From Antarctobacter albus (lineage in GTDB: Bacteria; Pseudomonadota; Alphaproteobacteria; Rhodobacterales; Rhodobacteraceae), in assembly GCF_900101505.1 (NCBI RefSeq), contig NZ_FMZI01000001.1, positions 558,001 through 622,000 of the forward strand: a stretch of 64,000 bases of DNA. Reading direction: 5' to 3'. Below, in pieces: positions 1 through 64,000 of the stretch. Under the pieces are notes generated by a model. That model saw only the letters and a list, made by a program, of their open reading frames with translations, did no database searches and had not been told where the DNA came from. Both the position numbers and the translations under genes were made by a program. The stretch's first letter is position 1. Every line of letters starts with the position of its first letter.

Positions 1-1287
1 CGCCAAAGTCGCGATCCCGGTGCCGATGGGTGCCGCGTTGGCGATCTTTTCGGCCTGCAGCTCGGCGATGCGATCGTCGCTCAGACGGGTGCTTTGCTGA
101 GCACCGCCCTGGGCGTCGATCTCGGCCTGTTCGGCCACCGCCCTGTCCCAAGCCGCCTGACCATGCAGGTCGATCATCGAGGCCTTGCACTGGTCCGAGA
201 CATTGGTGCGCAGCGAGGCGGCGTCACCGGTTTCCGAGAAGCTGTCGACCTTGACCGACTGGCTGCCGACCATGCCGACCTCTGCCAGCAGGATCGTGCC
301 CGCGATGAGCGCGATGGGCACACCGAGGTACCAGGTAAAGGCCTCACCCCGGGTGACCGGTTCGCCCTCGCCGCCGTCCAGCGTGACCGCCGGCGCCTTG
401 GAGGGGTTCAGCATCGCGTAGCCAAAGGCATAGAGCGCATAGAGCAGCGCCAGCAGGATCCCCGGCAGCAGGGCCGCCTGGAACAGCGTACCGACCGATA
501 CCACCGCCGGTTCGCCAAGGAAGGTCAGCGCGTCGGAACAGCCGGCCAGTTGTGCCCGGTCTTCCTGTGCCGCGGAATAGAGATCCCCCGCCAGCGTGCC
601 CAGGAGAACGATAACGATGGAGGGGGGGATGATCTGCCCCAGCGTCCCGGAGGCCGCAATGACCCCGGTCGCCAGTTCCGGCGCATAGTTGTTGCGCAGC
701 ATGGTGGGCAGGGCCAGCAGGCCCATCGTTACCACGGTGGCGCCGACGATCCCGGTCGAGGCGGCCAGGAAGGCGCCGACGACGACGATGCTGACGGCCA
801 GACCGCCCGGCAACGGGCCAAAGACGCGTGCCATCGTGGTTAGTAGGTCGTTGGCGATCTTCGAGCGTTCCAGCACGATGCCCATCAGGACGAACATCAA
901 GACTGCCAGCAGCGTCTCGATCGACTGACCTGCGATCACCCGTTCGTTGATCCGGTTGACGATGAACGAGACGTTGCGGTCCATCGCGGTTTCCCACCCC
1001 TGCGGGAACACCGGCACCTCGACCCTTGGCAATTCCGGGTATCGGAAGATCGAGATCGCCTTCTCGTTGGCCCCGCTGGCAAGCAGGGCATTGTACGCCT
1101 CCGACCCGGTGTCGATGGCCTGGTGTATCAGCAGACCCGCGCTATCGAGGGCCGCGATGATCCCGAAGGAAATGATCCCCGCGCCGCCGATGGCAAAGGC
1201 CACCGGAAAGCCCGACAGGATCGCCGAAAAGAGCGTCAGAAAGACGATGATCAGGCCGATCTCGACGCCATCCAATCCAAACAACAT
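1..1287 (-). CDS. dctM: TRAP transporter large permease (DctM-like), 3' end cut by window edge
   Basis: Large membrane subunit of a tripartite ATP-independent periplasmic transporter, the ion-coupled translocation channel. The frame is open from an ATG at 1287 to base 1 (429 codons) without a stop, so the C-terminus lies outside. The N-terminus begins MLFGLDGVEIGLIIVF and has family features: a first hairpin with SGFPVAFAIGGAG and the IVGATVVTMGLLALPTML and GTLGQIIPPSIVIVLLG segments. A polar stretch of about 45 residues (roughly 65-110) sits between early membrane helices, and another polar stretch begins near residue 325, so this is one of the long DctM variants. It follows dctQ by 11 bp in the same operon. 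Family assignment is firm; the substrate is not shown by this subunit. Confidence 0.93.
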   Translation of the reverse strand, partial: MLFGLDGVEIGLIIVFLTLFSAILSGFPVAFAIGGAGIISFGIIAALDSAGLLIHQAIDTGSEAYNALLASGANEKAISIFRYPELPRVEVPVFPQGWETAMDRNVSFIVNRINERVIAGQSIETLLAVLMFVLMGIVLERSKIANDLLTTMARVFGPLPGGLAVSIVVVGAFLAASTGIVGATVVTMGLLALPTMLRNNYAPELATGVIAASGTLGQIIPPSIVIVLLGTLAGDLYSAAQEDRAQLAGCSDALTFLGEPAVVSVGTLFQAALLPGILLALLYALYAFGYAMLNPSKAPAVTLDGGEGEPVTRGEAFTWYLGVPIALIAGTILLAEVGMVGSQSVKVDSFSETGDAASLRTNVSDQCKASMIDLHGQAAWDRAVAEQAEIDAQGGAQQSTRLSDDRIAELQAEKIANAAPIGTGIATLA

Positions 1288-1298
1288 GCGCCTGCCTC

Positions 1299-2255
1299 TC
1301 AGAATTCCGCGTGGTCGTAGGGCTCTTCGCCCGCTTCAAGCTGGTCTTGGTCGAGGTATTTTCCCGCCGATTCCTCGCCCTCCTTCCACTCGAGGAACGA
1401 GCGGTAGAAGAAGGCCCAGGCCTGGATGAAGATCAGCGCCAGCATGACCGAGACCAGGATCTTGAACAGGAAGTAGGCGTTGAAGCCGTTGGGGCTGAAA
1501 CCGATGGTCTCGATGTTCCAGCGCACCGCGCGCGCCTTGAGCAGCAGACGGTCCAGCCCGTCCGAGGCCGAGGGTTTGGGCACGATCAGGTGTCGCCACA
1601 TGAAGAACCAGGCATACATCCAGATCAGCGTCGCGACCGGGATCATGAAGAAAAGCGAGCCGAACATGTCGATCATCCGCTTGACCCGGTGGCTGACCGC
1701 CGAATAGACCAGATCGACGCGGACATGCCCGCCCTGCACGAAAGTGTAGGTCAGGCACAGCGCGACAACCATCGCGTTGTAAAGCTTCAGCTCTTCGGCA
1801 AACCAGGACACATCGAACTGCACCGGGATGCCGAAGCCGATCGAGATGTCGGGCCGGGCAAAGATCCGTTGCATGAAGACGATCATCACCTGCTGCAACA
1901 CCATGATCAGGCCCGCCCAGGCAAAGAAGCGCCCGACGGTATTGGCCATGCCCTCCAGCACCCGCACGGTGCCCCAGAGGAACCGGTTGCTGTAGAGCCC
2001 GGCCAGGAAGATCGCCAGGAAGAAGGTGAAAACCACAAAGAAGAACTCGACCGAGGCGCCGTAGTAGACGAAGCGCATCACCGCTTCCTTGTCTTCGGTC
2101 GTGTTCTCCCAGCTCAGCCAGTCCAGCCAGGCCATCGGATGCGATAACGCATAGCCAAGGTTCCAGAAGGCCAGGGCGATGTTTTCCACCACCCAGACCA
2201 GGAACCCGCCGATGGCGCCGAAGAACGAGCCCGTCGCGGCCTCTGCTTCCATCAT
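1299..2255 (-). CDS. dctQ: TRAP transporter small permease, long form (DctQ-like)
   Basis: Small membrane subunit of the TRAP transporter, which pairs with DctM in the inner membrane. At 318 residues it is much longer than the usual 160-200. Several hydrophobic segments are visible (about 10-35, 68-95, 105-130, 160-180, 205-230, 270-292), with the characteristic GGHVRVDLVY motif near residue 180. I chose the ATG at 2255 because a G-rich Shine-Dalgarno (GGGGG) lies just upstream; an ATG one codon later is also possible. The long form is what I expect for the family annotated as mannitol/chloroaromatic or keto-acid TRAP systems, which agrees with the neighbouring binding protein. The acidic C-terminal tail (rich in Glu/Asp) is probably cytoplasmic. 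Confidence 0.92.
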   Translation of the reverse strand: MMEAEAATGSFFGAIGGFLVWVVENIALAFWNLGYALSHPMAWLDWLSWENTTEDKEAVMRFVYYGASVEFFFVVFTFFLAIFLAGLYSNRFLWGTVRVLEGMANTVGRFFAWAGLIMVLQQVMIVFMQRIFARPDISIGFGIPVQFDVSWFAEELKLYNAMVVALCLTYTFVQGGHVRVDLVYSAVSHRVKRMIDMFGSLFFMIPVATLIWMYAWFFMWRHLIVPKPSASDGLDRLLLKARAVRWNIETIGFSPNGFNAYFLFKILVSVMLALIFIQAWAFFYRSFLEWKEGEESAGKYLDQDQLEAGEEPYDHAEF

Positions 2256-2360
2256 GTCCCCCAAAATATCGGTCCGGCACCCTGGCCGGTATCACCAGGC
2301 GCCGCGCCAGTTCCGCGCGGCACAACGGCGGGGTTGGCGAAAACGCCGCCCGCCAATGCC

Positions 2361-2390
2361 GAAAAGGCCCCCGCGCTGCAAGGGCCTTTC
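2361..2390 (-). terminator. Hairpin between the TRAP binding-protein gene and dctQ
   Basis: On the minus strand an 8-bp stem (AAAGGCCC, 2382-2389, pairing with 2363-2370) is followed by a short T run. It lies just after the stop of the binding-protein gene and before dctQ. Such a partial terminator would give more binding protein than permease from one transcript, a common arrangement in binding-protein transporters. Position and stem are seen; termination efficiency is inferred. Confidence 0.6.
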
Positions 2391-2407
2391 CAGTGATCGG
2401 TGCGGGA

Positions 2408-3490
2408 TCAGCCCAGCACGCGGTCGCGCTGCGCGACGTAGGTGCCCGAGGATGTCTTGATCCAGGCCGAGGACGACTTCATCGAGGCCATCGCGCTGTC
2501 GTGGATGCGCTTGTACAGGTCGTCGCCCATGTTTTCCGCGTGGACCTCAGCCGAGGCCTTGCCGAAGGCGTCCCAGACGCTGTCGGGGAATTCGCGGATG
2601 GTCACGCCCGAGGACTGCAGACGCTGCAGGGCGGCACCGTTGGCGGACAGGAACTGTCCCAGGTTCCACTGGTGCGCTTCGGCAGAGGCGATCTCGACGA
2701 TCTTCTGGTGCGCCGGCGACAGGCTGTCAAAGACGTCGCGGTTGGTGGCGACCGAAAGGCTTGCGCCCGGCTCGTGGAAACCGGCGGTGTAGTAGATCTT
2801 GGTGATCTCCTGGAAACCGGCCTTTTCGTCCGCCCAGGGGCCGATCCACTCGGTGCCGTCGATCGCGCCGGAGGACAGCGCCTGGTAGACTTCGCCGCCG
2901 GGGATGTTCTGGACCGATGCGCCCAGCTTGCCCAGGGCCTGGCCACCGAGGCCCGGCATCCGGAACTTGAGGCCGTTGAAGTCCTCGGGCCCGGTGATTT
3001 CGTTGCGGAACCAGCCGCCGGACTGCGCGCCGGTGTTGCCGCCGAGGAAGGACTTGAGGCCAAAGATCTGGCCCAGCTCGTCGTGCAGCTCCATGCCGCC
3101 GTCGAAGTAGTACCAGTTCACCTGTTCCTGAGCGGTCAGGCCGAAGGGCACGGCGGTGAAGAAGGCATAGCCCGGGTGCTGACCGACAAAGTAGTAGTCC
3201 GCACCGTGGTACATGTCGGCCTGACCGGCGGTCACGGCGTCGAAGACCTCGAACGCGCCGACCAGTTCGCCTGCGGCCTTGAGGTCGACGGTCAGCTGGC
3301 CGTCGGTCATCTCGGTGATGATGGTCGCAACACGCTCGGCGGCGTCATGCACACCGGCCAGGCCACGGCTCCAGGTGGTGACCATTGTCAGGGTGCGCTT
3401 GCCCTGCGCGTAGGCCGGGGCGGCCAGCGTCGAGGCGGCAGCAGCGCCGGCACCGAGGGTCGAGTTGCGAAGGAAAGAACGACGATCCAT
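2408..3490 (-). CDS. TRAP transporter solute-binding protein (DctP family, TakP-like)
   Basis: Periplasmic receptor that captures the solute for the DctQ/DctM channel; 360 residues. The N-terminus MDRRSFLRNS...AAPAYAQG is a Tat-type signal (twin Arg before SFLR) with likely cleavage after AYA. Motifs shared with the keto-acid receptor TakP of Rhodobacter include GGNTGAQSGGWFR, GGEVYQALSSGAIDGTEWIGP and YTAGFHEPG; in this subfamily an Arg and a Trp/Glu patch in these segments bind a carboxylate. The start at 3490 is preceded by GGAGG and gives the clean signal peptide; the frame is open further upstream but lacks a signal there. The gene heads the dctP-dctQ-dctM operon. A 2-oxo acid or other small carboxylate is my inference for the substrate. 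Confidence 0.93.
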   Translation of the reverse strand: MDRRSFLRNSTLGAGAAAASTLAAPAYAQGKRTLTMVTTWSRGLAGVHDAAERVATIITEMTDGQLTVDLKAAGELVGAFEVFDAVTAGQADMYHGADYYFVGQHPGYAFFTAVPFGLTAQEQVNWYYFDGGMELHDELGQIFGLKSFLGGNTGAQSGGWFRNEITGPEDFNGLKFRMPGLGGQALGKLGASVQNIPGGEVYQALSSGAIDGTEWIGPWADEKAGFQEITKIYYTAGFHEPGASLSVATNRDVFDSLSPAHQKIVEIASAEAHQWNLGQFLSANGAALQRLQSSGVTIREFPDSVWDAFGKASAEVHAENMGDDLYKRIHDSAMASMKSSSAWIKTSSGTYVAQRDRVLG

Positions 3491-3558
3491 TGAAATCCTC
3501 CCAGATTTTGTTTCTGCACGGGGCTCCCCACCTCGCGCGGATCGGTTTGAGTGCGGGC

Positions 3559-3593
3559 ACCCTAGGGTCTGATTCTGGAGTTGGGAATACCCA
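3559..3593. promoter_or_regulatory. Candidate operator: two inverted repeats between TRAP operon and sensor kinase
   Basis: The 241-bp divergent region between the binding-protein start and the kinase start contains a perfect 10-bp palindrome ACCCTAGGGT (3559-3568) and, 13 bp on, TGGG-AATA-CCCA (3582-3593). Both lie 70-105 bp upstream of the transporter gene. NarL/FixJ-type regulators often bind short inverted repeats of this CCC/GGG kind, and the adjacent regulator belongs to that family. The binding role is inferred. Confidence 0.4.
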
Positions 3594-3731
3594 GTGCTAC
3601 GGAGAGAGGCGGGAAAAACGGCTTGCCCTTGCGGAATGCGGGCAGGTTGCGGACCGCCCTTTCCCCGGGTTTTGCCCCGGAGGCGTGACCGGGGCTTTCC
3701 CATTGCCCCGCGCTTGTGGTTTCTTAAGGTC

Positions 3732-5141
3732 ATGTTCGCGCGCTTCCGCCTTACCTACGGGCAAAAGCTCTTTCTGCTGGCCAGCCTGCCGCTGGTGCTG
3801 GCGGTTTCGGCCATTGCGCTGCTGGTCGCCCAGCAGGCCCGCAGCCTGGCCGAACGCGAGATCCACGGACTGGAGACGCAGTTGCTGGCCGCCAAGAAGC
3901 GGGAATTGCGCAACTACGTCACCCAGGCGCGCAACGGCTTCTACTTTGTCTACGGGTCTGCCGCACCGGACGACGAAATCGCCAAGACACAGGTGCTGCA
4001 GATCCTGGCCGCGATGATCTATGGCGAAGAGGGCTTCTTCTTTGTCTACGACTACGACGGTCAGAACCTCGTCTCGCCCCGGCAGACCGACCTGATCAAC
4101 ACGAACCAGTGGAACCTCACCGACAGCGAGGGCACCTTTGTCGTTCAGGAATTCATCGAGACGGCCCGCCAGGGGGCGGGCTATGTCGATCACCTCTGGC
4201 CCAAGCCCTCGACCGGCGAGGAAGGCCGCATGGTGACTTATGTGCTGGGCCTGCAGGACTGGCGTTGGGCTGTGGGCACAGGCGTCTTTATCGACGACGT
4301 TCTGGGCAGTGTCGCCGCCTCGCGGGCCGAGGTCGAGGCCCGCGTGCAGCGCAATTTCATCTATATCGGGGCGATCACGCTGGGAGCGCTGCTGTTGGTC
4401 TTTGTCTCGGGGCTGGTGCTGAACCTCCGCGAAAGACGGCTGGCGGATGCCAAGCTGAAACAGCTGACCCAAAGGGTATTGGACGCGCAGGAAGAGGAAC
4501 GCGGGCGCGTGGCGCGCGAATTGCACGACGGCATCAGCCAGATTCTCGTCGGGGTGAAATACGCGCTCGACATCGCCCGGCGAAGGGTCATGTCCGGCGA
4601 TCCCCGCGCCGAGGAGACCCTCGCCAAGGGGGCCGACCACCTGGGTCAGGCGATCAACGAAGTGCGCCGGATCAGCCGCGACCTGCGGCCCGGCGTGCTG
4701 GACGACCTGGGCCTTGGCCCGGCCATCAAGGCGCTGGCCGAGGAATTCCGTCAGCGCACCGGCATCGAGACAGAGTTCACCACCGTCGTCTTTCGCAACC
4801 GGCTGGACCAGGAGGCCAAGATCGCCCTGTTCCGCATCGCGCAGGAGGCGCTGACGAACATCGAACGCCATTCCGGCGCCAGCCATGTGAGTATCGACAT
4901 TCGGGGCCATCGCGCCGGGGCCACCCTGCGCGTTGCCGACAACGGAACCGGAATGCGCGACACGCCCGGCGCCGCGCGCGGGATAGGGCTGCGCAACATG
5001 CAGGAACGCATGGACCAGCTGAACGGAACGCTGCGCGTCTTGTCGTCCCGCGACGGCACGGTTATCGAGGCACAGGTGCCGCTGACCCACCTGCTGCCGC
5101 CCGAAGAAAGCGCCGACCCGCAACCGAAAGCCCGCGCATGA
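3732..5141 (+). CDS. Cache-domain sensor histidine kinase (HisKA_3 type)
   Basis: Inner-membrane sensor kinase, 469 residues. Membrane helix about 12-34, periplasmic Cache-like sensor about 35-205 (with GEEGFFFVYDYDG and DWRWAVGTGVFIDD motifs), second helix about 209-231, then a HisKA_3 dimerisation domain with the phospho-acceptor H265 in RELHDGISQ, and an ATPase domain with N box ALTNIERHS and a DNGTGM motif. The ATG at 3732 is preceded by TTAAGG; the open frame extends upstream without a good site. It overlaps the response regulator by 4 bp (ATGA), so they are co-translated. Cache kinases beside TRAP operons usually sense the transported carboxylate and induce the transporter (compare MctS); that role is inferred from position. 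Confidence 0.92.
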   Translation: MFARFRLTYGQKLFLLASLPLVLAVSAIALLVAQQARSLAEREIHGLETQLLAAKKRELRNYVTQARNGFYFVYGSAAPDDEIAKTQVLQILAAMIYGEEGFFFVYDYDGQNLVSPRQTDLINTNQWNLTDSEGTFVVQEFIETARQGAGYVDHLWPKPSTGEEGRMVTYVLGLQDWRWAVGTGVFIDDVLGSVAASRAEVEARVQRNFIYIGAITLGALLLVFVSGLVLNLRERRLADAKLKQLTQRVLDAQEEERGRVARELHDGISQILVGVKYALDIARRRVMSGDPRAEETLAKGADHLGQAINEVRRISRDLRPGVLDDLGLGPAIKALAEEFRQRTGIETEFTTVVFRNRLDQEAKIALFRIAQEALTNIERHSGASHVSIDIRGHRAGATLRVADNGTGMRDTPGAARGIGLRNMQERMDQLNGTLRVLSSRDGTVIEAQVPLTHLLPPEESADPQPKARA

Positions 5142-5782
5142 CCCCTGCCCCCACCCGTGTCGTTGTTGTCGATGATCACCCGATGGTCGCCGAAGGGATC
5201 GAGGCGATCCTCGAAAGCTACGACGATGTCGACGTGATCGCCACACTTTCGGATGGTCAGACCATGATCGACCGTCTGGACAGCCTCTCTCCGGATGTCA
5301 TCCTGATGGATCTCAACATGCCGGGCCTCGGCGGGCTGTCGGCAACCGAGATGATCCTGGAACGCCGCCCGGCAACGCGCATCCTGATCCTCTCCATGCA
5401 TGACTCGCCCGAATACATCTCGACCGCGCTCAGCCACGGTGCGCGCGGCTATGTCCTCAAGGACGTGCCGACCGAAGAGATCAAGCGCGCCATAGACGTC
5501 GTGATGGTGGGAGAGAAATATCTCTGCCCCGGGGCCGAAGGTGCGCTGGCGCCGCGCGGGCAGGAACGCGAACAGCTGACGAACCGCGAACAGATGGTGC
5601 TGTTGCAACTGGCGCAGGGCAAATCGAACAAGGAAGTGGCGGGTGCGCTGGATATTTCCGTTCGTACGGTTGAAACCCACCGCAAGAACATCCGGCGCAA
5701 GCTGGGTGTCAGCAGCACCGCCGCGCTGATGCGCTATGCGCTGGAACACGGGGTCTTGCAGGGAACCGGCGCGAACCTCTGA
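5138..5782 (+). CDS. LuxR/NarL-family response regulator
   Basis: DNA-binding response regulator, 214 residues. Receiver domain 1-125 with the acidic pair D12/D13, phospho-acceptor D58 in ILMDLNMPG, the conserved Ser of SMHD and Lys of VLKD. The GerE/LuxR helix-turn-helix is about 145-205 (LTNREQMVLLQLAQGKSNKEVA ... VRTVETHRKNIRRKL). It starts inside the kinase stop codon, so the two form one operon. It probably activates the divergent TRAP operon, whose intergenic region holds inverted repeats; this is inference from layout. Confidence 0.93.
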   Translation: MTPAPTRVVVVDDHPMVAEGIEAILESYDDVDVIATLSDGQTMIDRLDSLSPDVILMDLNMPGLGGLSATEMILERRPATRILILSMHDSPEYISTALSHGARGYVLKDVPTEEIKRAIDVVMVGEKYLCPGAEGALAPRGQEREQLTNREQMVLLQLAQGKSNKEVAGALDISVRTVETHRKNIRRKLGVSSTAALMRYALEHGVLQGTGANL

Positions 5783-5800
5783 TCGCGCCACCCCGTCGGG

Positions 5801-6010
5801 TCAGAGGTCGACGCCAACCTTTTCGCGGTCGCATTCGTCCCAGAACTTGTAGACCATCGCCGGAATGATGCGCGCCTCCGACAGCTCAGGCCGGGTTTCC
5901 GCAACGCGGTTGGAAGGCACGCCGCCAAGCGCCGCCGCAAGGCCCATCAGCACAACAAGCGCCACGGCTTTGCAGATCGTGAAATCGCGGTAAAAAATGT
6001 TCTTTTTCAT
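5801..6010 (-). CDS. Small single-pass membrane protein of unknown function
   Basis: A 69-residue protein starting MKKNIFYRDFTICKA, with one hydrophobic segment (about 14-30, AVALVVLMGLAAALGG) that could be a membrane anchor or an uncleaved signal, then a polar tail. The ATG at 6010 is preceded by GAGGG at suitable spacing; the frame runs about 20 codons further upstream, but the Lys-rich start fits a membrane protein better. I do not recognise a family. It is convergent with the response regulator gene. Confidence 0.6.
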   Translation of the reverse strand: MKKNIFYRDFTICKAVALVVLMGLAAALGGVPSNRVAETRPELSEARIIPAMVYKFWDECDREKVGVDL

Positions 6011-6291
6011 GTCGAGACCCTCGTCTCCTCCTGATGCGCCACCAGCATCGCCGATGACCCGGCTTCGCACAACTCACGTTGCCGCGCGCGATTGTTGCAT
6101 TTCCTTCAGCAGGACCGCTGAACCGATGCGTTCGGGTTTGCCAGAGGTCTCATCCCTCCGGCAATTCCCGATTTGCGCATATCCGCACAGCATTTTTGCA
6201 TAGACCGCTCTTTGTGCGCTTTTCCGTTTCGGGAAATTTTCGCAAAGCCGATGCCGCCCGGAACGAAATTTGCTTTCTTCCACTTCAACGG

Positions 6292-6320
6292 TTGACGCCT
6301 CGTGCCTCGCGCCATAGTGT
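6292..6320 (+). promoter_or_regulatory. Candidate sigma-70 promoter of the ilvB leader
   Basis: TTGACG (6292-6297), 17-bp spacer, TAGTGT (6315-6320). A start a few bases downstream would give a short RNA leader carrying the ilv leader peptide ORF at 6349. The rest of the 338-bp gap 6011-6348 is noncoding and relatively AT-rich near 6180-6280; I see nothing else in it. Confidence 0.5.
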
Positions 6321-6348
6321 CCCCGCGCGATGCAAAGGAGCCTCGGGC

Positions 6349-6396
6349 ATGTCCACGCTAGTGGTAATTGTAGGAACAAGGCGCATGGGCCGGTAA
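6349..6396 (+). CDS. ilvB leader peptide (15 residues, branched-chain rich)
   Basis: A 15-codon ORF encoding MSTLVVIVGTRRMGR, with a strong ribosome site AAAGGAG (6334-6340). Codons 4-8 are Leu-Val-Val-Ile-Val, exactly the products of the pathway that the downstream gene serves. The stop TAA (6394-6396) lies just past the first arm of a 10-bp hairpin that competes with a terminator. This is the layout of classical translation-coupled attenuation: ribosome stalling at the Val/Ile codons when their charged tRNAs are scarce lets the antiterminator form. The ORF, its ribosome site and the hairpins are seen; the mechanism is inferred from the enterobacterial ilv operons. Confidence 0.85.
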   Translation: MSTLVVIVGTRRMGR

Positions 6397-6452
6397 TCCG
6401 GAACCCTTCCAGGACCCCATGCGCCCCCGAACTGACCCTCGGGGGCTTTTTT
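6380..6452 (+). promoter_or_regulatory. ilvB transcription attenuator (antiterminator/terminator pair)
   Basis: Two mutually exclusive stems. Antiterminator: 6380-6389 pairs with 6416-6425 (10 bp, perfect). Terminator: GCCCCCGA (6423-6430) pairs with TCGGGGGC (6439-6446), followed by six T (6447-6452). They share 6423-6425. A ribosome finishing the leader peptide at 6394 would cover 6380-6389 and allow termination; one stalled at the Leu/Val/Ile codons (6358-6372) would leave the antiterminator free. Confidence 0.8.
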
Positions 6453-6491
6453 GTGCGCAAACGTACAGTGTCGTGAACGGAGAACAATGCG

Positions 6492-8246
6492 ATGACACGT
6501 CAGATGACCGGAGCGAAAATGGTGGTTCAGGCCCTCAAGGACCAGGGCGTGGACACGGTATTCGGCTATCCCGGCGGCGCTGTACTACCCATCTATGATG
6601 AGGTTTTTCAGCAGAACGACATCCAACACATCCTTGTTCGCCACGAACAGGGCGCGGTCCACGCCGCCGAGGGCTATGCCCGCGCGACCGGCAAGCCCGG
6701 TGTCGTTCTCGTCACCTCCGGCCCCGGGGCGACCAATGCCGTCACCGGGCTCACCGATGCCTTGATGGATTCGATCCCGATCGTCGTCCTGACGGGCCAG
6801 GTGCCGACCTTCATGATCGGCTCGGACGCCTTCCAGGAGGCCGATACCGTCGGCATCACCCGCCCCTGCACCAAGCACAACTGGCTGGTGAAGGACACCG
6901 CGCGGCTGTCGTCGACCATCCACGAGGCCTTTCACGTCGCCACCTCGGGCCGTCCCGGTCCGGTGCTGATCGACATTCCGAAGGACGTGCAGTTCGCCAG
7001 CGCGCAGTACCAGCCGATCCCGAAAACCTCGGTCAGCCACTATCAGCCGCAGGTCAAGGGCGACATGGAGATGATCGAGGCGCTGGTCGAGGCGATCGAG
7101 ATGGCCGAGCGCCCGGTGTTCTATACCGGCGGCGGCGTCATCAACTCGGGGCCCGCGGCCAGCCAGCTGTTGCGGGAACTGGTGGATGCCACCGGCTTTC
7201 CAATCACCTCGACGCTGATGGGCCTCGGCGCCTACCCGGCCTCTGGCCGTCACTGGCTGGGGATGCTGGGGATGCACGGTCTCTACGAGGCCAACCTGGC
7301 GATGCATGGCTGCGACCTGATGATCAACGTGGGCGCGCGGTTCGACGACCGGATCACCGGACGTATCGACGCCTTCAGCCCGAATTCGCACAAGGCGCAT
7401 ATCGACATCGACCCCTCGTCGATCAACAAGGTGATCAAGACCGACATCCCGATCATTGGCGACGTGGGCCATGTCCTTGAAGACGTGCTGAAGGTCTGGA
7501 AATCGCGCGGCCGCAAGGTCAACCGAGAGGCGCTGTCGAAATGGTGGTCGCAGATCGAGGAATGGCGCAAGGTCGATTGTCTCAAGTTCAAGCCCTCGGA
7601 AAACACGATCAAGCCGCAGCACGCGCTGGCCCGGCTCGAGGCGCTGACCAAGGGCCATGACCGCTACATCTGCACCGAGGTCGGTCAACACCAGATGTGG
7701 GCCGCGCAGTACCTTGGCTTCGAGGACCCCAACCGCTGGATGACCTCCGGTGGCTTGGGCACGATGGGCTACGGCTTCCCGGCCTCTGTCGGTGTTCAGG
7801 TGGCGCATCCCGATGCGCTGGTGATCAACGTCGCGGGCGAGGCGTCCTGGTTGATGAACATGCAGGAGATGGGCACTGCGGTTCAGTACCGCCTGCCGGT
7901 CAAGCAGTTCATCCTGAACAATGAACGCCTGGGCATGGTGCGCCAGTGGCAGCAACTCCTGCACGGTGAACGCTATTCCCATTCCTGGAGCGAGGCGCTG
8001 CCCGATTTCGTCAAGCTGGCCGAAGCCTTTGGCGCCAAGGGCATTCACTGCCAGGATCCCGCCGACCTTGACGACGCGATCATGGAAATGATCGAGTATG
8101 ACGGGCCGGTGATCATGGATTGCCTTGTCGAGAAGCATGAGAACTGCTTCCCGATGATCCCCTCGGGCGAGCCGCACAACAAGATGCTGCTCGGCGACGC
8201 CAAGGCCACCAATGCCATCGCCGGCAAGGGGGCTGTGCTGGTCTGA
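6492..8246 (+). CDS. ilvB: Acetolactate synthase, large (catalytic) subunit
   Basis: Catalyses the first common step of valine, leucine and isoleucine synthesis: condensation of two pyruvates, or pyruvate with 2-oxobutyrate, using thiamine diphosphate, Mg and FAD. At 584 residues it is full length. The PYR domain holds the catalytic Glu in RHEQGAVHAAEGYARATG; the central FAD domain is about 195-340; the PP domain is about 375-560 with NNERLGMVRQWQ. The Mg/ThDP motif reads AGEASWLMNMQE where most synthases have GDGS, so the metal-binding Asp is Glu450. Expression is probably controlled by the attenuator upstream, and a strong terminator follows. The regulatory subunit ilvN lies 3.4 kb away instead of directly downstream. 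Confidence 0.97.
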   Translation: MTRQMTGAKMVVQALKDQGVDTVFGYPGGAVLPIYDEVFQQNDIQHILVRHEQGAVHAAEGYARATGKPGVVLVTSGPGATNAVTGLTDALMDSIPIVVLTGQVPTFMIGSDAFQEADTVGITRPCTKHNWLVKDTARLSSTIHEAFHVATSGRPGPVLIDIPKDVQFASAQYQPIPKTSVSHYQPQVKGDMEMIEALVEAIEMAERPVFYTGGGVINSGPAASQLLRELVDATGFPITSTLMGLGAYPASGRHWLGMLGMHGLYEANLAMHGCDLMINVGARFDDRITGRIDAFSPNSHKAHIDIDPSSINKVIKTDIPIIGDVGHVLEDVLKVWKSRGRKVNREALSKWWSQIEEWRKVDCLKFKPSENTIKPQHALARLEALTKGHDRYICTEVGQHQMWAAQYLGFEDPNRWMTSGGLGTMGYGFPASVGVQVAHPDALVINVAGEASWLMNMQEMGTAVQYRLPVKQFILNNERLGMVRQWQQLLHGERYSHSWSEALPDFVKLAEAFGAKGIHCQDPADLDDAIMEMIEYDGPVIMDCLVEKHENCFPMIPSGEPHNKMLLGDAKATNAIAGKGAVLV

Positions 8247-8271
8247 TCCGGTATACGCTGAACCAACAGGA

Positions 8272-8305
8272 GCGCGTCGGCCTCGGGGCCGGCGCGCTTT
8301 TTTTT
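8272..8305 (+). terminator. Intrinsic terminator after ilvB
   Basis: An 11-bp GC-rich stem (8272-8282 with 8287-8297, one G-T pair allowed) followed by eight T (8298-8305). It should end the ilvB transcript, so ilvB and the later ilvN are not one operon. Confidence 0.9.
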
Positions 8306-8451
8306 GCCCGCCCGCCTTACGGTTGCGCCGGAGACACCGTCTTGTTGAAATCCATGACGGACCGCTATCCCGGCGCATTTTCGCCACCATCCCGGCATAA
8401 CCGGACCAGCATGGCATCGAACCGATCTTCATACCGCGCGGAGGTGACAGG

Positions 8452-9432
8452 ATGAGCGACCCAGCAGGCCGCTTGCACTGGCTGGACCGGGCCAAGGGCG
8501 CGGGCATCATCCTCGTGGTTTTCGGCCATGCCTGGCTCGGCGCGCAAGCGTCGGGGGTGCTGGCCCCGGGCACGCTGTTCCGCACCGTCGAGACGGTGAT
8601 CTACAGCTTCCACATGCCCCTGTTCTTTCTGCTGTCCGGCGTCACCTTCGAGGCCTCGGCCCGCCGCCGTCCGCTGGTCCGGGGCATGAAGGACAAGGCG
8701 ATCCGCCTGCTCTGGCCCCTGCTCTTGTGGACCTATGTCTTTGCCGGTTTTCGTTTTCTCGCCGGTGGCGCGGCGAACAATCCGGAGGGGTTGTCCGGCC
8801 TGCTGGTTTGGCCCCTGCCGCCGCGCGATCACCTGTGGTTCCTCTGGGCGCTGTTCCTGATCCAGGTGCTCGGTCTGCTTGTCGCGGTGCCGGGAAAGTC
8901 ACCGCGCCCGGCCTGGCTCTGGCTGGTTCTCGCACTGGGTGCCGGCGGGCTGGTCTCGCTTCCCGGTTTGCCGCTGGGGCCGCTGACGGTGAACGCCGCG
9001 CTGCACCTGGGGATCTTTCTGCTGGGCATCTGGCTGGCACGACAACCGCCTCTGCCCTCGGGTCTGCCGGTGGCGCTGAAGGCAATGACGGTTTTCGTCG
9101 CGGTGCAACTGGTCAGCTTTGCCCTGCCCGAAACCGTGCTGGGCTTTCAGGTTGTCGCGGCGCTGCTCTCGCTCTGTTTCATCGTCATGATGAATGCCCC
9201 GCAGGGCGATGGCGGGCGTCTGGGCCGCGTGCTGGAACGGTTGGGGCAGCTCTCGATGCCGATCTACCTGGCACACACGCTGTTCACGGCTGCCACGCGG
9301 ATCGTCCTGTTCAAGTTCACCACCGATGCCACGGTGCACCTGGTGATGGGCACCCTGGCCGGTCTGATCGGCCCTGTCCTGCTGTATTATGCCTTGCGCC
9401 GCATTGCGTCCCCACGGCTCCTCGGGTTCTGA
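8452..9432 (+). CDS. Membrane acyltransferase (acyltransferase 3 family)
   Basis: Integral membrane O-acyltransferase of 326 residues with about ten hydrophobic segments. The N-terminus RLHWLDRAKGAGIILVVFGHAW carries the family's Arg and catalytic-type His, followed by the second helix YSFHMPLFFLLSG. Members acetylate or succinylate sugars of exopolysaccharides, glucans or lipids at the membrane; the acceptor cannot be told here. The ATG at 8452 has GGAGG eight bases upstream. It stands alone between the ilvB terminator and the convergent sensor kinase. Confidence 0.88.
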   Translation: MSDPAGRLHWLDRAKGAGIILVVFGHAWLGAQASGVLAPGTLFRTVETVIYSFHMPLFFLLSGVTFEASARRRPLVRGMKDKAIRLLWPLLLWTYVFAGFRFLAGGAANNPEGLSGLLVWPLPPRDHLWFLWALFLIQVLGLLVAVPGKSPRPAWLWLVLALGAGGLVSLPGLPLGPLTVNAALHLGIFLLGIWLARQPPLPSGLPVALKAMTVFVAVQLVSFALPETVLGFQVVAALLSLCFIVMMNAPQGDGGRLGRVLERLGQLSMPIYLAHTLFTAATRIVLFKFTTDATVHLVMGTLAGLIGPVLLYYALRRIASPRLLGF

Positions 9433-9444
9433 GGGTCATCGACG

Positions 9445-11484
9445 TCAGCCGGCAACCCTTGTCCCATCCCCGCCCTCCAGCTGCGTGGCGATGGCCTGCA
9501 TCAGGGTCGAGCTGCGCACAGGCTTGCTGAGGAACCCATCCATGCCGACAGCCCGGGCCTCTTCGCGGTCCTTCTCGAAGGCGTTGCCGGTCAGCGCGAT
9601 GATTGGCCGGTGAGGCCACCCCCGCAGCCGGGCGGTCTCGCGGATCATGCGGGTGGCATCCAGTCCGTTCATCACCGGCATCGAAAGATCCATGAGGACA
9701 AGATCGAAACGGTCGGGATGAAAAAGCTCGACCGCCGCGCGGCCATCGTCGACAAGGGTGACCGCGGCGCCCCGCCGTTCCAGCAGCTTCTGGGCGACTG
9801 CCTGATTGGTGCGGTTATCCTCGGCCACGAGGACGCGAATGCCGTCCAGCCGCATCTGAGCCAAGGCTAGGGGTTCCGACAGCGGTTTACCAGACGCAAC
9901 CGCAGGCAAGGGCAGATCCACAACAAAGACCGACCCGACACCCGGATCGGACCGGGCGGAAATTTCTCCGCCCATCGCGTCGATCAACCGTTTGGAGATG
10001 GTCAGCCCCAGCCCGGTCCCCTCAAAGGCGCGGTCGCGCCCCTGGTGGACCTGCTCGAACGGGTCGAATATCGCGGACAGCCGATCCGCGGGGATGCCTA
10101 TACCCGTGTCGGCAACCGCAAAGCGCAAATTGCCACCCGAGGGCGCCACCCGTGACAGGTGCAGGGACACCTCGCCCGCGACCGTGAACTTGATTGCATT
10201 GCCCATCAGGTTCATCAGCACCTGGCGGATTCGCAACGCATCGCCAGCCACGACCCCGGGAACATCCGCATCCACGGTGCAGCGCAGGCCCAGCCCCTTT
10301 TGCCCGGCCAATGGCACCAACAGGTGTCGCACTTCCTCGACCAGCGACGCCGGGGCAAAAGGCGCCTGTTCGATTTCCAGGCGGCCGGCCTCGACCTTGG
10401 AGAAATCGAGGATGTCCGAAATCAGCGAGGTCAGGGCCAGCGCGGCACTGCGTATCGTAGCGACATAGTCGGCCTGCTCGGCACTGAGATCGGTTTCGGT
10501 GAGCAGGTCCGCCATGCCGACGATGCCATTCATCGGGGTCCGGATCTCGTGGCTCATGTTGGCGAGAAAGCTGGACTTGGCCTTGTTCGCCACATCCGCC
10601 GCATCCCGCGCCGCCCGCAAGGCGGCGTTCTGGTTGCGCAGGTCGGTGATGTCGGTGTGGACCAGCACATGCCCGCCCGAGGGGCGCGGCGTGGCCTGCA
10701 GGTAGAAACTTCGCCCCGAATCCGGGATGCGCAGCATCACCTTTTCCCCTGCGCTCAGCATCTCCTGCACTTCGACGTGAAACTGTTCGTCCCCGGTCGC
10801 CTTGTTCCAGGCGATCAGCTGGTCGATGTGATCGCGAAACCGCATGCCCACGGGAACGTCGCCGTTGCCCAGACCGTGCAGGCGCAGGTACGCGGCGTTG
10901 ACCCGCAGGATGCGGTTTTCCGGATCATCGATCCTTGTGCCGCTGGTGACAAGCAGCCCCTCGCCCATGCCCTCGACGATTTCCGTCAGCAGGCGATTGG
11001 TTTCGGTCAGCTCGGCGGCCTTGGCGACAAGACTCTGTTCCAGCGCGGCGGTGCGGCGGTTCAGACCTGCGATCAGGGAATCGGCGACCTCGGCCTTGCG
11101 CAGCACATCGCTGATGTTGAGCGTGATGCCGTGATAGCCGGCGAACCGCCCGTCGGCGTCGTGCAGCGGAACGGCACTGTCCATCAGGACCGCCCGGCTG
11201 CCGTTGACCAGCACGCGTTCGTAGCTGAGGCTGCGGATTTCCTGGCCCGCGCGCATCACCTGCATCAACCGGTCGATCCCGGCCTGGTCCTGACCCTGTC
11301 CCTCTGGCGACAGGATACGCAGGCCAATCAATTCGTCGGCGGTCATGCGCAGGCCCGAATGGCGGATGTTCACGTAGCGCAGCCGGAAATCGGCATCCGC
11401 CTGCCACGTCCATGCCGGCATCAGGTGGATCACGTCCGACCAGATCCGGGCGTCTTTTTCCGTGTCGGAGTCCGTGGCGGGCAT
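9445..11484 (-). CDS. Hybrid sensor histidine kinase with PAS domains and a receiver
   Basis: Cytoplasmic hybrid kinase, about 679 residues, with no membrane segment. Order: PAS-like domain about 15-130 (ends [12 protein letters not shown]), a short coiled coil about 130-170, a second PAS-like domain about 170-285 of the PAS-7 type found in Rhodobacterales kinases, HisKA with H312 in [13 protein letters not shown], an ATPase domain with [16 protein letters not shown] and [12 protein letters not shown], and a C-terminal receiver about 550-670 with VLVAEDN and [12 protein letters not shown]. The frame is open 40 codons further upstream; the start at 11484 precedes the first recognisable domain, but the exact start is uncertain. 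It has no partner regulator nearby and separates ilvB from ilvN on the opposite strand. Confidence 0.9.
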
Positions 11485-11676
11485 CAAGGCGGCTTTCCAG
11501 TGGGCAACGCGCCCGGGGCGCGGCGGAACCGGCGTAGCGCGAAACGATTGACAGGCCATTAAATGCCGTGGGGACGGCCTTTTGCGCCGCTCTCTTCTGG
11601 TCAAAGCCCTCGATCTTGGCTAAACCTTCCGCGGCCCGTCGCCCGGCGGGCCGGCACTCCTCAGAAAGGCCCAGAG

Positions 11677-12237
11677 ATGTCAGCACTCAAGATCAAGAAA
11701 GGCTCGAGCAAGCACTCCGCCTACAACCTCCGCCCGAATTTCTCGGACGTGCAGGAGACGCATACCGTCGCCGTGCTTGTAGAGAACGAGCCGGGCGTGC
11801 TGGCGCGCGTGATCGGGCTGTTCTCGGGGCGTGGCTACAACATCGACAGCCTGACCGTGGCAGAGGTCGACCATGAAGGTCACCTGAGCCGGATCACCAT
11901 CGTCACCAGCGGCACACCGCAGGTGATCGAACAGATCAAGGCACAGCTGGGGCGTATCGTCTCCGTGCGCGACGTGCACGACCTGACGGTCGAAGGCAAA
12001 TCCGTCGAGCGCGAACTGGCCCTGCTGAAGGTTGCGGGATCGGGGGACAAACGCGTCGAGGCCCTGCGGCTGGCGGATATCTTTCGTGCCAATGTCGTCG
12101 ACTCGACGCTGGAAAGCTTTGTCTTTCAGCTGACGGGTACGCCCGACAAGATCGACGCCTTCGCCGACCTCATGCGCCCGCTGGGCCTGACCGAGGTCGC
12201 GAGAACCGGTGTGGCCGCGCTGGCACGCGGGGCCTGA
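11677..12237 (+). CDS. ilvN: Acetolactate synthase, small (regulatory) subunit
   Basis: Regulatory subunit that stabilises and activates the catalytic subunit and confers feedback inhibition by valine-type amino acids; 186 residues. An N-terminal ACT domain is visible (THTVAVLVENEPGVLARVIGLFSGRGYNIDSL, about 28-100), followed by the C-terminal ACT-like domain of the family with VERELALLKV. The ATG at 11677 is preceded by AGAAAGG; the frame is open further upstream but the extra residues do not resemble the family. It has the same orientation as ilvB but is separated by a terminator, an acyltransferase gene and an opposing kinase gene, so it must have its own promoter within about 190 bp of noncoding sequence. 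Confidence 0.96.
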   Translation: MSALKIKKGSSKHSAYNLRPNFSDVQETHTVAVLVENEPGVLARVIGLFSGRGYNIDSLTVAEVDHEGHLSRITIVTSGTPQVIEQIKAQLGRIVSVRDVHDLTVEGKSVERELALLKVAGSGDKRVEALRLADIFRANVVDSTLESFVFQLTGTPDKIDAFADLMRPLGLTEVARTGVAALARGA

Positions 12238-12285
12238 AGGTTCACAGAAGCGTGGCCTGGATCCGCTGGATCCCGGCCCGCCGTT

Positions 12286-12606
12286 TCAGCTGGCGCGACG
12301 CGCCTCCGGAAAGCTGACAACATTGCCCGTGGGCGCGGTTTTGGCCGGGCCGCGGGTTTTCAGTTCATGGACGATGGCCGGGGCAAAGCCCGCATCGACC
12401 CGACGCAGGTTGCGCGCCCTGCGAACGTCCCGCTCTTCACGCAGGTCGAACTGGATCAGGTCCCCTGCATCGAGGTCCAAACAGTCGTGCAGGTTCTGCT
12501 CCGCTGCCGTGTAATAGGCGAGATTGCCGTGGTCCTCGCACCAGATCACAGCTTTGCTGTCACTGGCATCCGCCCACAATACAACGCCAAACATCTGATC
12601 TTGCAT
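12286..12606 (-). CDS. Small protein with a cold-shock/OB-fold-like pattern, unknown function
   Basis: A 106-residue soluble protein starting MQDQMFGVVLWADASDSKAV. The spacing of GVVLW..., WCEDHGNLAYY, GDLIQFDLREERDVRRARNLRRV resembles a cold-shock domain (GxVxW at the start, VxFD...A-N-L at the end), though the aromatic RNP residues are not obviously conserved. The frame extends upstream to 12723 but the ATG at 12606 fits the domain start. It is divergent from the HTH regulator gene, sharing a 181-bp upstream region. Function unknown; nucleic-acid binding is a tentative reading. Confidence 0.65.
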   Translation of the reverse strand: MQDQMFGVVLWADASDSKAVIWCEDHGNLAYYTAAEQNLHDCLDLDAGDLIQFDLREERDVRRARNLRRVDAGFAPAIVHELKTRGPAKTAPTGNVVSFPEARRAS

Positions 12607-12713
12607 TAGTACACCCACTGATGGTCGCCTGTTCAGGGTGAAGGAATCCTTTCCAAGCCGACAGATTATTTTCCGTGTCGCCTCCTTGATTTTTGTGGCG
12701 CAAGACGTCACTT

Positions 12714-12723
12714 TTGGCGCCAA
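12714..12723. promoter_or_regulatory. Short palindrome in the divergent region upstream of the HTH regulator
   Basis: TTGGCGCCAA, a perfect 10-bp palindrome, lies 65 bp before the regulator start, close to a GACGTC palindrome (12704-12709). An operator for the adjacent HTH protein is possible but such short palindromes are also expected by chance in GC-rich DNA. Confidence 0.25.
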
Positions 12724-12787
12724 TGAGCATCAACACTGACGCTACTTCGCATCAAGAGCCGCCACAGGTTCGGGTCAAAAGGTTAAA

Positions 12788-13654
12788 ATGCTGCACTTCA
12801 AAGGCACTACGGGACAGGATCGCGACAACATGGCGGAAAGAATTGCCACAAATTCGACCAAGCGAGGCCCGACGCCGTCCGAACTCCGCAGCATGCTTGG
12901 CGCCAACCTGAGACAGCTGTCACAACGCGCGCCATCGATTTCGGCCCTTTGCCGCGAGCTGGGGATCAACCGCACCCAGTACAACCGCTACCTGGCCGGC
13001 GAGAGTTTCCCGCGGCCGGACGTGCTGCATAGGATCTGTACCTATTTCAACGTCGACGCGCGCATCCTTCTGGAACCCGTCAGCGACATCAGCGGCGGCA
13101 ATGCCAGCATCTTCAACAACCCCGCGATCTCGGATTTCCTGGGCGGTGCCACCCGGCCTGTCGGGGAAGAGGACTTTCCCAGCGGGTTCTATCGCTTCGC
13201 GCGGCGCAGTTTCCTAGACGAGAACATGTTCGTGCGCGGCCTGATCTACGTGTTCCGCAATCGCCAGGGCACCTTTCTCAAGGGGTTCGAAGCCAAGGAT
13301 GCGATGCGCCAGCAGGGTCTGCCCACGGATCCCGCCACACGAGAATTCCGCGGCGCGGTGATCCCCCAGGAAGACGGCATTGCCGCCCTGGTCAGCCGGC
13401 ATGGCTCGATCACCTCCTCCTTCAACTACCTTGCGCGCATCCCGTCCTTCGAGAACAACTTCTGGGCCGGCTACGTGACCCGCACGGTCCGCGAGAACGT
13501 CGCCGGAAGGCGGGTTGAACGCCTGGTCTACGAGTACCTCGGCAGCAGGATGAAGGATGTCCTGCCCGCGGCGCGCAGCTCGGGCTTCTGCCTTGAATCC
13601 GACCTGCTGACCTACCAGCGCAACCTGCTGAAACCCGGCGAACCCTTCGTCTAG
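12788..13654 (+). CDS. XRE-type HTH transcriptional regulator with C-terminal ligand-type domain
   Basis: A 288-residue regulator. The HTH is about 33-95 (LGANLRQLSQRAPSISALCRELGINRTQYNRYLAGESFPRPDVLHRI, with the typical 'NRTQYNRY' recognition helix). The C-terminal part (about 120-285) is a separate domain without a motif I recognise and may bind a ligand. ATG at 12788 has AAAAGG upstream; a later ATG at 12830 (MAERIATNST) is an alternative. It is 118 bp upstream of the Rieske oxygenase gene on the same strand and may regulate it; this is inference from position. Confidence 0.82.
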   Translation: MLHFKGTTGQDRDNMAERIATNSTKRGPTPSELRSMLGANLRQLSQRAPSISALCRELGINRTQYNRYLAGESFPRPDVLHRICTYFNVDARILLEPVSDISGGNASIFNNPAISDFLGGATRPVGEEDFPSGFYRFARRSFLDENMFVRGLIYVFRNRQGTFLKGFEAKDAMRQQGLPTDPATREFRGAVIPQEDGIAALVSRHGSITSSFNYLARIPSFENNFWAGYVTRTVRENVAGRRVERLVYEYLGSRMKDVLPAARSSGFCLESDLLTYQRNLLKPGEPFV

Positions 13655-13772
13655 AACCCACCGGCGCCATCCAAGGTCGCTTTGATACAATCCGTGTCGG
13701 GTTTGTTCGGGACAAGAGCGCATTCTGCAACTAACGCGGAGTCCAATCCACGTCAGCAGAAGGCCTTTCCCC

Positions 13773-14933
13773 ATGACCATTGCCCCGACCGATCTTGACA
13801 GCGTCCGCCGTCCCGTCGCCCAGGCCAATGGCCTGCCGAATGCGCATTACATCGACCCGGTCGTCTTCGCCGAAGAGCGCGACGCGCTGCTCTTTTCCCA
13901 GTGGGCCGGACTGGCCGTGGCTGCGGACGTGCCGGAGAACGGCGATGCAAAGCCGATCACCTTCCTCGGCATGCCGCTCCTGCTGCTGCGGGGCCGCGAC
14001 GGCGCCGTGCGCGTGTTCCAGAACATCTGCCGCCACCGCGGAATGATCCTGGTCGAGGAAGCCCGCAAGATCGAGGGCGCGATCCGCTGCCCCTACCACT
14101 CGTGGTGCTACGGCTCCGATGGCCGCCTCGTCAGCACGCCGCACGTGGGCGGCCCCGGTCACAACACTCACGAGGCGATCGACCGCGCGACGCTTGGCCT
14201 GATCGAGGTCCGCAGCCACATCTGGCGCGACGTGGTCTGGATCAACGTCACGGGGGATGCGCCGGCCTTCGAAGAGGCGATGAGCGACGTCATGACCCGC
14301 TGGGCGGAGTTCGAACAGCCGGTCTATCACGGCGGCGCCGACAGCACGATCACGCTGGAAGTCCAGACCAACTGGAAACTTGCGGTCGAGAACTACTGCG
14401 AGAGCTACCACCTGCCCTGGGTCCACCCCGGCCTGAACTCCTATTCACGGCTCGAAGACCACTACAACATCGAACAGCCCGGCGCCTATTCCGGCCAGGG
14501 CACGCTGGTCTACCGGCAGGTCACAAACGAGAACGGAGAGCCCTTCCCCGATTTCGAGGGGATCAGCGACAAGTGGGACACCGCCGCCGAATACATCGCG
14601 GTTTATCCCAACGTCCTCTTGGGCGTGCACCGCGACCACGCCTTTGCCATCGTCCTTCTGCCCGAGGGACCGGGCAAGACGGTCGAGAACATCCATCTCT
14701 ATTATTCCCAGCCCAAGACCGACAGCGGGCTGCGGCAGCGCAACACGCAGCTGTGGAAGACGGTGTTCGAGGAAGACATCTTTGTCGTCGAGGGCATGCA
14801 GCGCGGGCGCTACGCCTCGGGCTTTGACGGCGGCCGGTTCTCGCCCGCGATGGACAGCCCCACCCACTGTTTCCATGATTGGGTCGCCGCCAAGATACAG
14901 ACCCACCGCAGCCTGTCGGACGCGGCCGAATGA
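13773..14933 (+). CDS. Rieske non-heme iron oxygenase, alpha subunit (quaternary-amine type)
   Basis: Terminal oxygenase of a two-component monooxygenase/dioxygenase, 386 residues. Rieske centre: C86-x-H88 and C106-x2-H109. Catalytic iron: H213, H218 and probably D335 in EEDIFVVEGMQRG. The residue three before H213, which bridges the Rieske cluster to the catalytic iron and is Asp in ring-hydroxylating dioxygenases, is Glu210, as in carnitine monooxygenase CntA and glycine betaine monooxygenase relatives. That points to an alkylamine or carboxylated small substrate and not an aromatic ring. No reductase is encoded in the window. A small ORF overlaps its stop. Confidence 0.93.
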   Translation: MTIAPTDLDSVRRPVAQANGLPNAHYIDPVVFAEERDALLFSQWAGLAVAADVPENGDAKPITFLGMPLLLLRGRDGAVRVFQNICRHRGMILVEEARKIEGAIRCPYHSWCYGSDGRLVSTPHVGGPGHNTHEAIDRATLGLIEVRSHIWRDVVWINVTGDAPAFEEAMSDVMTRWAEFEQPVYHGGADSTITLEVQTNWKLAVENYCESYHLPWVHPGLNSYSRLEDHYNIEQPGAYSGQGTLVYRQVTNENGEPFPDFEGISDKWDTAAEYIAVYPNVLLGVHRDHAFAIVLLPEGPGKTVENIHLYYSQPKTDSGLRQRNTQLWKTVFEEDIFVVEGMQRGRYASGFDGGRFSPAMDSPTHCFHDWVAAKIQTHRSLSDAAE

Positions 14934-15142
14934 TGGCGCTGGACGATATGCTGCTCGCAGCGCATGCGGCGGATGATCGCCCTGCGCTGGTGGGCCTGTA
15001 CGCGCAGGCGGCAGAGACGGTGAACGACCTGGATGCCGCCTGTTTCTACCTGACCCATGCCTATGTCTTTGCGCTGGAGCTGGGTGACACGCGCGCCACG
15101 GCCCTGCATGCGCGTCTCAAGGCCGAGGGGCGCGAGGCCTGA
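14930..15142 (+). CDS. Small helical protein translationally coupled to the Rieske oxygenase
   Basis: A 70-residue acidic, Ala-rich, probably all-helical protein (MMALDDMLLAAHAADDRPALVGLY...). It starts inside the oxygenase stop (ATGATG; 4-bp overlap), so it is probably co-translated. The pattern of short amphipathic helices (AACFYLTHAYVFALELGD) looks like a single TPR-like helical hairpin. I do not know a function; an accessory role for the oxygenase is possible. Confidence 0.68.
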   Translation: MMALDDMLLAAHAADDRPALVGLYAQAAETVNDLDAACFYLTHAYVFALELGDTRATALHARLKAEGREA

Positions 15143-15147
15143 CAACA

Positions 15148-15181
15148 TGGCTGAGAGGGGCTGCCAGGCGCCTCTCAGCCA
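15148..15181. terminator. Hairpin between convergent genes
   Basis: An 11-bp perfect stem (TGGCTGAGAGG, 15148-15158, with 15171-15181) lies between the stops of two convergent genes. There is no clear T run, so it may act in both directions as a weak terminator or RNA-stabilising hairpin. Confidence 0.6.
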
Positions 15182-15184
15182 CCA

Positions 15185-15988
15185 TTAGGCCACCGCATGC
15201 GCCTCGGCCTCGTGCCGGGTGCCATAGGCAATCATGTCGTACAGGTGCCAGGTGGCATGCCCCAGCAGCGGCAGCGAGACGAACAGCCCCAGGAACCCGG
15301 GCAGCATCGATACCAAGGTGACCGCCGCCACGAAGACGGCCCAGGCGAACATCGGCACCGGGTGCTTCTGGACGTAGCTGAAAGAGGTGATCATCCCGGT
15401 CACGAAATCGATGTCCCGGTCCAGCAGCATGGGCAGCGACAGCACCGAGATCATGTAGAGCACAACCGAAAAAACCGCGCCGACCCCGGTGCCGACCGCA
15501 AGCATCGTCAGCCCGTTGGCGGTGAAATAGATGTCCAGCGAGCTGGAGACATTGGTCATCGTCGACAGGCCAAGGAACAGCGCAAAGATCATGTGCGCAA
15601 GGAAGAACCAGAACAGGAAGATCACCAGCACCACCGCCCCCAGCCAGGGCAACTGCCCGCCGCCAGAGCGTTTCACCACGCTCAGGATCTGCATCCAGTC
15701 CAGGGGACGGTCCTGCTCGATCCTGCGGCTGACATCGTAGAACCCCACCGCCGCAAAGGGCGCAATCAGGGGAAAGCCGATGGCCGCGAAGACCAGCCAA
15801 TAGCTCTGCCCAGTGATCCAGGTGATCCAGGCCATGAACCAGCCACCCAGGACGTAGACAGAGGCAAAGAGCAGGGCAAAGCCCGGCGCGCGACGCAGGT
15901 CGCTCCAGCCGCGCCGCAGTGCCTCGCGCAGCATTGCCGCGTCGACGGGGCCTAGAACCGGAACACCGGGCTTGGGGGTATCGGGCAT
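15185..15988 (-). CDS. DUF2189 family membrane protein
   Basis: A 267-residue inner-membrane protein with about six hydrophobic segments (about 38-58, 66-88, 115-140, 160-185, 210-235, 240-258). [22 protein letters not shown], the [18 protein letters not shown] segment and [13 protein letters not shown] at the C-terminus match the DUF2189 family, often annotated in Rhodobacterales near respiratory genes. The start at 15988 has AGGAGG upstream; the longer frame to 16021 is not needed. Function unknown. Confidence 0.87.
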
Positions 15989-16165
15989 CGCTTTCCTCCT
16001 ACCGAGCCTTTCCTCCGGCATTCAGTAAAGGAGATATGACCCGCGCAGGCAAGAACAGGTTTGGCGCCGACGCCATTGGCACACGCGCAGGCGGACGATT
16101 GGACGACCCCACACTCCAGCGCTGCGCCTTGGCCGCGTCAGGCGCGCGGCCCGGCTTCTTTGGTT

Positions 16166-16211
16166 TGAAAAATACCTCGGGGGGCGCCGAAGGCGCGGGG
16201 GCAGCGCCCCC
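16166..16211. repeat. Candidate dispersed Rhodobacterales-type repeat downstream of prfB
   Basis: The stretch GAAAAATACCTCGGGGGG at 16166 is followed by two small hairpins (GCGCC-GAA-GGCGC and GGGGGC-AGC-GCCCCC, the latter 16197-16211). I recall similar 'AAAATACCTCGGGG...GGGGGCAGCGCCCCC' strings scattered between genes of Rhodobacterales. It lies at the 3' side of prfB and may serve as its terminator. The remainder of 15989-16226 shows nothing else. Confidence 0.4.
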
Positions 16212-16226
16212 TCCCACCGCCGAGGA

Positions 16227-17351
16227 TCAGTCCTCGGCCTGGGCGTCCGCGCGGCTCTTGCCTGCCACGTTCATCGCCAGGGTCGCCGCCATGAAGGGGT
16301 CAAGGTCACCATCCAGAACGCCAGAGGTATCGGCGGTCTCGTAGTTGGTGCGCAGGTCCTTGACCATCTGGTAGGGCTGCAACACGTAGGACCGGATCTG
16401 GTTGCCCCAGCCCGCATCCCCCTTGGCCTCGTGCAGGGCGTTGACCTCGGCGTTCCGTTTGTCCAATTCCAGCTGGTAGAGCCGCGATTTCAGCGCCTTC
16501 ATGGCGATGTCCCGGTTCTGGTGCTGCGACTTTTCCGACGAGGTCACGACGATCCCCGTGGGCGCGTGCGTGATCCGCACCGCCGAGTCGGTGGTGTTGA
16601 CGTGCTGACCACCGGCGCCCGAGGACCGGAAGGTGTCGATGCGGATATCCGCCGGGTTCACTTCGATCTCGATGTTGTCGTCGATCACCGGGTAGGCGCC
16701 CACGGCGGCGAAACTCGTCTCGCGCGTCCCTTTGCCGAAGGGCGAGATGCGGACCAGCCGGTGCGTGCCCGACTCGGACTTCAGCCAGCCATAGGCGTTC
16801 GGCCCCTTGATCTGGTAGGTGGCGGACTTGATACCCGCCTCGGCGCCAGCCTGCTCTTCCTGCAGGTCAACCTCGAAACCGCGCTTTTCGGCCCAGCGGA
16901 CGTACATCCGGGCCAGCATCTGCGCCCAGTCGCAGGCCTCGGTGCCGCCGGCACCCGCCTTGATTTCCAGGAAGGCATCGTTGCCATCGGTCTCGCCGTT
17001 CAGCAGCGCCTCGAGTTCCTTCTTGGCGGCCTTGTCGACCAGCGCGGCGATCGCCGCCTCGGCCTCGGAAACGACTTCCTGGTCGTCCTCCATCTCGCCC
17101 AGTTCGATCAATTCGATCTGGTCGGCGAGATCCTGTTTCATGGCCGTGTAGGTTTCCATCGCGTCGACCAGCTGCTGACGCTCGCGCATCAGTTTCTGCG
17201 CCGCCGCCGGGTCATCCCAGAGGTTCGGGTCCTCGACCCGGGCGTTGAATTCCTCCAGCCGGTGCTGGGCCGTGCCCCAGTCCATGCGCTGGGCCAGCAG
17301 GTCGAGCGATTTCTCGATCTTTTCCACGTGGTTCTGGGTCTCTGCGCGCAT
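16227..17351 (-). CDS. prfB: Peptide chain release factor 2
   Basis: Reads UGA and UAA stop codons in the ribosomal A site and triggers release of the nascent protein; 374 residues. Both hallmarks are present: the RF2 discriminator tripeptide SPF in HRLVRISPFGKG and the catalytic GGQ in SGAGGQHVNTTDSAVR. The N-terminal helical domain is intact in one frame from the ATG at 17351, so unlike E. coli prfB there is no internal UGA and no programmed +1 frameshift. The gene follows the PBP1a gene in the same direction after 134 bp. Confidence 0.97.
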   Translation of the reverse strand: MRAETQNHVEKIEKSLDLLAQRMDWGTAQHRLEEFNARVEDPNLWDDPAAAQKLMRERQQLVDAMETYTAMKQDLADQIELIELGEMEDDQEVVSEAEAAIAALVDKAAKKELEALLNGETDGNDAFLEIKAGAGGTEACDWAQMLARMYVRWAEKRGFEVDLQEEQAGAEAGIKSATYQIKGPNAYGWLKSESGTHRLVRISPFGKGTRETSFAAVGAYPVIDDNIEIEVNPADIRIDTFRSSGAGGQHVNTTDSAVRITHAPTGIVVTSSEKSQHQNRDIAMKALKSRLYQLELDKRNAEVNALHEAKGDAGWGNQIRSYVLQPYQMVKDLRTNYETADTSGVLDGDLDPFMAATLAMNVAGKSRADAQAED

Positions 17352-17485
17352 GTCTTATGGTCCTGTCTCGGTCCTCTCGGGTGATGCGTGATAGCAAGGG
17401 GCAAGCGGACGGGCAAGCCGGGGAACGGCAGGGCGGACCGATTGAGCTCGGTGCCCGGCCCTGCCCGTCCTCGCGGACGAGTATG

Positions 17486-20014
17486 TCAGTACAGCCCGCC
17501 AGAGCTGAGCGTGCCAAAGCCCGCCTTTGGTCCCACGATGGCCTTGTCGCCGGTCGAGGTCGTGACCTCCTGCGCGACGGTCGATCCGTCCGGCTGGATC
17601 ACGTCAAAGGTCCCCGAGATCGCAAAGCCGCCGTCGAACATCACGCCGAAGATGGGCTCTTCGCCGAGGCGGAAGCACTCGGAAACGACGTTGGGGCCGC
17701 TGGCATCGTCCGGCAGACGCGCGCCAGAGAAACGGTCGATCTTGATGAACTGGCATTCCTCGGGAACCTTGAAGTTGCCGCCCCCGTATTTCTTGACAGC
17801 TTCCTTCATGAATTCGTTGAACACGGGGCCGCACATGCCGCCCCCCGAGGCCCCGCGGCCCAGGGACCGCGGCGTGTCGTAGCCGATGTAGCAGCCCGCC
17901 ACGATGTTCGAGGTGAAGCCGACGAACCAGACATCCTTGGCGTCGTTCGTGGTGCCGGTCTTGCCCGCGGTCGGCACGCTGAGGTTGACGGTACGCGCGG
18001 CGGTGCCACGCTCGACGACGCCGCGCATCATCGAGGTCAACTGGTAGGCGGTGACGGCGTTCATCACCCTTTCACGCTCGTCGGCGATACGCGGCGCCTG
18101 CCCCTCCGGCAGGTCCGGGTTGTCGCAATCGACGCAGACCCGTTTGTTGCCAAAGACGGATTCATGCGAATAGACGGTGGTGCCGTAGCGGTCCTGAACC
18201 CGGTCGACCAGCGTCGGTTCGACCCGCTCGCCACCGTTGGCGAACATGGCATAGGCGGCGACCATGCGGAACAGGGTCGTCTCGTCCGCGCCCAGCGAGT
18301 TCGCGATGGACAGGCCCATGCGGTCGTAGACGCCGAATTTCTCGGCATAGCTGGCGACGATGTCCATGCCCACTTCCTGCGCGAGGCGGATCGTCATCAG
18401 GTTCCGCGACCGTTCGATCCCGGTGCGCAGCGGTGTCGGGCCGTAATACTGGTGAGAGGCGTTCTTGGGGCGCCAGACGCCGGCACCGGTGTCCACCTCG
18501 ATCGGGGCGTCGACAACGATGGTCGCGGGCGAATAGCCCGAATCCAGCGCCGAGGCATAGACGAAGGGCTTGAAGCTCGACCCCGGCTGGCGCATCGCCT
18601 GCGTCGCCCGGTTGAAGACCGAGTTCTGGTACGAGAACCCGCCCTGCATGGCGATGACGCGGCCCGTGTGGGCGTCCATCGCCATGAAACCGCCCTGCAC
18701 TTCGGGCACCTGCCGCAGGCTCCAGCGGATGAAAGCACCGTCGCTGTCCTGGGTCATCTGGCGGACATGGATCACGTCGCCGGGTTCGAAATTGTCGAAA
18801 AGACTGCCCTTGAACCAGTCGGTGTCGGATCGGGGCACGGTCATGCCGCGTGGATCGTCCAGAGCCACGTCCTCGATCCCAAGGAGCAGAGAATTGTCGC
18901 GCACCTCGCGCACCACCGCCACGTGCCAGGGGTGTTCCAGCTCGATGTCGCGGGCCACGCGCAGGTCGGCCAGGGCTTCGCGCCACTTTGCCTCGTCGCC
19001 CAGGGTATCGGCCGGAATCGTCTTGCCGGTGCCGCGCCATTCCCCGCGCGAACGGTCGTATTGTTCCAGCGCGCTGCGCAGCGCCTGGGCTGCCTTCCCC
19101 TGCATCTCGGGGTCCAGCGTCGCGCGAACGGAATACCCGCCGGAAAAGAACTGTTCCTCGCCAAAGTCGCGGCTCAACTGGCGGCGGATCTCGTCGGTGA
19201 AATAGTCACGGGGTGGCAGCGACCGCTGGTAAGGTTCGAAATCGCCGTTCTGAACGGATTTCAGCGGCATCGCGACCTCGGCCTGATAGGTGGCCTCGTC
19301 GATATACCCGTTCTCGAACATTTCCTTCAGCACGAAATCGCGCCGTTCGCGGAGACGCTCCTTGCGGCGCACCGGATGGTAATCCGACGGCGCCTTGGGC
19401 AACGAGGCCAGCGTCGCCGCCTCATGCGGGGCGAGTTCCGACAGGGTCTTGTTGAAATAGACCTGCGCGGCGGCGGTGACGCCGTAGGCGTTCTGGCCCA
19501 GGAAGATCTCGTTCAGGTACAGTTCAAGGATCTTTTCCTTGTCCAGCGCGCCTTCGACGCGGCTGGCCAGGATGATCTCCTTGATCTTGCGTTCAACGCG
19601 ACGGTCGCCCGACAGAAGAAAGTTCTTCATCACCTGCTGGGTGATCGTCGAGGCGCCGCGCGTGTTCCCGCGTGCAGTGTCGATGGCCGCCGACACGATG
19701 GCGCGCGGATCATAGCCATTGTGGGTATAGAACGACTTGTCCTCGGCAGAGATGAAGGCATGCTTGACCATGTCCGGGATTTCGCGCGCGGGCGTGAACA
19801 GGCGCCGTTCCTGCGCGAATTCGTCGATCACGCGGCCCTCGGCGGAATAGATCCGGCTGATCGTCGGCGGCGAATACTGCGCCAGGTGTTCGTGGCTGGG
19901 CAGGTCGCGCCCGTACATCCAGAACACGGCCCCGATGGTCAGCGCGACCATCATGGCGCCCATTGTCACGACCGAGAAGATCGCCCCGAAGAAGGAAAAG
20001 ATGAAACGCAGCAC
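17486..20014 (-). CDS. mrcA: Penicillin-binding protein 1A (bifunctional)
   Basis: Class A PBP that polymerises glycan strands and cross-links peptidoglycan; 842 residues. N-terminal membrane anchor about 5-34; glycosyltransferase domain about 50-230 with catalytic E91 in ISAEDKSFYTHNGYD and the second Glu region GASTITQQVMKNF; an OB-like insert about 330-430; transpeptidase domain with SxxK in QPGSSFKPF, the SRN motif (ERSRNL) and KTG in AGKTGTTND. GTG start at 20014 with GGGAG upstream. It follows the amidase gene in the same direction, pairing wall synthesis with wall cleavage. Confidence 0.96.
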   Translation of the reverse strand: MLRFIFSFFGAIFSVVTMGAMMVALTIGAVFWMYGRDLPSHEHLAQYSPPTISRIYSAEGRVIDEFAQERRLFTPAREIPDMVKHAFISAEDKSFYTHNGYDPRAIVSAAIDTARGNTRGASTITQQVMKNFLLSGDRRVERKIKEIILASRVEGALDKEKILELYLNEIFLGQNAYGVTAAAQVYFNKTLSELAPHEAATLASLPKAPSDYHPVRRKERLRERRDFVLKEMFENGYIDEATYQAEVAMPLKSVQNGDFEPYQRSLPPRDYFTDEIRRQLSRDFGEEQFFSGGYSVRATLDPEMQGKAAQALRSALEQYDRSRGEWRGTGKTIPADTLGDEAKWREALADLRVARDIELEHPWHVAVVREVRDNSLLLGIEDVALDDPRGMTVPRSDTDWFKGSLFDNFEPGDVIHVRQMTQDSDGAFIRWSLRQVPEVQGGFMAMDAHTGRVIAMQGGFSYQNSVFNRATQAMRQPGSSFKPFVYASALDSGYSPATIVVDAPIEVDTGAGVWRPKNASHQYYGPTPLRTGIERSRNLMTIRLAQEVGMDIVASYAEKFGVYDRMGLSIANSLGADETTLFRMVAAYAMFANGGERVEPTLVDRVQDRYGTTVYSHESVFGNKRVCVDCDNPDLPEGQAPRIADERERVMNAVTAYQLTSMMRGVVERGTAARTVNLSVPTAGKTGTTNDAKDVWFVGFTSNIVAGCYIGYDTPRSLGRGASGGGMCGPVFNEFMKEAVKKYGGGNFKVPEECQFIKIDRFSGARLPDDASGPNVVSECFRLGEEPIFGVMFDGGFAISGTFDVIQPDGSTVAQEVTTSTGDKAIVGPKAGFGTLSSGGLY

Positions 20015-20115
20015 ATGCGGCTCCCGCTACCCGACTGAAGCCGTGTTTATAGCGCATAAGGGCATGGGTCAAAACACATCGACGCGCGCCGGGCGGCGGT
20101 TTGCCGAAAGGCGCC

Positions 20116-21321
20116 CTATTGCCGTCGCAGGCGCGACAGGGCCTCGTCCTCCAATGCCCAGGCCGCGATCCCGTCCCGCAGGCCGCGCGCCATGCCCGAT
20201 CGCCAGACCGGGTCCTGCAGGTTGCGCAGGTCCTGTTCCGTCGACAGGAACCCAAGTTCGACCAGCACGGATGGAATGTCAGCCGATTTCAGCACCGAAA
20301 AAGCCGCCTGACGCAGCGGGTCCTTGTGCACATGGCCCAATGAGCCGTCGATCCCGGCGACGATGTGTTCGGCCAGCGCCTGGCTGCGCGGCGTATTGTC
20401 GAGCCGGGCCAGATCCATCAGGATCTGGGCGACCCTGTCATCGGTTCCGGTCAGGTCCAGCCCCGCCAGCAGGTCGTCCCGGTCGTGCCGTTCGGCCAGG
20501 GCCGCCGAGGCCGCGTCGGACGCCTCTTCGGCCAGCGTGTAGACTGCGGCCCCATGCGCCACACCCTCTTCCAGCGCATCCGCGTGCAAGGAGATGAAGA
20601 GGTCCGCCCCGACCTCATGGGCATATTTCACTCGCCCTTCGAGAGAGACAAAGCGATCCTCCTGCCGGGTCAGCCGCACATCGTAGTCACCCGACCGCAA
20701 GAGGATCTCGCGCAGTTCCAGCGCGAATGTCAGCACCAGGTCCGCCTCTGTCACGCCATCCCTCTGCGCGCCGGGGTCGATGCCTCCGTGCCCCGGGTCA
20801 AGGACGATGGTCAGGGGGCGGTCCGGGTCCGGGACAGAGCGGCGGGCCCGCGGGCGGGTCTGGACCCAGGACGGATCGGCCGGCGGACCGGCGGTGTTGG
20901 CAAAGCGCTCGGCATCACCCGGTTCCAGTTGCAGGGCGAGTTCGGCACCCGCCCCATCGGGCAGAACGCGCATGCCGGCGCTTTGCACCAGCATCGGCTC
21001 TGCCAGTTCAGCCACCAGCCGCGACCAGCCGGGGCGAAACAACCCCATCCGCAGGGCACTGATCCGGTCGCTCTGGTCCAGCTCGGCGGGATCGGCACCT
21101 TGCCAGTCGACCTCGGCGAAGTCCAGCACCAGCCGGTCGGGCTCTGTCAGGGTGAACACCCGCCAGGGCACGCCCTGCGACAGGGTCAGCGTCAGCTCGG
21201 TGCCGCCGAACCGGCGATCCTCGATCCGCCCGTCGATCAGCCGGGCGAGCCCGGCATCCTGCGCGGCGGCGCTGCCGGCCCAGAGGCTCAGCGCCATCAG
21301 GAAAGTAAGAAATCTGCTCAT
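20116..21321 (-). CDS. amiC: N-acetylmuramoyl-L-alanine amidase (AmiC type)
   Basis: Zn-dependent periplasmic amidase that removes stem peptides from peptidoglycan during septum splitting; 401 residues. Signal peptide about 1-21 (MSRFLTFLMALSLWAGSAAAQ), an AMIN localisation domain about 25-130, then Amidase_3 about 175-395 with Zn-binding segments IVLDPGHGGIDPGA, a conserved Glu in GVTEADLVL, SLHADA and the catalytic Glu in LVELGFLS. The ATG at 21321 gives the signal peptide directly; the frame extends nine codons upstream. It is the promoter-proximal partner of the PBP1a gene, 101 bp away. Confidence 0.94.
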   Translation of the reverse strand: MSRFLTFLMALSLWAGSAAAQDAGLARLIDGRIEDRRFGGTELTLTLSQGVPWRVFTLTEPDRLVLDFAEVDWQGADPAELDQSDRISALRMGLFRPGWSRLVAELAEPMLVQSAGMRVLPDGAGAELALQLEPGDAERFANTAGPPADPSWVQTRPRARRSVPDPDRPLTIVLDPGHGGIDPGAQRDGVTEADLVLTFALELREILLRSGDYDVRLTRQEDRFVSLEGRVKYAHEVGADLFISLHADALEEGVAHGAAVYTLAEEASDAASAALAERHDRDDLLAGLDLTGTDDRVAQILMDLARLDNTPRSQALAEHIVAGIDGSLGHVHKDPLRQAAFSVLKSADIPSVLVELGFLSTEQDLRNLQDPVWRSGMARGLRDGIAAWALEDEALSRLRRQ

Positions 21322-21392
21322 CTGCCCCGGTTCCGGTGTTTGCCGCACTCTAGGGGCATCCGGCCAGGTCGATCAATCCCGGACGGACCGGT

Positions 21393-22550
21393 TCAGGCGG
21401 CGCCCTGCCCGCGTGCGGCCATGAAGGCCCCGAGCCGCGCAAGCCCTTCCTTGATCTCCTCGGTCGACTGGGCATAGGCAAAGCGCAGCGTGCCGCCCCC
21501 CCGCACCGGGTCGAAATCCAGCCCCGGCGTCACGGCCACGCCCGCCTGGTCCAGGATCTCGCGGGCAAAGGCTCGGCTGTCATTGGTCAGATGGCTCACA
21601 TCCGCGTAGACGTAAAAGGCCCCGTCCGGCGGCGCGATCCGATCGAAGCCAATCCGCGGCAGGCCGTCCAGCATCAACTGGCGATTGCGCGCATAGACGG
21701 CCAGGTTTTCTTCCAGCTCGTCCTGTGCGTCCAGCGCCGCAAGCGCCGCAACCTGGGCGGCATGTGTCGGACAGATGAACAGGTTCTGGGCCAGGCGTTC
21801 GAATTGGCGGACCATGTCCTCGGGCACCACCAGCCAGCCGATCCGCCAGCCGGTCATCGAGAAATACTTGGAGAAGGAGTTGATCACCACGACATCGTCG
21901 CTGATTTCCAACGCCGAGACCGCGTCCTTTTCATACTCGATCCCGTGATAGATCTCATCCGACAGAAAGGCCGCGCCCCGCGCCTGGGCGTCCGCGATCA
22001 GGGCGGCCAGTTCCGGCTTTTCCAGCATCGTGCCGCTGGGATTCGCCGGGCTGGCAACCAAAAGCCCCTCGTAGTCGATGCCGGCGAGGTCGCTGGGCGT
22101 GGGCTGATAGCGGTTTTCCGCCGAGCACTGCACCTCGACCGGGGTCACGTCCAGCGCCTTGAGGATCTGCCGGTACGACGGGTATCCGGGCGCCCCCAGG
22201 GCCATCCGGTCGCCCGCATCGAACAGCGCGGTAAAGGCCAGAATGAAGCCGCCGGAGGACCCTGGCGTGACCACCACCCGGCCCGGATCCAGGTCGATCC
22301 CGTACCACTCATCATAGAGTTTCGCGATGCGGGCGCGCAGTTCCGGCAGCCCAAGCGCGACGGTGTATCCCAGAGGATCGTTTTCCATGTCGCGCGTCAG
22401 GGCGGCGCGGGCCGCGGCGGGCGCAGGGGTGCCGGGCTGGCCCAGTTCCATGTGGACGATGCTGCGCCCGCCGGCCTCTGCCAGGCGTGCCGCTTCCATC
22501 ACGTCCATCACGATAAAGGGATCAACCGCGCCCCGCCTTGAATTCCGCAT
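21393..22550 (-). CDS. Class I/II pyridoxal-phosphate aminotransferase
   Basis: A 385-residue fold-type I aminotransferase. Visible: GYTVALGLPELRARIA (substrate/dimer region), PGSSGGFILAF (cofactor phosphate), ASPANPSGTML (Asn contacting PLP), SDEIYHGIEY (Asp on pyridine N), the Schiff-base Lys in NSFSKYFSMTGWRIGW, and the C-terminal Arg in GTLRFAYAQ that binds the substrate carboxylate. It could act on aspartate or aromatic or branched-chain amino acids; specificity is not readable. It is divergent from the metalloprotease gene with a 57-bp gap. Confidence 0.92.
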   Translation of the reverse strand: MRNSRRGAVDPFIVMDVMEAARLAEAGGRSIVHMELGQPGTPAPAAARAALTRDMENDPLGYTVALGLPELRARIAKLYDEWYGIDLDPGRVVVTPGSSGGFILAFTALFDAGDRMALGAPGYPSYRQILKALDVTPVEVQCSAENRYQPTPSDLAGIDYEGLLVASPANPSGTMLEKPELAALIADAQARGAAFLSDEIYHGIEYEKDAVSALEISDDVVVINSFSKYFSMTGWRIGWLVVPEDMVRQFERLAQNLFICPTHAAQVAALAALDAQDELEENLAVYARNRQLMLDGLPRIGFDRIAPPDGAFYVYADVSHLTNDSRAFAREILDQAGVAVTPGLDFDPVRGGGTLRFAYAQSTEEIKEGLARLGAFMAARGQGAA

Positions 22551-22607
22551 GCCTGCCTCTCTACTGTGTCGCCAGTGAGGCTTACGAGCACAAGGAGCAG
22601 CCCGTCA

Positions 22608-23936
22608 ATGATACGCCACACGATCCTGTCCCGTCTGACCGCCCTGGTCATGGCTCTGTCCATTCTGGCAGCAGTTCCGGCCCAGGCGGCCACCACGCTG
22701 TTGCGCGACGCGGACATGGAATATGCGCTGCGCCAGCTTGCCGCGCCCATTCTGACCGCCGCCGGCCTCAGCCCGCAGCAGGTCAAGATCATCGTGATCG
22801 ACGACGGGTCGCTGAACGCCTTTGTCACCGATACGCGGCATATCTTTCTGCATTCCGGCCTGATCATGCGGCTGGACAGTGCAGAGGCTTTGCAGGCCGT
22901 GATCGCGCACGAGGCCGCGCATATCGCCAATGGCCATATCGCGCGCCGGCTGGGCAACCTGCGGGCCGCGCGCACCGCCGCTGGAATCGGGATGGCGCTG
23001 GCCGCTGCCGCCGCGGCGGCAGGGGCCAACAGCCAGGCCGCCGCTGCCGCCGCCATCGGGTCGCAATCCTCGGCCATGCGGCTGTTCATGTCGCATACCC
23101 GGGCCGAGGAATCCGCCGCCGACATCTCCTCTGTCCGGTTCATGATGCGCGCGGGTGTCGATCCGCGCGGCGCGCTGGAGGTGCAAAAGCTCTTTCGCGG
23201 GCAAGAAGCCCTGTCAGTCGGTCGCCAGGACCCCTACATGCGCACCCACCCGATGACCCGCGACCGCCAGCGCGCGCTCGAGGCGCTGGTGGCGGGACAG
23301 AAGAGTCCGGGCCGGGATGCCACCGCGCAATACTGGTTCAAACGGGCGCAGGGCAAGCTGACTGCCTTCAAGCGTGCGCCGTCCTGGACGCTACGGCGCC
23401 TCAAGGACAGTGGAAGCCAGGACATCGCCCACATGCGCGAGGCCGTGGCCTGGCACCGCCAGTCGAACCTGAAAAAATCCCTCTCCGCCATCGACCGCGC
23501 CATCGCGCTGCGCCCCGGCGATCCCTACCTGCTGGAGCTCAAGGGTCAGATCCTGCTGGAGTCGCGCCAGTTCGGCGCCGCCGTCCAGGTCTACCAGGCG
23601 GCTGCCAATCGCGCCCCGCGCGAACCGCTGATCCTGGGCGGGCTGGGTCGTTCGCTGCTGGCGACCGGGAACCACCGGCAGGCTCTCAAGGCACTCGAGG
23701 CGGCACGCGGACGTGATTTCACCGATGCCCGCGTCTTGCGTGACCTTGCCGTCGCCTATGCCAAGACCGGGCAGCCGGGCATGGCCTCGGTCGTGACCGC
23801 GGAACGCTATGCCCTGCAAGGGAGCCTCAAGGACGCAAGGCTGCACGCGGAACGCGCGGTTGCCACGCTGCCCCGCGGCTCTGCCCCGTGGCAACGGGCA
23901 CAGGATGTGCTAAGTGCGGCGAAACAGGCCAAATAA
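22608..23936 (+). CDS. Periplasmic M48 metalloprotease with TPR repeats (BepA-like)
   Basis: Outer-membrane protein quality-control protease, 442 residues. Signal peptide about 1-27 (ending AVPAQA), Zn protease domain with H101-E102-x2-H105 in AHEAAHIANGH and the third ligand in RAEESAADISSVRFM, then TPR-like helices about 295-435. E. coli BepA degrades misassembled LptD and helps its folding. ATG at 22608 follows AAGGAG; the upstream open frame lacks a ribosome site. An Ala-rich stretch (about 125-150) lies just after the active site. It starts a forward run with two thiol-redox genes. Confidence 0.92.
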   Translation: MIRHTILSRLTALVMALSILAAVPAQAATTLLRDADMEYALRQLAAPILTAAGLSPQQVKIIVIDDGSLNAFVTDTRHIFLHSGLIMRLDSAEALQAVIAHEAAHIANGHIARRLGNLRAARTAAGIGMALAAAAAAAGANSQAAAAAAIGSQSSAMRLFMSHTRAEESAADISSVRFMMRAGVDPRGALEVQKLFRGQEALSVGRQDPYMRTHPMTRDRQRALEALVAGQKSPGRDATAQYWFKRAQGKLTAFKRAPSWTLRRLKDSGSQDIAHMREAVAWHRQSNLKKSLSAIDRAIALRPGDPYLLELKGQILLESRQFGAAVQVYQAAANRAPREPLILGGLGRSLLATGNHRQALKALEAARGRDFTDARVLRDLAVAYAKTGQPGMASVVTAERYALQGSLKDARLHAERAVATLPRGSAPWQRAQDVLSAAKQAK

Positions 23937-23960
23937 CAGACAACATGATTGGGAGTCCCC

Positions 23961-24740
23961 ATGTTCACCTCGACCAAATTCCTTCGCGGCAGTGCCGCTG
24001 CCCTCTGCCTTCTGGCGGCCCCGATGGTGCAGGCCCAGGACGACGGCGGCTTTGATTTCTCGTCCATGACGCCCGACCAGCGCGCGGCCTTCGGGGCACA
24101 GGTGCGCGAATACCTGCTGGAAAACCCGCAGGTCATCATGGAGGCCGTCGCCGTCCTCGAAGACCGCGAAAAACAGGCACAGGCGGCGCAGGACGACGCC
24201 CTGGTGACCGACAACATGGCGCGCCTTCTGGATGACGGGTTCTCCTATGTCGGCGGCAACCCCGATGGCGACGTCACCGTGATCGAGTTCATGGACTACC
24301 GCTGTGGCTATTGCCGCCGCGCCCACCCCGAGGTCGAAGAGCTGATCGCCAGCGATGGCAACATCCGCTACATCCTCAAGGAATTCCCGATCCTGGGCGA
24401 GGCCTCGATGGTGTCGTCCAAATTCGCCGTGGCAACGCATATCGTGGCCGGGGATGAGGCCTACAAGGCCGTGCATGATGCGCTGATCACGCTGGAAGGC
24501 AACCCGGGCAACGGACCGCTGCGCCGGATCGCGCAGACACTGGGCCTGGATGCCGATGCGATCATGGCCGAGATGGAAAGTGACGAAGTCGCCCGCCGCA
24601 TCGCGGAAACCCGCGAACTGGCCATTGCCATGAACATCAACGGAACACCCAGCTTCGTCTTCGGCGAGGAAATGGTGCGCGGCTACGCCCCGCTGCCGAC
24701 CATGCGCCAGATCATCGAAGACCAGCGCGCCGCCGAGTGA
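23961..24740 (+). CDS. DsbA-family periplasmic thiol-disulfide oxidoreductase
   Basis: A 259-residue exported thioredoxin-fold protein. Signal peptide about 1-25 (ending MVQAQ), a helical N-terminal extension, then the DsbA/Com1-like domain from about 85 with the active-site CGYC in FMDYRCGYCRRAHPEVE and a cis-Pro in NGTPSFVFGEE. It follows the BepA-like gene by 24 bp and overlaps the next gene by 4 bp. It may oxidise or isomerise envelope proteins. The N-terminal helical extension is reminiscent of trimerising ScsC-type proteins, but trimerisation is not shown. Confidence 0.92.
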   Translation: MFTSTKFLRGSAAALCLLAAPMVQAQDDGGFDFSSMTPDQRAAFGAQVREYLLENPQVIMEAVAVLEDREKQAQAAQDDALVTDNMARLLDDGFSYVGGNPDGDVTVIEFMDYRCGYCRRAHPEVEELIASDGNIRYILKEFPILGEASMVSSKFAVATHIVAGDEAYKAVHDALITLEGNPGNGPLRRIAQTLGLDADAIMAEMESDEVARRIAETRELAIAMNINGTPSFVFGEEMVRGYAPLPTMRQIIEDQRAAE

Positions 24741-25162
24741 TCCGGGCCGCGCTTCTGTTTTGCGCCTTCTGCGCCAGCCCCGTGCTGGCGCAGGAGATGA
24801 CGCTGTCGGAACGGCTGCGGGCGCTGAGCGCGCCAGCACCGACAGATTTCTATGAAGATGAACGCCAGGGCGACCTGGACCTTATCGCAAGCCATGCGCC
24901 GGCGCTGTTCGGTGACGGCGGCGCCGTGATCGTCATGTTCAGCGGGCCGGAGTGCGGCAGCTGTGGCACGGCCTGGACTGACTTGCAGGACATGGCCCAG
25001 GCGCAGGGGGTCCCGGTGCGTCTGCTGGACACGGATGAGCCCGAAAACGCCGCGCTGATGCAGGCGCTCACGCTGGACACCCTGCCCTCATATGTCATGC
25101 GGGACAGGTTGATCCGGGGTGAGATGCCCGCCTTTGTGCTGGGGCGATACCTGGCGGAATGA
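24737..25162 (+). CDS. Small periplasmic thioredoxin-like protein
   Basis: A 141-residue exported protein with a GTG start overlapping the DsbA stop (GTGA). Signal peptide about 1-18 (LLFCAFCASPVLAQ). The thioredoxin-like core has a CGSC motif in FSGPECGSCGTAW and a cis-Pro candidate in DTLPSYVM. CxxC with Gly-Ser between the cysteines is unusual for DsbA/DsbC and closer to small reductase-like proteins. It probably works with the upstream DsbA-like protein, for example as its redox partner; that is inferred from coupling. Confidence 0.8.
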   Translation: MIRAALLFCAFCASPVLAQEMTLSERLRALSAPAPTDFYEDERQGDLDLIASHAPALFGDGGAVIVMFSGPECGSCGTAWTDLQDMAQAQGVPVRLLDTDEPENAALMQALTLDTLPSYVMRDRLIRGEMPAFVLGRYLAE

Positions 25163-25168
25163 GGCGGG

Positions 25169-26293
25169 CTACTCCGCCGCTTCCGCCTGTTCGGCCTCGA
25201 TGACTTCTGCCCGCTTCTCGACCTCTTCGACGATGTGCTCGATCATCTGGTCGTTGGACATCTTGTGGCTGGCCTTGCCCGCAAGGTAGACCATGCCGCT
25301 GCCCGCGCCGCCGCCGGTAAAGCCGACGTCCGTCATCAGCGCCTCGCCGGGGCCGTTCACGACGCAGCCGATGATCGACAGGCTCATCGGCGTCTTGATA
25401 TGTTCCAGCCTTTTTTCAAGCACTTCCACGGTCTTGATCACATCGAACCCCTGCCGGGCACAGGACGGGCATGAGATGATGTTGACGCCGCGATGGCGCA
25501 GGCCAAGCGATTTCAGGATCTCGTAGCCGACCTTGACCTCTTCGACCGGGTCCGCCGACAGAGATACGCGGATCGTGTCACCGATCCCCATCCACAGCAG
25601 GTTGCCCAGCCCGATGGCGCTCTTGATCGTGCCGGACATGAGGCCCCCGGCCTCGGTGATGCCAAGGTGGATGGGCGCGTCCGTCTGTTCGGCAAGCTGC
25701 TGGTAGGCGGCGGCGGCCATGAAGACGTCAGAGGCCTTGCAGCTGATCTTGAACTCGTGGAAATCGTTGTCCTGCAGGATCTTGATGTGATCCAGCCCGC
25801 TTTCGACCATCGCGTCGGGACAAGGTTCGCCGTATTTCTCCAGCAGGTGTTTTTCGAGGCTGCCCGCGTTCACGCCAATCCGGATCGAGCAGTTGTGATC
25901 GCGCGCCGCCTGGATCACCTCGCGCACGCGGTCCTGGCTGCCGATGTTGCCCGGGTTGATCCGCAGGCAGGCGGCTCCGGCCTCGGCGGCCTCGATCCCG
26001 CGCTTGTAGTGGAAATGAATGTCGGCGACGATCGGCACCGGGCTTTCGCGCACGATCTCCTTCAGCGCGCGCGAGGAGTCTTCGTCGGGGACAGAGACCC
26101 GGACAATGTCGGCGCCCGCGTCAGCTGCGGCCTGTACCTGCTTGATCGTACCGGGAATATCCGTGGTGACCGTGTTGGTCATGGTCTGCACGCTGATCGG
26201 TGCACCCCCCCCGACGGGGACGTTTCCCACCATGATCTGCCGGGATGTGCGACGATAGATATTGCGCCACGGGCGGACGTGATTGAGGCTCAT
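25169..26293 (-). CDS. ispG: 4-hydroxy-3-methylbut-2-enyl diphosphate synthase
   Basis: Iron-sulfur enzyme of the MEP isoprenoid pathway that converts methylerythritol cyclodiphosphate to HMBPP; 374 residues. TIM-barrel part with [30 protein letters not shown], and the [4Fe-4S] ligands in IISCPSCAR plus the Cys of [13 protein letters not shown], followed by the conserved Glu. It lies 92 bp downstream of the RodZ-like gene, the same rodZ-ispG neighbourhood seen in E. coli, and is convergent with the thioredoxin-like gene. Confidence 0.97.
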
Positions 26294-26385
26294 GCGCTCT
26301 GTCCTGTGTTTGCGTTGGTCTCGAGGCGGACACTAGTCCCTGCGCGCGCCACAGACCAGCCCGTGCGCCATCGCGCCGCGTGTCG

Positions 26386-28224
26386 TTACTGGCCCTGCAG
26401 GTCCAGTTCCGCGACGACCTTGGCCAGTGTCTGGTTCCGGGTCAGGTCAGCAACCTGCATCTCGCGCTGGATGTCCCCGGCGGACAAGGCCAGATCACGC
26501 CCGAACTGGCCACTGGGCCCATAGGGTCCGTAGGTTTCGCCATTGACGGCAAAAAAGACACCGCCCGCATTGCCCGAGAAGATCGTCGGCGCCTGGTCCG
26601 TCTGCGGCACCTGGTAGGTGTCACCCGGTTTCAGCAGGCGTGCCAACAGCTTCTTGCCCGAGGGCGAGGTGATCTCGACCCAGGTTTCCGCTACGGCCAC
26701 CACCGTGATGCCGGGGGCGCGTTCGGCGGTGACGCGCGGCACGTTGGGCTGCACGGGTTCCGGCGTGGGGGCCGGTTCCGCCACCTCGACAGGTTCGGGC
26801 GCAGGCGCGACCGGCTGCGTTGCGGGAACCGAAGGAGCAGGCGCCGCGGCAATGGCCGCCGCAAGAGCGATGCTTTCGGGCCGGGCGACCGGCGGGATGT
26901 TCGGTACGTTCCGTGCCAGGTCGGTGGGGATCGGCTTCTGACCGGCGCGCTGCACCGGCTCTGCCCGGGCCACCTGCGGCGCGGCCAGGTTCAGATCCAC
27001 AAGGACAGAGGCCAGATCGCGGTCCCTGGCCGAATCCGCGACATCATAGCGATCAACGACGTCAGCGCCGGTCAGCGAGATATTGCTGGTGACTCGTCCG
27101 GGCTGGCCGGCGGGGCCGTAGGTCCGACCGTCGACGTTGAAGTAGACCGCACCGGATTCACCAACGCGAATGCGCGGGCTGGAGGCATCACGCGGAACGG
27201 CAAAAGTCTCGCCCGCGTTCAACACGCGAGAGACCAGCACGCCGTCATTCTCGGACCGGACCTCGACCCAGGCCGGGCGCACGGCGACGACCATGACACC
27301 GCTGGCCGCGGCGAGCGGACTGACAAGCGTCGGGCCATCTGTGGATTCGGGGATCACGCCTTCGGCGACCAGGCGGTCCGCCAGGGCGGCGGCAGCCAGT
27401 GAACTGTCCTGCACATTCGGCAGACCGCGCGGCCCGCTGCCGGCAAAGACCCCGACCCGTTCGGGGTCGAGGGTCGAGATCGGGGCGTCACGCGCCACAA
27501 GGACCGGAACGTCCAGCGCCTGCGGACGATAGAGACGGTCAAAGGCTTCGGTCGTGGGCGGAGTAAAGACCCCGGCCTGCGTGGTTTCATCGCCTTCGTC
27601 GCGCGCACTGGGCGCGATGGCCGCCTGCAGCGGATCCAGCTCGCTCAACACGATGGGGGTCTGATCGACCGGCGTGACCTGCACGCGCTGCACCTCTTGC
27701 AACACGCGGTAACCACCGTAACCGATGCCACCGATCAGGGCCAACAACACCAGCGACGATCCCAGCGCGCCGGGTTCGACCCGTGACAGGAGGCTGTCAT
27801 TGGCCGGGGCAAAGGGCATGCGCGGTTCCGCAATGGAATCGCGGTTGCGCGCGCGCGCCTCGTCGTTCTTGGGTTTGCGGATGACAGAGGCCTCTTGCGA
27901 CATGCCGTGCGCAACGGAAAAGCCGCTTTCCGCACAGAAATGCGCGAATGCCTCATCCGGGTCCATTCCCAGGTAGCGGGCGTAGGATCGGACGTAGCCA
28001 GCGATGAACCCCGGCGTGTCAAAGGCGGACGGATCGCAATTTTCGATTGCGGCGATGTAGCTTGCCTTGATGCGCAGCTCTCGCTGCACATCCAGCAGCG
28101 ACTTGCCCATTGTCGCCCGTTCACCGCGCATGACGTCACCCAGTTTCAGGGTGTAGTCGTCAAAGCTCTGCGGCGACGTGTCGTCGCCGTTGTCGTCACG
28201 GTGCTGGGATTTGCGCCCGATCAT
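26386..28224 (-). CDS. RodZ-like HTH membrane protein with two tandem DUF4115 domains
   Basis: A 612-residue bitopic protein. Cytoplasmic helix-turn-helix about 26-90 (LGDVMRGERATMGKSLLDVQRELRIKASYIAAIENCD, then FIAGYVRSYARYLGMDP), membrane helix about 153-173, then a long periplasmic part. The periplasmic DUF4115-type module occurs twice: about 310-413 (VRPAWVEVRSENDGVLVSR...VYFNVDGRTYGPAG) and about 506-609 (AETWVEITSPSGKKLLAR...VFFAVNGETYGPYG), joined by a Pro/Ala-rich linker about 415-500. RodZ links the MreB cytoskeleton to wall synthesis; standard RodZ is near 340 residues with one such module. Its place upstream of ispG supports orthology. Confidence 0.88.
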   Translation of the reverse strand: MIGRKSQHRDDNGDDTSPQSFDDYTLKLGDVMRGERATMGKSLLDVQRELRIKASYIAAIENCDPSAFDTPGFIAGYVRSYARYLGMDPDEAFAHFCAESGFSVAHGMSQEASVIRKPKNDEARARNRDSIAEPRMPFAPANDSLLSRVEPGALGSSLVLLALIGGIGYGGYRVLQEVQRVQVTPVDQTPIVLSELDPLQAAIAPSARDEGDETTQAGVFTPPTTEAFDRLYRPQALDVPVLVARDAPISTLDPERVGVFAGSGPRGLPNVQDSSLAAAALADRLVAEGVIPESTDGPTLVSPLAAASGVMVVAVRPAWVEVRSENDGVLVSRVLNAGETFAVPRDASSPRIRVGESGAVYFNVDGRTYGPAGQPGRVTSNISLTGADVVDRYDVADSARDRDLASVLVDLNLAAPQVARAEPVQRAGQKPIPTDLARNVPNIPPVARPESIALAAAIAAAPAPSVPATQPVAPAPEPVEVAEPAPTPEPVQPNVPRVTAERAPGITVVAVAETWVEITSPSGKKLLARLLKPGDTYQVPQTDQAPTIFSGNAGGVFFAVNGETYGPYGPSGQFGRDLALSAGDIQREMQVADLTRNQTLAKVVAELDLQGQ

Positions 28225-28262
28225 TGCGAGACTGCCCCATTCTACCCATCAATTATGTGCCT

Positions 28263-28275
28263 GCCCGGTCCGGGC
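28263..28275. other. Short palindrome between hemA and the RodZ-like gene
   Basis: GCCCGG-T-CCGGGC lies in the 125-bp gap between the RodZ-like start and the hemA stop. No T run follows. It may be part of a hemA terminator or chance in GC-rich sequence. Confidence 0.25.
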
Positions 28276-28349
28276 TGCACGATTCGCGCAACCCGGTTAT
28301 TGCGGTAAGGCTAACACATCTCAAGCCATTTGACAGGTATTGGCGGGGT

Positions 28350-29573
28350 TTAGCCGGCGAGTTCAGCGCGATTTAGCGCACAATGACTCCACAATTCGTC
28401 CATCGCGCGCACCAGACGATCCATCTCGTCGGGGCCGTGCACCGGCGAGGGGGTGAACCGCAGACGTTCGGTGCCACGCGGAACGGTCGGGAAATTAATC
28501 GGCTGCACGTAGATACCATAGCCCTCAAGCAGCATGTCGCTCAGCTGCTTGGTATGGACCGGATCGCCGACAATCACAGGCACGATATGGCTGCCGTGGT
28601 CGATGATCGGCAGGCCCATGCCCTTGAGCCGGGTCTTGAGGATCTTTGCCTGGGTCTGGTGCCTGTCGCGCAGCTCCTGGTCGGTCTTGAGATGACGGAC
28701 CGAGGCGGCAGCACCGGCGGCGACCGCGGGCGGCAACGAAGTCGTAAAGATGAACCCCGGTGCATAAGAGCGCACGGCGTCACACATTTTTGCCGAGGCG
28801 GCGATATAGCCCCCCATCACACCATAGGCCTTGGCCAGGGTGCCGTTGATAATGTCGATGCGGTGCATCAGGCGGTCGCGTTCCGCCACCCCTGCCCCGC
28901 GCGGACCGTACATGCCGACCGCGTGGACCTCATCGATGTAGGTCAACGCGCCGAATTCATCCGCCAGGTCACAGATCGCCTCGATCGGGCCGAAATCGCC
29001 GTCCATCGAGTAGATCGATTCGAAGGCGATCAGCTTGGGCGCGGCGGGATCGTCGGCCTCCAGCTTGGCACGCAGATCGTCCAGGTCGTTGTGCTTGAAG
29101 ATGCGCTTGGCCCCGCCGTTGCGGCGCACGCCCTCGATCATCGAGGCGTGGTTCAGCTCATCCGAGTAGATGATCAGGCCCGGGAAAAGCTTGGGCAGCG
29201 TGCTCAGCGTCGCATCATTGGCGATATAGGCAGAGGTGAACAGCAGCGCCGCCTCCTTGCCGTGCAGGTCCGCCAGCTCGGCCTCCAGCCGCTTGTGATA
29301 GACCGTAGTGCCCGAGATATTGCGCGTCCCGCCCGAGCCGGCGCCGGTGGCGTCGATCGCCTCGTGCATGGCTTCGAGGACAACCGGGTGTTGCCCCATG
29401 CCCAGGTAGTCGTTGCCGCACCAGACGGTGATCGGTGTCTCGCTTCCGTCCGGCTTGCGCCAGGTGGCATGCGGGAACTGGCCCTTCTTGCGCTCGATGT
29501 CGATGAAGGTGCGGTAACGGCCTTCTTCGTGCAGACGGTTCAGGGCGTCATCCAGTTTCGCGGTGTAGTCCAC
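28350..29573 (-). CDS. hemA: 5-aminolevulinate synthase
   Basis: Condenses succinyl-CoA and glycine to 5-aminolevulinate, the first step of tetrapyrrole synthesis by the C4 (Shemin) route used by alphaproteobacteria; 407 residues. Alpha-oxoamine synthase signatures: [56 protein letters not shown], and the PLP Lys in [11 protein letters not shown]. The GTG start at 29573 has an AGGAGGAG site. Upstream, a perfect FNR box suggests oxygen-responsive control, as known for hemA of Rhodobacter sphaeroides. hemB lies elsewhere in the window. Confidence 0.97.
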
Positions 29574-29705
29574 CGGGCTCCTCCTTCTACTTTCGACCCT
29601 CGCCAGGGGGCCGGTGCTGCAGTCACACCTTATTCAATTTCATGAATAACTAACGACCGCGAGGTGATGTGTCCACCGTTTAGAACCGGACTATCGGTCG
29701 CATCC

Positions 29706-29719
29706 TTGATCTGAATCAA
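29706..29719. promoter_or_regulatory. FNR/FnrL box upstream of hemA
   Basis: TTGATCTGAATCAA matches the FNR consensus TTGAT-N4-ATCAA exactly. It is 133 bp upstream of the hemA GTG and 121 bp upstream of the divergent ECF sigma gene. hemA is a known FnrL target in Rhodobacter, so hemA is the likelier one. The rest of the 266-bp region 29574-29839 is AT-richer than its surroundings and holds no gene. Confidence 0.8.
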
Positions 29720-29839
29720 CGGAGTGACCATTACAACTTTGATCGTAGGTACATAATGACGCATATCGGAAACATGATTCATTGCCTTGACCCACACGCG
29801 CCCTAACCTGCATGACGTCTTTGCAAAACCGGAGCAGGC

Positions 29840-30388
29840 ATGACAACCCGAAGCGACATCGAGGCCCTGATCGCACGCGTCGCTTTGCGCGACCGCGGCG
29901 CATTCGGGGCCCTTTACGATGCCACCAGCGGCAAATTGCTGGCGATCTGCCTGTCGGTCCTGAAAGACCGCGAAGAGGCCGAAGATACCCTGCAAGAGGT
30001 CTTCCTGCGCATCTGGAACAAGGCAGACCGCTATGCCGTCACCGGCCACAGCCCGATGACCTGGCTGATCACCCTGGCCCGCAACATCGCCATCGACCGA
30101 CTGCGCGCCCGGCAACGGTCGCAATCCGGGCAGGACAGGACCGAGACGGATACATTGCCTGATTCCCGTCCCGGCCCCGAGGCTTCGACCATCGCCGCCT
30201 CCGAAAGCCAGCGCATCGTGAACTGTCTCGATGAACTGCCGGATCAGCGGGCCAGCGCCGTGCGCGGCGCCTATCTGGAAGGGGCCAGCTACGCCGATCT
30301 TGCGGCCAAGTTCGACGTGCCACTCAACACCATGCGGACCTGGCTGCGCCGGAGTCTGCAGAGCCTCAGGGAGTGCATGTCCCGATGA
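29840..30388 (+). CDS. ECF-family RNA polymerase sigma factor
   Basis: A 182-residue group IV sigma factor. Region 2 about 20-90 (GALYDATSGKLLAICLSVLKDREEAEDTLQEVFLRIW, with TWLITLARNIAIDRLRARQR) and region 4 about 125-178 (CLDELPDQRASAVRGAYLEGASYADLAAKFDVPLNTMRTWLRRSLQSLRECM). ATG at 29840 with GGAG upstream. It overlaps the next gene, an RskA-type anti-sigma factor, by 4 bp, the standard pair. I do not see a clear autoregulatory promoter. Confidence 0.93.
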   Translation: MTTRSDIEALIARVALRDRGAFGALYDATSGKLLAICLSVLKDREEAEDTLQEVFLRIWNKADRYAVTGHSPMTWLITLARNIAIDRLRARQRSQSGQDRTETDTLPDSRPGPEASTIAASESQRIVNCLDELPDQRASAVRGAYLEGASYADLAAKFDVPLNTMRTWLRRSLQSLRECMSR

Positions 30389-31059
30389 GCTCCGATCTGC
30401 CCGAAATGCCCGAAGACGACGACGAGCTGTTGGCCGCGGAATATGTCCTGCGCCTGCTCTCGGCGGATCTCGAAGGCGTCGCCGCGCGCCGCGTGGCCGA
30501 AGACCCGGAATTTGCCGCCCGCGTTCACCGCTGGGAATCCCGCCTGGCCGACCTGGCAGAGGAACTGGACGAGGTGAGACCCTCTCCCCGCGTCCGGCGC
30601 GCGCTGCTGGCCTCTGTCGGCGGGGCGCCGGAATCGCGCGCGCGTCGCTGGTGGCTGGGGGCTGGACTTGGCGCGGCGACGCTGGCCGCGCTGGCCTATG
30701 TCGCCCCCCTGCCCTTCCTGACCCGTGGCCCGGATCTTGGCGCTGAGCTGGCCTCTGCCGATGGTGCCCTGCGGTTCGAGGCGCATGTCACCGGCGAGGA
30801 GCTGGTGCTGGCCCGGCTCGAGGGTGGTCCGCGCGAAGGCCGCGCTCTGGAACTCTGGCTGATCGCGGCGGATGATCCGGCGCCGGTTTCGCTGGGCGTG
30901 CTGCCCGATGCGGAAGTGACCGAAATCGCGCTGTCACCGGCGGTGGCCGCCCGGATGGCCGGGGGCACGCTCGCCGTTTCGGACGAACCGCCCGGCGGCT
31001 CGCCCACCGGCGCCCCCACCGGAGAGGTCCTGGCCGCCGCGCCGCTTGTCGAACCCTGA
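30385..31059 (+). CDS. RskA-type anti-sigma factor
   Basis: A 224-residue bitopic membrane protein. The cytoplasmic part (1-90) has a short zinc-less anti-sigma helix region (ELLAAEYVLRLLSADLEGVAARRVAEDPEFAARVHRWESRLADL); one membrane helix about 94-113; the periplasmic RskA domain about 120-224 (ALELWLIAADDPAPVSLGVLPDA). It holds the upstream sigma factor inactive until a periplasmic signal. The ATG at 30385 overlaps the sigma stop (ATGA); a GTG at 30373 is an alternative. The C-terminus is Pro/Gly-rich. Confidence 0.88.
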   Translation: MSSDLPEMPEDDDELLAAEYVLRLLSADLEGVAARRVAEDPEFAARVHRWESRLADLAEELDEVRPSPRVRRALLASVGGAPESRARRWWLGAGLGAATLAALAYVAPLPFLTRGPDLGAELASADGALRFEAHVTGEELVLARLEGGPREGRALELWLIAADDPAPVSLGVLPDAEVTEIALSPAVAARMAGGTLAVSDEPPGGSPTGAPTGEVLAAAPLVEP

Positions 31060-31115
31060 TCCGGCTGGACAGTCCCAAGCGGTCTGTTAGCCTCGCCGAA
31101 AAATCAGGAGTCCCC

Positions 31116-32486
31116 ATGTCTCTCGACGCCACGCTTGCGCGCATCGACGCCGATCTTCCCGCTGCTCTGGATCGCCTCATGGCGCTCTTGCGCATTCCCT
31201 CCATCTCGACCGACCCGGCCTATGCCGACAAGTGTCAGCAGGCGGCGGACTGGCTGGTCCAGGACCTGCAAAGCCTTGGCATCGCGGCGGAAACCCGTGC
31301 CACGCCGGGGCACCCGATGGTCGTGGGCCATGTCGAGGGCGATGGCCCGCACGTCCTGTTCTACGGCCACTACGATGTGCAGCCGGTCGACCCGCTGGAC
31401 CTCTGGGACCGCGATCCATTTGATCCCGCGATCGAGGAAACACCCAAGGGCCGCGTCATCCGCGGACGCGGCTCGTCGGACGACAAGGGCCAGCTGATGA
31501 CCTTTGTCGAGGCGTGCCGGGCATGGAAGGCGGAACATGGCTCCATGCCCTGCCGCATCACTTTCTTCTTCGAGGGTGAGGAAGAAAGCGGGTCCCCCTC
31601 GCTGATCCCGTTCCTCAAGGAAAACAAGGAAGAGCTGAAAGCCGATATCGCCCTGATCTGCGACACCGGCCTGTTCGAAAGCCGCGTGCCCGCGATCATG
31701 ACGCAGTTGCGCGGGCTGCTGGGTGAGCAGATCACCCTCACCGGCCCGGACAAGGACCTGCATTCCGGAATGTATGGTGGCGTCGCGCGCAATCCGATCC
31801 GCGTGCTGTCCCGCATCCTCGCCAACCTGCATGACGACAACGGCCATATCCAGGTGCCGCATTTCTACGATGGCGTGCCAGAACTGTCGGACGAGATGAA
31901 GGCACAGTGGGAGGCGCTCAACTTCGATCACGGCACCTTTCTGGGCGATGTCGGCCTGTCAAAGCCCGCCGGGGAACAGGACCGCAGTGCGCTGGAAATG
32001 ATCTGGTCGCGGCCCACCGCCGAGATCAACGGCATCATCGGCGGCTACACCGGCGACGGGTTCAAGACCGTTCTGCCGTCCAAGGCCTCGGCCAAGGTCA
32101 GTTTCCGCCTTGTCGGCCAGCAGGACCCGCATGCCCTGCGCGAACATTTCCGTGAATGGGTCCGGGCGCAGTTGCCCGAGGATGTCTCGGTCGAGTTCCA
32201 CGGCCACGGCGCCTCGCCCGCCAGCCAGATGCAGACCACCCACCCCGCCTTCGAATCCGCGCGCAGCGTGCTGGGCGCCGAATGGGGGCACGAGGCAGCC
32301 TTTACCGGCTGTGGCGGCTCGATCCCCGTGGCGGGTTATTTCAAGTCGATCCTCGACATGGACACGATGCTTGTCGGCTGGGGCAAGGACGACGACCAGA
32401 TCCACTCTCCTAACGAGAAATACGACGTCGTGAGCTTTCACAAGGGCATCCGCAGCTGGGCCCGAATCCTGGATGCGATCCGTTAG
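31116..32486 (+). CDS. M20 family metallopeptidase (dipeptidase)
   Basis: A 456-residue di-zinc peptidase of the M20 family (CNDP/ArgE/DapE relatives). Metal ligands are visible in LFYGHYDVQPVDP (His, and Asp two residues on), RGSSDDKGQL (bridging Asp), FFEGEEESGSP (catalytic Glu and ligand Glu), ICDTG and DDQIHSPNEKYD near the C-terminus (last His). The dimerisation/lid domain is about 200-330. ATG at 31116 has CAGGAG upstream. Long M20 members of this kind hydrolyse dipeptides or N-acyl amino acids in the cytoplasm; substrate not readable. Confidence 0.93.
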   Translation: MSLDATLARIDADLPAALDRLMALLRIPSISTDPAYADKCQQAADWLVQDLQSLGIAAETRATPGHPMVVGHVEGDGPHVLFYGHYDVQPVDPLDLWDRDPFDPAIEETPKGRVIRGRGSSDDKGQLMTFVEACRAWKAEHGSMPCRITFFFEGEEESGSPSLIPFLKENKEELKADIALICDTGLFESRVPAIMTQLRGLLGEQITLTGPDKDLHSGMYGGVARNPIRVLSRILANLHDDNGHIQVPHFYDGVPELSDEMKAQWEALNFDHGTFLGDVGLSKPAGEQDRSALEMIWSRPTAEINGIIGGYTGDGFKTVLPSKASAKVSFRLVGQQDPHALREHFREWVRAQLPEDVSVEFHGHGASPASQMQTTHPAFESARSVLGAEWGHEAAFTGCGGSIPVAGYFKSILDMDTMLVGWGKDDDQIHSPNEKYDVVSFHKGIRSWARILDAIR

Positions 32487-32496
32487 ACCAAAGGCA

Positions 32497-32522
32497 GGCG
32501 CCCCCGGCCAACCGGGGGCGCC
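32497..32522 (+). terminator. Hairpin after the M20 peptidase gene
   Basis: An 11-bp perfect GC stem (32497-32507 with 32512-32522) and a CCAA loop, ten bases after the stop codon. The T tract is poor and delayed (near 32531), so it may be a moderate terminator. Confidence 0.7.
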
Positions 32523-32633
32523 TTACCGCGATTTTTCGCCAAAACCCGAACGATTTGAATGTGAAGGCCCGTTTCGCGCCACATTCTCATGCCATTCCTG
32601 CCCGAAAGACCCTTTACCGAATTGGGCATGACC

Positions 32634-33173
32634 ATGCCCTATCGCCCCACCGCCTTCCGCAAGCAGGACCAAAGCGACTTCAGCCGCCGCGTCCGCCGTA
32701 TCGACCCCGAGGCACAGGCCCAGGGGGCCGCCACGCGCCGGCGAGCGCAGCCCAAGATGCTGACAGCCGGTCTGACCGGATTTGGTGCGGCCTATGCGAT
32801 CTCTGCCATCGCCACCAACCGCGACCGGATCGAACTGGCCCTCCGGCAGGAAGGTCTGGCACCGGACACCCAGCACCTTGTCCTTTCAGCCCTGACGGCG
32901 GCATTGGCCGCAACCCTTGTGATGCTGACCTTCCAGGTCATGCGTGCGGCCCTGACGGCCGGCGTGGCCCGCAAGAACGGTCGCGCCTACTTCCTTGGTG
33001 CCATTGTGGCCTTTGGGCTGTTCTACACGCCAGACTTCGTGTGGCAGCTGGGCTTTGACCTGCTGGACGGACGGTCGCAAAACGTCCTCGCAAGTGCCGG
33101 CGCCTTTTTCGAGGACAGCTTTCCCGGCCTGAACATCGACCAGATCAGCTTTACCTCCTCCGGTGGCCGCTAG
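32634..33173 (+). CDS. Membrane protein of unknown function
   Basis: About 179 residues, starting MPYRPTAFRKQDQSDF. A basic cytoplasmic N-terminus (about 1-45) is followed by hydrophobic segments about 45-65, 85-105 and 120-145, and a C-terminal amphipathic tail. The start is uncertain: ATGs at 32589, 32628 and 32634 share the frame and none has a strong Shine-Dalgarno. It ends 2 bp before the stop of the convergent glycosyltransferase gene. No family recognised. Confidence 0.68.
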   Translation: MPYRPTAFRKQDQSDFSRRVRRIDPEAQAQGAATRRRAQPKMLTAGLTGFGAAYAISAIATNRDRIELALRQEGLAPDTQHLVLSALTAALAATLVMLTFQVMRAALTAGVARKNGRAYFLGAIVAFGLFYTPDFVWQLGFDLLDGRSQNVLASAGAFFEDSFPGLNIDQISFTSSGGR

Positions 33174-33175
33174 GT

Positions 33176-34051
33176 CTAAATCAATCCCGTGAAACGATCA
33201 GGCAGCCGGTACTGTTGCGCATAATCCGGTCGCTTGAAGGCGTAGAACCCGGTCTCGCCACGCGGACCCCAGCTGCGCGCCATGCGCTTGCGCACCCAGC
33301 CCAGATCAAACCCTTCTTCCATCGGCAGATCCGCAAAGGCGTCGAAGACGGCCCTGTCCTCTCCCCGCGCCTCGGCAAACCAGTGACGACCGATCGCGGT
33401 ATCCTGAACATCCGTACCGACCTCCTGCGTGACGGCATTGCGGGCGTTCATGGTCTGCACGTAGGTGCCGAAATCGCAGAATTTCAGGTGAAAGAGATAC
33501 AGTTCGTCCGGCGTGACCAGCTTGTCATACTGGGTGAAATGCCCGCCGCGCGCGATCTTGACGCCCTGGCTGATGATGCAGGGCTTGGAGTAGTGCGGCG
33601 CGAGGCGCACATGGCGACGCGGACCGAGAATCGGGCCGGTGATCTCTTCGGGTTCGACGTCGATCCGGTGGATGACCTCCAGCCCCAGCGGCGTCAGCAC
33701 GCGGCGCGGTTTCTGCTCCGCAAGGTAATCCAGCAGAGACCCACCATGCGCGGGATCCACCACCACCAGTTCATCCACGTCGCCCACGACCACATGCGTG
33801 TAGTAGCAGCGCAGCCCTTGGACAAGGTTGTTGAGAAGTCGCCAGCGCTTCATGTCGAAGTTAGGATGAGGATCGCCTGGTATCCCGATGATATTGCATC
33901 CTTCTGCGAGGTTTTCCACATCCTCGCCACGGCCATGATTGACGATGTAGCAATTTTCGCGCCCAAAGGTCTCGCCATAGTGGCGCAACCAGGCATTCAG
34001 GAAAAAGGCATCCCCGCGCACCATTGTCAGCGCCGCCGCCACCGATTGCAT
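33176..34051 (-). CDS. Glycosyltransferase-like protein (GT2-related)
   Basis: A 291-residue protein. The opening MQSVAAALTMVRGDAFFLNAWLRHYGETFGRENCYIVNHG is the pattern of the Glyco_tranf_2_4 group, and VVGDVDELVVVDP contains the DxD motif that binds a metal and nucleotide sugar. C-terminal LYLFHLKFCDFGTYV is also typical. I chose 34051 because the family pattern starts there; the frame stays open for another 154 codons that look like antisense of the neighbouring gene. It is divergent from the sulfotransferase-like gene (118-bp gap), suggesting a shared role in surface polysaccharide decoration. Confidence 0.82.
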   Translation of the reverse strand: MQSVAAALTMVRGDAFFLNAWLRHYGETFGRENCYIVNHGRGEDVENLAEGCNIIGIPGDPHPNFDMKRWRLLNNLVQGLRCYYTHVVVGDVDELVVVDPAHGGSLLDYLAEQKPRRVLTPLGLEVIHRIDVEPEEITGPILGPRRHVRLAPHYSKPCIISQGVKIARGGHFTQYDKLVTPDELYLFHLKFCDFGTYVQTMNARNAVTQEVGTDVQDTAIGRHWFAEARGEDRAVFDAFADLPMEEGFDLGWVRKRMARSWGPRGETGFYAFKRPDYAQQYRLPDRFTGLI

Positions 34052-34169
34052 CTGCCCTGGCCTCTTTGTCGTTGTTTTGCCACGCAGACTACAGCACCGA
34101 CGGCGATATGAGAATCGCATTCTGGGGAACGGACGGCTAGGTTTGCTCAGGGACCAGCACGAGGCGGAT

Positions 34170-34919
34170 ATGATCGGACAGGCAGTCGCGGACACCGGAT
34201 GGCAGATGGCGAAAGGTCCGCTTCGGCCGCAGCGGTTCCAGGTGTTTGGCGAACGCTCTTCCGGCACGAATTTCGTCAAGCGGCTGGTGGCGCGCAACAG
34301 CACCCTGACACCGACCGAGGACATGGGCTGGAAACACGGGTTTCCCCACATGACGGCGATCCCGGCCGACTTGCTGGTGATTTGCTGTGTCCGCGACGCA
34401 CGCGCCTGGTCCCTGTCGATGCATGCGAAACCCTGGCATTGCCCGCCCGCGATGCAGCTTTTGCCCTTTGCCGCGTTCCTGCGCGCGGAATGGGCCACGA
34501 TCGCGGACCGCAAACGCTATTTTCCCCAGGTGGCTGAACATGGCGGGATCGGGCAACCCCTGCAGCATGACAGACACCCACTCACCGGGCGCCCCTTTGC
34601 AAATCTCCCGGCCCTGCGGCAGGCGAAACTGTCGGGGCTGATGTCCTTTTTGGAACGGGGCTGTTCCGTGGCCTTTTGCCGGCTCGAGGCCGTGCAGGCC
34701 GCGCCGGAGCATTTTGTCACCGCGCTGTCCGAGCACTTCGACCTGCCGGTTCATGCGCAGCCTTTCCGGCCGGTGGTCAAACGCCTTGGATCGAAATTCC
34801 GGCCTGCCGTGCCCGAGCGTCCCGAAACCCCGAGCCGTTTTCCCGAGGCCGACCTGCCCTTCCTGCGTGCGGGCCTGGACCTCGCGACCGAAGCCCGCCT
34901 CGGGTATGATTATTCCTGA
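34170..34919 (+). CDS. Sulfotransferase-like P-loop protein
   Basis: About 249 residues. The segment RFQVFGERSSGTNFVKRLV looks like the 5'-phosphosulfate loop of PAPS-dependent sulfotransferases, and VICCVRDARAWSLSMHAKPWH like the 3'-phosphate-binding motif (Arg and Ser). The start at 34170 has GAGG upstream; 34206 is an alternative. It would transfer sulfate from PAPS to a glycan or lipid. It is divergent from the glycosyltransferase gene and its end overlaps the convergent glycerate kinase gene by 10 bp. Confidence 0.7.
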   Translation: MIGQAVADTGWQMAKGPLRPQRFQVFGERSSGTNFVKRLVARNSTLTPTEDMGWKHGFPHMTAIPADLLVICCVRDARAWSLSMHAKPWHCPPAMQLLPFAAFLRAEWATIADRKRYFPQVAEHGGIGQPLQHDRHPLTGRPFANLPALRQAKLSGLMSFLERGCSVAFCRLEAVQAAPEHFVTALSEHFDLPVHAQPFRPVVKRLGSKFRPAVPERPETPSRFPEADLPFLRAGLDLATEARLGYDYS

Positions 34920-36178
34920 GGACGGATCAGCACAGCCCTGAAATCATTGACATTCGTCCCCGTCGGGCCGGGCGCGAAGATGTCGCCCAGGGCCTCGAAG
35001 GCGCTGTAGGGGTCCTGCCTCTGGACATAGCCCATCGGGTCCTTGCCCTGTGCCCGAAGCCGGTCAAAGCTGCTGCCGTCGACAAAGGCACCGGCGTTGT
35101 CCTCTGTCCCGTCGATGCCGTCGCTGTCCGCCGCCAGGGCAGTGATCCCGGCCAGTCCTTCGATGCCCTCGGCAAACCCCATCAGAAAGGCCGTGTTCCG
35201 CCCGCCTCGCCCCGGGTTTTCCCCAAGCGTCACCGTGGTCTCGCCCCCGGACAACAGAACCACCGGCGCGCTGAAGGGCCGATTGCGCAGGGCGATTTCC
35301 CGGGCAACTGCCGCATGCACACGGCCCACGTCATAGGCCTCACCCTCGATCGCGTCAGACAGGATAGCGGCCGTCAGGCCCGCGGCTTCGACCCGCTCCG
35401 CCGCTGCCTCCAGCGACAGGCGGGCCGAGGCGACGACACGCACCGTGTTCCCCTGGAAGCAGGCGTCACCTGGGTTGGGCGCAGCGCTTGCATCACTTGA
35501 AATATGCGCCATAACCTTCTCCGGCAAAACGATATTCCGCGCCACTATCATGGCCAGCGCATCCTGCTGGCCAACCTCATCCGGAACGGTCGGCCCGGAG
35601 GCGACCTGCGCGGGATCGTCGCCCGGCACATCAGACACCACCAAAGAGACCACCCTTGCCGGATGCGCCGCAGCGGCCAGCCGTCCGCCCTTGATCCTGC
35701 TGACGTGCTTGCGGATCGCGTTCATCACGCCAATCGGCGCCCCGGATGCCAGCAACGCCCGGTTCAGCGCCTGCTCATCCGCCAGAGACAGCCCCTCGGG
35801 CGGTGCGGGCAAGAGCGCCGAACCGCCACCGCAGACCAACGCGACAACCAGGTCATCCTCCGTCAGCCCCTCGACCGCGCGAAAGACCGCCTTTGTGGCC
35901 ATCAAGCCAGCCTCGTCCGGCACCGGATGCGCCGCTTCCATCACCGGCAGGTGACGGCAGGGCGTGGCATAGCCATACCGCGTGACAACTACCCCCTCGA
36001 CCGGATCCTGCCAGAGGTCCTCGAAGGCCGCAGCCAGTTGCGCGGCCCCCTTGCCCAGGGCAACAACCACGGTCCGTCCCTTCGGCTTGTCCGGCAAAAC
36101 CCCGGCGAGCGCCTTGGCCGGATCCGCCGCAGCCACCGCGACCTCGAACAGTTCGGTCAGAAAGCGCCGTTCATCCAT
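34910..36178 (-). CDS. Glycerate 2-kinase (GckA/MOFRL family)
   Basis: Phosphorylates D-glycerate to 2-phosphoglycerate, feeding the serine cycle, glyoxylate or sugar-acid metabolism; 422 residues. N-terminal DUF4147 domain with ALGKGAAQLAAAFE, VCGGGSALLPAPPEGLSL and the KHVSRIKGGRLA segment; C-terminal MOFRL domain with LLSGGETTVTLGENPGRGGRNTAFLMG and ALAADSDGIDGTEDNAGAFVDG. Often annotated as hydroxypyruvate reductase (TtuD) in databases; the kinase reading is better supported for this family. It lies 39 bp downstream of the carnitine dehydrogenase gene. Confidence 0.92.
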   Translation of the reverse strand: MDERRFLTELFEVAVAAADPAKALAGVLPDKPKGRTVVVALGKGAAQLAAAFEDLWQDPVEGVVVTRYGYATPCRHLPVMEAAHPVPDEAGLMATKAVFRAVEGLTEDDLVVALVCGGGSALLPAPPEGLSLADEQALNRALLASGAPIGVMNAIRKHVSRIKGGRLAAAAHPARVVSLVVSDVPGDDPAQVASGPTVPDEVGQQDALAMIVARNIVLPEKVMAHISSDASAAPNPGDACFQGNTVRVVASARLSLEAAAERVEAAGLTAAILSDAIEGEAYDVGRVHAAVAREIALRNRPFSAPVVLLSGGETTVTLGENPGRGGRNTAFLMGFAEGIEGLAGITALAADSDGIDGTEDNAGAFVDGSSFDRLRAQGKDPMGYVQRQDPYSAFEALGDIFAPGPTGTNVNDFRAVLIRPQE

Positions 36179-36217
36179 ATCCTGTCCCTGTTTCCTTCCT
36201 GTCGCATCAAGCCGGAG

Positions 36218-37627
36218 TCACGCCTTGGCGTGCATTCGCGCCAGGCGTTCGACATTTTCGCGCACATGGTCCAGCGGCGGACAGCTGCGGCGTGTCTCAA
36301 GCGAGACATGCAGCATGAACTGGTCCCCGGTGGCCAGCACCTCTCCGTCCGAGGCGCGCTTCATCTCGTGCCAAAGACGCAGCTTCTTGCCCTCGCCCAA
36401 GGTCACGCGCGTCTCGACGAAAATCTCTTCTCCGGCAAGCGTTTCCGCAAGATACTTGATGTTGGTTTCAGCGGTGAAATAGCTGTTTCCCGCGTCGATA
36501 TAGGCCTGGTCGGCGCCGACATGGGTCATCAGCTCTTCCGAGGCGTCCGAGAAGACCTGGCCATAGCGCCCCTCGTTCATGTGGCCGTTCAGATCGGTCC
36601 AGTCCACCGGCACGACACGGCGCACGGTCACCATCGGCACGGTTTCCTCCAGCGGGCCGCGCATCCGGTCGTCCTGCGCGCGGATCAGCCTGCCCGCCGC
36701 CGCGCCCTGCATCTTGAGCGCCCGCAGAATCGCCACCAGGTTGTCATCCCGCAACCGTTCCAGGTCACGGATCGACATGTGACCGGACTGCGCATCCGAC
36801 TGCTCCGTGATCAGGTCGACAAGCTCGTCGGTGAACTCCGGCACATCCGTCAACCTGGTCCAGGGCCAGGACAGGCAAGGACCGAACTGGGCCATGAAAT
36901 GCCGCATCCCGGCCTCGCCACCGGCGACGCGATAGGTCTCGAACAGGCCCATCTGCGCCCACCGCAGGCCAAAGCCATAGCGGATCGCGTTGTCGATCTC
37001 TTCGGTCGTGGCGATACCGTCCTTGACCAGCCACAAGGCCTCGCGCCAGACCGCCTCGAGGAACCGGTCCGCGATATGGGCGTCGATCTCGGCCCGGACA
37101 TGCAGCGGGTACATGCCGATCCCGGTGAGGATCTCGCGCGCCTTTTGCACGATGTCCGGCGCCGCCCCCTCGCCGGGCACCAGCTCGACCAGCGGCAAGA
37201 GGTAGACTGGGTTGAAGGGATGCGCGACGACAATCTGACCGGGACGCGCCGCCCCCTCCTGCAGCTGCGAGGGTTTGAACCCGCTGGTAGACGAGGCCAG
37301 CACCGCGCCGGGTTCGCAGGCGTCCTGGATCTCGGCATAGACCTTGTGTTTCAGGTCCAGCCGTTCGGGCACGCTTTCCTGGATGTACTCGGCGCCCTCA
37401 ACCGCCTCGGCAAGGCTGTCGTGGAAACTGATTGCGCCCCGTGCCGGCATCGGTGCCTCGAACAGCATGGGCAGGGTCCGCGCGGCCCCGGCCATGACCT
37501 CGCCGATCTTGCGCTCGGCCTCGGGGTCGGGATCGTAGACCCGCACCTCCCAGCCCATCAGCGCAAAACGCGCCGCCCAGCCTCCACCGATGACACCACC
37601 GCCGATGATCGCTGCCCGTCTTGCCAC
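36218..37627 (-). CDS. lcdH: Carnitine 3-dehydrogenase fused to a thioesterase domain
   Basis: A 469-residue bifunctional protein. N-terminal 3-hydroxyacyl-CoA-dehydrogenase-like part about 1-315 with a Rossmann GGGVIGGGWAARF, the QESVPERLDLK and ASSTSGFKPSQLQ segments and HPFNPVYLLPLVELVPG; this converts L-carnitine to 3-dehydrocarnitine with NAD. The C-terminal part about 325-455 is a hotdog thioesterase (DWTDLNGHMNEGRYGQVFSDASEELM, YFTAETNIKYLAE), matching the betainyl-CoA thioesterase of carnitine degradation. I place the start at GTG 37627, which has CAGGGAG upstream; a GTG at 37657 is less supported. Downstream of an SDR gene in a same-direction run. Confidence 0.9.
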   Translation of the reverse strand: MARRAAIIGGGVIGGGWAARFALMGWEVRVYDPDPEAERKIGEVMAGAARTLPMLFEAPMPARGAISFHDSLAEAVEGAEYIQESVPERLDLKHKVYAEIQDACEPGAVLASSTSGFKPSQLQEGAARPGQIVVAHPFNPVYLLPLVELVPGEGAAPDIVQKAREILTGIGMYPLHVRAEIDAHIADRFLEAVWREALWLVKDGIATTEEIDNAIRYGFGLRWAQMGLFETYRVAGGEAGMRHFMAQFGPCLSWPWTRLTDVPEFTDELVDLITEQSDAQSGHMSIRDLERLRDDNLVAILRALKMQGAAAGRLIRAQDDRMRGPLEETVPMVTVRRVVPVDWTDLNGHMNEGRYGQVFSDASEELMTHVGADQAYIDAGNSYFTAETNIKYLAETLAGEEIFVETRVTLGEGKKLRLWHEMKRASDGEVLATGDQFMLHVSLETRRSCPPLDHVRENVERLARMHAKA

Positions 37628-37708
37628 GTCACACTCCCTGTTTGGTTTCGTTTCCACCCTAAGCGGCCCTTTATCTGACCGAAAGTGCCCCGCGCCCTGT
37701 TCCCGCCC

Positions 37709-38470
37709 TCAGGGGGACAGGGTTTCCGTGTGCCCGTCGATCGCCAGGATCTGCCCGGAAATCTTGCGGGCCGCGGGCGAAGAGAGCCAGAGAACCGTCT
37801 CGGCCACGTCCTCTGCCGTCACCCAGCTGCGCAGCGAGACACCGCGCACGTAAAGCGCGCGCACCTCCTCGGGGCTGAGGCCCGACGCCGCGCTTTCCAT
37901 TGCGACAACCCTGTCCATCCGGTCGCCCTCGACCGCGCCCGGGCAGATCGCGTTCACCCGAATGCCTGCCGGACCCAACTCCATCGCCAGGGTCTTGGTC
38001 AGCCCGACGATGGCCCATTTGGCCGAGGCATAGGGCGCGCGCAAAGGGTAGCCATGCAGGCCGGCGGTCGAACTGGTCAAGACGATCAGCCCGTCGCCCT
38101 GCGCGCGCATGACACGCGCCGCCCAGCGGCAGGTCAGGAAGGCACCCGTCAGGTTGACGTCGAGACAGGCCCGCCAGGCGTCCAGGTCCAGCGTCTCGAT
38201 CCGGCCCGCCTGCCCGCCCGTTCCGGCGTTTGCACAGACCACGTCAACGCCGCCGAACGTCTCTTCGACACGGCCAAGGAAGGCGGTCATGGCACTCTCG
38301 TCGGTCACATCGACGACCTCAGCCAGGGCCTGCGGATGGTCGGTGCGAAATGCATCGACCGCAGAGGGATCGACGTCGCAGACAGCCACCCGGTCACCCC
38401 GGGCAAGACAGCCCTCGGCCATCGCCCGGCCAAGGCCCGCGGCCCCTGCGGTGATCAGAACCCGGGTCAT
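37709..38470 (-). CDS. Short-chain dehydrogenase/reductase
   Basis: A 253-residue classical SDR. Cofactor loop TAGAAGLGRAMA (residue 7 on), an acidic DVD after strand 2 favouring NAD, NAG motif in CANAGTGG, catalytic Ser in TSSTAGLHG, and YASAK with Tyr and Lys. PGAVEGDRM and a C-terminal DGH follow. It sits upstream of the carnitine dehydrogenase gene (81 bp apart) and overlaps the lipoprotein gene by 4 bp, so it may serve the same catabolic route; substrate unknown. Confidence 0.92.
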   Translation of the reverse strand: MTRVLITAGAAGLGRAMAEGCLARGDRVAVCDVDPSAVDAFRTDHPQALAEVVDVTDESAMTAFLGRVEETFGGVDVVCANAGTGGQAGRIETLDLDAWRACLDVNLTGAFLTCRWAARVMRAQGDGLIVLTSSTAGLHGYPLRAPYASAKWAIVGLTKTLAMELGPAGIRVNAICPGAVEGDRMDRVVAMESAASGLSPEEVRALYVRGVSLRSWVTAEDVAETVLWLSSPAARKISGQILAIDGHTETLSP

Positions 38471-38907
38471 TCCTGCTCCAGCCGTTCCAGGTCATAGCCG
38501 TACCAGGCCAGGATTTCGCGCGCCGCGCGCAGACGTTCCCCGGGAGTCCCGGTGCGGTCCATGATCCAGACCCGCCGCCCATCGGGATCGCCAAGCGCCG
38601 CCGTCCTGTTGTCCGCGTCGATCCAGTAGACCCAGACCGGCGCGCCACCAAGCATCAGCCGTCCCTGCCCCTCATCCGTGACCGGCATCGCGCGCGCGCC
38701 AATCACCGCTTGCCCCGCGTCGAACCTCACCCGCGTGCCGGGGTGCACTCCAGCGCCCTGGACAACGCGCCAGTCCCCGCTAAGCCGCCCCAGGGCCGCA
38801 TCCGCCTGCGAGGCCACGGGTGCCGTGGGATTGCGCAGCGGCAGATCGATGTTCGGCGGGGCAGCAGCGCATCCGGCCAGCGCGAGGACAAGGCACAAGG
38901 CCCTCAC
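38467..38907 (-). CDS. Putative lipoprotein (lipocalin-like)
   Basis: A 146-residue protein with GTG start overlapping the upstream stop (GTGA). Signal with a lipobox LALAGCAA, so probably acylated at Cys13. The mature part has GDWRVVQG near the start and WVYWIDADNRTAALGDPDGRRVWIMDRTG, a pattern of lipocalin-type beta strands. It is translationally coupled to both neighbours (SGNH hydrolase and SDR). Function unknown. Confidence 0.82.
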   Translation of the reverse strand: MRALCLVLALAGCAAAPPNIDLPLRNPTAPVASQADAALGRLSGDWRVVQGAGVHPGTRVRFDAGQAVIGARAMPVTDEGQGRLMLGGAPVWVYWIDADNRTAALGDPDGRRVWIMDRTGTPGERLRAAREILAWYGYDLERLEQE

Positions 38908-39530
38908 GCCAAACGCTCCGCGACGACCCCGGCCAGAACCTTGCCAAAGCGGTGATGCGCCTCCGGCTCCCAGTGGACGCCGTCCTTGGGCGATACGGCG
39001 ACGTGATCGCCGGCGCGCAGGAAACCGGCCCCTTGCCGCTCGGCAGCCGCCTCGATGAACCCGTCCATCCCGGCCTGCCGTGCCTCGGCCCCGGCAAAGA
39101 CCTCGCGCAGGGCGCCGGTTTCCTGCACCGGCACCGGAGAGACAAGGAGGATATCGCGCACCACACCTTCGGCCCGCGCCATCAGCGCCAGCCGCTCGAC
39201 CGAGCGGGCGATTTCCCAGGCGCTGACCGAAAAGCGTATCTTGAGGTCGTTGGTGCCCAGCATGAGCACCATCAGGTCAATCGGCTTGTGGCTGTGCAGG
39301 ATCGCAGGCAGCACCGTCGCACCGTTGCGCATGCCGCCCTCGACCACGTCATCGTGCACGGTGGTGCGCCCGGGCAGCCCCTCGTCGATGACGCGGAAAC
39401 CGGCGCCCAACTCGCGGGCCATCACGTCGGGCCAGCGGTCTCCGGGCGGATGGCGCAGGTCCACGCCGGGCGCCGGAAGCGGCGCCGTGCCGTGGGTATT
39501 GCTGTCGCCGTAACACAGGATCGTCTTCAT
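38904..39530 (-). CDS. SGNH/GDSL hydrolase
   Basis: A 208-residue esterase-type hydrolase. Block I GDSNTHGTAP with nucleophile Ser, block II Gly in LPGRTTVHDD, block III GTNDLK, and block V DGVHWEPEAH with catalytic Asp and His. It has no signal peptide, so it is cytoplasmic; such proteins are arylesterases or deacetylases. The start at 39530 has GGGAGG; the frame extends 12 codons further. First gene of a coupled reverse run down to the glycerate kinase. Confidence 0.9.
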   Translation of the reverse strand: MKTILCYGDSNTHGTAPLPAPGVDLRHPPGDRWPDVMARELGAGFRVIDEGLPGRTTVHDDVVEGGMRNGATVLPAILHSHKPIDLMVLMLGTNDLKIRFSVSAWEIARSVERLALMARAEGVVRDILLVSPVPVQETGALREVFAGAEARQAGMDGFIEAAAERQGAGFLRAGDHVAVSPKDGVHWEPEAHHRFGKVLAGVVAERLA

Positions 39531-39864
39531 GCCACCCTCCCCGCTTTGCGCCCATCCAGACGGCATAGCGACGGGGCGTCAATCCCTCAAATGCACGGTT
39601 TCGCCTTGTTTTTCGCGGCGCGACTCGGCACAACACCTGCCGTTGACCCTGCGTCCGCACCCCAAGGCCCGCTGCCACACGAGAGGCCCATGCGCGACAG
39701 CGATGACCAGACGGCGCCCCTGCGCGGGGCGCGCCACGCGCGGCTGTTCGCGCTCTACCGGCAGGAACGCTTGCCCGGGGACGAAAGCCCTGTCCCCGTC
39801 CACCGCGAAACCGTGCTCAGCCCCGAAGAGGCGCGCCGCCTGCAAGAGGTGGCCATTGCCTCTC
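39531..39864. other. 334-bp gap before rlmE, possibly with a short ORF
   Basis: Between the SGNH hydrolase start and the rlmE stop I see no strong gene. A forward ORF at 39690 (separate entry) begins in it. Otherwise it should hold the promoter of the reverse SGNH operon; no clear elements found. Confidence 0.4.
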
Positions 39865-39932
39865 TCAGCCGCGGAACCCCGTGGCGACAACGAATTTTTC
39901 GCTTGAATCGGACCGGCTCGCCGGCGGCTTGA
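39690..39932 (+). CDS. Possible small protein, doubtful
   Basis: An 80-codon forward ORF ([22 protein letters not shown]...) with GAGAGG just upstream of its ATG. It is hydrophilic and Arg-rich and its last 68 bases overlap the 3' end of rlmE on the other strand. The [13 protein letters not shown] and [12 protein letters not shown] segments look plausibly helical, but there is no family match I know. It could be a chance frame. Confidence 0.3.
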
Positions 39933-40596
39933 AATTCGCGACCTTTTCGAACCGGCGTTTGAGCTCGGCCTGAAGGCTGCCCTCGGCCCCGCCCTGAAGC
40001 ACCTTGGCGACAAAGGTGCCGCCCTCTTCCAGCACGTCGAAGGCCAGGTGCGCCGCCGCCTCGCACAGGGCGATGATCCGCAGGTGATCGGTCTGCTTGT
40101 GCCCGGACGAGGCCGCGGCCATGTCCGACATGACCACATCGGCCTTGCCCCCCAGCCAGGCCTTGACCTTGTCGTCGGCACCGTCCTCCATGAAATCCAG
40201 CTGGTGGATCTCGGCCCCCGGGATCGGGTCGACCACTTGCAGGTCGACACCCAGGACGAACCCCTGCGCCTTGCCCTGCTTTTCCCCCAGCGCATTGACC
40301 CGCGGCACTGCCACCTGGCACCAGCCACCGGGCGCGCATCCCAGGTCGACCACCCGTGCGCCGGGCACGAGGAACCGATACTTGTCGTCGATTTCCAGGA
40401 TCTTGAAGGCCGCGCGTCCGCGATACCCCGCGTCCTTGGCGCGCTTGACGTAAGGGTCGTTCAGCTGCCGTTGCAGCCAGAGCGTCGACGAGAGCTTGCG
40501 CCCCCGCGCGGTCTTGACCTTGACCTTGAGGTCACGCTGCCCGCGCCCCGAGCTGTTCTTGCCGCCGGATTTACTGCCTGTGGGTTTCTTCGCCAT
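39865..40596 (-). CDS. rlmE: 23S rRNA (uridine-2'-O)-methyltransferase RlmE/FtsJ
   Basis: SAM-dependent methyltransferase that modifies U2552 (E. coli numbering) in the 23S rRNA A loop during late 50S assembly; 243 residues. A basic N-terminal extension about 1-35, then [17 protein letters not shown] (catalytic Lys), the SAM loop [14 protein letters not shown], the second catalytic Asp in [13 protein letters not shown], and the Lys in FVAKVLQGG. The start at 40596 ([11 protein letters not shown]) fits the family. In Rhodobacterales it usually adjoins ppx; here a DUF1428 gene on the other strand lies between them. Confidence 0.95.
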
Positions 40597-40739
40597 CTGA
40601 ACGCGACCTTGCTTTGGGAACCCCTTGCATACGCCAATGCGGCGCCACTCGAAAGACCGTTCCCGATCACGCGCTGCCTGTTGCCTTTTCTCGCCAAAGG
40701 AGACCAAATGCCGGCGCAGGACCGCAACAGGAGAGACCC

Positions 40740-41087
40740 ATGCCCTATTACGACATTTTCCTTGCTCCGATCCGGGATGACAAGAAGGCCGCCTACGGCG
40801 ATTTCGTCAAATTCACCCAGGGGATGTTCATCGGCCTGGGCGCGACGGATGTCGTCGATCTCTGGCCCAGCGACATCCCCGATGGCGAGGTCACGTCGCT
40901 GCCGCTGGCGGTCAAGGCGCAAGAGGGCGAGAGCGTCGCCGCAGGGTACATCGTCTGGCCGTCGAAAGAGGTCCGGGATGCGGGCTGGGGCAAGATGATG
41001 AGCGACGAAGAGCCCTTCGACATGCCCTTCGACGGCAAACGCATGATCTTTGGCGGTTTCGAAGAACTGATGCGGACCACCGCCTGA
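40740..41087 (+). CDS. DUF1428 family protein (YbaA-like)
   Basis: A 115-residue cytoplasmic protein starting [11 protein letters not shown] with GGAGAG upstream. The pattern [24 protein letters not shown]...[20 protein letters not shown]...[14 protein letters not shown] matches the DUF1428 family, a dimeric alpha/beta-barrel fold of the EthD/antibiotic-monooxygenase type. Function unknown. It is convergent with ppx (12 bp apart). Confidence 0.9.
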
Positions 41088-41099
41088 GGGGCGCCCCCG

Positions 41100-42212
41100 T
41101 CAGAGAGGGCCGTCCTCCAGCACGCCATCGGCGGACATCTGGGCGTACAGCAGCCCCTCACGCAGACCCCGATCGGCCACCGAAAGGCGGTCGGTCGGCC
41201 AAAGCCGCAGCAAAGCCTGCAGGATCGCCGACCCGCTCATGATCAGCGCATGCCGGTCCGGGCCGATGCGCGGGTCCTTGCGGCGGCCCGCCGGTCCCAT
41301 CGCCAGGTAGCGCTGGATCACAGCCTCGATCTGGTCCGAGGACATGCGCAGCCCGTCCACCTTGGTCCGGTCGTAGCGGCGCAGGCCAAGGTGCGAGGCG
41401 GCAACGGTCGTGACCGTGCCCGAGGTGCCGACGATCTGGAATCCCTCGCGCGCCTGTTCGTCCTGGTACGGGGCGAATTCGGCCAGGTTTTCCTCGAAAT
41501 ACCAGCTCATCAGCGCATAGCGCGCGGCATCGTCCATGACGTCGGAAAACTGGTCGCGTAGCGTTGCCACGCCCAGCGGCACGCTGATCCAGTCCACCAC
41601 CTTGGCCGAGGGGAACGGGCTGTCGGGCGGATGAAAGCCCGCGTGCAGGCGCATGATCGCGCGCGGCCGTTCCCGGGGCGCGACCTTGCTGAGGTCGATC
41701 CAGACCAGTTCCGTCGACCCGCCGCCGATATCCACCACCAAGAGCTGTTCGGTCTTGGTCGAGACCAGCGGCGCGCAGGAAATCACTGCCAGACGCGCTT
41801 CTTCCTCGGGCTGGATGATCTCCATCTTCAACCCGGTTTCACGCTGGATGTGGCGGATGAACTCCCGCGCGTTGCGCGCCCGGCGACAGGCCTCTGTCGC
41901 GACCAGACGCATCCGGGTCACCTTGTGGCGTTCGATTTTCTGACGGCACACATGCAGGGCCGACACCGTACGCCCCATCGAGGCGCGGCTAAGTCGGCCA
42001 GTCTTTTCGAGACCGTACCCTAGCTGGACGGACTTCGAAAAGCTGTCGACCACATGGAACTGGCTGCCCTTCGGCTGGGCAATCAGCATGCGGCAACTGT
42101 TTGTTCCCAGATCCAGCGCCGCATAGAGCGCGTTGGGATCTGGCCGTGATGGCGCGGGGCTCTCGACCGGTTTCGGGAAAGCGCCCGCAGCCTTGGGACG
42201 CTTTGGCGCCAT
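41100..42212 (-). CDS. ppx: Ppx/GppA family phosphatase
   Basis: Exopolyphosphatase or pppGpp phosphohydrolase of the ASKHA fold; 370 residues. N-terminal phosphate loop AALDLGTNSCRMLIAQ, the second loop VVDIGGGSTELVWIDL with the conserved Ser/Thr, and the catalytic-type Glu in EEEARLAVIS. The shorter length (no C-terminal HD domain) is typical of the alphaproteobacterial type. Thr/Gly-rich QIVGTSGTVTTVAA follows. Adjacent to rlmE in this order, disturbed by the DUF1428 gene. Confidence 0.93.
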   Translation of the reverse strand: MAPKRPKAAGAFPKPVESPAPSRPDPNALYAALDLGTNSCRMLIAQPKGSQFHVVDSFSKSVQLGYGLEKTGRLSRASMGRTVSALHVCRQKIERHKVTRMRLVATEACRRARNAREFIRHIQRETGLKMEIIQPEEEARLAVISCAPLVSTKTEQLLVVDIGGGSTELVWIDLSKVAPRERPRAIMRLHAGFHPPDSPFPSAKVVDWISVPLGVATLRDQFSDVMDDAARYALMSWYFEENLAEFAPYQDEQAREGFQIVGTSGTVTTVAASHLGLRRYDRTKVDGLRMSSDQIEAVIQRYLAMGPAGRRKDPRIGPDRHALIMSGSAILQALLRLWPTDRLSVADRGLREGLLYAQMSADGVLEDGPL

Positions 42213-42244
42213 GACGTCGCGCCTTTTCCGAGATCAACTTGCCT

Positions 42245-42964
42245 TCACGATACGCGCCGTTCCCCTATCGCGCAAGCATCATGTATCCGGGGTCCCAGCG
42301 GATTGACAAAGTAATCGCGCAGGTAGTCGTACTCGGCGTCCAAAAGCGGGCGCAACCGGTCGATGGTGCGCCCCTCGAGGTCGAAGATCGACAGCTTTCC
42401 GCCGCTGGAATTGGCATGCGGCATCCGGACGGTTTCGCCGGTGCGTCGGCTCAGGTCAGCGGCCAGTTCGTCGAGTTCGCCGGTGCGATAGACCCGGTCG
42501 TAATCGCCACGCAGGTCCGGGCCAAGGAACAACTCGGCCCCCAGAACGTGGTGCTTGACGATGGACGATTTGCGCCGGTAGCGCGGCAAGCGACAAAAGA
42601 ACGTGTCGGGGTCCGGGTTCACCGGCAGGCCGCCTGTCGCGCGCACCCTTGGGCTGTCCTTGAGCGCGCGGCGCTTGACGACGATGTCGGTGTAGCACGA
42701 CATAAGGCGCTTCGCCGGATCGCGCACCACGCAGAACCGAAAGAAATCGGCGTGTTCGGCCCAGAGCCCGGGATGATACCGCCGTGTCTGGTAGATCCGG
42801 TGCCAGGTCTGGAAATCGGGCTTGTCCGGGACAGCCACCCAGGGGTCCAGCATCGCAAGCGCCTTCTTCACCGATGAACACCCCGCCTTCGGCAGGGCGA
42901 CATAGGCCAGTTTCCAGGCGTCGATTGCGATGACCAAGGCGCATTCCCTTCCCTTGCGTGACAT
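42245..42964 (-). CDS. Sulfotransferase family 2 protein
   Basis: About 239 residues. PAPS 5'-phosphosulfate loop in YVALPKAGCSSVKKAL (the 'PKAGSTS'-like motif) and 3'-phosphate site in FFRFCVVRDPAKRLMSCY, both diagnostic of the Golgi-type Sulfotransfer_2 group (HNK-1/chondroitin type). The ATG at 42964 is favoured over 43018, but neither has a strong ribosome site. Likely acts on surface glycans. It is separate from the first sulfotransferase-like gene at 34170. Confidence 0.88.
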   Translation of the reverse strand: MSRKGRECALVIAIDAWKLAYVALPKAGCSSVKKALAMLDPWVAVPDKPDFQTWHRIYQTRRYHPGLWAEHADFFRFCVVRDPAKRLMSCYTDIVVKRRALKDSPRVRATGGLPVNPDPDTFFCRLPRYRRKSSIVKHHVLGAELFLGPDLRGDYDRVYRTGELDELAADLSRRTGETVRMPHANSSGGKLSIFDLEGRTIDRLRPLLDAEYDYLRDYFVNPLGPRIHDACAIGERRVS

Positions 42965-43171
42965 GCGGCTACCAGCGGTATGCGGCAGAATTCGGGCACA
43001 AACCTTAATTTTCCTCATCTAGATGGTGAGAACTTCTGACCTTCGTTGCGGTTGGAACCCGGACGCACCCGGCATAAGCTGTCGCGCATGGCGCGGGACA
43101 AGTCGAAAATCGACCCGTGCCCATGTCGTACCGCGCGTAAAGAAGCACGAAGAAGCAAGGGAATCGGACCT

Positions 43172-43468
43172 ATGGCAGAGCTGACCATCGTCTACTGGCG
43201 CGACATCCCCGCCCAGGTCATCGTGGGCAAGGGCCGCCGTGGCGCCAAGGTCCAGCTGCCCGAACGGTTCGAGCAGGCCATCGACCGCGCCGCCATGAAA
43301 ACTGGCGCCGCCGAGACGGACGCCTATCTTGCAGAGTGGCGCAAGGTGGCCTCCGGCTCGGTCGAGGGCGACCCGCAGGAAGCCGCAAACGCCGAAGCCG
43401 CACGGCTGGAGGCGGAGTTCGATCAAGAGCGCATCAAGGCGCTCATCGCCAACGACGGCTGGGCCTGA
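43172..43468 (+). CDS. 'Virulence factor' family small protein next to metF
   Basis: A 98-residue protein starting MAELTIVYWRDIPAQVIVGKGRRGAKVQLPERFEQAIDRAAMKTGAAETDAYLAEW, which matches the Pfam Virulence_fact family. Despite the name its genomic place, in Rhodobacterales and here, is with one-carbon genes, so a role in methyl transfer or folate metabolism is more likely (inference). A 207-bp upstream region holds no gene and no riboswitch I could recognise. It is 36 bp upstream of the MetF-like gene. Confidence 0.82.
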   Translation: MAELTIVYWRDIPAQVIVGKGRRGAKVQLPERFEQAIDRAAMKTGAAETDAYLAEWRKVASGSVEGDPQEAANAEAARLEAEFDQERIKALIANDGWA

Positions 43469-43504
43469 GGCCCGGATCACGACATGACCCTTAAGGAGAC
43501 GCTC

Positions 43505-44434
43505 ATGGCCCTCTTGAACTTCCGCAAGCGCGACGAGGCCCCCAAAACCGGCAACCCCGAGATGGAGGCCTTCCTGCAGAACTACTCGATCGAGGTCATG
43601 CCGCGCACGGCCTCCAAGGTCGAGGATTTCCGCGCGCTGCTGCCCGAGGGCACCCGCGTCTACATCGCCCATATCGAGGGCACGCCGATCGAGGAAATGG
43701 TCGCCACGGCCAAGCGCCTGTCGGGCGAAGGCTATAACGTGATGCCGCATTTCCCGGCCCGGATCATCAAGGATGCCGCGACGCTGGAAAACTGGATCGC
43801 CATGTACCAGGGCGAGGCAGGCGTCGAGCAGGCGCTGCTGCTGGCCGGTGGCGTGACCGAACCGCACGGCGATTTCCACAGCTCCATGCAGCTGATGGAA
43901 ACCGGCCTCTTCGACAAGGCGGGCTTCAAGCGGCTGCATGTCGCCGGTCACCCCGAGGGCAACAAGGACATCGACCCGAACGGCGGCGACGCCACCGTGA
44001 TGGAAGCGCTGCGCTGGAAACAGTCGTTCAGCGAACGCACCGACGCGCAGATGGCCCTGGCCACCCAGTTCGCCTTTGACGCCGGTCCGATCATCACCTG
44101 GGCCAACCGCCTGAAATCCGAGGGCATCGACCTGCCCGTGCACATCGGCATCGCCGGCCCGGCAAAGCTGCAGACCCTGATCAAGTTCGCCATCGCCTGC
44201 GGCGTCGGCCCCTCGCTCAAGGTCCTGCAAAAGCGCGCGATGGACGTGTCCAAGCTGCTGCTGCCCTACGAGCCGACAGAGGTCCTGTCGCAGCTCGCGG
44301 CCCACAAGGCGGCCAACCCGGACTTCAACATCGAACAGGTCCACTTCTTCCCGCTGGGCGGCATCAAGACGAACGCCGAATGGGCCATCGCAAACGGCGG
44401 CGCCTCGGGCCGTCCAGCCGCGGCACATGGCTGA
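43505..44434 (+). CDS. Methylenetetrahydrofolate reductase-like protein
   Basis: A 309-residue TIM-barrel protein of the MTHFR superfamily. Motifs: EVMPRTASKVEDFRALLPEGTRVYIAHIEGTP, VMPHFPARIIKDAATLENW, LLLAGGVTEPHGDFHSSMQL, LHVAGHPEGNKDIDP, FAFDAGPIITWANRLKSEGIDLPVHIGIAGPA. These resemble, but are divergent from, E. coli MetF, which reduces 5,10-methylene-THF to 5-methyl-THF. ATG at 43505 has AAGGAG nine bases upstream; an ATG at 43484 is weaker. It is followed 3 bp later by the HAD gene and then the pterin-binding methyltransferase, which would use its product. Confidence 0.88.
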   Translation: MALLNFRKRDEAPKTGNPEMEAFLQNYSIEVMPRTASKVEDFRALLPEGTRVYIAHIEGTPIEEMVATAKRLSGEGYNVMPHFPARIIKDAATLENWIAMYQGEAGVEQALLLAGGVTEPHGDFHSSMQLMETGLFDKAGFKRLHVAGHPEGNKDIDPNGGDATVMEALRWKQSFSERTDAQMALATQFAFDAGPIITWANRLKSEGIDLPVHIGIAGPAKLQTLIKFAIACGVGPSLKVLQKRAMDVSKLLLPYEPTEVLSQLAAHKAANPDFNIEQVHFFPLGGIKTNAEWAIANGGASGRPAAAHG

Positions 44435-44437
44435 GGC

Positions 44438-45106
44438 ATGACCCGACCGGCCCTGCTGTTCGACCTGGACGGCACAATGCTGATGACCGATGACATTCAT
44501 CGGGAGGTCTTCGTCGACCTGATGGTGCCCTATGGCATCGAGGTCACCGAGGACTTCTACATGGCAAATGTGCACGGCCGGCTGAACACGGATTTCTTTG
44601 CCGAGTTCCTGCCGGAACTCGAAGATCCGCAGGGCCTGTCGGACCTCAAGGAGGCGCGGTTCCGCGACCGCCTGCCGCGTCCCTACCCGGCCATGCCCGG
44701 GGCCGAAAAGCTGATCGACCGGGCGCAGGCCGAAGGCTGGGCGCTGGCCGTCGTGACCAATGCCAACCGGCTCAACGCCGAGGCCATGCTCGAGGCCGTG
44801 GGCCTGCGCGCGGCCTTCGAGGTGCTGGTCATCGGCGAGGAATGCGCCCGGGGCAAACCCGACCCCGAGCCTTACCTGGCGGCGATGCGTGCGCTGGACA
44901 TCGCGCCCGGCCATGCCGTCGCCTTCGAGGACAGCGCCTCGGGGCTGCGCGCCGCGGCCGCGTCGGGTGCTTATACCGTGGGGCTCCGTTCGGGGCTTGC
45001 GGATGCAGACCTGCGTGCCCACGGCGCGCAGGACACGATACAAGATTTCAACGACCCCGCGCTCGAGCTGATCCTCGGGCGCCTGACAGGAGAGCCAGTT
45101 CAATGA
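44438..45106 (+). CDS. HAD-superfamily phosphatase
   Basis: A 222-residue HAD hydrolase, beta-phosphoglucomutase/phosphoglycolate phosphatase type. Motif I LLFDLDGTML (nucleophile Asp and acid Asp), motif II VVTNANR, motif III Lys in ARGKPDPEPY, motif IV AFEDSASGLRAA. The helical cap is about 15-85. It overlaps the next gene by 4 bp (ATGA) and follows the MetF-like gene by 3 bp, so it is embedded in the one-carbon operon; a metabolite-repair role is possible. Confidence 0.92.
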   Translation: MTRPALLFDLDGTMLMTDDIHREVFVDLMVPYGIEVTEDFYMANVHGRLNTDFFAEFLPELEDPQGLSDLKEARFRDRLPRPYPAMPGAEKLIDRAQAEGWALAVVTNANRLNAEAMLEAVGLRAAFEVLVIGEECARGKPDPEPYLAAMRALDIAPGHAVAFEDSASGLRAAAASGAYTVGLRSGLADADLRAHGAQDTIQDFNDPALELILGRLTGEPVQ

Positions 45107-46185
45107 CCCGCACCATCGTCGAGTCGAAAACCAAAACCGCCGTCATCGGCTTTGACGAACCGTTCTGCGTGATCGGCGAGCGGATCAACCCCACGGGCCG
45201 CAAGATCCTGAACGTGGAACTCGAAGCCGGCGATTTCAGCCGCGTCGAGGCCGACGCCATCGCGCAGGTTGCCGCCGGCGCCACCGTTCTGGACATCAAC
45301 TCGGGCGCCGTCTTCTCCAACAAGATGGCCGAGGATCCGCGCTACGCCGACAACAACTTTGTAGAGCCGACGCTGATGCGCCAGCTGGTCGAAGTGGTGC
45401 AGAAGGTCGTCGACATCCCGCTCTGCATCGACAGCTCGGTTCCCGGCGCCCTGGAAAACGGCCTGGCCGCCGCCGAAGGCCGTCCGCTGCTGAACTCGGT
45501 CACTGGTGAGGAAGAGCGCCTGGAACTGGTTCTGCCGCTGGTCAAGAAATACAACGTGCCGGTCGTGGCGATCTCGAACGACGACACGGGCATCTCCGAA
45601 GACCCCGAGGTCCGCTTTGCCGTGGCCAAGAAGATCGTCGAGCGCGCCGCCGATTTCGGCATCCCCGCGCATGACATCGTGGTCGACCCGCTGGTGATGC
45701 CCATCGGCGCAATGGCCACCGCGGGCCAGCAGGTCTTTACCCTGGTTCGCCGTCTGCGCGAGGAACTGGGCGTGAACACCACCTGCGGCGCCTCGAACAT
45801 CTCCTTCGGCCTGCCGAACCGTCACGGCATCAACAACGCCTTCCTGCCGATGGCGATGGGCGCGGGCATGACCTCGGCCATCATGAACCCGGTCGCCCTG
45901 CCGGTGAACGCCGCCAAGATCGCCGAGAAAAAGGCCGAAGTTGCCGCCGCCGGGATCATCCTGCCCGAGGACATCGACGACGAGACCTTTGTCACCCTCT
46001 TCGGCATGGGCTCGACCAAGCCGCGCGCCGGCAAGGAGATGGAGGCCATCCGCGCCGCCAACTTCCTGACCAACAACGACGACGGCGGCGCCGCCTGGAT
46101 CGAGTTCAACCGCCAGGCCCCCAAGGCCGGCCAGGAAGGCCGCGGCCGCGCAGGCCGCACCGGCGGCCGCCGCCGCCGGGCCTGA
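45103..46185 (+). CDS. Pterin-binding methyltransferase (methyl-THF:corrinoid type, MetH domain)
   Basis: A 360-residue TIM-barrel protein. FCVIGERINPTGRKILNVELEAGDFSRVEADAIAQVAAGATVLDINSG is the pterin-binding signature of the methyl-THF domain of MetH and of AcsE-type methyltransferases; further CIDSSVPGALENGL, LLNSVTGEEERLE, VVAISNDDTGI, VDPLVMPIGAM, TTCGASNISFGLPNR follow. No cobalamin or homocysteine domain is attached, so it should hand the methyl group to a separate corrinoid protein. I recall that methionine synthase is split into separate proteins in Rhodobacterales; this would be the folate part. The C-terminus is Arg/Gly-rich (GRGRAGRTGGRRRRA). Confidence 0.9.
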   Translation: MTRTIVESKTKTAVIGFDEPFCVIGERINPTGRKILNVELEAGDFSRVEADAIAQVAAGATVLDINSGAVFSNKMAEDPRYADNNFVEPTLMRQLVEVVQKVVDIPLCIDSSVPGALENGLAAAEGRPLLNSVTGEEERLELVLPLVKKYNVPVVAISNDDTGISEDPEVRFAVAKKIVERAADFGIPAHDIVVDPLVMPIGAMATAGQQVFTLVRRLREELGVNTTCGASNISFGLPNRHGINNAFLPMAMGAGMTSAIMNPVALPVNAAKIAEKKAEVAAAGIILPEDIDDETFVTLFGMGSTKPRAGKEMEAIRAANFLTNNDDGGAAWIEFNRQAPKAGQEGRGRAGRTGGRRRRA

Positions 46186-46196
46186 GTCCACAGATC

Positions 46197-46227
46197 AAAG
46201 GCCCGGCCTACCGCCGGGCCTTTTTTT
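46197..46227 (+). terminator. Intrinsic terminator after the one-carbon operon
   Basis: An 11-bp stem AAAGGCCCGGC (46197-46207) with 46213-46223, loop CTACC, and seven T (46221-46227). On the other strand it follows the stop of the small secreted protein and can serve both. Confidence 0.9.
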
Positions 46228-46479
46228 CTAACAGCGTCGAGAACAGAGATTCTCGCAGGGGATTCCGTCATTGTCCCCGTCGCGTACCTTTTGCCCGCAT
46301 TGAACCAGCTTGAAACAGGCCTCCTCGCAAGAGCGCAGGCGCTTGCAGCTCACGTTTCGGCAGTCAAAAGCCTGCGCCGTCCGAAACTGATCCAGACGCT
46401 GCGTCGGTGTGGACTTTTCTGGCTCGGCCAGAACCGAGCCTGCGACAAAGACCACCGCCAGAAAGAGCAATCGCCCCAT
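46228..46479 (-). CDS. Small secreted Excalibur-like calcium-binding protein
   Basis: An 83-residue exported protein. Signal peptide about 1-18 (MGRLLFLAVVFVAGSVLAE), then a Cys-rich domain: FDCRNVSCKRLRSCEEACFKLVQCGQ and the C-terminal DGDNDGIPCENLCSRRC. The DxDxDGxxCE motif is the Excalibur calcium-binding signature. Eight or more cysteines suggest disulfides. The ATG at 46479 lies 17 bp from a CtrA-type box, so cell-cycle control is possible. Confidence 0.85.
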   Translation of the reverse strand: MGRLLFLAVVFVAGSVLAEPEKSTPTQRLDQFRTAQAFDCRNVSCKRLRSCEEACFKLVQCGQKVRDGDNDGIPCENLCSRRC

Positions 46480-46496
46480 AATACCACCATCATGCG

Positions 46497-46512
46497 TTAA
46501 CGAATTGTTAAC
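46497..46512. promoter_or_regulatory. CtrA-type box upstream of the small secreted protein
   Basis: TTAACGAATTGTTAAC fits the alphaproteobacterial CtrA consensus TTAA-N7-TTAAC in both orientations, because the repeat is symmetrical. It lies just upstream of the gene starting at 46479 (minus strand). The match is seen; binding is inferred. Confidence 0.6.
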
Positions 46513-46596
46513 CTTTGACGTGGTCGTGCAAGCAAGGCAACGGAAATCCTCCACAAACCTTTACTCACTCATCCGTCACCCGGACGAGCAAATTCG

Positions 46597-47079
46597 TCAG
46601 AGAGCCAAGCCCAACTGGCGCAGCTTGGTGTTTTCCGCCGCACAGAACAACCCGTCCCGCAGGCGTTCCGGCGTGCAGGGCAGCCGCAGGGAGGTGTCTG
46701 CGATGGCGCTGCGCTCCAGCGAGGTATCGTCGCGCACGAACTCGGACGACATCACAAGAATGGTCAGCATGGGGTTCGTGCGGCGCAGGGACAGCAGGAC
46801 ATCCACTGCTTGTTCCAGCGGCCCGAAGACATCAATGTTCACCAGGAAGGCGGCGCCGTCGCCGTCCACCCGCTCCGCGATCCGCAACGCGTCGCGGACC
46901 TGTCCAAAGACCGTCACCGACGCCACCCAATCGCCCAGCCCGCCAAGCTGGTCCGCGATGCCGTCGTGGGGCGCTTGCAGGATAAAAAGGTCCAGGTCCC
47001 AGATCTCCGGCGCGCGTCCGCCCGTGTCGGGGTCGGTGAGCGTGTCATAGGTCGCAAAGGCCCGCTCCGCCGCAGCCAT
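46597..47079 (-). CDS. Receiver-like protein of unknown function
   Basis: A 160-residue soluble protein starting MAAAERAFATYDTLTDPDTGGRAPEIWDLDLFILQ with GGAGAGG upstream. The alternation of strand and helix (VASVTVFGQVRDALRI, AAFLVNIDVFGPLEQAVDVLLSLRRTNPMLTILVMSSEFVRDD) resembles a CheY-like receiver fold: an Asp in NIDVFG sits where a phospho-acceptor would be, and SS after strand 4 where Ser/Thr is expected. The canonical acidic pair and Lys are not evident, so it may be a degenerate receiver. Confidence 0.65.
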   Translation of the reverse strand: MAAAERAFATYDTLTDPDTGGRAPEIWDLDLFILQAPHDGIADQLGGLGDWVASVTVFGQVRDALRIAERVDGDGAAFLVNIDVFGPLEQAVDVLLSLRRTNPMLTILVMSSEFVRDDTSLERSAIADTSLRLPCTPERLRDGLFCAAENTKLRQLGLAL

Positions 47080-47567
47080 AGCGCCTCTCCGGGTCCGAAG
47101 GAAATGAACCTCTGCACTTTCCGTCCAGAGCTCGTTGCGTTTGGTCCCCACGGGCAAAACCTCTTGTTGCGGGCCAGAGCCCGTGTTTCCGTATCTGCTT
47201 TCTGTTGGCGGCGTTCAACTTAGTGGTGTGGAAACGATCCCAAACCCCCGCAACGCGGTCAAGCAACCAGAGTAACAGGAGGCCATTTTTCGCCTATCGC
47301 GTGCAGGAGCATTTCTGCTGTTGTCAGCGTCCAACGCTGGAACTTCACCTGACGGGTTATTACTTCCAGACCACAGTCGTTTAAGATATTAAATATTTAA
47401 ATACAGCATATTACGCTACATTCTTAAAGTGTCAGGCGACCTGGATGCGCACAGAGGGAACCTGAAACAAAGCGACATGAAGTCCTTGCAGACGGTGGCA
47501 TATTCTTGCCCAAACGCCTTGGCCGCCGCACACATTCCGCGCAGCCGCACCAGGACTGCCAGGTAAG
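47080..47567. other. 488-bp gap with an AT-rich core
   Basis: No convincing gene. The core 47370-47430 is far more AT-rich than the rest of the window and contains a perfect 12-bp palindrome TTAAATATTTAA (47389-47400). The 47440-47567 part has unusual but short open frames on the minus strand with no ribosome site. It may hold promoters for the receiver-like gene (reverse) or be the scar of a lost gene. Confidence 0.5.
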
Positions 47568-48455
47568 CTACCGCTTGACGACCCCCAGGTCCAACACAAC
47601 CCCCGCGTGATCACTGGCATGCGGACGATGAAGCCCGGTTTCCGGCAGACGCTCGGCGCCTTCCGGCCCCGCCTCCCGTCCCATTCCGGCGCGCAACACC
47701 TGCGGCACGACCCCTTCGAGCCGGGCGGCCAGCATGGGTGAGGCGATCAATCCGTCGGGCGCGCCATAGCGCCGCTCATCTGGCTGGAAATAGGTCCAGC
47801 GCTCGGCCTCGGGCAGCCGCAGCATCAGGTTTTCGCCAAGCGCCTCAAGCGGTGCCACGGCCCGTTCGGACGCCGTTCCCGGCTCGTTCAGGTCCCCCGC
47901 CACCAGCCACAGCGGTCCGGCGCGCGCCACCAACCGCGCAAGCGCCTCCGCCTCCAGCCGCCGCACCGCCCAGGCCCGCGCCGCATCCGGGTATGGCGCC
48001 TTGAAATGCACGACGAAAAGCGTCAGCTCGCCAAAACGCAACTCCAGACCGTCGCGCCGAAAGATCGGTAGATCGCGGGCCATGTCCTCGGGCGGATCGA
48101 GGCCCAGGTCCTCGGGTGTCACCTCCGCGTGGCTGGCGGCATGATCCCAGGGACTGCGCGACATGATCGCCACGTCCAGGCCACGCCCATCGTTGCCCGG
48201 CATGCACAGCCGCCAGGGATAGGGCGCACAGTGTTGCATCAGGTAGCGGTCGTGAAAGGCATCCAGGCTGGCCTGGTCAAAGACCTCCTGCAAGGCCAGC
48301 ACGTCGGCATCCGCCTGCGCCAGCAGTGCCGCGGTCAACCGGCGGTCCGCCTCGTCCAGCGCCGGGCTTTCGTCATCGTCACGGTCGCGCGCTCCGAAAA
48401 CCTTGCCATCCGGCATCAAACGCAGGTTCTGCATGTTCAGGGTCGCGATCCGCAT
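47568..48455 (-). CDS. Endonuclease/exonuclease/phosphatase family protein
   Basis: A 295-residue protein of the EEP superfamily (DNase I, sphingomyelinase, inositol phosphatase fold). Motifs: RIATLNMQNLRL (metal Asn), ALQEVFDQASLDAF (Glu), WLVAGDLNEPGTASE (Asp-x-Asn), and HASDHAGVVLDL (Asp-His at the end). No signal peptide. The substrate may be DNA, a phosphodiester or an inositol phosphate; not readable. Confidence 0.9.
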   Translation of the reverse strand: MRIATLNMQNLRLMPDGKVFGARDRDDDESPALDEADRRLTAALLAQADADVLALQEVFDQASLDAFHDRYLMQHCAPYPWRLCMPGNDGRGLDVAIMSRSPWDHAASHAEVTPEDLGLDPPEDMARDLPIFRRDGLELRFGELTLFVVHFKAPYPDAARAWAVRRLEAEALARLVARAGPLWLVAGDLNEPGTASERAVAPLEALGENLMLRLPEAERWTYFQPDERRYGAPDGLIASPMLAARLEGVVPQVLRAGMGREAGPEGAERLPETGLHRPHASDHAGVVLDLGVVKR

Positions 48456-48566
48456 GGCTCACAGTCGGACCGGCCCCACACCGGGGTCAAGCCCGCCCGT
48501 GCAACCGGGTTTGACCGGAATCGCTTGTGACGGAATACTGAGGGCGCATTTCTCGGAGTTTTGCCC

Positions 48567-49568
48567 ATGAAAAAGCTTGTTTTGGCACTTTTCGGCCTGC
48601 TCGCCCTGCCCGCCCATGCGGCCGAGTTGCGGGTGATCGGCATGACCAACGATGCCATCGACATCCAGGCCCCGGACCCGGCCATCGCCTGCACCCATAG
48701 GATCACCGGCCAGTTTGCACCGGGCGATGCCGACCGCATGGCCCGCAGCCTGCGCAGCTCCATCGAAGGCTGGCGCAGCCAGAACCGGTACGGCGTTTCC
48801 GTCATCTGCCTGGACAGTCCCGGCGGCGCCATTTCCGAAGCGTTGAAACTGGGCGCGGTGCTGCGCGAGATGGCCATTGGAACCAAGCTTGAGGCCGGTG
48901 CACGCTGTGAAAGCGCCTGCGCCTTGCTGTTCATGGCGGGCAGCTTTCACGCCCATGAAAGCGGCTATTACAAGTGGCGGGTCATGCATCCGACGGCGCG
49001 GCTTGGGTTTCACGCCCCATCGCTCCAGGTCGAGCGCGGCGACTACGACGCGGCGACCGTCACCCGCGCCTATGCCCTGGCGATGGAGACCTTGGCCCGC
49101 ACCGTCGAGGATCTCATGCAGAACCGTGGCTTCGAGGACGGCGAGCATCTGAAACCTTCGCTGATCGCCACCATGTTGCGCACCCCGCCGGACCGCATGT
49201 TCCATGTCGAAACCGTTGACCAGGCCGGCCGCTGGGGGATCACGATCGGGCCGCTGCGCCCCACCTCCCAGACAATGACAGAGATGGATTTCCGCCGTGC
49301 CTGTGCCAACCAGAAAGCCTGGGGCGCGGATGAAAGCGCCACGTCGGACATCTACTGGCAACAGAAATTCGTCAACTGGAAGACCGATCAATGGGGCGAA
49401 ACCGTCGAGGTCATCACCAATGACATGACCGGCGAAGGCTGCGAATACTCGGTCCCCAAGGGCGCCGCGCGCAGCAAGCGTGTGCCGGTCTCGCAGGTTC
49501 AATACGGGTATTTCTCGCTCCTCGAGGCCGCGGATCCGGGACTACGCCTTGACCGGTTGCCCTATTGA
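48567..49568 (+). CDS. Periplasmic ClpP/crotonase-fold protein
   Basis: A 333-residue exported protein. Signal peptide about 1-19 (MKKLVLALFGLLALPAHAAE). The core VSVICLDSPGGAISEALKLGAVLREM ... GARCESACALLFMAGS matches a ClpP/SppA-like fold with DSPGG (oxyanion loop) and a CESAC in the place of the nucleophile Ser (Ser in ESAC), as in the COG3904 group of predicted periplasmic proteins. A C-terminal domain about 230-330 with Trp/Cys (WQQKFVNWKTDQWGE, GEGCEYS) follows. ATG at 48567 has GGAG upstream. Proteolytic activity is unproven. Confidence 0.8.
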   Translation: MKKLVLALFGLLALPAHAAELRVIGMTNDAIDIQAPDPAIACTHRITGQFAPGDADRMARSLRSSIEGWRSQNRYGVSVICLDSPGGAISEALKLGAVLREMAIGTKLEAGARCESACALLFMAGSFHAHESGYYKWRVMHPTARLGFHAPSLQVERGDYDAATVTRAYALAMETLARTVEDLMQNRGFEDGEHLKPSLIATMLRTPPDRMFHVETVDQAGRWGITIGPLRPTSQTMTEMDFRRACANQKAWGADESATSDIYWQQKFVNWKTDQWGETVEVITNDMTGEGCEYSVPKGAARSKRVPVSQVQYGYFSLLEAADPGLRLDRLPY

Positions 49569-49615
49569 TCCGCAACTGCCCCGTTTCACGGGCCATCGGC
49601 CCCGGAATGCAGCGG

Positions 49616-51103
49616 TTATTGCACCAGCGCGATCCTGCAATCGGTGCCCAGAGGTGTCAGGCGGGCCGGCGCAATCGCAAGGCCGACGAAATCATGGACG
49701 ATCGCGGCCAGCAGGTCCTCGACCGGCGAGAGACTGTCCAGGATCGGCGAGAGCAGTCCGCCGACGAGGCCGGTTGTCAGGTTGGCCAGAGGCAACTGCC
49801 CCAGCAAGCTCAGCAGAGCGGAATCCAGTTCCGACAAGGTGCCTTCTAGCCGCGGCGCCACAACGGCCGTCCGGTGCCGCGCAATGTCCCGCGCCGTGAA
49901 CCCGATCTCCTGCGGGGCGGATTGCACCAGCGCGATCTCATCGCGCACGGTCAGCCCCAGCGCCGTCAGGTCGATGTAGAGATCCACCAGCCCGGCCTGC
50001 ACCGGATCGAAGATCGCCACCGGTTCGCCGCGCGCGGCAGCATGACAGCTGGAGGCGCGGTCGGTCAGTCTCGCCTCGGCATGGGCGACGCGCAGCGACA
50101 GGTCCAGCGTCACCAGGCCCAACAGGTCCAGCCCCTGAACCGCCAGCCGGATCTGCGCGGTTTCCGCATAGGCCTCGGGCGTGCCCGGTTCGACATTGGC
50201 GACGATGCGGCGCGGTTCGACGATGGTCAGCGACACCGGCACATCGGCCAGTGGCCCCAGGTCCGCACGCAGGTTCAGGTCCAGCGCATGTTCGCCCAGA
50301 AGTTCGACGGAGCCGAAGACAAGATCGCTGCCGCTGATGAAAGACCCGGGGATACGGGTGCCGATCGCCATGCCCCGGGTGCCGGAATCCAGGTGCAGTA
50401 TATCGCCCAGGCGCAGGGCCGCATCCGGCGCGTTCACCTCGGCACCGACCGCCAGCGACAGGATCCGCGACAGGGCAATATCCGCATCCAGCACGTCGCC
50501 GTAGGTCAACGGCGCGTCGAGATCGACAGAAAGCGTTTCCAACAGCGCATCGGTGCGCAGGAACAGCGCCCCCTCGGAACAGATCGCATCCAGGTCCGCG
50601 CCCAGGATCGGCTCGAGCGCACCGTGAAACAGGTTGAGCGACAGCAGGCAGTTGGCCAGGCTGAAACTCACCCTCTCGCGGGCGACGGCAGTGGCCTGAC
50701 GGGTGATCACGGTGGCCTTTTCGCGGCCCAGGAAACCGGCCACTTGCATATGGGCATCGGCCACCGCCTTGACATGCGCGGCATTGGGGCGCCGCGGGTC
50801 CGTGGATGCGGGCGTAAAGACGCCCTGTTCGAACCGGCCCAGTGTCACCTGCGCCGGTTGCAGCGCGCGGGCGGGAAAGAGGTCATTATACGCCACCGAC
50901 CGGGAGGCCTGGACAAAGGCCCGCTCTTCGTCACCCACGTGGCGTACGGCCTCGAGGGCGGAAAAATCGGCCTGCGCCTGCACATGGCTGCGATGGTCGT
51001 TCAGGTAAAGCAGGTCGATGGTCATGGCCGCGCCCAAAAGCAGCGCGGGCAGGATCATCAAGGTGGCCGTGGTGATGGAACCGCACTCGTTACGCCAGAA
51101 CAT
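49616..51103 (-). CDS. TadG-like pilus-associated protein
   Basis: A 495-residue protein with an N-terminal hydrophobic segment (about 10-30, TATLMILPALLLGAAMTIDLLYLNDHRSHVQAQADFSALEAVR), the TadE/TadG leader followed by the DUF2134-type domain. The rest is a large extracytoplasmic region with repeated amphipathic strands (LDSALLSLLGQLPLANLTTGLVGGLL). The ATG at 51103 has GGGAGG upstream and begins one base after the TadE stop, so the pair is co-expressed. Members sit with Flp/Tad pili; no other tad gene is in the window. Confidence 0.85.
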   Translation of the reverse strand: MFWRNECGSITTATLMILPALLLGAAMTIDLLYLNDHRSHVQAQADFSALEAVRHVGDEERAFVQASRSVAYNDLFPARALQPAQVTLGRFEQGVFTPASTDPRRPNAAHVKAVADAHMQVAGFLGREKATVITRQATAVARERVSFSLANCLLSLNLFHGALEPILGADLDAICSEGALFLRTDALLETLSVDLDAPLTYGDVLDADIALSRILSLAVGAEVNAPDAALRLGDILHLDSGTRGMAIGTRIPGSFISGSDLVFGSVELLGEHALDLNLRADLGPLADVPVSLTIVEPRRIVANVEPGTPEAYAETAQIRLAVQGLDLLGLVTLDLSLRVAHAEARLTDRASSCHAAARGEPVAIFDPVQAGLVDLYIDLTALGLTVRDEIALVQSAPQEIGFTARDIARHRTAVVAPRLEGTLSELDSALLSLLGQLPLANLTTGLVGGLLSPILDSLSPVEDLLAAIVHDFVGLAIAPARLTPLGTDCRIALVQ

Positions 51104-51104
51104 G

Positions 51105-51557
51105 TCAGCCTCCCATGATGAGGGCACGGCCGACGATCACGTCAGAGCCGCCGTTGAAGGCCCGGATCAGGGGGGAGAACCCGATGCTCGAGGCGTCATA
51201 GGTCAGCGTCACCCGGCTCCACCCCGGTATCTCGGCGGGGGAACAGGACAGGCCCGTGATCTTGTCGGGGTCGATCAGCGTCAGAGTGGTGACCATCTCG
51301 GGGACCAGAACATCCCCCACCTGGCGGCACAGCGCGGGGTGATCCGGCGCCGCGACCCGATGCTGTAGGGCCTGTCGCGCGACCTCGTAGGTCAATTGCT
51401 GCACGTTGCCGATGGTGATGACGTAGACCGACAACCAGATGCACCCGGCGATCAGGAAGATCAGCCCCGGAAAGAGGATCGAGAACTCGACCGTCGAGCT
51501 GCCCTGTTCATCCTTAACGAGCCGAAGGACCCGTGTTCTTGCCGTGGAAACCAACAT
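51105..51557 (-). CDS. TadE-family pseudopilin-like protein
   Basis: A 150-residue TadE-like protein. Hydrophobic helix about 27-50 after the prepilin-like EQGSSTVEFSILFPGLIFLIAGCIWL (cleavage before a Glu-x5 hydrophobic stretch as in pseudopilins). The ATG at 51557 has AGGA upstream; an ATG at 51584 is also open. It is directly followed by the TadG-like gene. TadE pseudopilins are processed by TadV; tadV is not here, so processing enzymes must lie elsewhere. Confidence 0.82.
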   Translation of the reverse strand: MLVSTARTRVLRLVKDEQGSSTVEFSILFPGLIFLIAGCIWLSVYVITIGNVQQLTYEVARQALQHRVAAPDHPALCRQVGDVLVPEMVTTLTLIDPDKITGLSCSPAEIPGWSRVTLTYDASSIGFSPLIRAFNGGSDVIVGRALIMGG

Positions 51558-51733
51558 GCCACTTATCCTGAATTTGAGAAACATCAATTTCAGGTTGTAG
51601 GAAAAATACGGTCCTCGGGCGTCAGGAATGTGGCTGAAATGTGAATTGTTATCCGGGATGCATCTTTGGGCATTGCCCCGGTCGCGGTTGGCGCTATCGA
51701 AAATCGCGGGAAAAGCCGGGGCCAGGGCCTGTC

Positions 51734-54700
51734 TCAGGCCTTGGCCTTCTTCTTTTCGGCGACAACCTTTTCGGCCAGATCACGCGCTATGGCAAAGGCG
51801 CCCTGGATCTTGTCCTTGTCACGTTTCCAATCGCGGCGCACCACGATCTTGTTGTCGCGCACCTTGGCAAGTCCATCCTGTGCCTTGATGAATTCGACCA
51901 GCCCCTGGGGCGAGGCGAACTTGTCGTTGTGGAATTGGATCGTGGCGCCCTTGGGGCCCCCGTCCAGCTTGGCAATGCCGGCCTTCTTGCACATGGCCTT
52001 GATCCGAACCACCAGAAGCAGTGTGTTCACCTCGCGCGGCAGCTTGCCGAAACGGTCGATCAGCTCGGCGGCAAAGCCTTCCAGTTCGACCTTGGTGGTC
52101 AGCCCCGACAAGCGGCGATACAGGCCCAGGCGTACGTCCAGATCGGGCACGTAATCCTCGGGGATCAGCACCGGCACGCCAAGGTTGATCTGCGGCGCCC
52201 ATTGATCGTCCGCCTCGGACAGGCCATCCATCTCGCCAGCGCGGATCTTGGCAATCGCCTCTTCCAGCATCGACTGGTACAACTCGTAGCCCACGTCGCG
52301 CATCTGGCCCGACTGTTCCTCGCCCAGCAGGTTCCCGGCGCCGCGAATGTCCAGGTCCTGCGAGGCAAGGCTGAAGCCCGCCCCCAGGGTGTCGATGCTG
52401 CCCAGCACCCGCAGCCGCTTTTCCGCCGTCTGGGTCAGTTTCATACGGGGTTTCGTGGTCAGATAGGCATAGGCGCGGGTCTTGGACCGGCCCACGCGGC
52501 CCCGTATCTGGTAAAGCTGGCTGAGGCCGAACATATCGGCGCGATGCACCACCATCGTGTTGGCGGTTGGGATGTCCAGACCGGATTCCACGATGGTCGT
52601 CGCCAACAGCACGTCATAGCGCCCGTCGTAAAAGGCGTTCATGCGGTCGTCCAATTCGCCCGCCGCCATCTGGCCATGCGCGACGACGTAGGACACCTCG
52701 GGCACCTGTTCCTTCAGGAACTCCTCGACCTCCGGCAGATCGCTCAGGCGCGGGACGACGAAAAAGCTCTGCCCGCCCCGGTAATGCTCGCGCAACAGCG
52801 CCTCGCGGATCGTCACCGGGTCGAATTCGGACACATAGGTGCGGATCGACAGGCGGTCGACCGGCGGCGTGCCGATGACCGACAGGTCGCGCACGCCTGT
52901 CAAAGACAGCTGCAGCGTGCGCGGGATCGGCGTGGCGGTCAGCGTCAGGACGTGGATGTCCGAGCGCAGCTGTTTCAGCCGTTCCTTGTGCTGCACCCCG
53001 AACCGCTGTTCCTCGTCGATGATCAGCAGGCCCAGGTTGTTGAACCGGATGCCCTTGGCCAGCAGCGCGTGCGTGCCGACGGCAATATCGACGGTGCCCT
53101 TGGAAATCCCGTCGCGGGTCAGCGCCGCCTGCCGGGAGGAGACAAACCGCGACAGCGGATTGACCTCCAGCGGAAAGCCCCGGAACCGTTCGGCAAAGCT
53201 GTTGTAGTGCTGGCGCGCCAAGAGCGTCGTGGGTGCGATCACCGCCACCTGCACCCCCGACATGGCCGCGACAAAGGCCGCCCGCATGGCGACCTCGGTC
53301 TTGCCGAACCCCACGTCGCCGCAGATCAGACGGTCCATCGGCTGACCCGAGTGCATGTCCTCCATCACGTCCTCGATGGCACGCAGCTGGTCGTCGGTTT
53401 CCTGGTAGGGGAAACGCGCGGCAAAGGATTCATAGGCCCCCGCCGGCGGGTCCATGATCGGGGCCTTGCGCAGGGCGCGCTCGGCAGCAATCCGGATCAG
53501 GCGGTCGGCCATCTCGCGGATGCGCTGTTTCAGCTTGGCCTTCTTGGCCTGCCATGCGCCGCCGCCCAGCTTGTCCAGCAGACCCTCGTCATGGCCATAC
53601 TTGGACAGCAGTTCGATGTTCTCGACCGGCAGGTACAGCTTGGCCCCTTCGGCATATTCCAGCGTCAGGCATTCATGCGCGGCGCCGGCGGCGGTGACGA
53701 CCTCCAGCCCAAGGTAGCGACCGATGCCGTGATCGACGTGCACCACCAGGTCGCCGGGGCTCAGCGACTGGTGCTCGGTGATGAAATTCTCGGCCTTGCG
53801 GCGTTTCTTGGGCTGTCGGATCAGCCGGTCGCCCAGAACGTCCTGTTCCGAGATGACGGTCAGGCGTCCCTTGTCGCCCGCAGGGTCCCAGGGCGCGACA
53901 AAGCCCGCCTCCAGCGACCAGACCGCCAGGTGCAGCCCGCGCTTGTCGATCCGCGTGCCGTTGGCAACGGGGATCGCCTCCGCCAGACCCTCGTCCTCGA
54001 TCAGGCCGGTCAGACGTTCCCGCGCGCCCTCCGAGTAGGAAGCGATGACCACCGGCCCGTCCTGCAGGCATTTCTGAACATGATCGGCCAGCGTCTTGAA
54101 GAGGCTGATGTTTTCCTGCTGGCGCTCGGGCGAGAAATTGCGCCCGATGCGCCCTCCCGCATCCACCACGCCCGGCCCGCTGGCCTGCGGCAGCGGGTGG
54201 AACTGCACCTGACGCTTGCCCTCCAGCGCCGCTTCCCAGGCGCCATCGTCCAGGTAGAGGGTTTCGGGCGGGATCGGCTTGTAAACCGTGCTGCCAAGGG
54301 TCTTTTTCTGGCTCAGGGCGTGGCGGCGAGTCTCGTACTGATCGGCGATACTGTCCCAGCGCGACAGGCGCGAAGGCGTCAGCTGATCGTCCATCAGAAC
54401 GGGCGCAGCGGGCAGGTAATCGAACAGGGTTTCCAGCCGCGCGTGGAAGAAGGGCAGCCAGTGTTCGACACCCGCATGTTTGCGCCCCGCGCTGACCGCC
54501 TCGTAGAGCGGATCGTCGGTCCCCGCCGCGCCGAATTCGATCCGGTAGTTCTGCCGGAACCGCGTGATCGCCGCCTCGTCGAGGATGACCTCGGACACCG
54601 GCGCCAGTTCGACCACGTCCAGTTTCTCGGTCGTGCGCTGGCTGACCGGATCGAACCGCCGCGCGCCGTCCAGGACGTCGCCGAAAAAATCCAGCCGCAC

Positions 54701-55213
54701 CGGCCCGCCGTCGCCCGGCGGGTAGATGTCGATGATGCCGCCCCGCACCGCGTAATCGCCCGGTTCGGTCACGGTCGGCGCCTGGCTGAACCCCATCCGG
54801 ACCAGAAAGGCGCGCAGGCCCGCCTCGTCCACGCGGTCACCGACACGGGCGGCAAAGGCCGCCTCGCGCAGCACCTCACGCGCGGGCAGGTATTGCATCG
54901 CCGCAGAGAGCGTCGTCAGCAGGACGAACCGCGACGGCCCGCCATGCACCAGCCCCGCCAGCGTCGCCATGCGCGCGGCAGAGATGTCGGCATTGGGTGA
55001 AACCCGGTCATAAGGCAGGCAGTCCCAGGCCGGAAAGTGCACCACCGGCATGTCCGGCGCAAAGAAGGCCAGCGCATCGCGCATGGCCGCCAGCCGCTTG
55101 TCGTCGCGCGCGATATGGATGACCGGCCCCTTGGCCTTGTCCACCTCACGCAGCACCAGCCGGGCGTCAAAGCCCTCGGGCGCGCCGCCCATGATGATCC
55201 GCTGCTCTGTCAT
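51734..55213 (-). CDS. mfd: Transcription-repair coupling factor
   Basis: ATP-dependent translocase that displaces stalled RNA polymerase from damaged DNA and recruits UvrA; 1159 residues, full length. UvrB-like domain about 1-330, RNAP-interaction domain about 460-540 (DLVVHVDHGIGRYLGLE), SF2 helicase with CGDVGFGKTEVAMRAAF (Walker A), DEEQRFGVQHKERLK (Walker B), LTLTATPIPRTL, HYRGGQSFFVVPR and GLDIPTANTM, QIRGRVGRSK (motif VI), and the C-terminal D7 domain (DLDVRLGLYRRLSGL). Ends in a Lys-rich tail. It stands alone between the TadE and membrane-protein genes. Confidence 0.97.
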   Translation of the reverse strand: MTEQRIIMGGAPEGFDARLVLREVDKAKGPVIHIARDDKRLAAMRDALAFFAPDMPVVHFPAWDCLPYDRVSPNADISAARMATLAGLVHGGPSRFVLLTTLSAAMQYLPAREVLREAAFAARVGDRVDEAGLRAFLVRMGFSQAPTVTEPGDYAVRGGIIDIYPPGDGGPVRLDFFGDVLDGARRFDPVSQRTTEKLDVVELAPVSEVILDEAAITRFRQNYRIEFGAAGTDDPLYEAVSAGRKHAGVEHWLPFFHARLETLFDYLPAAPVLMDDQLTPSRLSRWDSIADQYETRRHALSQKKTLGSTVYKPIPPETLYLDDGAWEAALEGKRQVQFHPLPQASGPGVVDAGGRIGRNFSPERQQENISLFKTLADHVQKCLQDGPVVIASYSEGARERLTGLIEDEGLAEAIPVANGTRIDKRGLHLAVWSLEAGFVAPWDPAGDKGRLTVISEQDVLGDRLIRQPKKRRKAENFITEHQSLSPGDLVVHVDHGIGRYLGLEVVTAAGAAHECLTLEYAEGAKLYLPVENIELLSKYGHDEGLLDKLGGGAWQAKKAKLKQRIREMADRLIRIAAERALRKAPIMDPPAGAYESFAARFPYQETDDQLRAIEDVMEDMHSGQPMDRLICGDVGFGKTEVAMRAAFVAAMSGVQVAVIAPTTLLARQHYNSFAERFRGFPLEVNPLSRFVSSRQAALTRDGISKGTVDIAVGTHALLAKGIRFNNLGLLIIDEEQRFGVQHKERLKQLRSDIHVLTLTATPIPRTLQLSLTGVRDLSVIGTPPVDRLSIRTYVSEFDPVTIREALLREHYRGGQSFFVVPRLSDLPEVEEFLKEQVPEVSYVVAHGQMAAGELDDRMNAFYDGRYDVLLATTIVESGLDIPTANTMVVHRADMFGLSQLYQIRGRVGRSKTRAYAYLTTKPRMKLTQTAEKRLRVLGSIDTLGAGFSLASQDLDIRGAGNLLGEEQSGQMRDVGYELYQSMLEEAIAKIRAGEMDGLSEADDQWAPQINLGVPVLIPEDYVPDLDVRLGLYRRLSGLTTKVELEGFAAELIDRFGKLPREVNTLLLVVRIKAMCKKAGIAKLDGGPKGATIQFHNDKFASPQGLVEFIKAQDGLAKVRDNKIVVRRDWKRDKDKIQGAFAIARDLAEKVVAEKKKAKA

Positions 55214-55266
55214 GGAGGCTCAAATGGCGCGCTGCGCGACCGGCGTCAACCTGCCCTTTGGGCGGA

Positions 55267-55794
55267 TCAGAAGGGCAGGACCGTCAGGTTCATGTACATC
55301 CCCCACAGCGCGGTGACAAAGATCGACACCATCCCGATGAGCTGCGTCAGCATCCGGTGGATGCGCAGACGCCGCCACAGCGCCTCTCCCTCGCCCTCGC
55401 CTTCACGGATCAGGCGGGCCGACCGCACGCTGAGCAGCCCCACCAGCGTCATCGGAAAGGCCAGCAGAAAGACGGCCTGCGCGAACTCGATCCAGTAGCC
55501 CGGGTAGAACCCGAGGATCGCCACGCCCGACAGGAAGGCCGATCCGATCGCCACCACCCAGAGGCCGGATTCCTCGGCGATGAACAGCAGGCGGTTGGTG
55601 TTGATGCGCACCAGGTCCTCGAGATCCTGCGCCGCCTGCCCGCCGTTGCGGCGGGCGCGGGCGACCATGTCATAGGGCACGCCCATGACCCAGTGGCTGG
55701 TCGAGGACCAGAGCACGGCAAGGACGATCCAGAACCACAGGTTCGAAAAGCTGCGAAGGTCGATCAGCTCGAATACGGTATCGTACCAGTCCAT
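55267..55794 (-). CDS. Membrane protein of unknown function
   Basis: A 175-residue inner-membrane protein with about four hydrophobic segments (18-38, 72-95, 98-120, 148-170). Starts MDWYDTVFELIDLRSFSNLWFWIVLAVLWSS. Similar Rhodobacterales proteins are sometimes annotated as a component of the SufBCD complex, for which I see no support here. It is 53 bp downstream of the mfd start region on the same strand and divergent from hemB. Confidence 0.8.
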   Translation of the reverse strand: MDWYDTVFELIDLRSFSNLWFWIVLAVLWSSTSHWVMGVPYDMVARARRNGGQAAQDLEDLVRINTNRLLFIAEESGLWVVAIGSAFLSGVAILGFYPGYWIEFAQAVFLLAFPMTLVGLLSVRSARLIREGEGEGEALWRRLRIHRMLTQLIGMVSIFVTALWGMYMNLTVLPF

Positions 55795-55913
55795 GTGCCC
55801 TGTCCTTGCCTGTGACCCGCCTCATAGCGCGGGCCAATCCAAATGCCCAGAGGGGGCTGGACAAGCCCGCGCGCTCGGGTGCATCCCTTGGCCGACCAAT
55901 GACGGAGCGCCCG

Positions 55914-56912
55914 ATGCAGCCGACCTTTGCCCCCTTCCCCGCCACCCGCCTGCGCCGCCTGCGCCGCACCCCCGCGATCCGCGCATTGGTTCAGGAAACC
56001 ACGCTCAGCCCGGCGGATTTCATCTGGCCGGTCTTCGTCCGCGACGGCGAGGGCGTGGTGGAGCCGATCCATTCGATGCCCGGCGTCAACCGCCTGTCGG
56101 TGGACAAGGTGGCAGAGGCCGCGGTCGAGGCGCAGGCGCTGGGGATCCCGGCGATCTGCCTCTTTCCCTACACCGATCCCGCGCTCAAGACAGAGGATTG
56201 CGCCGAGGCCTGGAACCCGGAAAACCTCAGCAACCGCGCCACCCGTGCGATCAAGGCGGCGGCGCCCGACATCGCGGTGATGACCGACGTCGCGCTGGAC
56301 CCCTACAACATCAACGGCCATGACGGTTTTGTCGAAGATGGCGAGATCGTCAACGACCGCACCGTCGAGGCGCTGGTGAAACAGGCCCTCAGCCAGGCGG
56401 ACGCCGGCGCCGACATCATCGGTCCCTCCGACATGATGGACGGGCGCATCGGCGCCCTGCGCAGCGCGCTGGAGGGCGCGGGCCACCAGAACGTGCTGCT
56501 GCTGAGCTATGCCGCGAAATACGCCTCGGCCTTCTACGGGCCGTTCCGCGACGCGGTCGGCGCCTCGGGCGCGCTGAAGGGCGACAAGAAGACCTACCAA
56601 CAGGACCCGGGCAATTCCGACGAGGCCATGCGCCTGATCGCCCGCGACCTGGCCGAGGGCGCGGACATGATCATGGTGAAACCGGGGATGCCCTACCTGG
56701 ACATCTGCCGCCGCGCGCACGAGATGTTCGGCGCGCCCACCTTTGCCTACCAGGTCTCCGGCGAATACGCGATGATCGCGGGCGCAGGCGAACGCGGCTG
56801 GGTCGATGGCGAAAAGGCCATGATGGAAAGCCTGATGAGCTTCAAGCGCGCGGGCTGCGACGGGGTACTGACCTATTTCGCGCCCGAGGCGGCCCGCCTG
56901 CTGAACGGGTGA
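55914..56912 (+). CDS. hemB: Porphobilinogen synthase (5-aminolevulinate dehydratase)
   Basis: Joins two 5-aminolevulinates into porphobilinogen, the second step of tetrapyrrole synthesis; 332 residues. Schiff-base lysines in SYAAKYASAFYGPFRDA and MIMVKPGMPYLD. The metal-site strand reads MTDVALDPYNINGHDG; the three cysteines of zinc-type enzymes are replaced by Ala/Asp/Asp, so this is the zinc-independent type. ATG at 55914 has GGAG upstream; an ATG at 55899 is an alternative. It is divergent from the membrane-protein gene and apart from hemA. Confidence 0.96.
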   Translation: MQPTFAPFPATRLRRLRRTPAIRALVQETTLSPADFIWPVFVRDGEGVVEPIHSMPGVNRLSVDKVAEAAVEAQALGIPAICLFPYTDPALKTEDCAEAWNPENLSNRATRAIKAAAPDIAVMTDVALDPYNINGHDGFVEDGEIVNDRTVEALVKQALSQADAGADIIGPSDMMDGRIGALRSALEGAGHQNVLLLSYAAKYASAFYGPFRDAVGASGALKGDKKTYQQDPGNSDEAMRLIARDLAEGADMIMVKPGMPYLDICRRAHEMFGAPTFAYQVSGEYAMIAGAGERGWVDGEKAMMESLMSFKRAGCDGVLTYFAPEAARLLNG

Positions 56913-57058
56913 TCCCTTCCCCTGTCGGCAAGAGGCTTCCGTGCGGTCTCTTGCCGAAAGGCCACAACATGTCGTGACAACCCTTGCCCCCCTGCCTATA
57001 TTGCGCCGCAACCGGCGAGACAGCCGGACTTGAGGCTATTCTAGGAACAGGCGGACCC

Positions 57059-57610
57059 ATGACACTCAACAGACGTAATGTGACCTTCGGGCTTGGTGCC
57101 ACGCTGGCACTGGGCGCATGCAACGGCGTCGGAAGCGGCGGCGATGCCCGCATCGACGCGCGCGTCGACCAGACCCTGGCGCGCCTTTACGGCGATTACC
57201 CGGCCACCCGCGACCTTGCGGCGAAATCCGTCGGCATGCTGGTCATGCCGGTGGTGACGGAGGCGGGTCTCGGGTTCGGCGGCGGCTATGGCCGCGGTGC
57301 CCTGCGGATCAACGGTGCCTCGGTGGACTACTACTCGGTCGCCAAGGCCTCGGGCGGGTTGCAGATCGGCGCGCAACAGTATTCGCACGTCCTGTTCTTC
57401 ATGACCAACAGCGCGATGGAAACCTTCCGCCGCTCGCCCGGCTTCGCCGCGGGGGCGAACCTGGAATACGCGGTGCTGGAACGCGGAGAGACGCTGGCGG
57501 CGGAAACCACCACCTCGCTGGCCCCGGTGATCGCGGTGATCTTTGGCCAGGCCGGTCTGCGCGTCGGCGCGACCCTGGAAGGCGTGAAATACACCCGCAT
57601 CATTCCCTGA
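57059..57610 (+). CDS. SYLF-domain lipoprotein (Ysc84-like)
   Basis: A 183-residue exported lipoprotein. Lipobox LALGAC (Cys21), then a SYLF/DUF500-type domain: YSVAKASGGLQIGAQQYSHVLFFMTNSAMETFRRSPGFAAGANLEYAVLERG. SYLF domains bind lipids in eukaryotes; bacterial members are periplasmic lipoproteins of unclear role. The frame starts 75 bases further upstream but the ATG at 57059 gives the lipobox. It is convergent with usg, and a palindrome lies in the gap. Confidence 0.86.
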   Translation: MTLNRRNVTFGLGATLALGACNGVGSGGDARIDARVDQTLARLYGDYPATRDLAAKSVGMLVMPVVTEAGLGFGGGYGRGALRINGASVDYYSVAKASGGLQIGAQQYSHVLFFMTNSAMETFRRSPGFAAGANLEYAVLERGETLAAETTTSLAPVIAVIFGQAGLRVGATLEGVKYTRIIP

Positions 57611-57681
57611 CACCCGGGCCCAGGGGCGGCCCGATCACGGACCGCCCGTTTCCCGATGTCTTTCCAAAAGCCTAACGCGTT

Positions 57682-57724
57682 GTACGTTTTGCCGGAATCG
57701 ACGTACAAAACGTACGTTTTGTAC
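57682..57724. repeat. 22-bp perfect palindrome with a third half-site
   Basis: GTACAAAACGT (57703-57713) is followed directly by its reverse complement (57714-57724): a perfect 22-bp palindrome. The 10-mer GTACGTTTTG also occurs at 57682-57691 and, within the palindrome, at 57712-57721, with its inverse CAAAACGTAC at 57706-57715. It lies between the stops of two convergent genes, which is odd for an operator; there is no T run typical of a terminator. Confidence 0.75.
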
Positions 57725-57749
57725 AAAAATCACGGCCGCCGGCCTCCGC

Positions 57750-58019
57750 TCAATGATAGCGGAATTCACCCACCACGTTGCGCCATTCGCCCGGCGAGAT
57801 CATCTTGCGATGGGTGAACCGGACCGAGTGCAACGGCCCCTCGATCTCGTCGTGCCAGAACTCGATGAACTCGAACAGCCGGGGATGATCCGGCGCCAGG
57901 TCGTAGTCCTGCCAGATAAAGGTGTTCAGGACATGGGCGTAATCGGGCATGTGATAAAAGAACTCGGCCGTGGTCAGGCCATACCCCTTGAGCATCAGCT
58001 CGGTTTCGGACTCCTGCAT
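57750..58019 (-). CDS. Usg family protein
   Basis: An 89-residue protein starting MQESETELMLKGYGLTTAEFFYHMPDYAHVLNTFIWQDYDLAPDHPRLFEFIEFWHDEIEGPLHSVRFTH, which matches the alphaproteobacterial Usg family of unknown function. The ATG at 58019 has GAGG upstream. Its upstream region is AT-rich and shared with gyrA on the opposite strand (193 bp). Name from similarity only; no function known to me. Confidence 0.88.
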   Translation of the reverse strand: MQESETELMLKGYGLTTAEFFYHMPDYAHVLNTFIWQDYDLAPDHPRLFEFIEFWHDEIEGPLHSVRFTHRKMISPGEWRNVVGEFRYH

Positions 58020-58212
58020 CGTTTTTACCTCGTTTGACAACTCGTAGGTAAATGCTGCCAAGCAAATCTTTACTTATCAATAAAAACAGTGTGTTAGCAG
58101 ACGTTACCGCTGGCTGCCAAAATGCGCCCCCGGGCCGCCATTGCACCCTACAGATAGTCTCTGATATACACCCCTCAACAAGATATGGCAGATCAACTGA
58201 CAGGCCCCTGAC

Positions 58213-60945
58213 GTGAGCGATACGCCCGAACCCCCTGAAAATACAGACGAAAATCGTCCGGCGCCGCGCGGCCCCTCGATCTCGATCGAAAACGAGATGA
58301 AGTCGAGCTACCTCGACTACGCCATGTCGGTCATCGTCAGCCGCGCGATTCCGGATCTGCGCGACGGGTTAAAACCTGTGCACCGGCGCATCCTCTACGC
58401 CATGTACGAGGGCAATTACACGCCCGACAAGGCCTATCGGAAGTCCGCGAAATCCGTCGGCGAGGTGATGGGCAACTATCACCCGCACGGCGATTCCGCG
58501 ATCTACGACGCGCTTGTGCGGATGGCGCAGGATTTCTCCATGTCGCTGCCGCTGATCGACGGCCAGGGCAACTTCGGCTCGATGGACGGCGACCCGCCCG
58601 CCGCCATGCGTTACACCGAAAGCCGCCTGGCGAAATCCGCGCTGGCCCTGCTGACGGATATCGACAAGGAAACCGTTGATTTCCAAGACAACTACGACGG
58701 CAAGGAACGTGAACCCACGGTCCTGCCCGCGCGCTATCCCAACGTGCTGGTCAACGGCGCCGAGGGCATCGCCGTCGGCATGGCAACCCGGATTCCGCCC
58801 CACAACCTGGGCGAGGTGATCGACGCGACGCTGGCGCTGATCGAAAACCCGGACATGTCGACCGAGGAACTGATCGAATACATCCCCGGCCCGGACTTCC
58901 CGACCGGGGGCGTGATCCTTGGCCGCTCGGGCGCGCGCAAGGCCTACCTGGAATGCCGCGGCAGCGTCATCATCCGCGCCAAGACCCGGATCGAGGAGAT
59001 CCGCAAGGATCGCTATGCCATCGTCATCGACGAGATCCCCTACCAGGTGAACAAGGCCACGATGATCGAGCGCATCGCAGAGGCCGCGCGCGACAAGAAG
59101 ATCGAGGGCATCGCCCACGTTCAGGACGAATCCGACCGCGACGGTGTGCGCGTGGTGGTCGAACTCAAACGCGACGCCACCGCCGAGGTGGTGCTGAACC
59201 AGCTGTTCCGCTTTACGCCGATGCAGGTCAGCTTTGGCTGCAACATGCTGGCGCTGAACGGCGGCAAGCCCGAGCAACTGACGCTGTACGGGTTTCTCAG
59301 CGCTTTCATCGACTTCCGCGAAGACGTGGTGGCGCGGCGCACCGCCTACCTGCTGCGCAAGGCCCGCGAACGGTCGCACATCCTCTGCGGTCTGGCCGTT
59401 GCCGTGTCGAACGTCGACGAGGTCGTCGCCACGATCCGCTCCAGCGCGGATGCCCCCGAGGCACGCCAGCGCCTGATGGAACGTCGTTGGCCGGCAGAAG
59501 AGATCCTGCCCTATATCGCGCTGATCGACGATCCGACCCACAAGGCCAACGAGGACGGCACGTACAACCTGTCCGAAACCCAGGCCCGGGCCATCCTGGA
59601 GCTGCGCCTGCAGCGCCTGACCCAGCTGGGCGTCAAGGAAGTCACCGACGAACTCGAAGACCTGGCCGCCAAGATCAAGGATTACCTCGACATCCTGTCC
59701 TCGCGCGAGCGCATCATGGGCATCATCAAGGACGAGATGACCGAGATCCGCAACGAATTCGCGGTGCCGCGCCGGACCGAGATCACCGAATGGGCCGGCG
59801 ACCTCGAAGACGAGGACCTGATCGAACGCGAAGACATGGTCGTCACCGTGACCCAGTCCGGTTACATCAAGCGCACCGCCCTGGCCGATTTCCGCGCCCA
59901 GAAGCGCGGCGGCAAGGGCCTGTCCGGGATGTCGACCAAGGACGACGACGTTGTCACCACGCTCTTTGTCGCCAATACGCACACGCAGCTTCTGTTCTTC
60001 ACCACCGATGGCATGGCCTACAAGCTCAAGACATGGCGCCTGCCGCTGGGCGGGCGGACCTCCAAGGGCAAGGCCATCGTCAACATCCTGCCGATCCCGT
60101 CGGGTGTCTCGATTGCGGCGATCATGCCCGTCGACCGGCCCGAGGCAGACTGGGACGACCTGCAGATCGTCTTTGCCACCAACAAGGGCAGCGTGCGCCG
60201 AAACAAGTTGTCGGATTTCACCAACGTCATGCGCAACGGCAAGATCGCGATGAAGTTCGAGGATGAGGACATGCGCCTGATCAACGCGCGCATCTGCTCC
60301 GAGGATGACGACGTCATGCTGGTGACGAACTCTGGCCGGGCGATCCGTTTCCCCGTGCCCGAGGTCCGCGTCTTCAACTCGCGCAATTCCACCGGCGTGC
60401 GCGGCGTCCGCCTCTCCAATGGCGACGAGGTCGTCTCGATGTCGGTGATCCGCCATTTCGATGCCACATCGGACGAACGTGCCTCCTACCTCAAGATGCG
60501 GCGCGCGATGGCCGGGCTGACCGACGAGGCCGAGCCCCCCGAAGAAGAGGAAGGCAATGCCGACAGCGCCATCACGCAGGAACGCTATGCGCAGATGTCG
60601 GCGGCGGAAAACCTGATCCTGACGATCACCGCCAAAGGCCTGGGCAAGCTGTCGTCGAGCCATGACTACCCGGTGCGCGGCCGGGGTGGCATGGGCGTCA
60701 CCGCCTGGGAGAAATCGATGCGCGGCGGCGAAATCGTCGCCTCCTTCCCGGTCGAGCTTGACGACCAGATCATGCTTGCTACGTCGACCGGTCAGTCGAT
60801 CCGCGTGCCGGTGGACGGCATTTCCTTCCGGTCGCGCAGCGCGGGCGGGGTCAGGGTCTTCAACACCGGCACGGGTGAAACCGTGGTTTCCGTGGCCTGG
60901 ATCGCCGATCAGGGCGAGACGGACACCGAAACCGAGCAGGACTAA
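58213..60945 (+). CDS. gyrA: DNA gyrase subunit A
   Basis: Subunit A of the type II topoisomerase that introduces negative supercoils; 910 residues. GTG start. Winged-helix/tower domain with the catalytic Tyr134 in [10 protein letters not shown]. The quinolone-resistance region reads [17 protein letters not shown] with S95 and D99 (E. coli S83 and D87), that is, the susceptible residues. C-terminal beta-pinwheel about 520-890 with the GyrA box [10 protein letters not shown] and several GIAVVF-type blades ([34 protein letters not shown]). An acidic insert ([14 protein letters not shown], near 775) and an acidic tail are typical of alphaproteobacteria. Confidence 0.98.
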
Positions 60946-60969
60946 AACAGACTAGGGATTTCCGGCGCC

Positions 60970-61545
60970 ATGCGCATCATTTCACTCCTGATTACGCTGG
61001 TGGCCTTTGGCGCGGGTGTATTCTTCATGTACGCACGTTACGAACGCTACCAGCAGAACCAGAGGATCGAGGCACAGAACGACCGCAAGAATGACGCCAA
61101 CCGGGTCATTAAGCTGATCAACTCCTTTGACGGTCGGTCGCGCGATTGCACCGACTGGTTCGTTGGCCTGTCGACCGGGAGTTTCGATCTGCCGACAACC
61201 ACGCCCAGAACCGCGCTGATGTTCAGCGAGTCCTGCGGCGAGAGCATGGTCAAACGTGCGGACGAAGCCAGCGACCTGGTCAACAGGCTGGCCTCGCAGG
61301 AAGAGTCGCAGCCGGGCCGCACGGAGTTCCTGACCGAGGCCCGCGCCCTGATCGAGGCCTATCGCAGCCAGTCCGACGATTTCTCGCAGGCCTACAGGAT
61401 CCTGAGCACGGCGCCGGACCAGGACGCCCGGTCTGCCCTGCGCCCGCAGGTGGCCCAACTGGTCAACCGGGCGATCCCTGCGATCAACCGGGGTCTCGGC
61501 AATCTCGAATCCGCGCGCAAGGCGTTTATCTACCCCAACAGCTGA
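60970..61545 (+). CDS. Single-pass membrane protein of unknown function
   Basis: A 191-residue protein with one N-terminal hydrophobic helix (about 4-20, ISLLITLVAFGAGVFFMYARYE) and a soluble, probably helical remainder (EQNQRIEAQNDRKNDANRVIKLINSF, SQSDDFSQAYRILSTAPDQDAR). Two Cys are present (DCTDW and SCGES). It is 24 bp downstream of gyrA and may share its transcript. Family not recognised. Confidence 0.75.
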   Translation: MRIISLLITLVAFGAGVFFMYARYERYQQNQRIEAQNDRKNDANRVIKLINSFDGRSRDCTDWFVGLSTGSFDLPTTTPRTALMFSESCGESMVKRADEASDLVNRLASQEESQPGRTEFLTEARALIEAYRSQSDDFSQAYRILSTAPDQDARSALRPQVAQLVNRAIPAINRGLGNLESARKAFIYPNS

Positions 61546-61560
61546 TCCGCGTTCATTCCA

Positions 61561-61606
61561 AATGCAAAAGGGCGGGGCCGCAATCGCGGTCCCGCCCTTT
61601 TGCATT
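61561..61606. terminator. Bidirectional terminator between convergent genes
   Basis: A 16-bp perfect outer stem AATGCAAAAGGGCGGG (61561-61576) pairs with 61591-61606. T-rich strands on both sides of the GC core serve both directions. It follows the gyrA-linked gene and the convergent small exported protein. Confidence 0.9.
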
Positions 61607-61613
61607 GCCGGTT

Positions 61614-61928
61614 TCAATCCGTGCCCGAGGCCGAGCCCACGGCAAGCACCGCCAGCACACCGCCCGCGATGATCGCCGGGGCCAGTGCAAAGGGGTCACC
61701 ATCGGCGACCGCCGCACCATCGACTCGGCGGCAAAAGCGCAGGACCTGCCCTTCACGCTCTTCGGTGTCGGGGCGACAATTGTAGGTGACACCGTTGGCG
61801 CCCAGCACCTGCACCGTGTAGACAGGCACGCCGGACGGACCGATCACCCGGGCCTCGGTCGTGGCCTGGGCAAGGGCAGGCTGTGCTAGACCGGCGCAGA
61901 GGCCCGTGGCCAAGAGAATCTGTTTCAT
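61614..61928 (-). CDS. Small exported protein of unknown function
   Basis: A 104-residue protein. Signal peptide about 1-19 (MKQILLATGLCAGLAQPALAQ), a Cys pair in YNCRPDTEEREGQVLRFCRR, and a C-terminal hydrophobic Ala/Gly/Val-rich stretch (APAIIAGGVLAVLAVGSASG, about 84-102) that could anchor it in a membrane. The start at 61928 has GGAG upstream; the open frame extends further but without a site. No family recognised. Confidence 0.78.
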   Translation of the reverse strand: MKQILLATGLCAGLAQPALAQATTEARVIGPSGVPVYTVQVLGANGVTYNCRPDTEEREGQVLRFCRRVDGAAVADGDPFALAPAIIAGGVLAVLAVGSASGTD

Positions 61929-62055
61929 GATCGTTACTCCACTGACTGGTTCAACGATCCCTGTCGTGCCAAAGCGCCGCCGGGGCCGAAACGGGAAAAA
62001 CGCGCGGCGTGGATCAGGACGCGCGGGCCTGGGAAGACACCCGCGCGCGCCCTTA

Positions 62056-63531
62056 TCAAAGTCCGTAGATGGCGCTGAACTTCTCTTCGAGATAGTCGAG
62101 CAGCGGCGCCTCTGAGGGGGCCGCGCCACTGGCCTTCTCGATCACCTCGCGCGGGGTGTAGAGGCCGCCATGCTGCTGAAGGTTGTCTCGCAACCAGTCC
62201 GTGGCGCCCGAGGTATCGCCCTGTGCCAATTGCCCGTCCAGCCCGGGCACGGCATCGCGCAGCGCCTTGTAAAGGCAGCCTGCATAGACATTGCCCAGCG
62301 AATAGGTCGGGAAATAGCCGAACAGACCGGCGGACCAGTGCACGTCCTGCAGAACCCCGTCCGAGGGCTTGTCCACCGCGAACCCGAAATCGGCCAGGAA
62401 ACGGTCATTCCAAGCGGTTTCCAGGTCATCGACCTGCAGGTCGCCGGAAATCAGCGCCCGTTCCAGGTCAAAGCGCAACAGGACGTGCAGGTTGTATTGC
62501 AGCTCGTCCGCCTCGGTCCGGATATAGCCGTTGCGCACCTTGTTGACCGCGGCATAGAACCCGTCTTCGTCGGCGATGCCGATATCCCCGAAGGTGTCCC
62601 GCATCTGGCCATAGAGCCAGCCGGTGAAGGCGCGCGAGCGGCCCAGCTGGTTCTCGTAGATCCGGCTCTGGCTTTCATGCACCCCCATCGAGACCCCTGC
62701 CCCCAGCGGCGTCAGGCGGTAGGTCGGGTCGATGTTCTGTTCATAGCTGCCGTGGCCGACCTCGTGGATCGTCGAGTAGAAACAGTTGAACGGTTCCAGC
62801 GGCATGGTGCGCGTGGTGATGCGCACATCGTCACCCGAGCCGGAGCTGAACGGGTGCACCGCCTTGTCCACCCTGCCCCGCCGCATGTCATAGCCAAAGG
62901 TCTTGGCCAGCAGGCGGGCCAGTTTCATCTGCCCGGCCTCGTCAAAGGCACCGGACAGGCCCTGTGGTGCCGGTTTCGCCAGCACGGCCTCGCGCAGCGC
63001 GACCAGCCGGGGCCGCAGGGCGCCGAACATCGCCTCAAGGTCGGCGGCCTTGGCACCGGGTTCATAGTCATCCAGCAGCGCGTCATAGACATCGCCACCC
63101 GCGGCCAGCGCAGCGCCTTCCTCTTGCCTCAGTGCGATGACCTCTTTCAGCGCCGGGGCAAAAGCCGCAAAATCGTCATCCGCCCGCGCCTCGGCCCAGA
63201 TCACGTGGCTGCGGCTGACCATGCGGGCAATTTCCGAGGCAAGCCGTTCGGGCACACGCACGCTGCGGTCATGGCTGCGCCGGATGTGGCGCAGCTGCGC
63301 GCGGGCGACCGGATCGAGGTTTTCCTCAGCGATCGCCGCCAGCCAGTCCCCGATGCGCGGGTCTGTGCGACGCTGGTGCAGGATCGCCTCCATCGCGGCG
63401 CGTTCATCGCTGCGCTGGTCTGCCGCCCCGCGCGGCATCATGGTTTCCTGATCCCAGCTCAACCGTCCCGCGACCTGCGCCAGCGCCTCGGTGTCGCGCT
63501 GGAAGGCCATCAAATCGTCGTATGCACTCAT
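62056..63531 (-). CDS. Carboxypeptidase M32 family metallopeptidase
   Basis: Zn carboxypeptidase of the Taq type; 491 residues. Active site HExxH in YSTIHEVGHGSYEQNIDP, with the third ligand Glu in SMGVHESQSRIYENQLGRS. N-terminal helices begin SAYDDLMAFQRDTEALAQVAGRLSWDQETMMPRGAADQRSDERAAM. Cytosolic, trims C-terminal residues of peptides. Its ATG at 63531 directly abuts the ctaA stop (63532), so they are likely in one operon with ctaA first. Confidence 0.95.
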   Translation of the reverse strand: MSAYDDLMAFQRDTEALAQVAGRLSWDQETMMPRGAADQRSDERAAMEAILHQRRTDPRIGDWLAAIAEENLDPVARAQLRHIRRSHDRSVRVPERLASEIARMVSRSHVIWAEARADDDFAAFAPALKEVIALRQEEGAALAAGGDVYDALLDDYEPGAKAADLEAMFGALRPRLVALREAVLAKPAPQGLSGAFDEAGQMKLARLLAKTFGYDMRRGRVDKAVHPFSSGSGDDVRITTRTMPLEPFNCFYSTIHEVGHGSYEQNIDPTYRLTPLGAGVSMGVHESQSRIYENQLGRSRAFTGWLYGQMRDTFGDIGIADEDGFYAAVNKVRNGYIRTEADELQYNLHVLLRFDLERALISGDLQVDDLETAWNDRFLADFGFAVDKPSDGVLQDVHWSAGLFGYFPTYSLGNVYAGCLYKALRDAVPGLDGQLAQGDTSGATDWLRDNLQQHGGLYTPREVIEKASGAAPSEAPLLDYLEEKFSAIYGL

Positions 63532-64000
63532 TCAGCTCGTGCCTCTTATGCTTTGTGGTGCGGGATAGCGCGCGGCAAACCGCGCCCGCAATATCAGTGC
63601 CAATAGTGCGACCGCCCCCAGCTGATGCACGATGGCAATATGCCAGGGCGCGGCATACACAACCGTGACGATACCCAGCACAACCTGCACGAACAAGACG
63701 GCAAAAACAGCGTTGAAACGGAAGCGCGTATCCCGGTTGGCGGACCGCCGCGCGCGCAGCCAGACCACGACACCGAAGGCAAACAGCAGATAGCCCGTGA
63801 CACGGTGCATGAACTGCACCAGCCCGGCATTCTCGAAGAAGTTCCGCCAGAGCGGCTCGAAGTCGAAGGCGTTCGAGGGGAACACCTCGCCGCCCATCAG
63901 CGGCCAGTCGTTATAACTGCGGCCCGCGTCGATCCCGGCCACCAGCGCGCCCAGCAGGATCTGCAGAAAGGCGAAATGCATCAGCCCCGTTGCCATCGAG
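63532..64000 (-). CDS. ctaA: Heme A synthase (COX15/CtaA), 5' part cut by window edge
   Basis: Oxidises the heme O C8 methyl to give heme A for aa3-type oxidases. Only the C-terminal 155 or so codons are here; the frame runs off the right edge. Membrane segments with conserved histidines: FMHRVTGYLLFAFGVVVWLRAR and HIAIVHQLGAVALLALIL (heme-ligand His residues). FLQILLGALVAGIDAGRSYNDWPLMGGEVFP is the conserved family segment between helices. It lies directly upstream of the M32 peptidase gene. Confidence 0.94.
   Translation of the reverse strand, partial: SMATGLMHFAFLQILLGALVAGIDAGRSYNDWPLMGGEVFPSNAFDFEPLWRNFFENAGLVQFMHRVTGYLLFAFGVVVWLRARRSANRDTRFRFNAVFAVLFVQVVLGIVTVVYAAPWHIAIVHQLGAVALLALILRARFAARYPAPQSIRGTS

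Follow-up and report, generated by a model that had tools for sequence, protein, structure and literature searches.

A candidate ribosome-mediated transcription attenuator for branched-chain amino acids upstream of ilvB in Antarctobacter albus, and related leaders upstream of a transporter

The window, i.e., the whole 64,000-nt stretch of Antarctobacter albus DNA analysed here, comprises an ilvB gene preceded by a compact leader region, whose elements are collected in Table 1. Those named by the first-pass annotation, including (i) the TTGACG/TAGTGT pair and the AAAGGAG site, (ii) the 15-codon open reading frame (ORF) with Leu-Val-Val-Ile-Val at codons 4-8, and (iii) the arms of the 10-bp antiterminator and the 8-bp terminator with its T run, are confirmed letter by letter. 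The intrinsic terminator sits between the leader ORF and ilvB and, with the ribosome edges assumed here, the 5′ arm of the antiterminator lies under a ribosome at the stop codon, as had been proposed for a ribosome finishing the peptide.

Table 1. Features of the ilvB leader region and associated genes (window coordinates).
Feature	Position	Strand	Evidence
Promoter TTGACG, 17 nt, TAGTGT	6292-6297, 6315-6320 (6292..6320)	+	Sequence; relatives
Ribosome-binding site AAAGGAG of leader ORF	6334..6340	+	Sequence; purine-rich stretches in relatives (by eye)
Leader ORF MSTLVVIVGTRRMGR followed by stop, ATG 6349 to TAA 6394-6396	6349..6396	+	Sequence, relatives, codon counts
Regulatory codons CTA GTG GTA ATT GTA (leader codons 4-8)	6358-6372	+	
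Antiterminator 5′ arm GGCGCATGGG, overlapping the last leader codons	6380..6389	+	Pair analyses of alignments
Small inner hairpin CCGGTAATCCGG, stop codon in loop	6390..6401	+	Predicted fold; outer-pair changes
Antiterminator 3′ arm CCCATGCGCC (10 bp with 5′ arm); last 3 nt, 6423-6425, common to terminator	6416..6425	+	
Intrinsic terminator, 8-bp stem 6423-6446, then TTTTTT 6447-6452	6423..6452	+	
ilvB, acetolactate synthase large subunit, regulated gene	6492..8246	+	NF006581, 1132.7 bits (cut-off 974)
ilvN/ilvH small subunit, 3.4 kb from ilvB here	11677..12237	+	NF008864, 223.7 bits (cut-off 119)

The earlier description of ilvB as a stand-alone gene holds for the window, where it lies apart from ilvN, and does not extend to its relatives: the ilvN start lies less than 300 nt from ilvB in 60 of the 76 relatives (from a set of 80) with ilvN found on the DNA read, the attenuator usually standing before an ilvB-ilvN pair. 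Between the two genes (8452-11604), the window has a gene for an acyltransferase (PF01757) and, on the opposite strand, one for a hybrid histidine kinase, and ilvN is therefore probably outside the control of the attenuator here.

The window sequence on its own appears to offer modest support, and the comparison with relatives carries the case. The leader folds have z-scores of -2.18 and -2.36, and in each case 5 of 200 shuffles reach the same stability or a greater one; terminator-like sites in the region, counted on both strands, are not above shuffled sequence (2 found vs a mean of 2.1), and the TTGACG/TAGTGT pair is not among the promoters listed by a mechanical promoter scan. The leader stands above chance because it is conserved among relatives.

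The alignment of ilvB relatives, suggested beforehand as a check, speaks for the leader. Among the best 80 ilvB loci of a longer list, all from named genomes and the nearest being Mameliella sediminis (94% protein identity), 78 display the same leader ORF, 15 or 16 codons long and closing with R-M-(G/A/D)-R; the exceptions are L017, whose contig begins inside the leader with the tail visible, and L039, with the different peptide MKILISVVVR. Together with the window, these make 79 leaders, of which 75 have 15 codons and 4 have 16, starting with ATG (68), GTG (9) or TTG (2). Among the 75 leaders of 15 codons, each of codons 4-8 specifies leucine, isoleucine or valine in 69-74 sequences, and each of codons 9-15 does so in at most 3. 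A short leader ORF with clustered end-product codons, predicted to be translated, is found at the sequence level. The promoter-like element is likewise preserved: TTGAC lies no more than 75 nt from the start of the leader in 78 of 79 sequences, the miss (L049) having too little upstream sequence, and 17 nt further on TAATGT is the best hexamer in 50 of these 78, most of the rest having similar hexamers and a few having poor ones, e.g., CATAAG and TAAAAC.

A covariance model, R1, built from the 79 leaders, which are related sequences, matches 138 of 149 genomes of an order sample, covering 69 of 73 genera; this sample comprises the window's own family only, and its strict filters can lose weak matches. 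Six of the 11 genomes without a match (G291, G307, G333, G339, G377 and G398) belong to a single genus, g227. The ilvB site is the only R1 match in the window's own genome, and the gene adjoining 20 R1 matches chosen as weak or second is ilvB in 16, a transporter in three and neither in one. Two variants deserve mention. The ilvB leader at L203 (209-305) keeps a Leu-Val-Ile-Val-Val run with no ATG, GTG or TTG at the expected start, an in-frame ATC or ATT being present. At L199 (1530-1630, minus strand), the leader MAYILVVVT ends after nine codons, just ahead of the arm, and the arm letters are kept, which suggests a constraint on the RNA rather than on the peptide; a conserved functional peptide as the main cause of the RMGR letters is rejected on this ground.

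The choice of codons within the leaders departs markedly from that of the genes they precede. Within leader codons 2-9, CTA accounts for 62 of 95 leucine codons and GTA for 111 of 223 valine codons; in the ilvB genes that follow these leaders, the respective figures are 72 of 3599 and 167 of 3439. These counts come from related rows, and their p-values are not independent. Isoleucine is encoded by ATC (45), ATT (35) and ATA (1). This preference for rare codons fits a sensing of amino acid supply via scarce tRNAs and seems to point to leucine and valine, isoleucine being less clear. Enterobacterial leu leaders employ rare leucine codons.

The proposed check of stem covariation lends support in the terminator and in a divergent set of leaders, and not in the antiterminator of the 79 close sequences. 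In the latter, each cell is paired at all seven terminator stem pairs tested, and three of these pairs show double-sided changes, a figure reached by none of 500 shuffles. Five of the ten antiterminator pairs never vary in these sequences and none shows a double change; with the inner hairpin included, one pair is double-changed, which 174 of 500 shuffles also reach, and 92.9% of the cells are paired, more than in any shuffle. The divergent set comprises 47 leaders, matched out of 48 sources given to R1, some close copies being among the sources, as well as four rows or loci taken from the first set. Here, double changes occur at 10 of 17 pairs, distributed over the antiterminator stem (3/10), the stop-codon hairpin (3/3) and the terminator part (4/4), with none of 500 shuffles reaching the observed values and slid versions giving 0-5; the alignment is fitted to the structure, which leans these counts, so that they provide support rather than proof. 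Only 28 of the 47 form one of the outer pairs. The inner hairpin in most relatives reads CCG-GUAA-CGG, with a GNRA-type loop holding the stop codon, and its outer pair changes from C-G to U-A in 3 of 79 and 6 of 47 sequences. The letters of the antiterminator arms are conserved beyond the needs of pairing.

The claim that the two hairpins cannot coexist is not confirmed by the folding analysis. They share 3 nt only (6423-6425); the predicted minimum-energy fold combines a 7-bp antiterminator stem with the full terminator, and in 75 of the 79 sequences a full terminator beside a shortened antiterminator is favoured over the opposite arrangement (mean 2.6 kcal/mol), a comparison that uses fixed alignment pairs and in which the inner hairpin of the window is misregistered in both states. 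Under the assumed ribosome edges, (i) a fold with the stop codon occupied forms the terminator alone, (ii) a stall at codon 4 with RNA made to 6432 forms the 10-bp antiterminator, and (iii) stalled-ribosome folds with RNA made to 6449 display both hairpins. Antitermination would have to be kinetic, and mutual exclusion of the two hairpins is the weakest step of the attenuation model. In enterobacterial ilv/leu attenuators, the alternative arms overlap over a long stretch and a protector hairpin is present. In the window, as long as the second arm is still to be made, the naked RNA (6327-6401) is predicted to show a partial pairing between the 5′ arm and the region of the ribosome site, which may act as a protector.

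A search of the window against Rfam, likewise recommended at the outset, returns no family at its gathering threshold and a sub-threshold likeness to RF02502, filed in Rfam as the Rhizobiales small RNA (sRNA) Atu_C8 (27 bits, E 0.0007-0.0013, the gathering cut-off of 50 not being reached); a known riboswitch or T-box is set aside on the same absence of gathering-level matches. Conversely, R1 scores RF02502-type copies at only 18-27 bits. Matches to anti-hemB (RF02837) are weak (12.6-21.9 bits vs 49.5). RF02502 and the window element share the order of their parts, the GCGCAUGGG/CCCAUGCGC stem, a leader containing VVGRRMGR and, in S. meliloti and Shinella, a position directly before acetolactate synthase. 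They differ in the inner hairpin and in the terminator, which lies 7-9 nt from the hairpin in the RF02502 copies read by eye; across such a gap the two structures cannot exclude each other, so that exclusion is no mechanism common to both types. The match in S. meliloti Ak57 (L300, 1479-1599, 121.1 bits) is directly upstream of a gene annotated as 'acetolactate synthase 3 large subunit' and encodes the branched-chain leader MKNFAVILVVGRRMGRMV, the other RF02502-type leader at acetolactate synthase being MKNLTAIILVVGRRMGRVV, each followed by a stop codon. Judged by the letters, layout and gene that they have in common, the element of the window and RF02502 appear to be branches of one attenuator family, in the sense of kinship and not of formal membership.

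RF02502 is also found before a Bcr/CflA-type transporter in Rhizobium. All six above-cut-off matches in 36 genomes from the order of G107 are directly upstream of the transporter. In the class sample, RF02502 occurs at E ≤0.01 in 15 genomes, one of them above the cut-off; five sub-threshold places examined comprise two at ilvB (L269, L270) and three at neither gene (L271, L280, L284). A BLAST search with the Rhizobium lusitanum copy against named plasmid records retrieves 17 records, including 12 with a transporter match 68-141 nt further on and three at acetolactate synthase (S. meliloti Ak57, Shinella and Sinorhizobium sp. K101), the remaining two being H38 and H39.

The same genomic association emerges from R1. 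The model matches 11 of 289 genomes in the class sample, namely four from the window's family, one spurious-looking and six from other families; these six all lie just upstream of the transporter, four being strong (E 1.6e-13 to 6.1e-12) and two weaker (8.1e-6 and 4.2e-5). The transporter reaches the cut-off of the Bcr/CflA subfamily TIGR00710 in both cases scanned (217.3 and 213.4 bits vs 200.9). Leaders of the wider family are placed directly ahead of a Bcr/CflA-type major facilitator superfamily (MFS) transporter across several alphaproteobacterial families, and two Burkholderia records show the same arrangement (loci L191, L193, L195, L211-L213, L215, L216, L218, L220, L242, L287-L291, L294, L295, L299, L302 and L303). 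L245 is rejected as a further leader, a terminator being present and an R1 match absent. The Burkholderia copies, outside the class, score 59.7 and 58.3 bits with R1 and encode the leaders MKTACFIVVVHRRRVR and MKTTCFIVVVHRRRVR, each closed by a stop codon.

Compared with the window element, transporter leaders score 60-76 bits with R1 and preserve the same arms and the same terminator (L191, L211-L213, L220, L295, L299), with the CCGGUAACGG stop-codon hairpin in L211, L212 and L220; they differ in the gene controlled and in the dominance of valine. Across 18 of them, near-duplicates included, valine prevails with 65 codons over isoleucine (15) and leucine (14), and the L216 leader has no branched-chain run. 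Leaders accompany 7 of 30 transporter relatives in the class set and 4 of 27 in the order set among those with the upstream region read, and most transporter relatives have no such leader. The window's own genome carries two transporter paralogs (44-45% identity), and no leader is present at the one with its upstream region read (L224). Within the window's family, G416 and G314 hold both an ilvB copy and a transporter copy, and G404 combines a transporter copy with a second strong R1 match.

A tree of 57 transporter rows, in which some inner support is very low, places 18 leader-bearing rows (near-duplicates included) in one clade of 26 with a support of 0.977. This clade also holds two transporters preceded by thiamine pyrophosphate (TPP) riboswitches, L293 (609-725, Agrobacterium tumefaciens pAt2) and L296 (606-722, a Mesorhizobium mediterraneum plasmid), and such neighbours hint at the transport of nutrients, not drugs. 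Among the plasmid records, 25 have a transporter match, and the 19 of these that were examined comprise (i) 15 with a wider-family leader, i.e., 12 of the BLAST set, Leisingera caerulea and the two Burkholderia, (ii) two with a TPP riboswitch, and (iii) two with neither (L297, L298).

Considered together, the region 6292-6452 is very probably a ribosome-mediated transcription attenuator for branched-chain amino acids standing before ilvB. Attenuation of ilvB by a branched-chain leader peptide, the central claim of the first-pass annotation, is well supported at the level of sequence comparison, owing to conservation, rare-codon choice and compensatory changes, divergent copies included; the computed elements are the anatomy, the conservation, the rare-codon choice and the pair-preserving changes in sets with divergent copies. 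The label 'translational attenuator' is better replaced by transcription attenuation, acting by an intrinsic terminator. In the proposed mechanism, transcription would begin just after 6320 and the 15-codon leader would be translated while emerging. When the charged Leu- and Val-tRNAs reading CTA and GTA are scarce, the ribosome would stall at codons 4-8 and leave 6380-6389 free, allowing the 10-bp antiterminator to form before the terminator is made and to loop the stop codon out in the small inner hairpin; as the last three antiterminator pairs are held, the terminator stem would be kept 3 nt from the U run and ilvB would be transcribed. When these tRNAs are plentiful, the ribosome would reach the stop codon at 6394 and cover 6380-6389, so that the 8-bp terminator forms and ends transcription about 40 nt before ilvB. 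The switch would then most likely turn ilvB up when leucine or valine is low; we infer this read-out, the dominant amino acid and the kinetic sufficiency of the 3-nt overlap for antitermination.

In a variant of this reading, the hairpin acts with no mutual exclusion, e.g., packed 0-9 nt upstream of the terminator and hindering terminator folding or the polymerase, the position of the ribosome still deciding its formation. An overlap of 3 nt or none, the close spacing and the nearly invariant hairpin letters are in keeping with this variant, which we hold to be possible though on balance unlikely, as a 3-nt shift of the terminator stem off the U run could suffice alone. A further departure views the locus mainly as a small-RNA gene, the terminated leader of ~125 nt being a stable RNA whose function lies in trans or in an encoded peptide, and ilvB read-through being secondary. 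Such a role would agree with the filing of RF02502 as an sRNA, with arm letters kept beyond what pairing requires and with the lack of overlap between hairpin and terminator in the RF02502 type, and a precedent is provided by the trp leader of S. meliloti, with RNA and peptide acting in trans (PMC7298713, PMC10117765). It is nevertheless improbable, given that R1 and above-cut-off RF02502 matches with an identified neighbour precede ilvB/ilvI or one transporter clade, with only two low-scoring exceptions (L092, which looks like a spurious terminator match, and L196, at neither ilvB nor transporter), that the regulatory codons are the rare branched-chain ones, and that the last leader residues differ among transporter copies (CMVR, RLDR, CLGR, GKAA). 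A constitutive terminator beside a chance ORF, with no regulation at all, would accommodate the weak single-sequence statistics; conservation and codon choice rule it out, the pair changes add to them, and we give it next to no credence.

At the widest, the ilvB leader, RF02502 and the transporter leaders might represent one old RNA family that couples branched-chain synthesis with a valine-responsive transporter mislabelled as multidrug efflux, its nearly invariant hairpin working otherwise than by exclusion and perhaps also in trans as an sRNA, a doubtful proposition when taken as a whole. R1 offers a covariance model of a family whose coverage in Rfam seems to be incomplete and under an sRNA name. 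The transporter leaders lead to the prediction that a clade of 'multidrug efflux' transporters is under branched-chain amino acid control, with a substrate that may be a nutrient or a metabolite. How such leaders antiterminate, given that hairpin and terminator overlap briefly or not at all, is a testable question.

Vitreschak 2004 is said to predict, in its abstract, such attenuators for the alphaproteobacterial ilvIH operon, and the anatomy in the window appears to agree with this type, i.e., a leader peptide and alternative hairpins upstream of the acetolactate synthase operon, with a reservation regarding exclusive hairpins. The suggestion that the arrangement is little described does not stand, its kind being known from passages on Caulobacter ilvBN leader attenuation (PMC4117421, citing Tarleton 1994) and on an alphaproteobacterial 'ilvB leader peptide' termed previously described (PMC1273637, citing Vitreschak 2004), the latter citation also accompanying an 'ilvIH cis regulatory' element of S. 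meliloti in PMC2573895. As described in PMC4117421, Caulobacter crescentus ilvBN shares with the window tandem branched-chain leader codons and a Rho-independent terminator before acetolactate synthase, whereas the window has a leader of 15 codons and hairpins that overlap by only 3 nt. Enterobacterial ilv/leu attenuators have in common with it a branched-chain-rich leader peptide and an antiterminator, the E. coli leaders being 28-32 residues long compared with 15 codons in the window, according to PMC6123439. The uORFC-8-2 motif before cysS of Rhodobacterales, as outlined in PMC8632094, is likewise a candidate for ribosome-mediated attenuation in the same order, differing in its Cys codons and in the gene concerned. 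Among the titles and abstract openings searched, no link of RF02502 or of this transporter to branched-chain attenuation was found, which is not a claim of absence in print. The finding as given is a well-conserved example of known regulation; the window element belongs to a known kind, and what is added, within the reach of these searches, is the association with the transporter and the new reading of RF02502.

Beyond the window's family, leaders with the same letters were not recognised before ilvB by an ORF filter and inspection by eye, covering 25 of the 26 more distant loci L097-L122 (all but L115; L120 with only 155 nt upstream of the anchor) and 40 further upstream stretches. Different-looking leaders do occur there: L116, from position 1112, displays the ilvB leader MSSRTALVVTRPPEVVG, ending at a stop codon and followed by a GC-rich hairpin and a T run, and L162 and G189 carry MSEVLVIRHP and MSLLIVPCAPNEGLA, respectively, both similarly terminated. 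These three may be attenuators of another make, L116 being perhaps unrelated.
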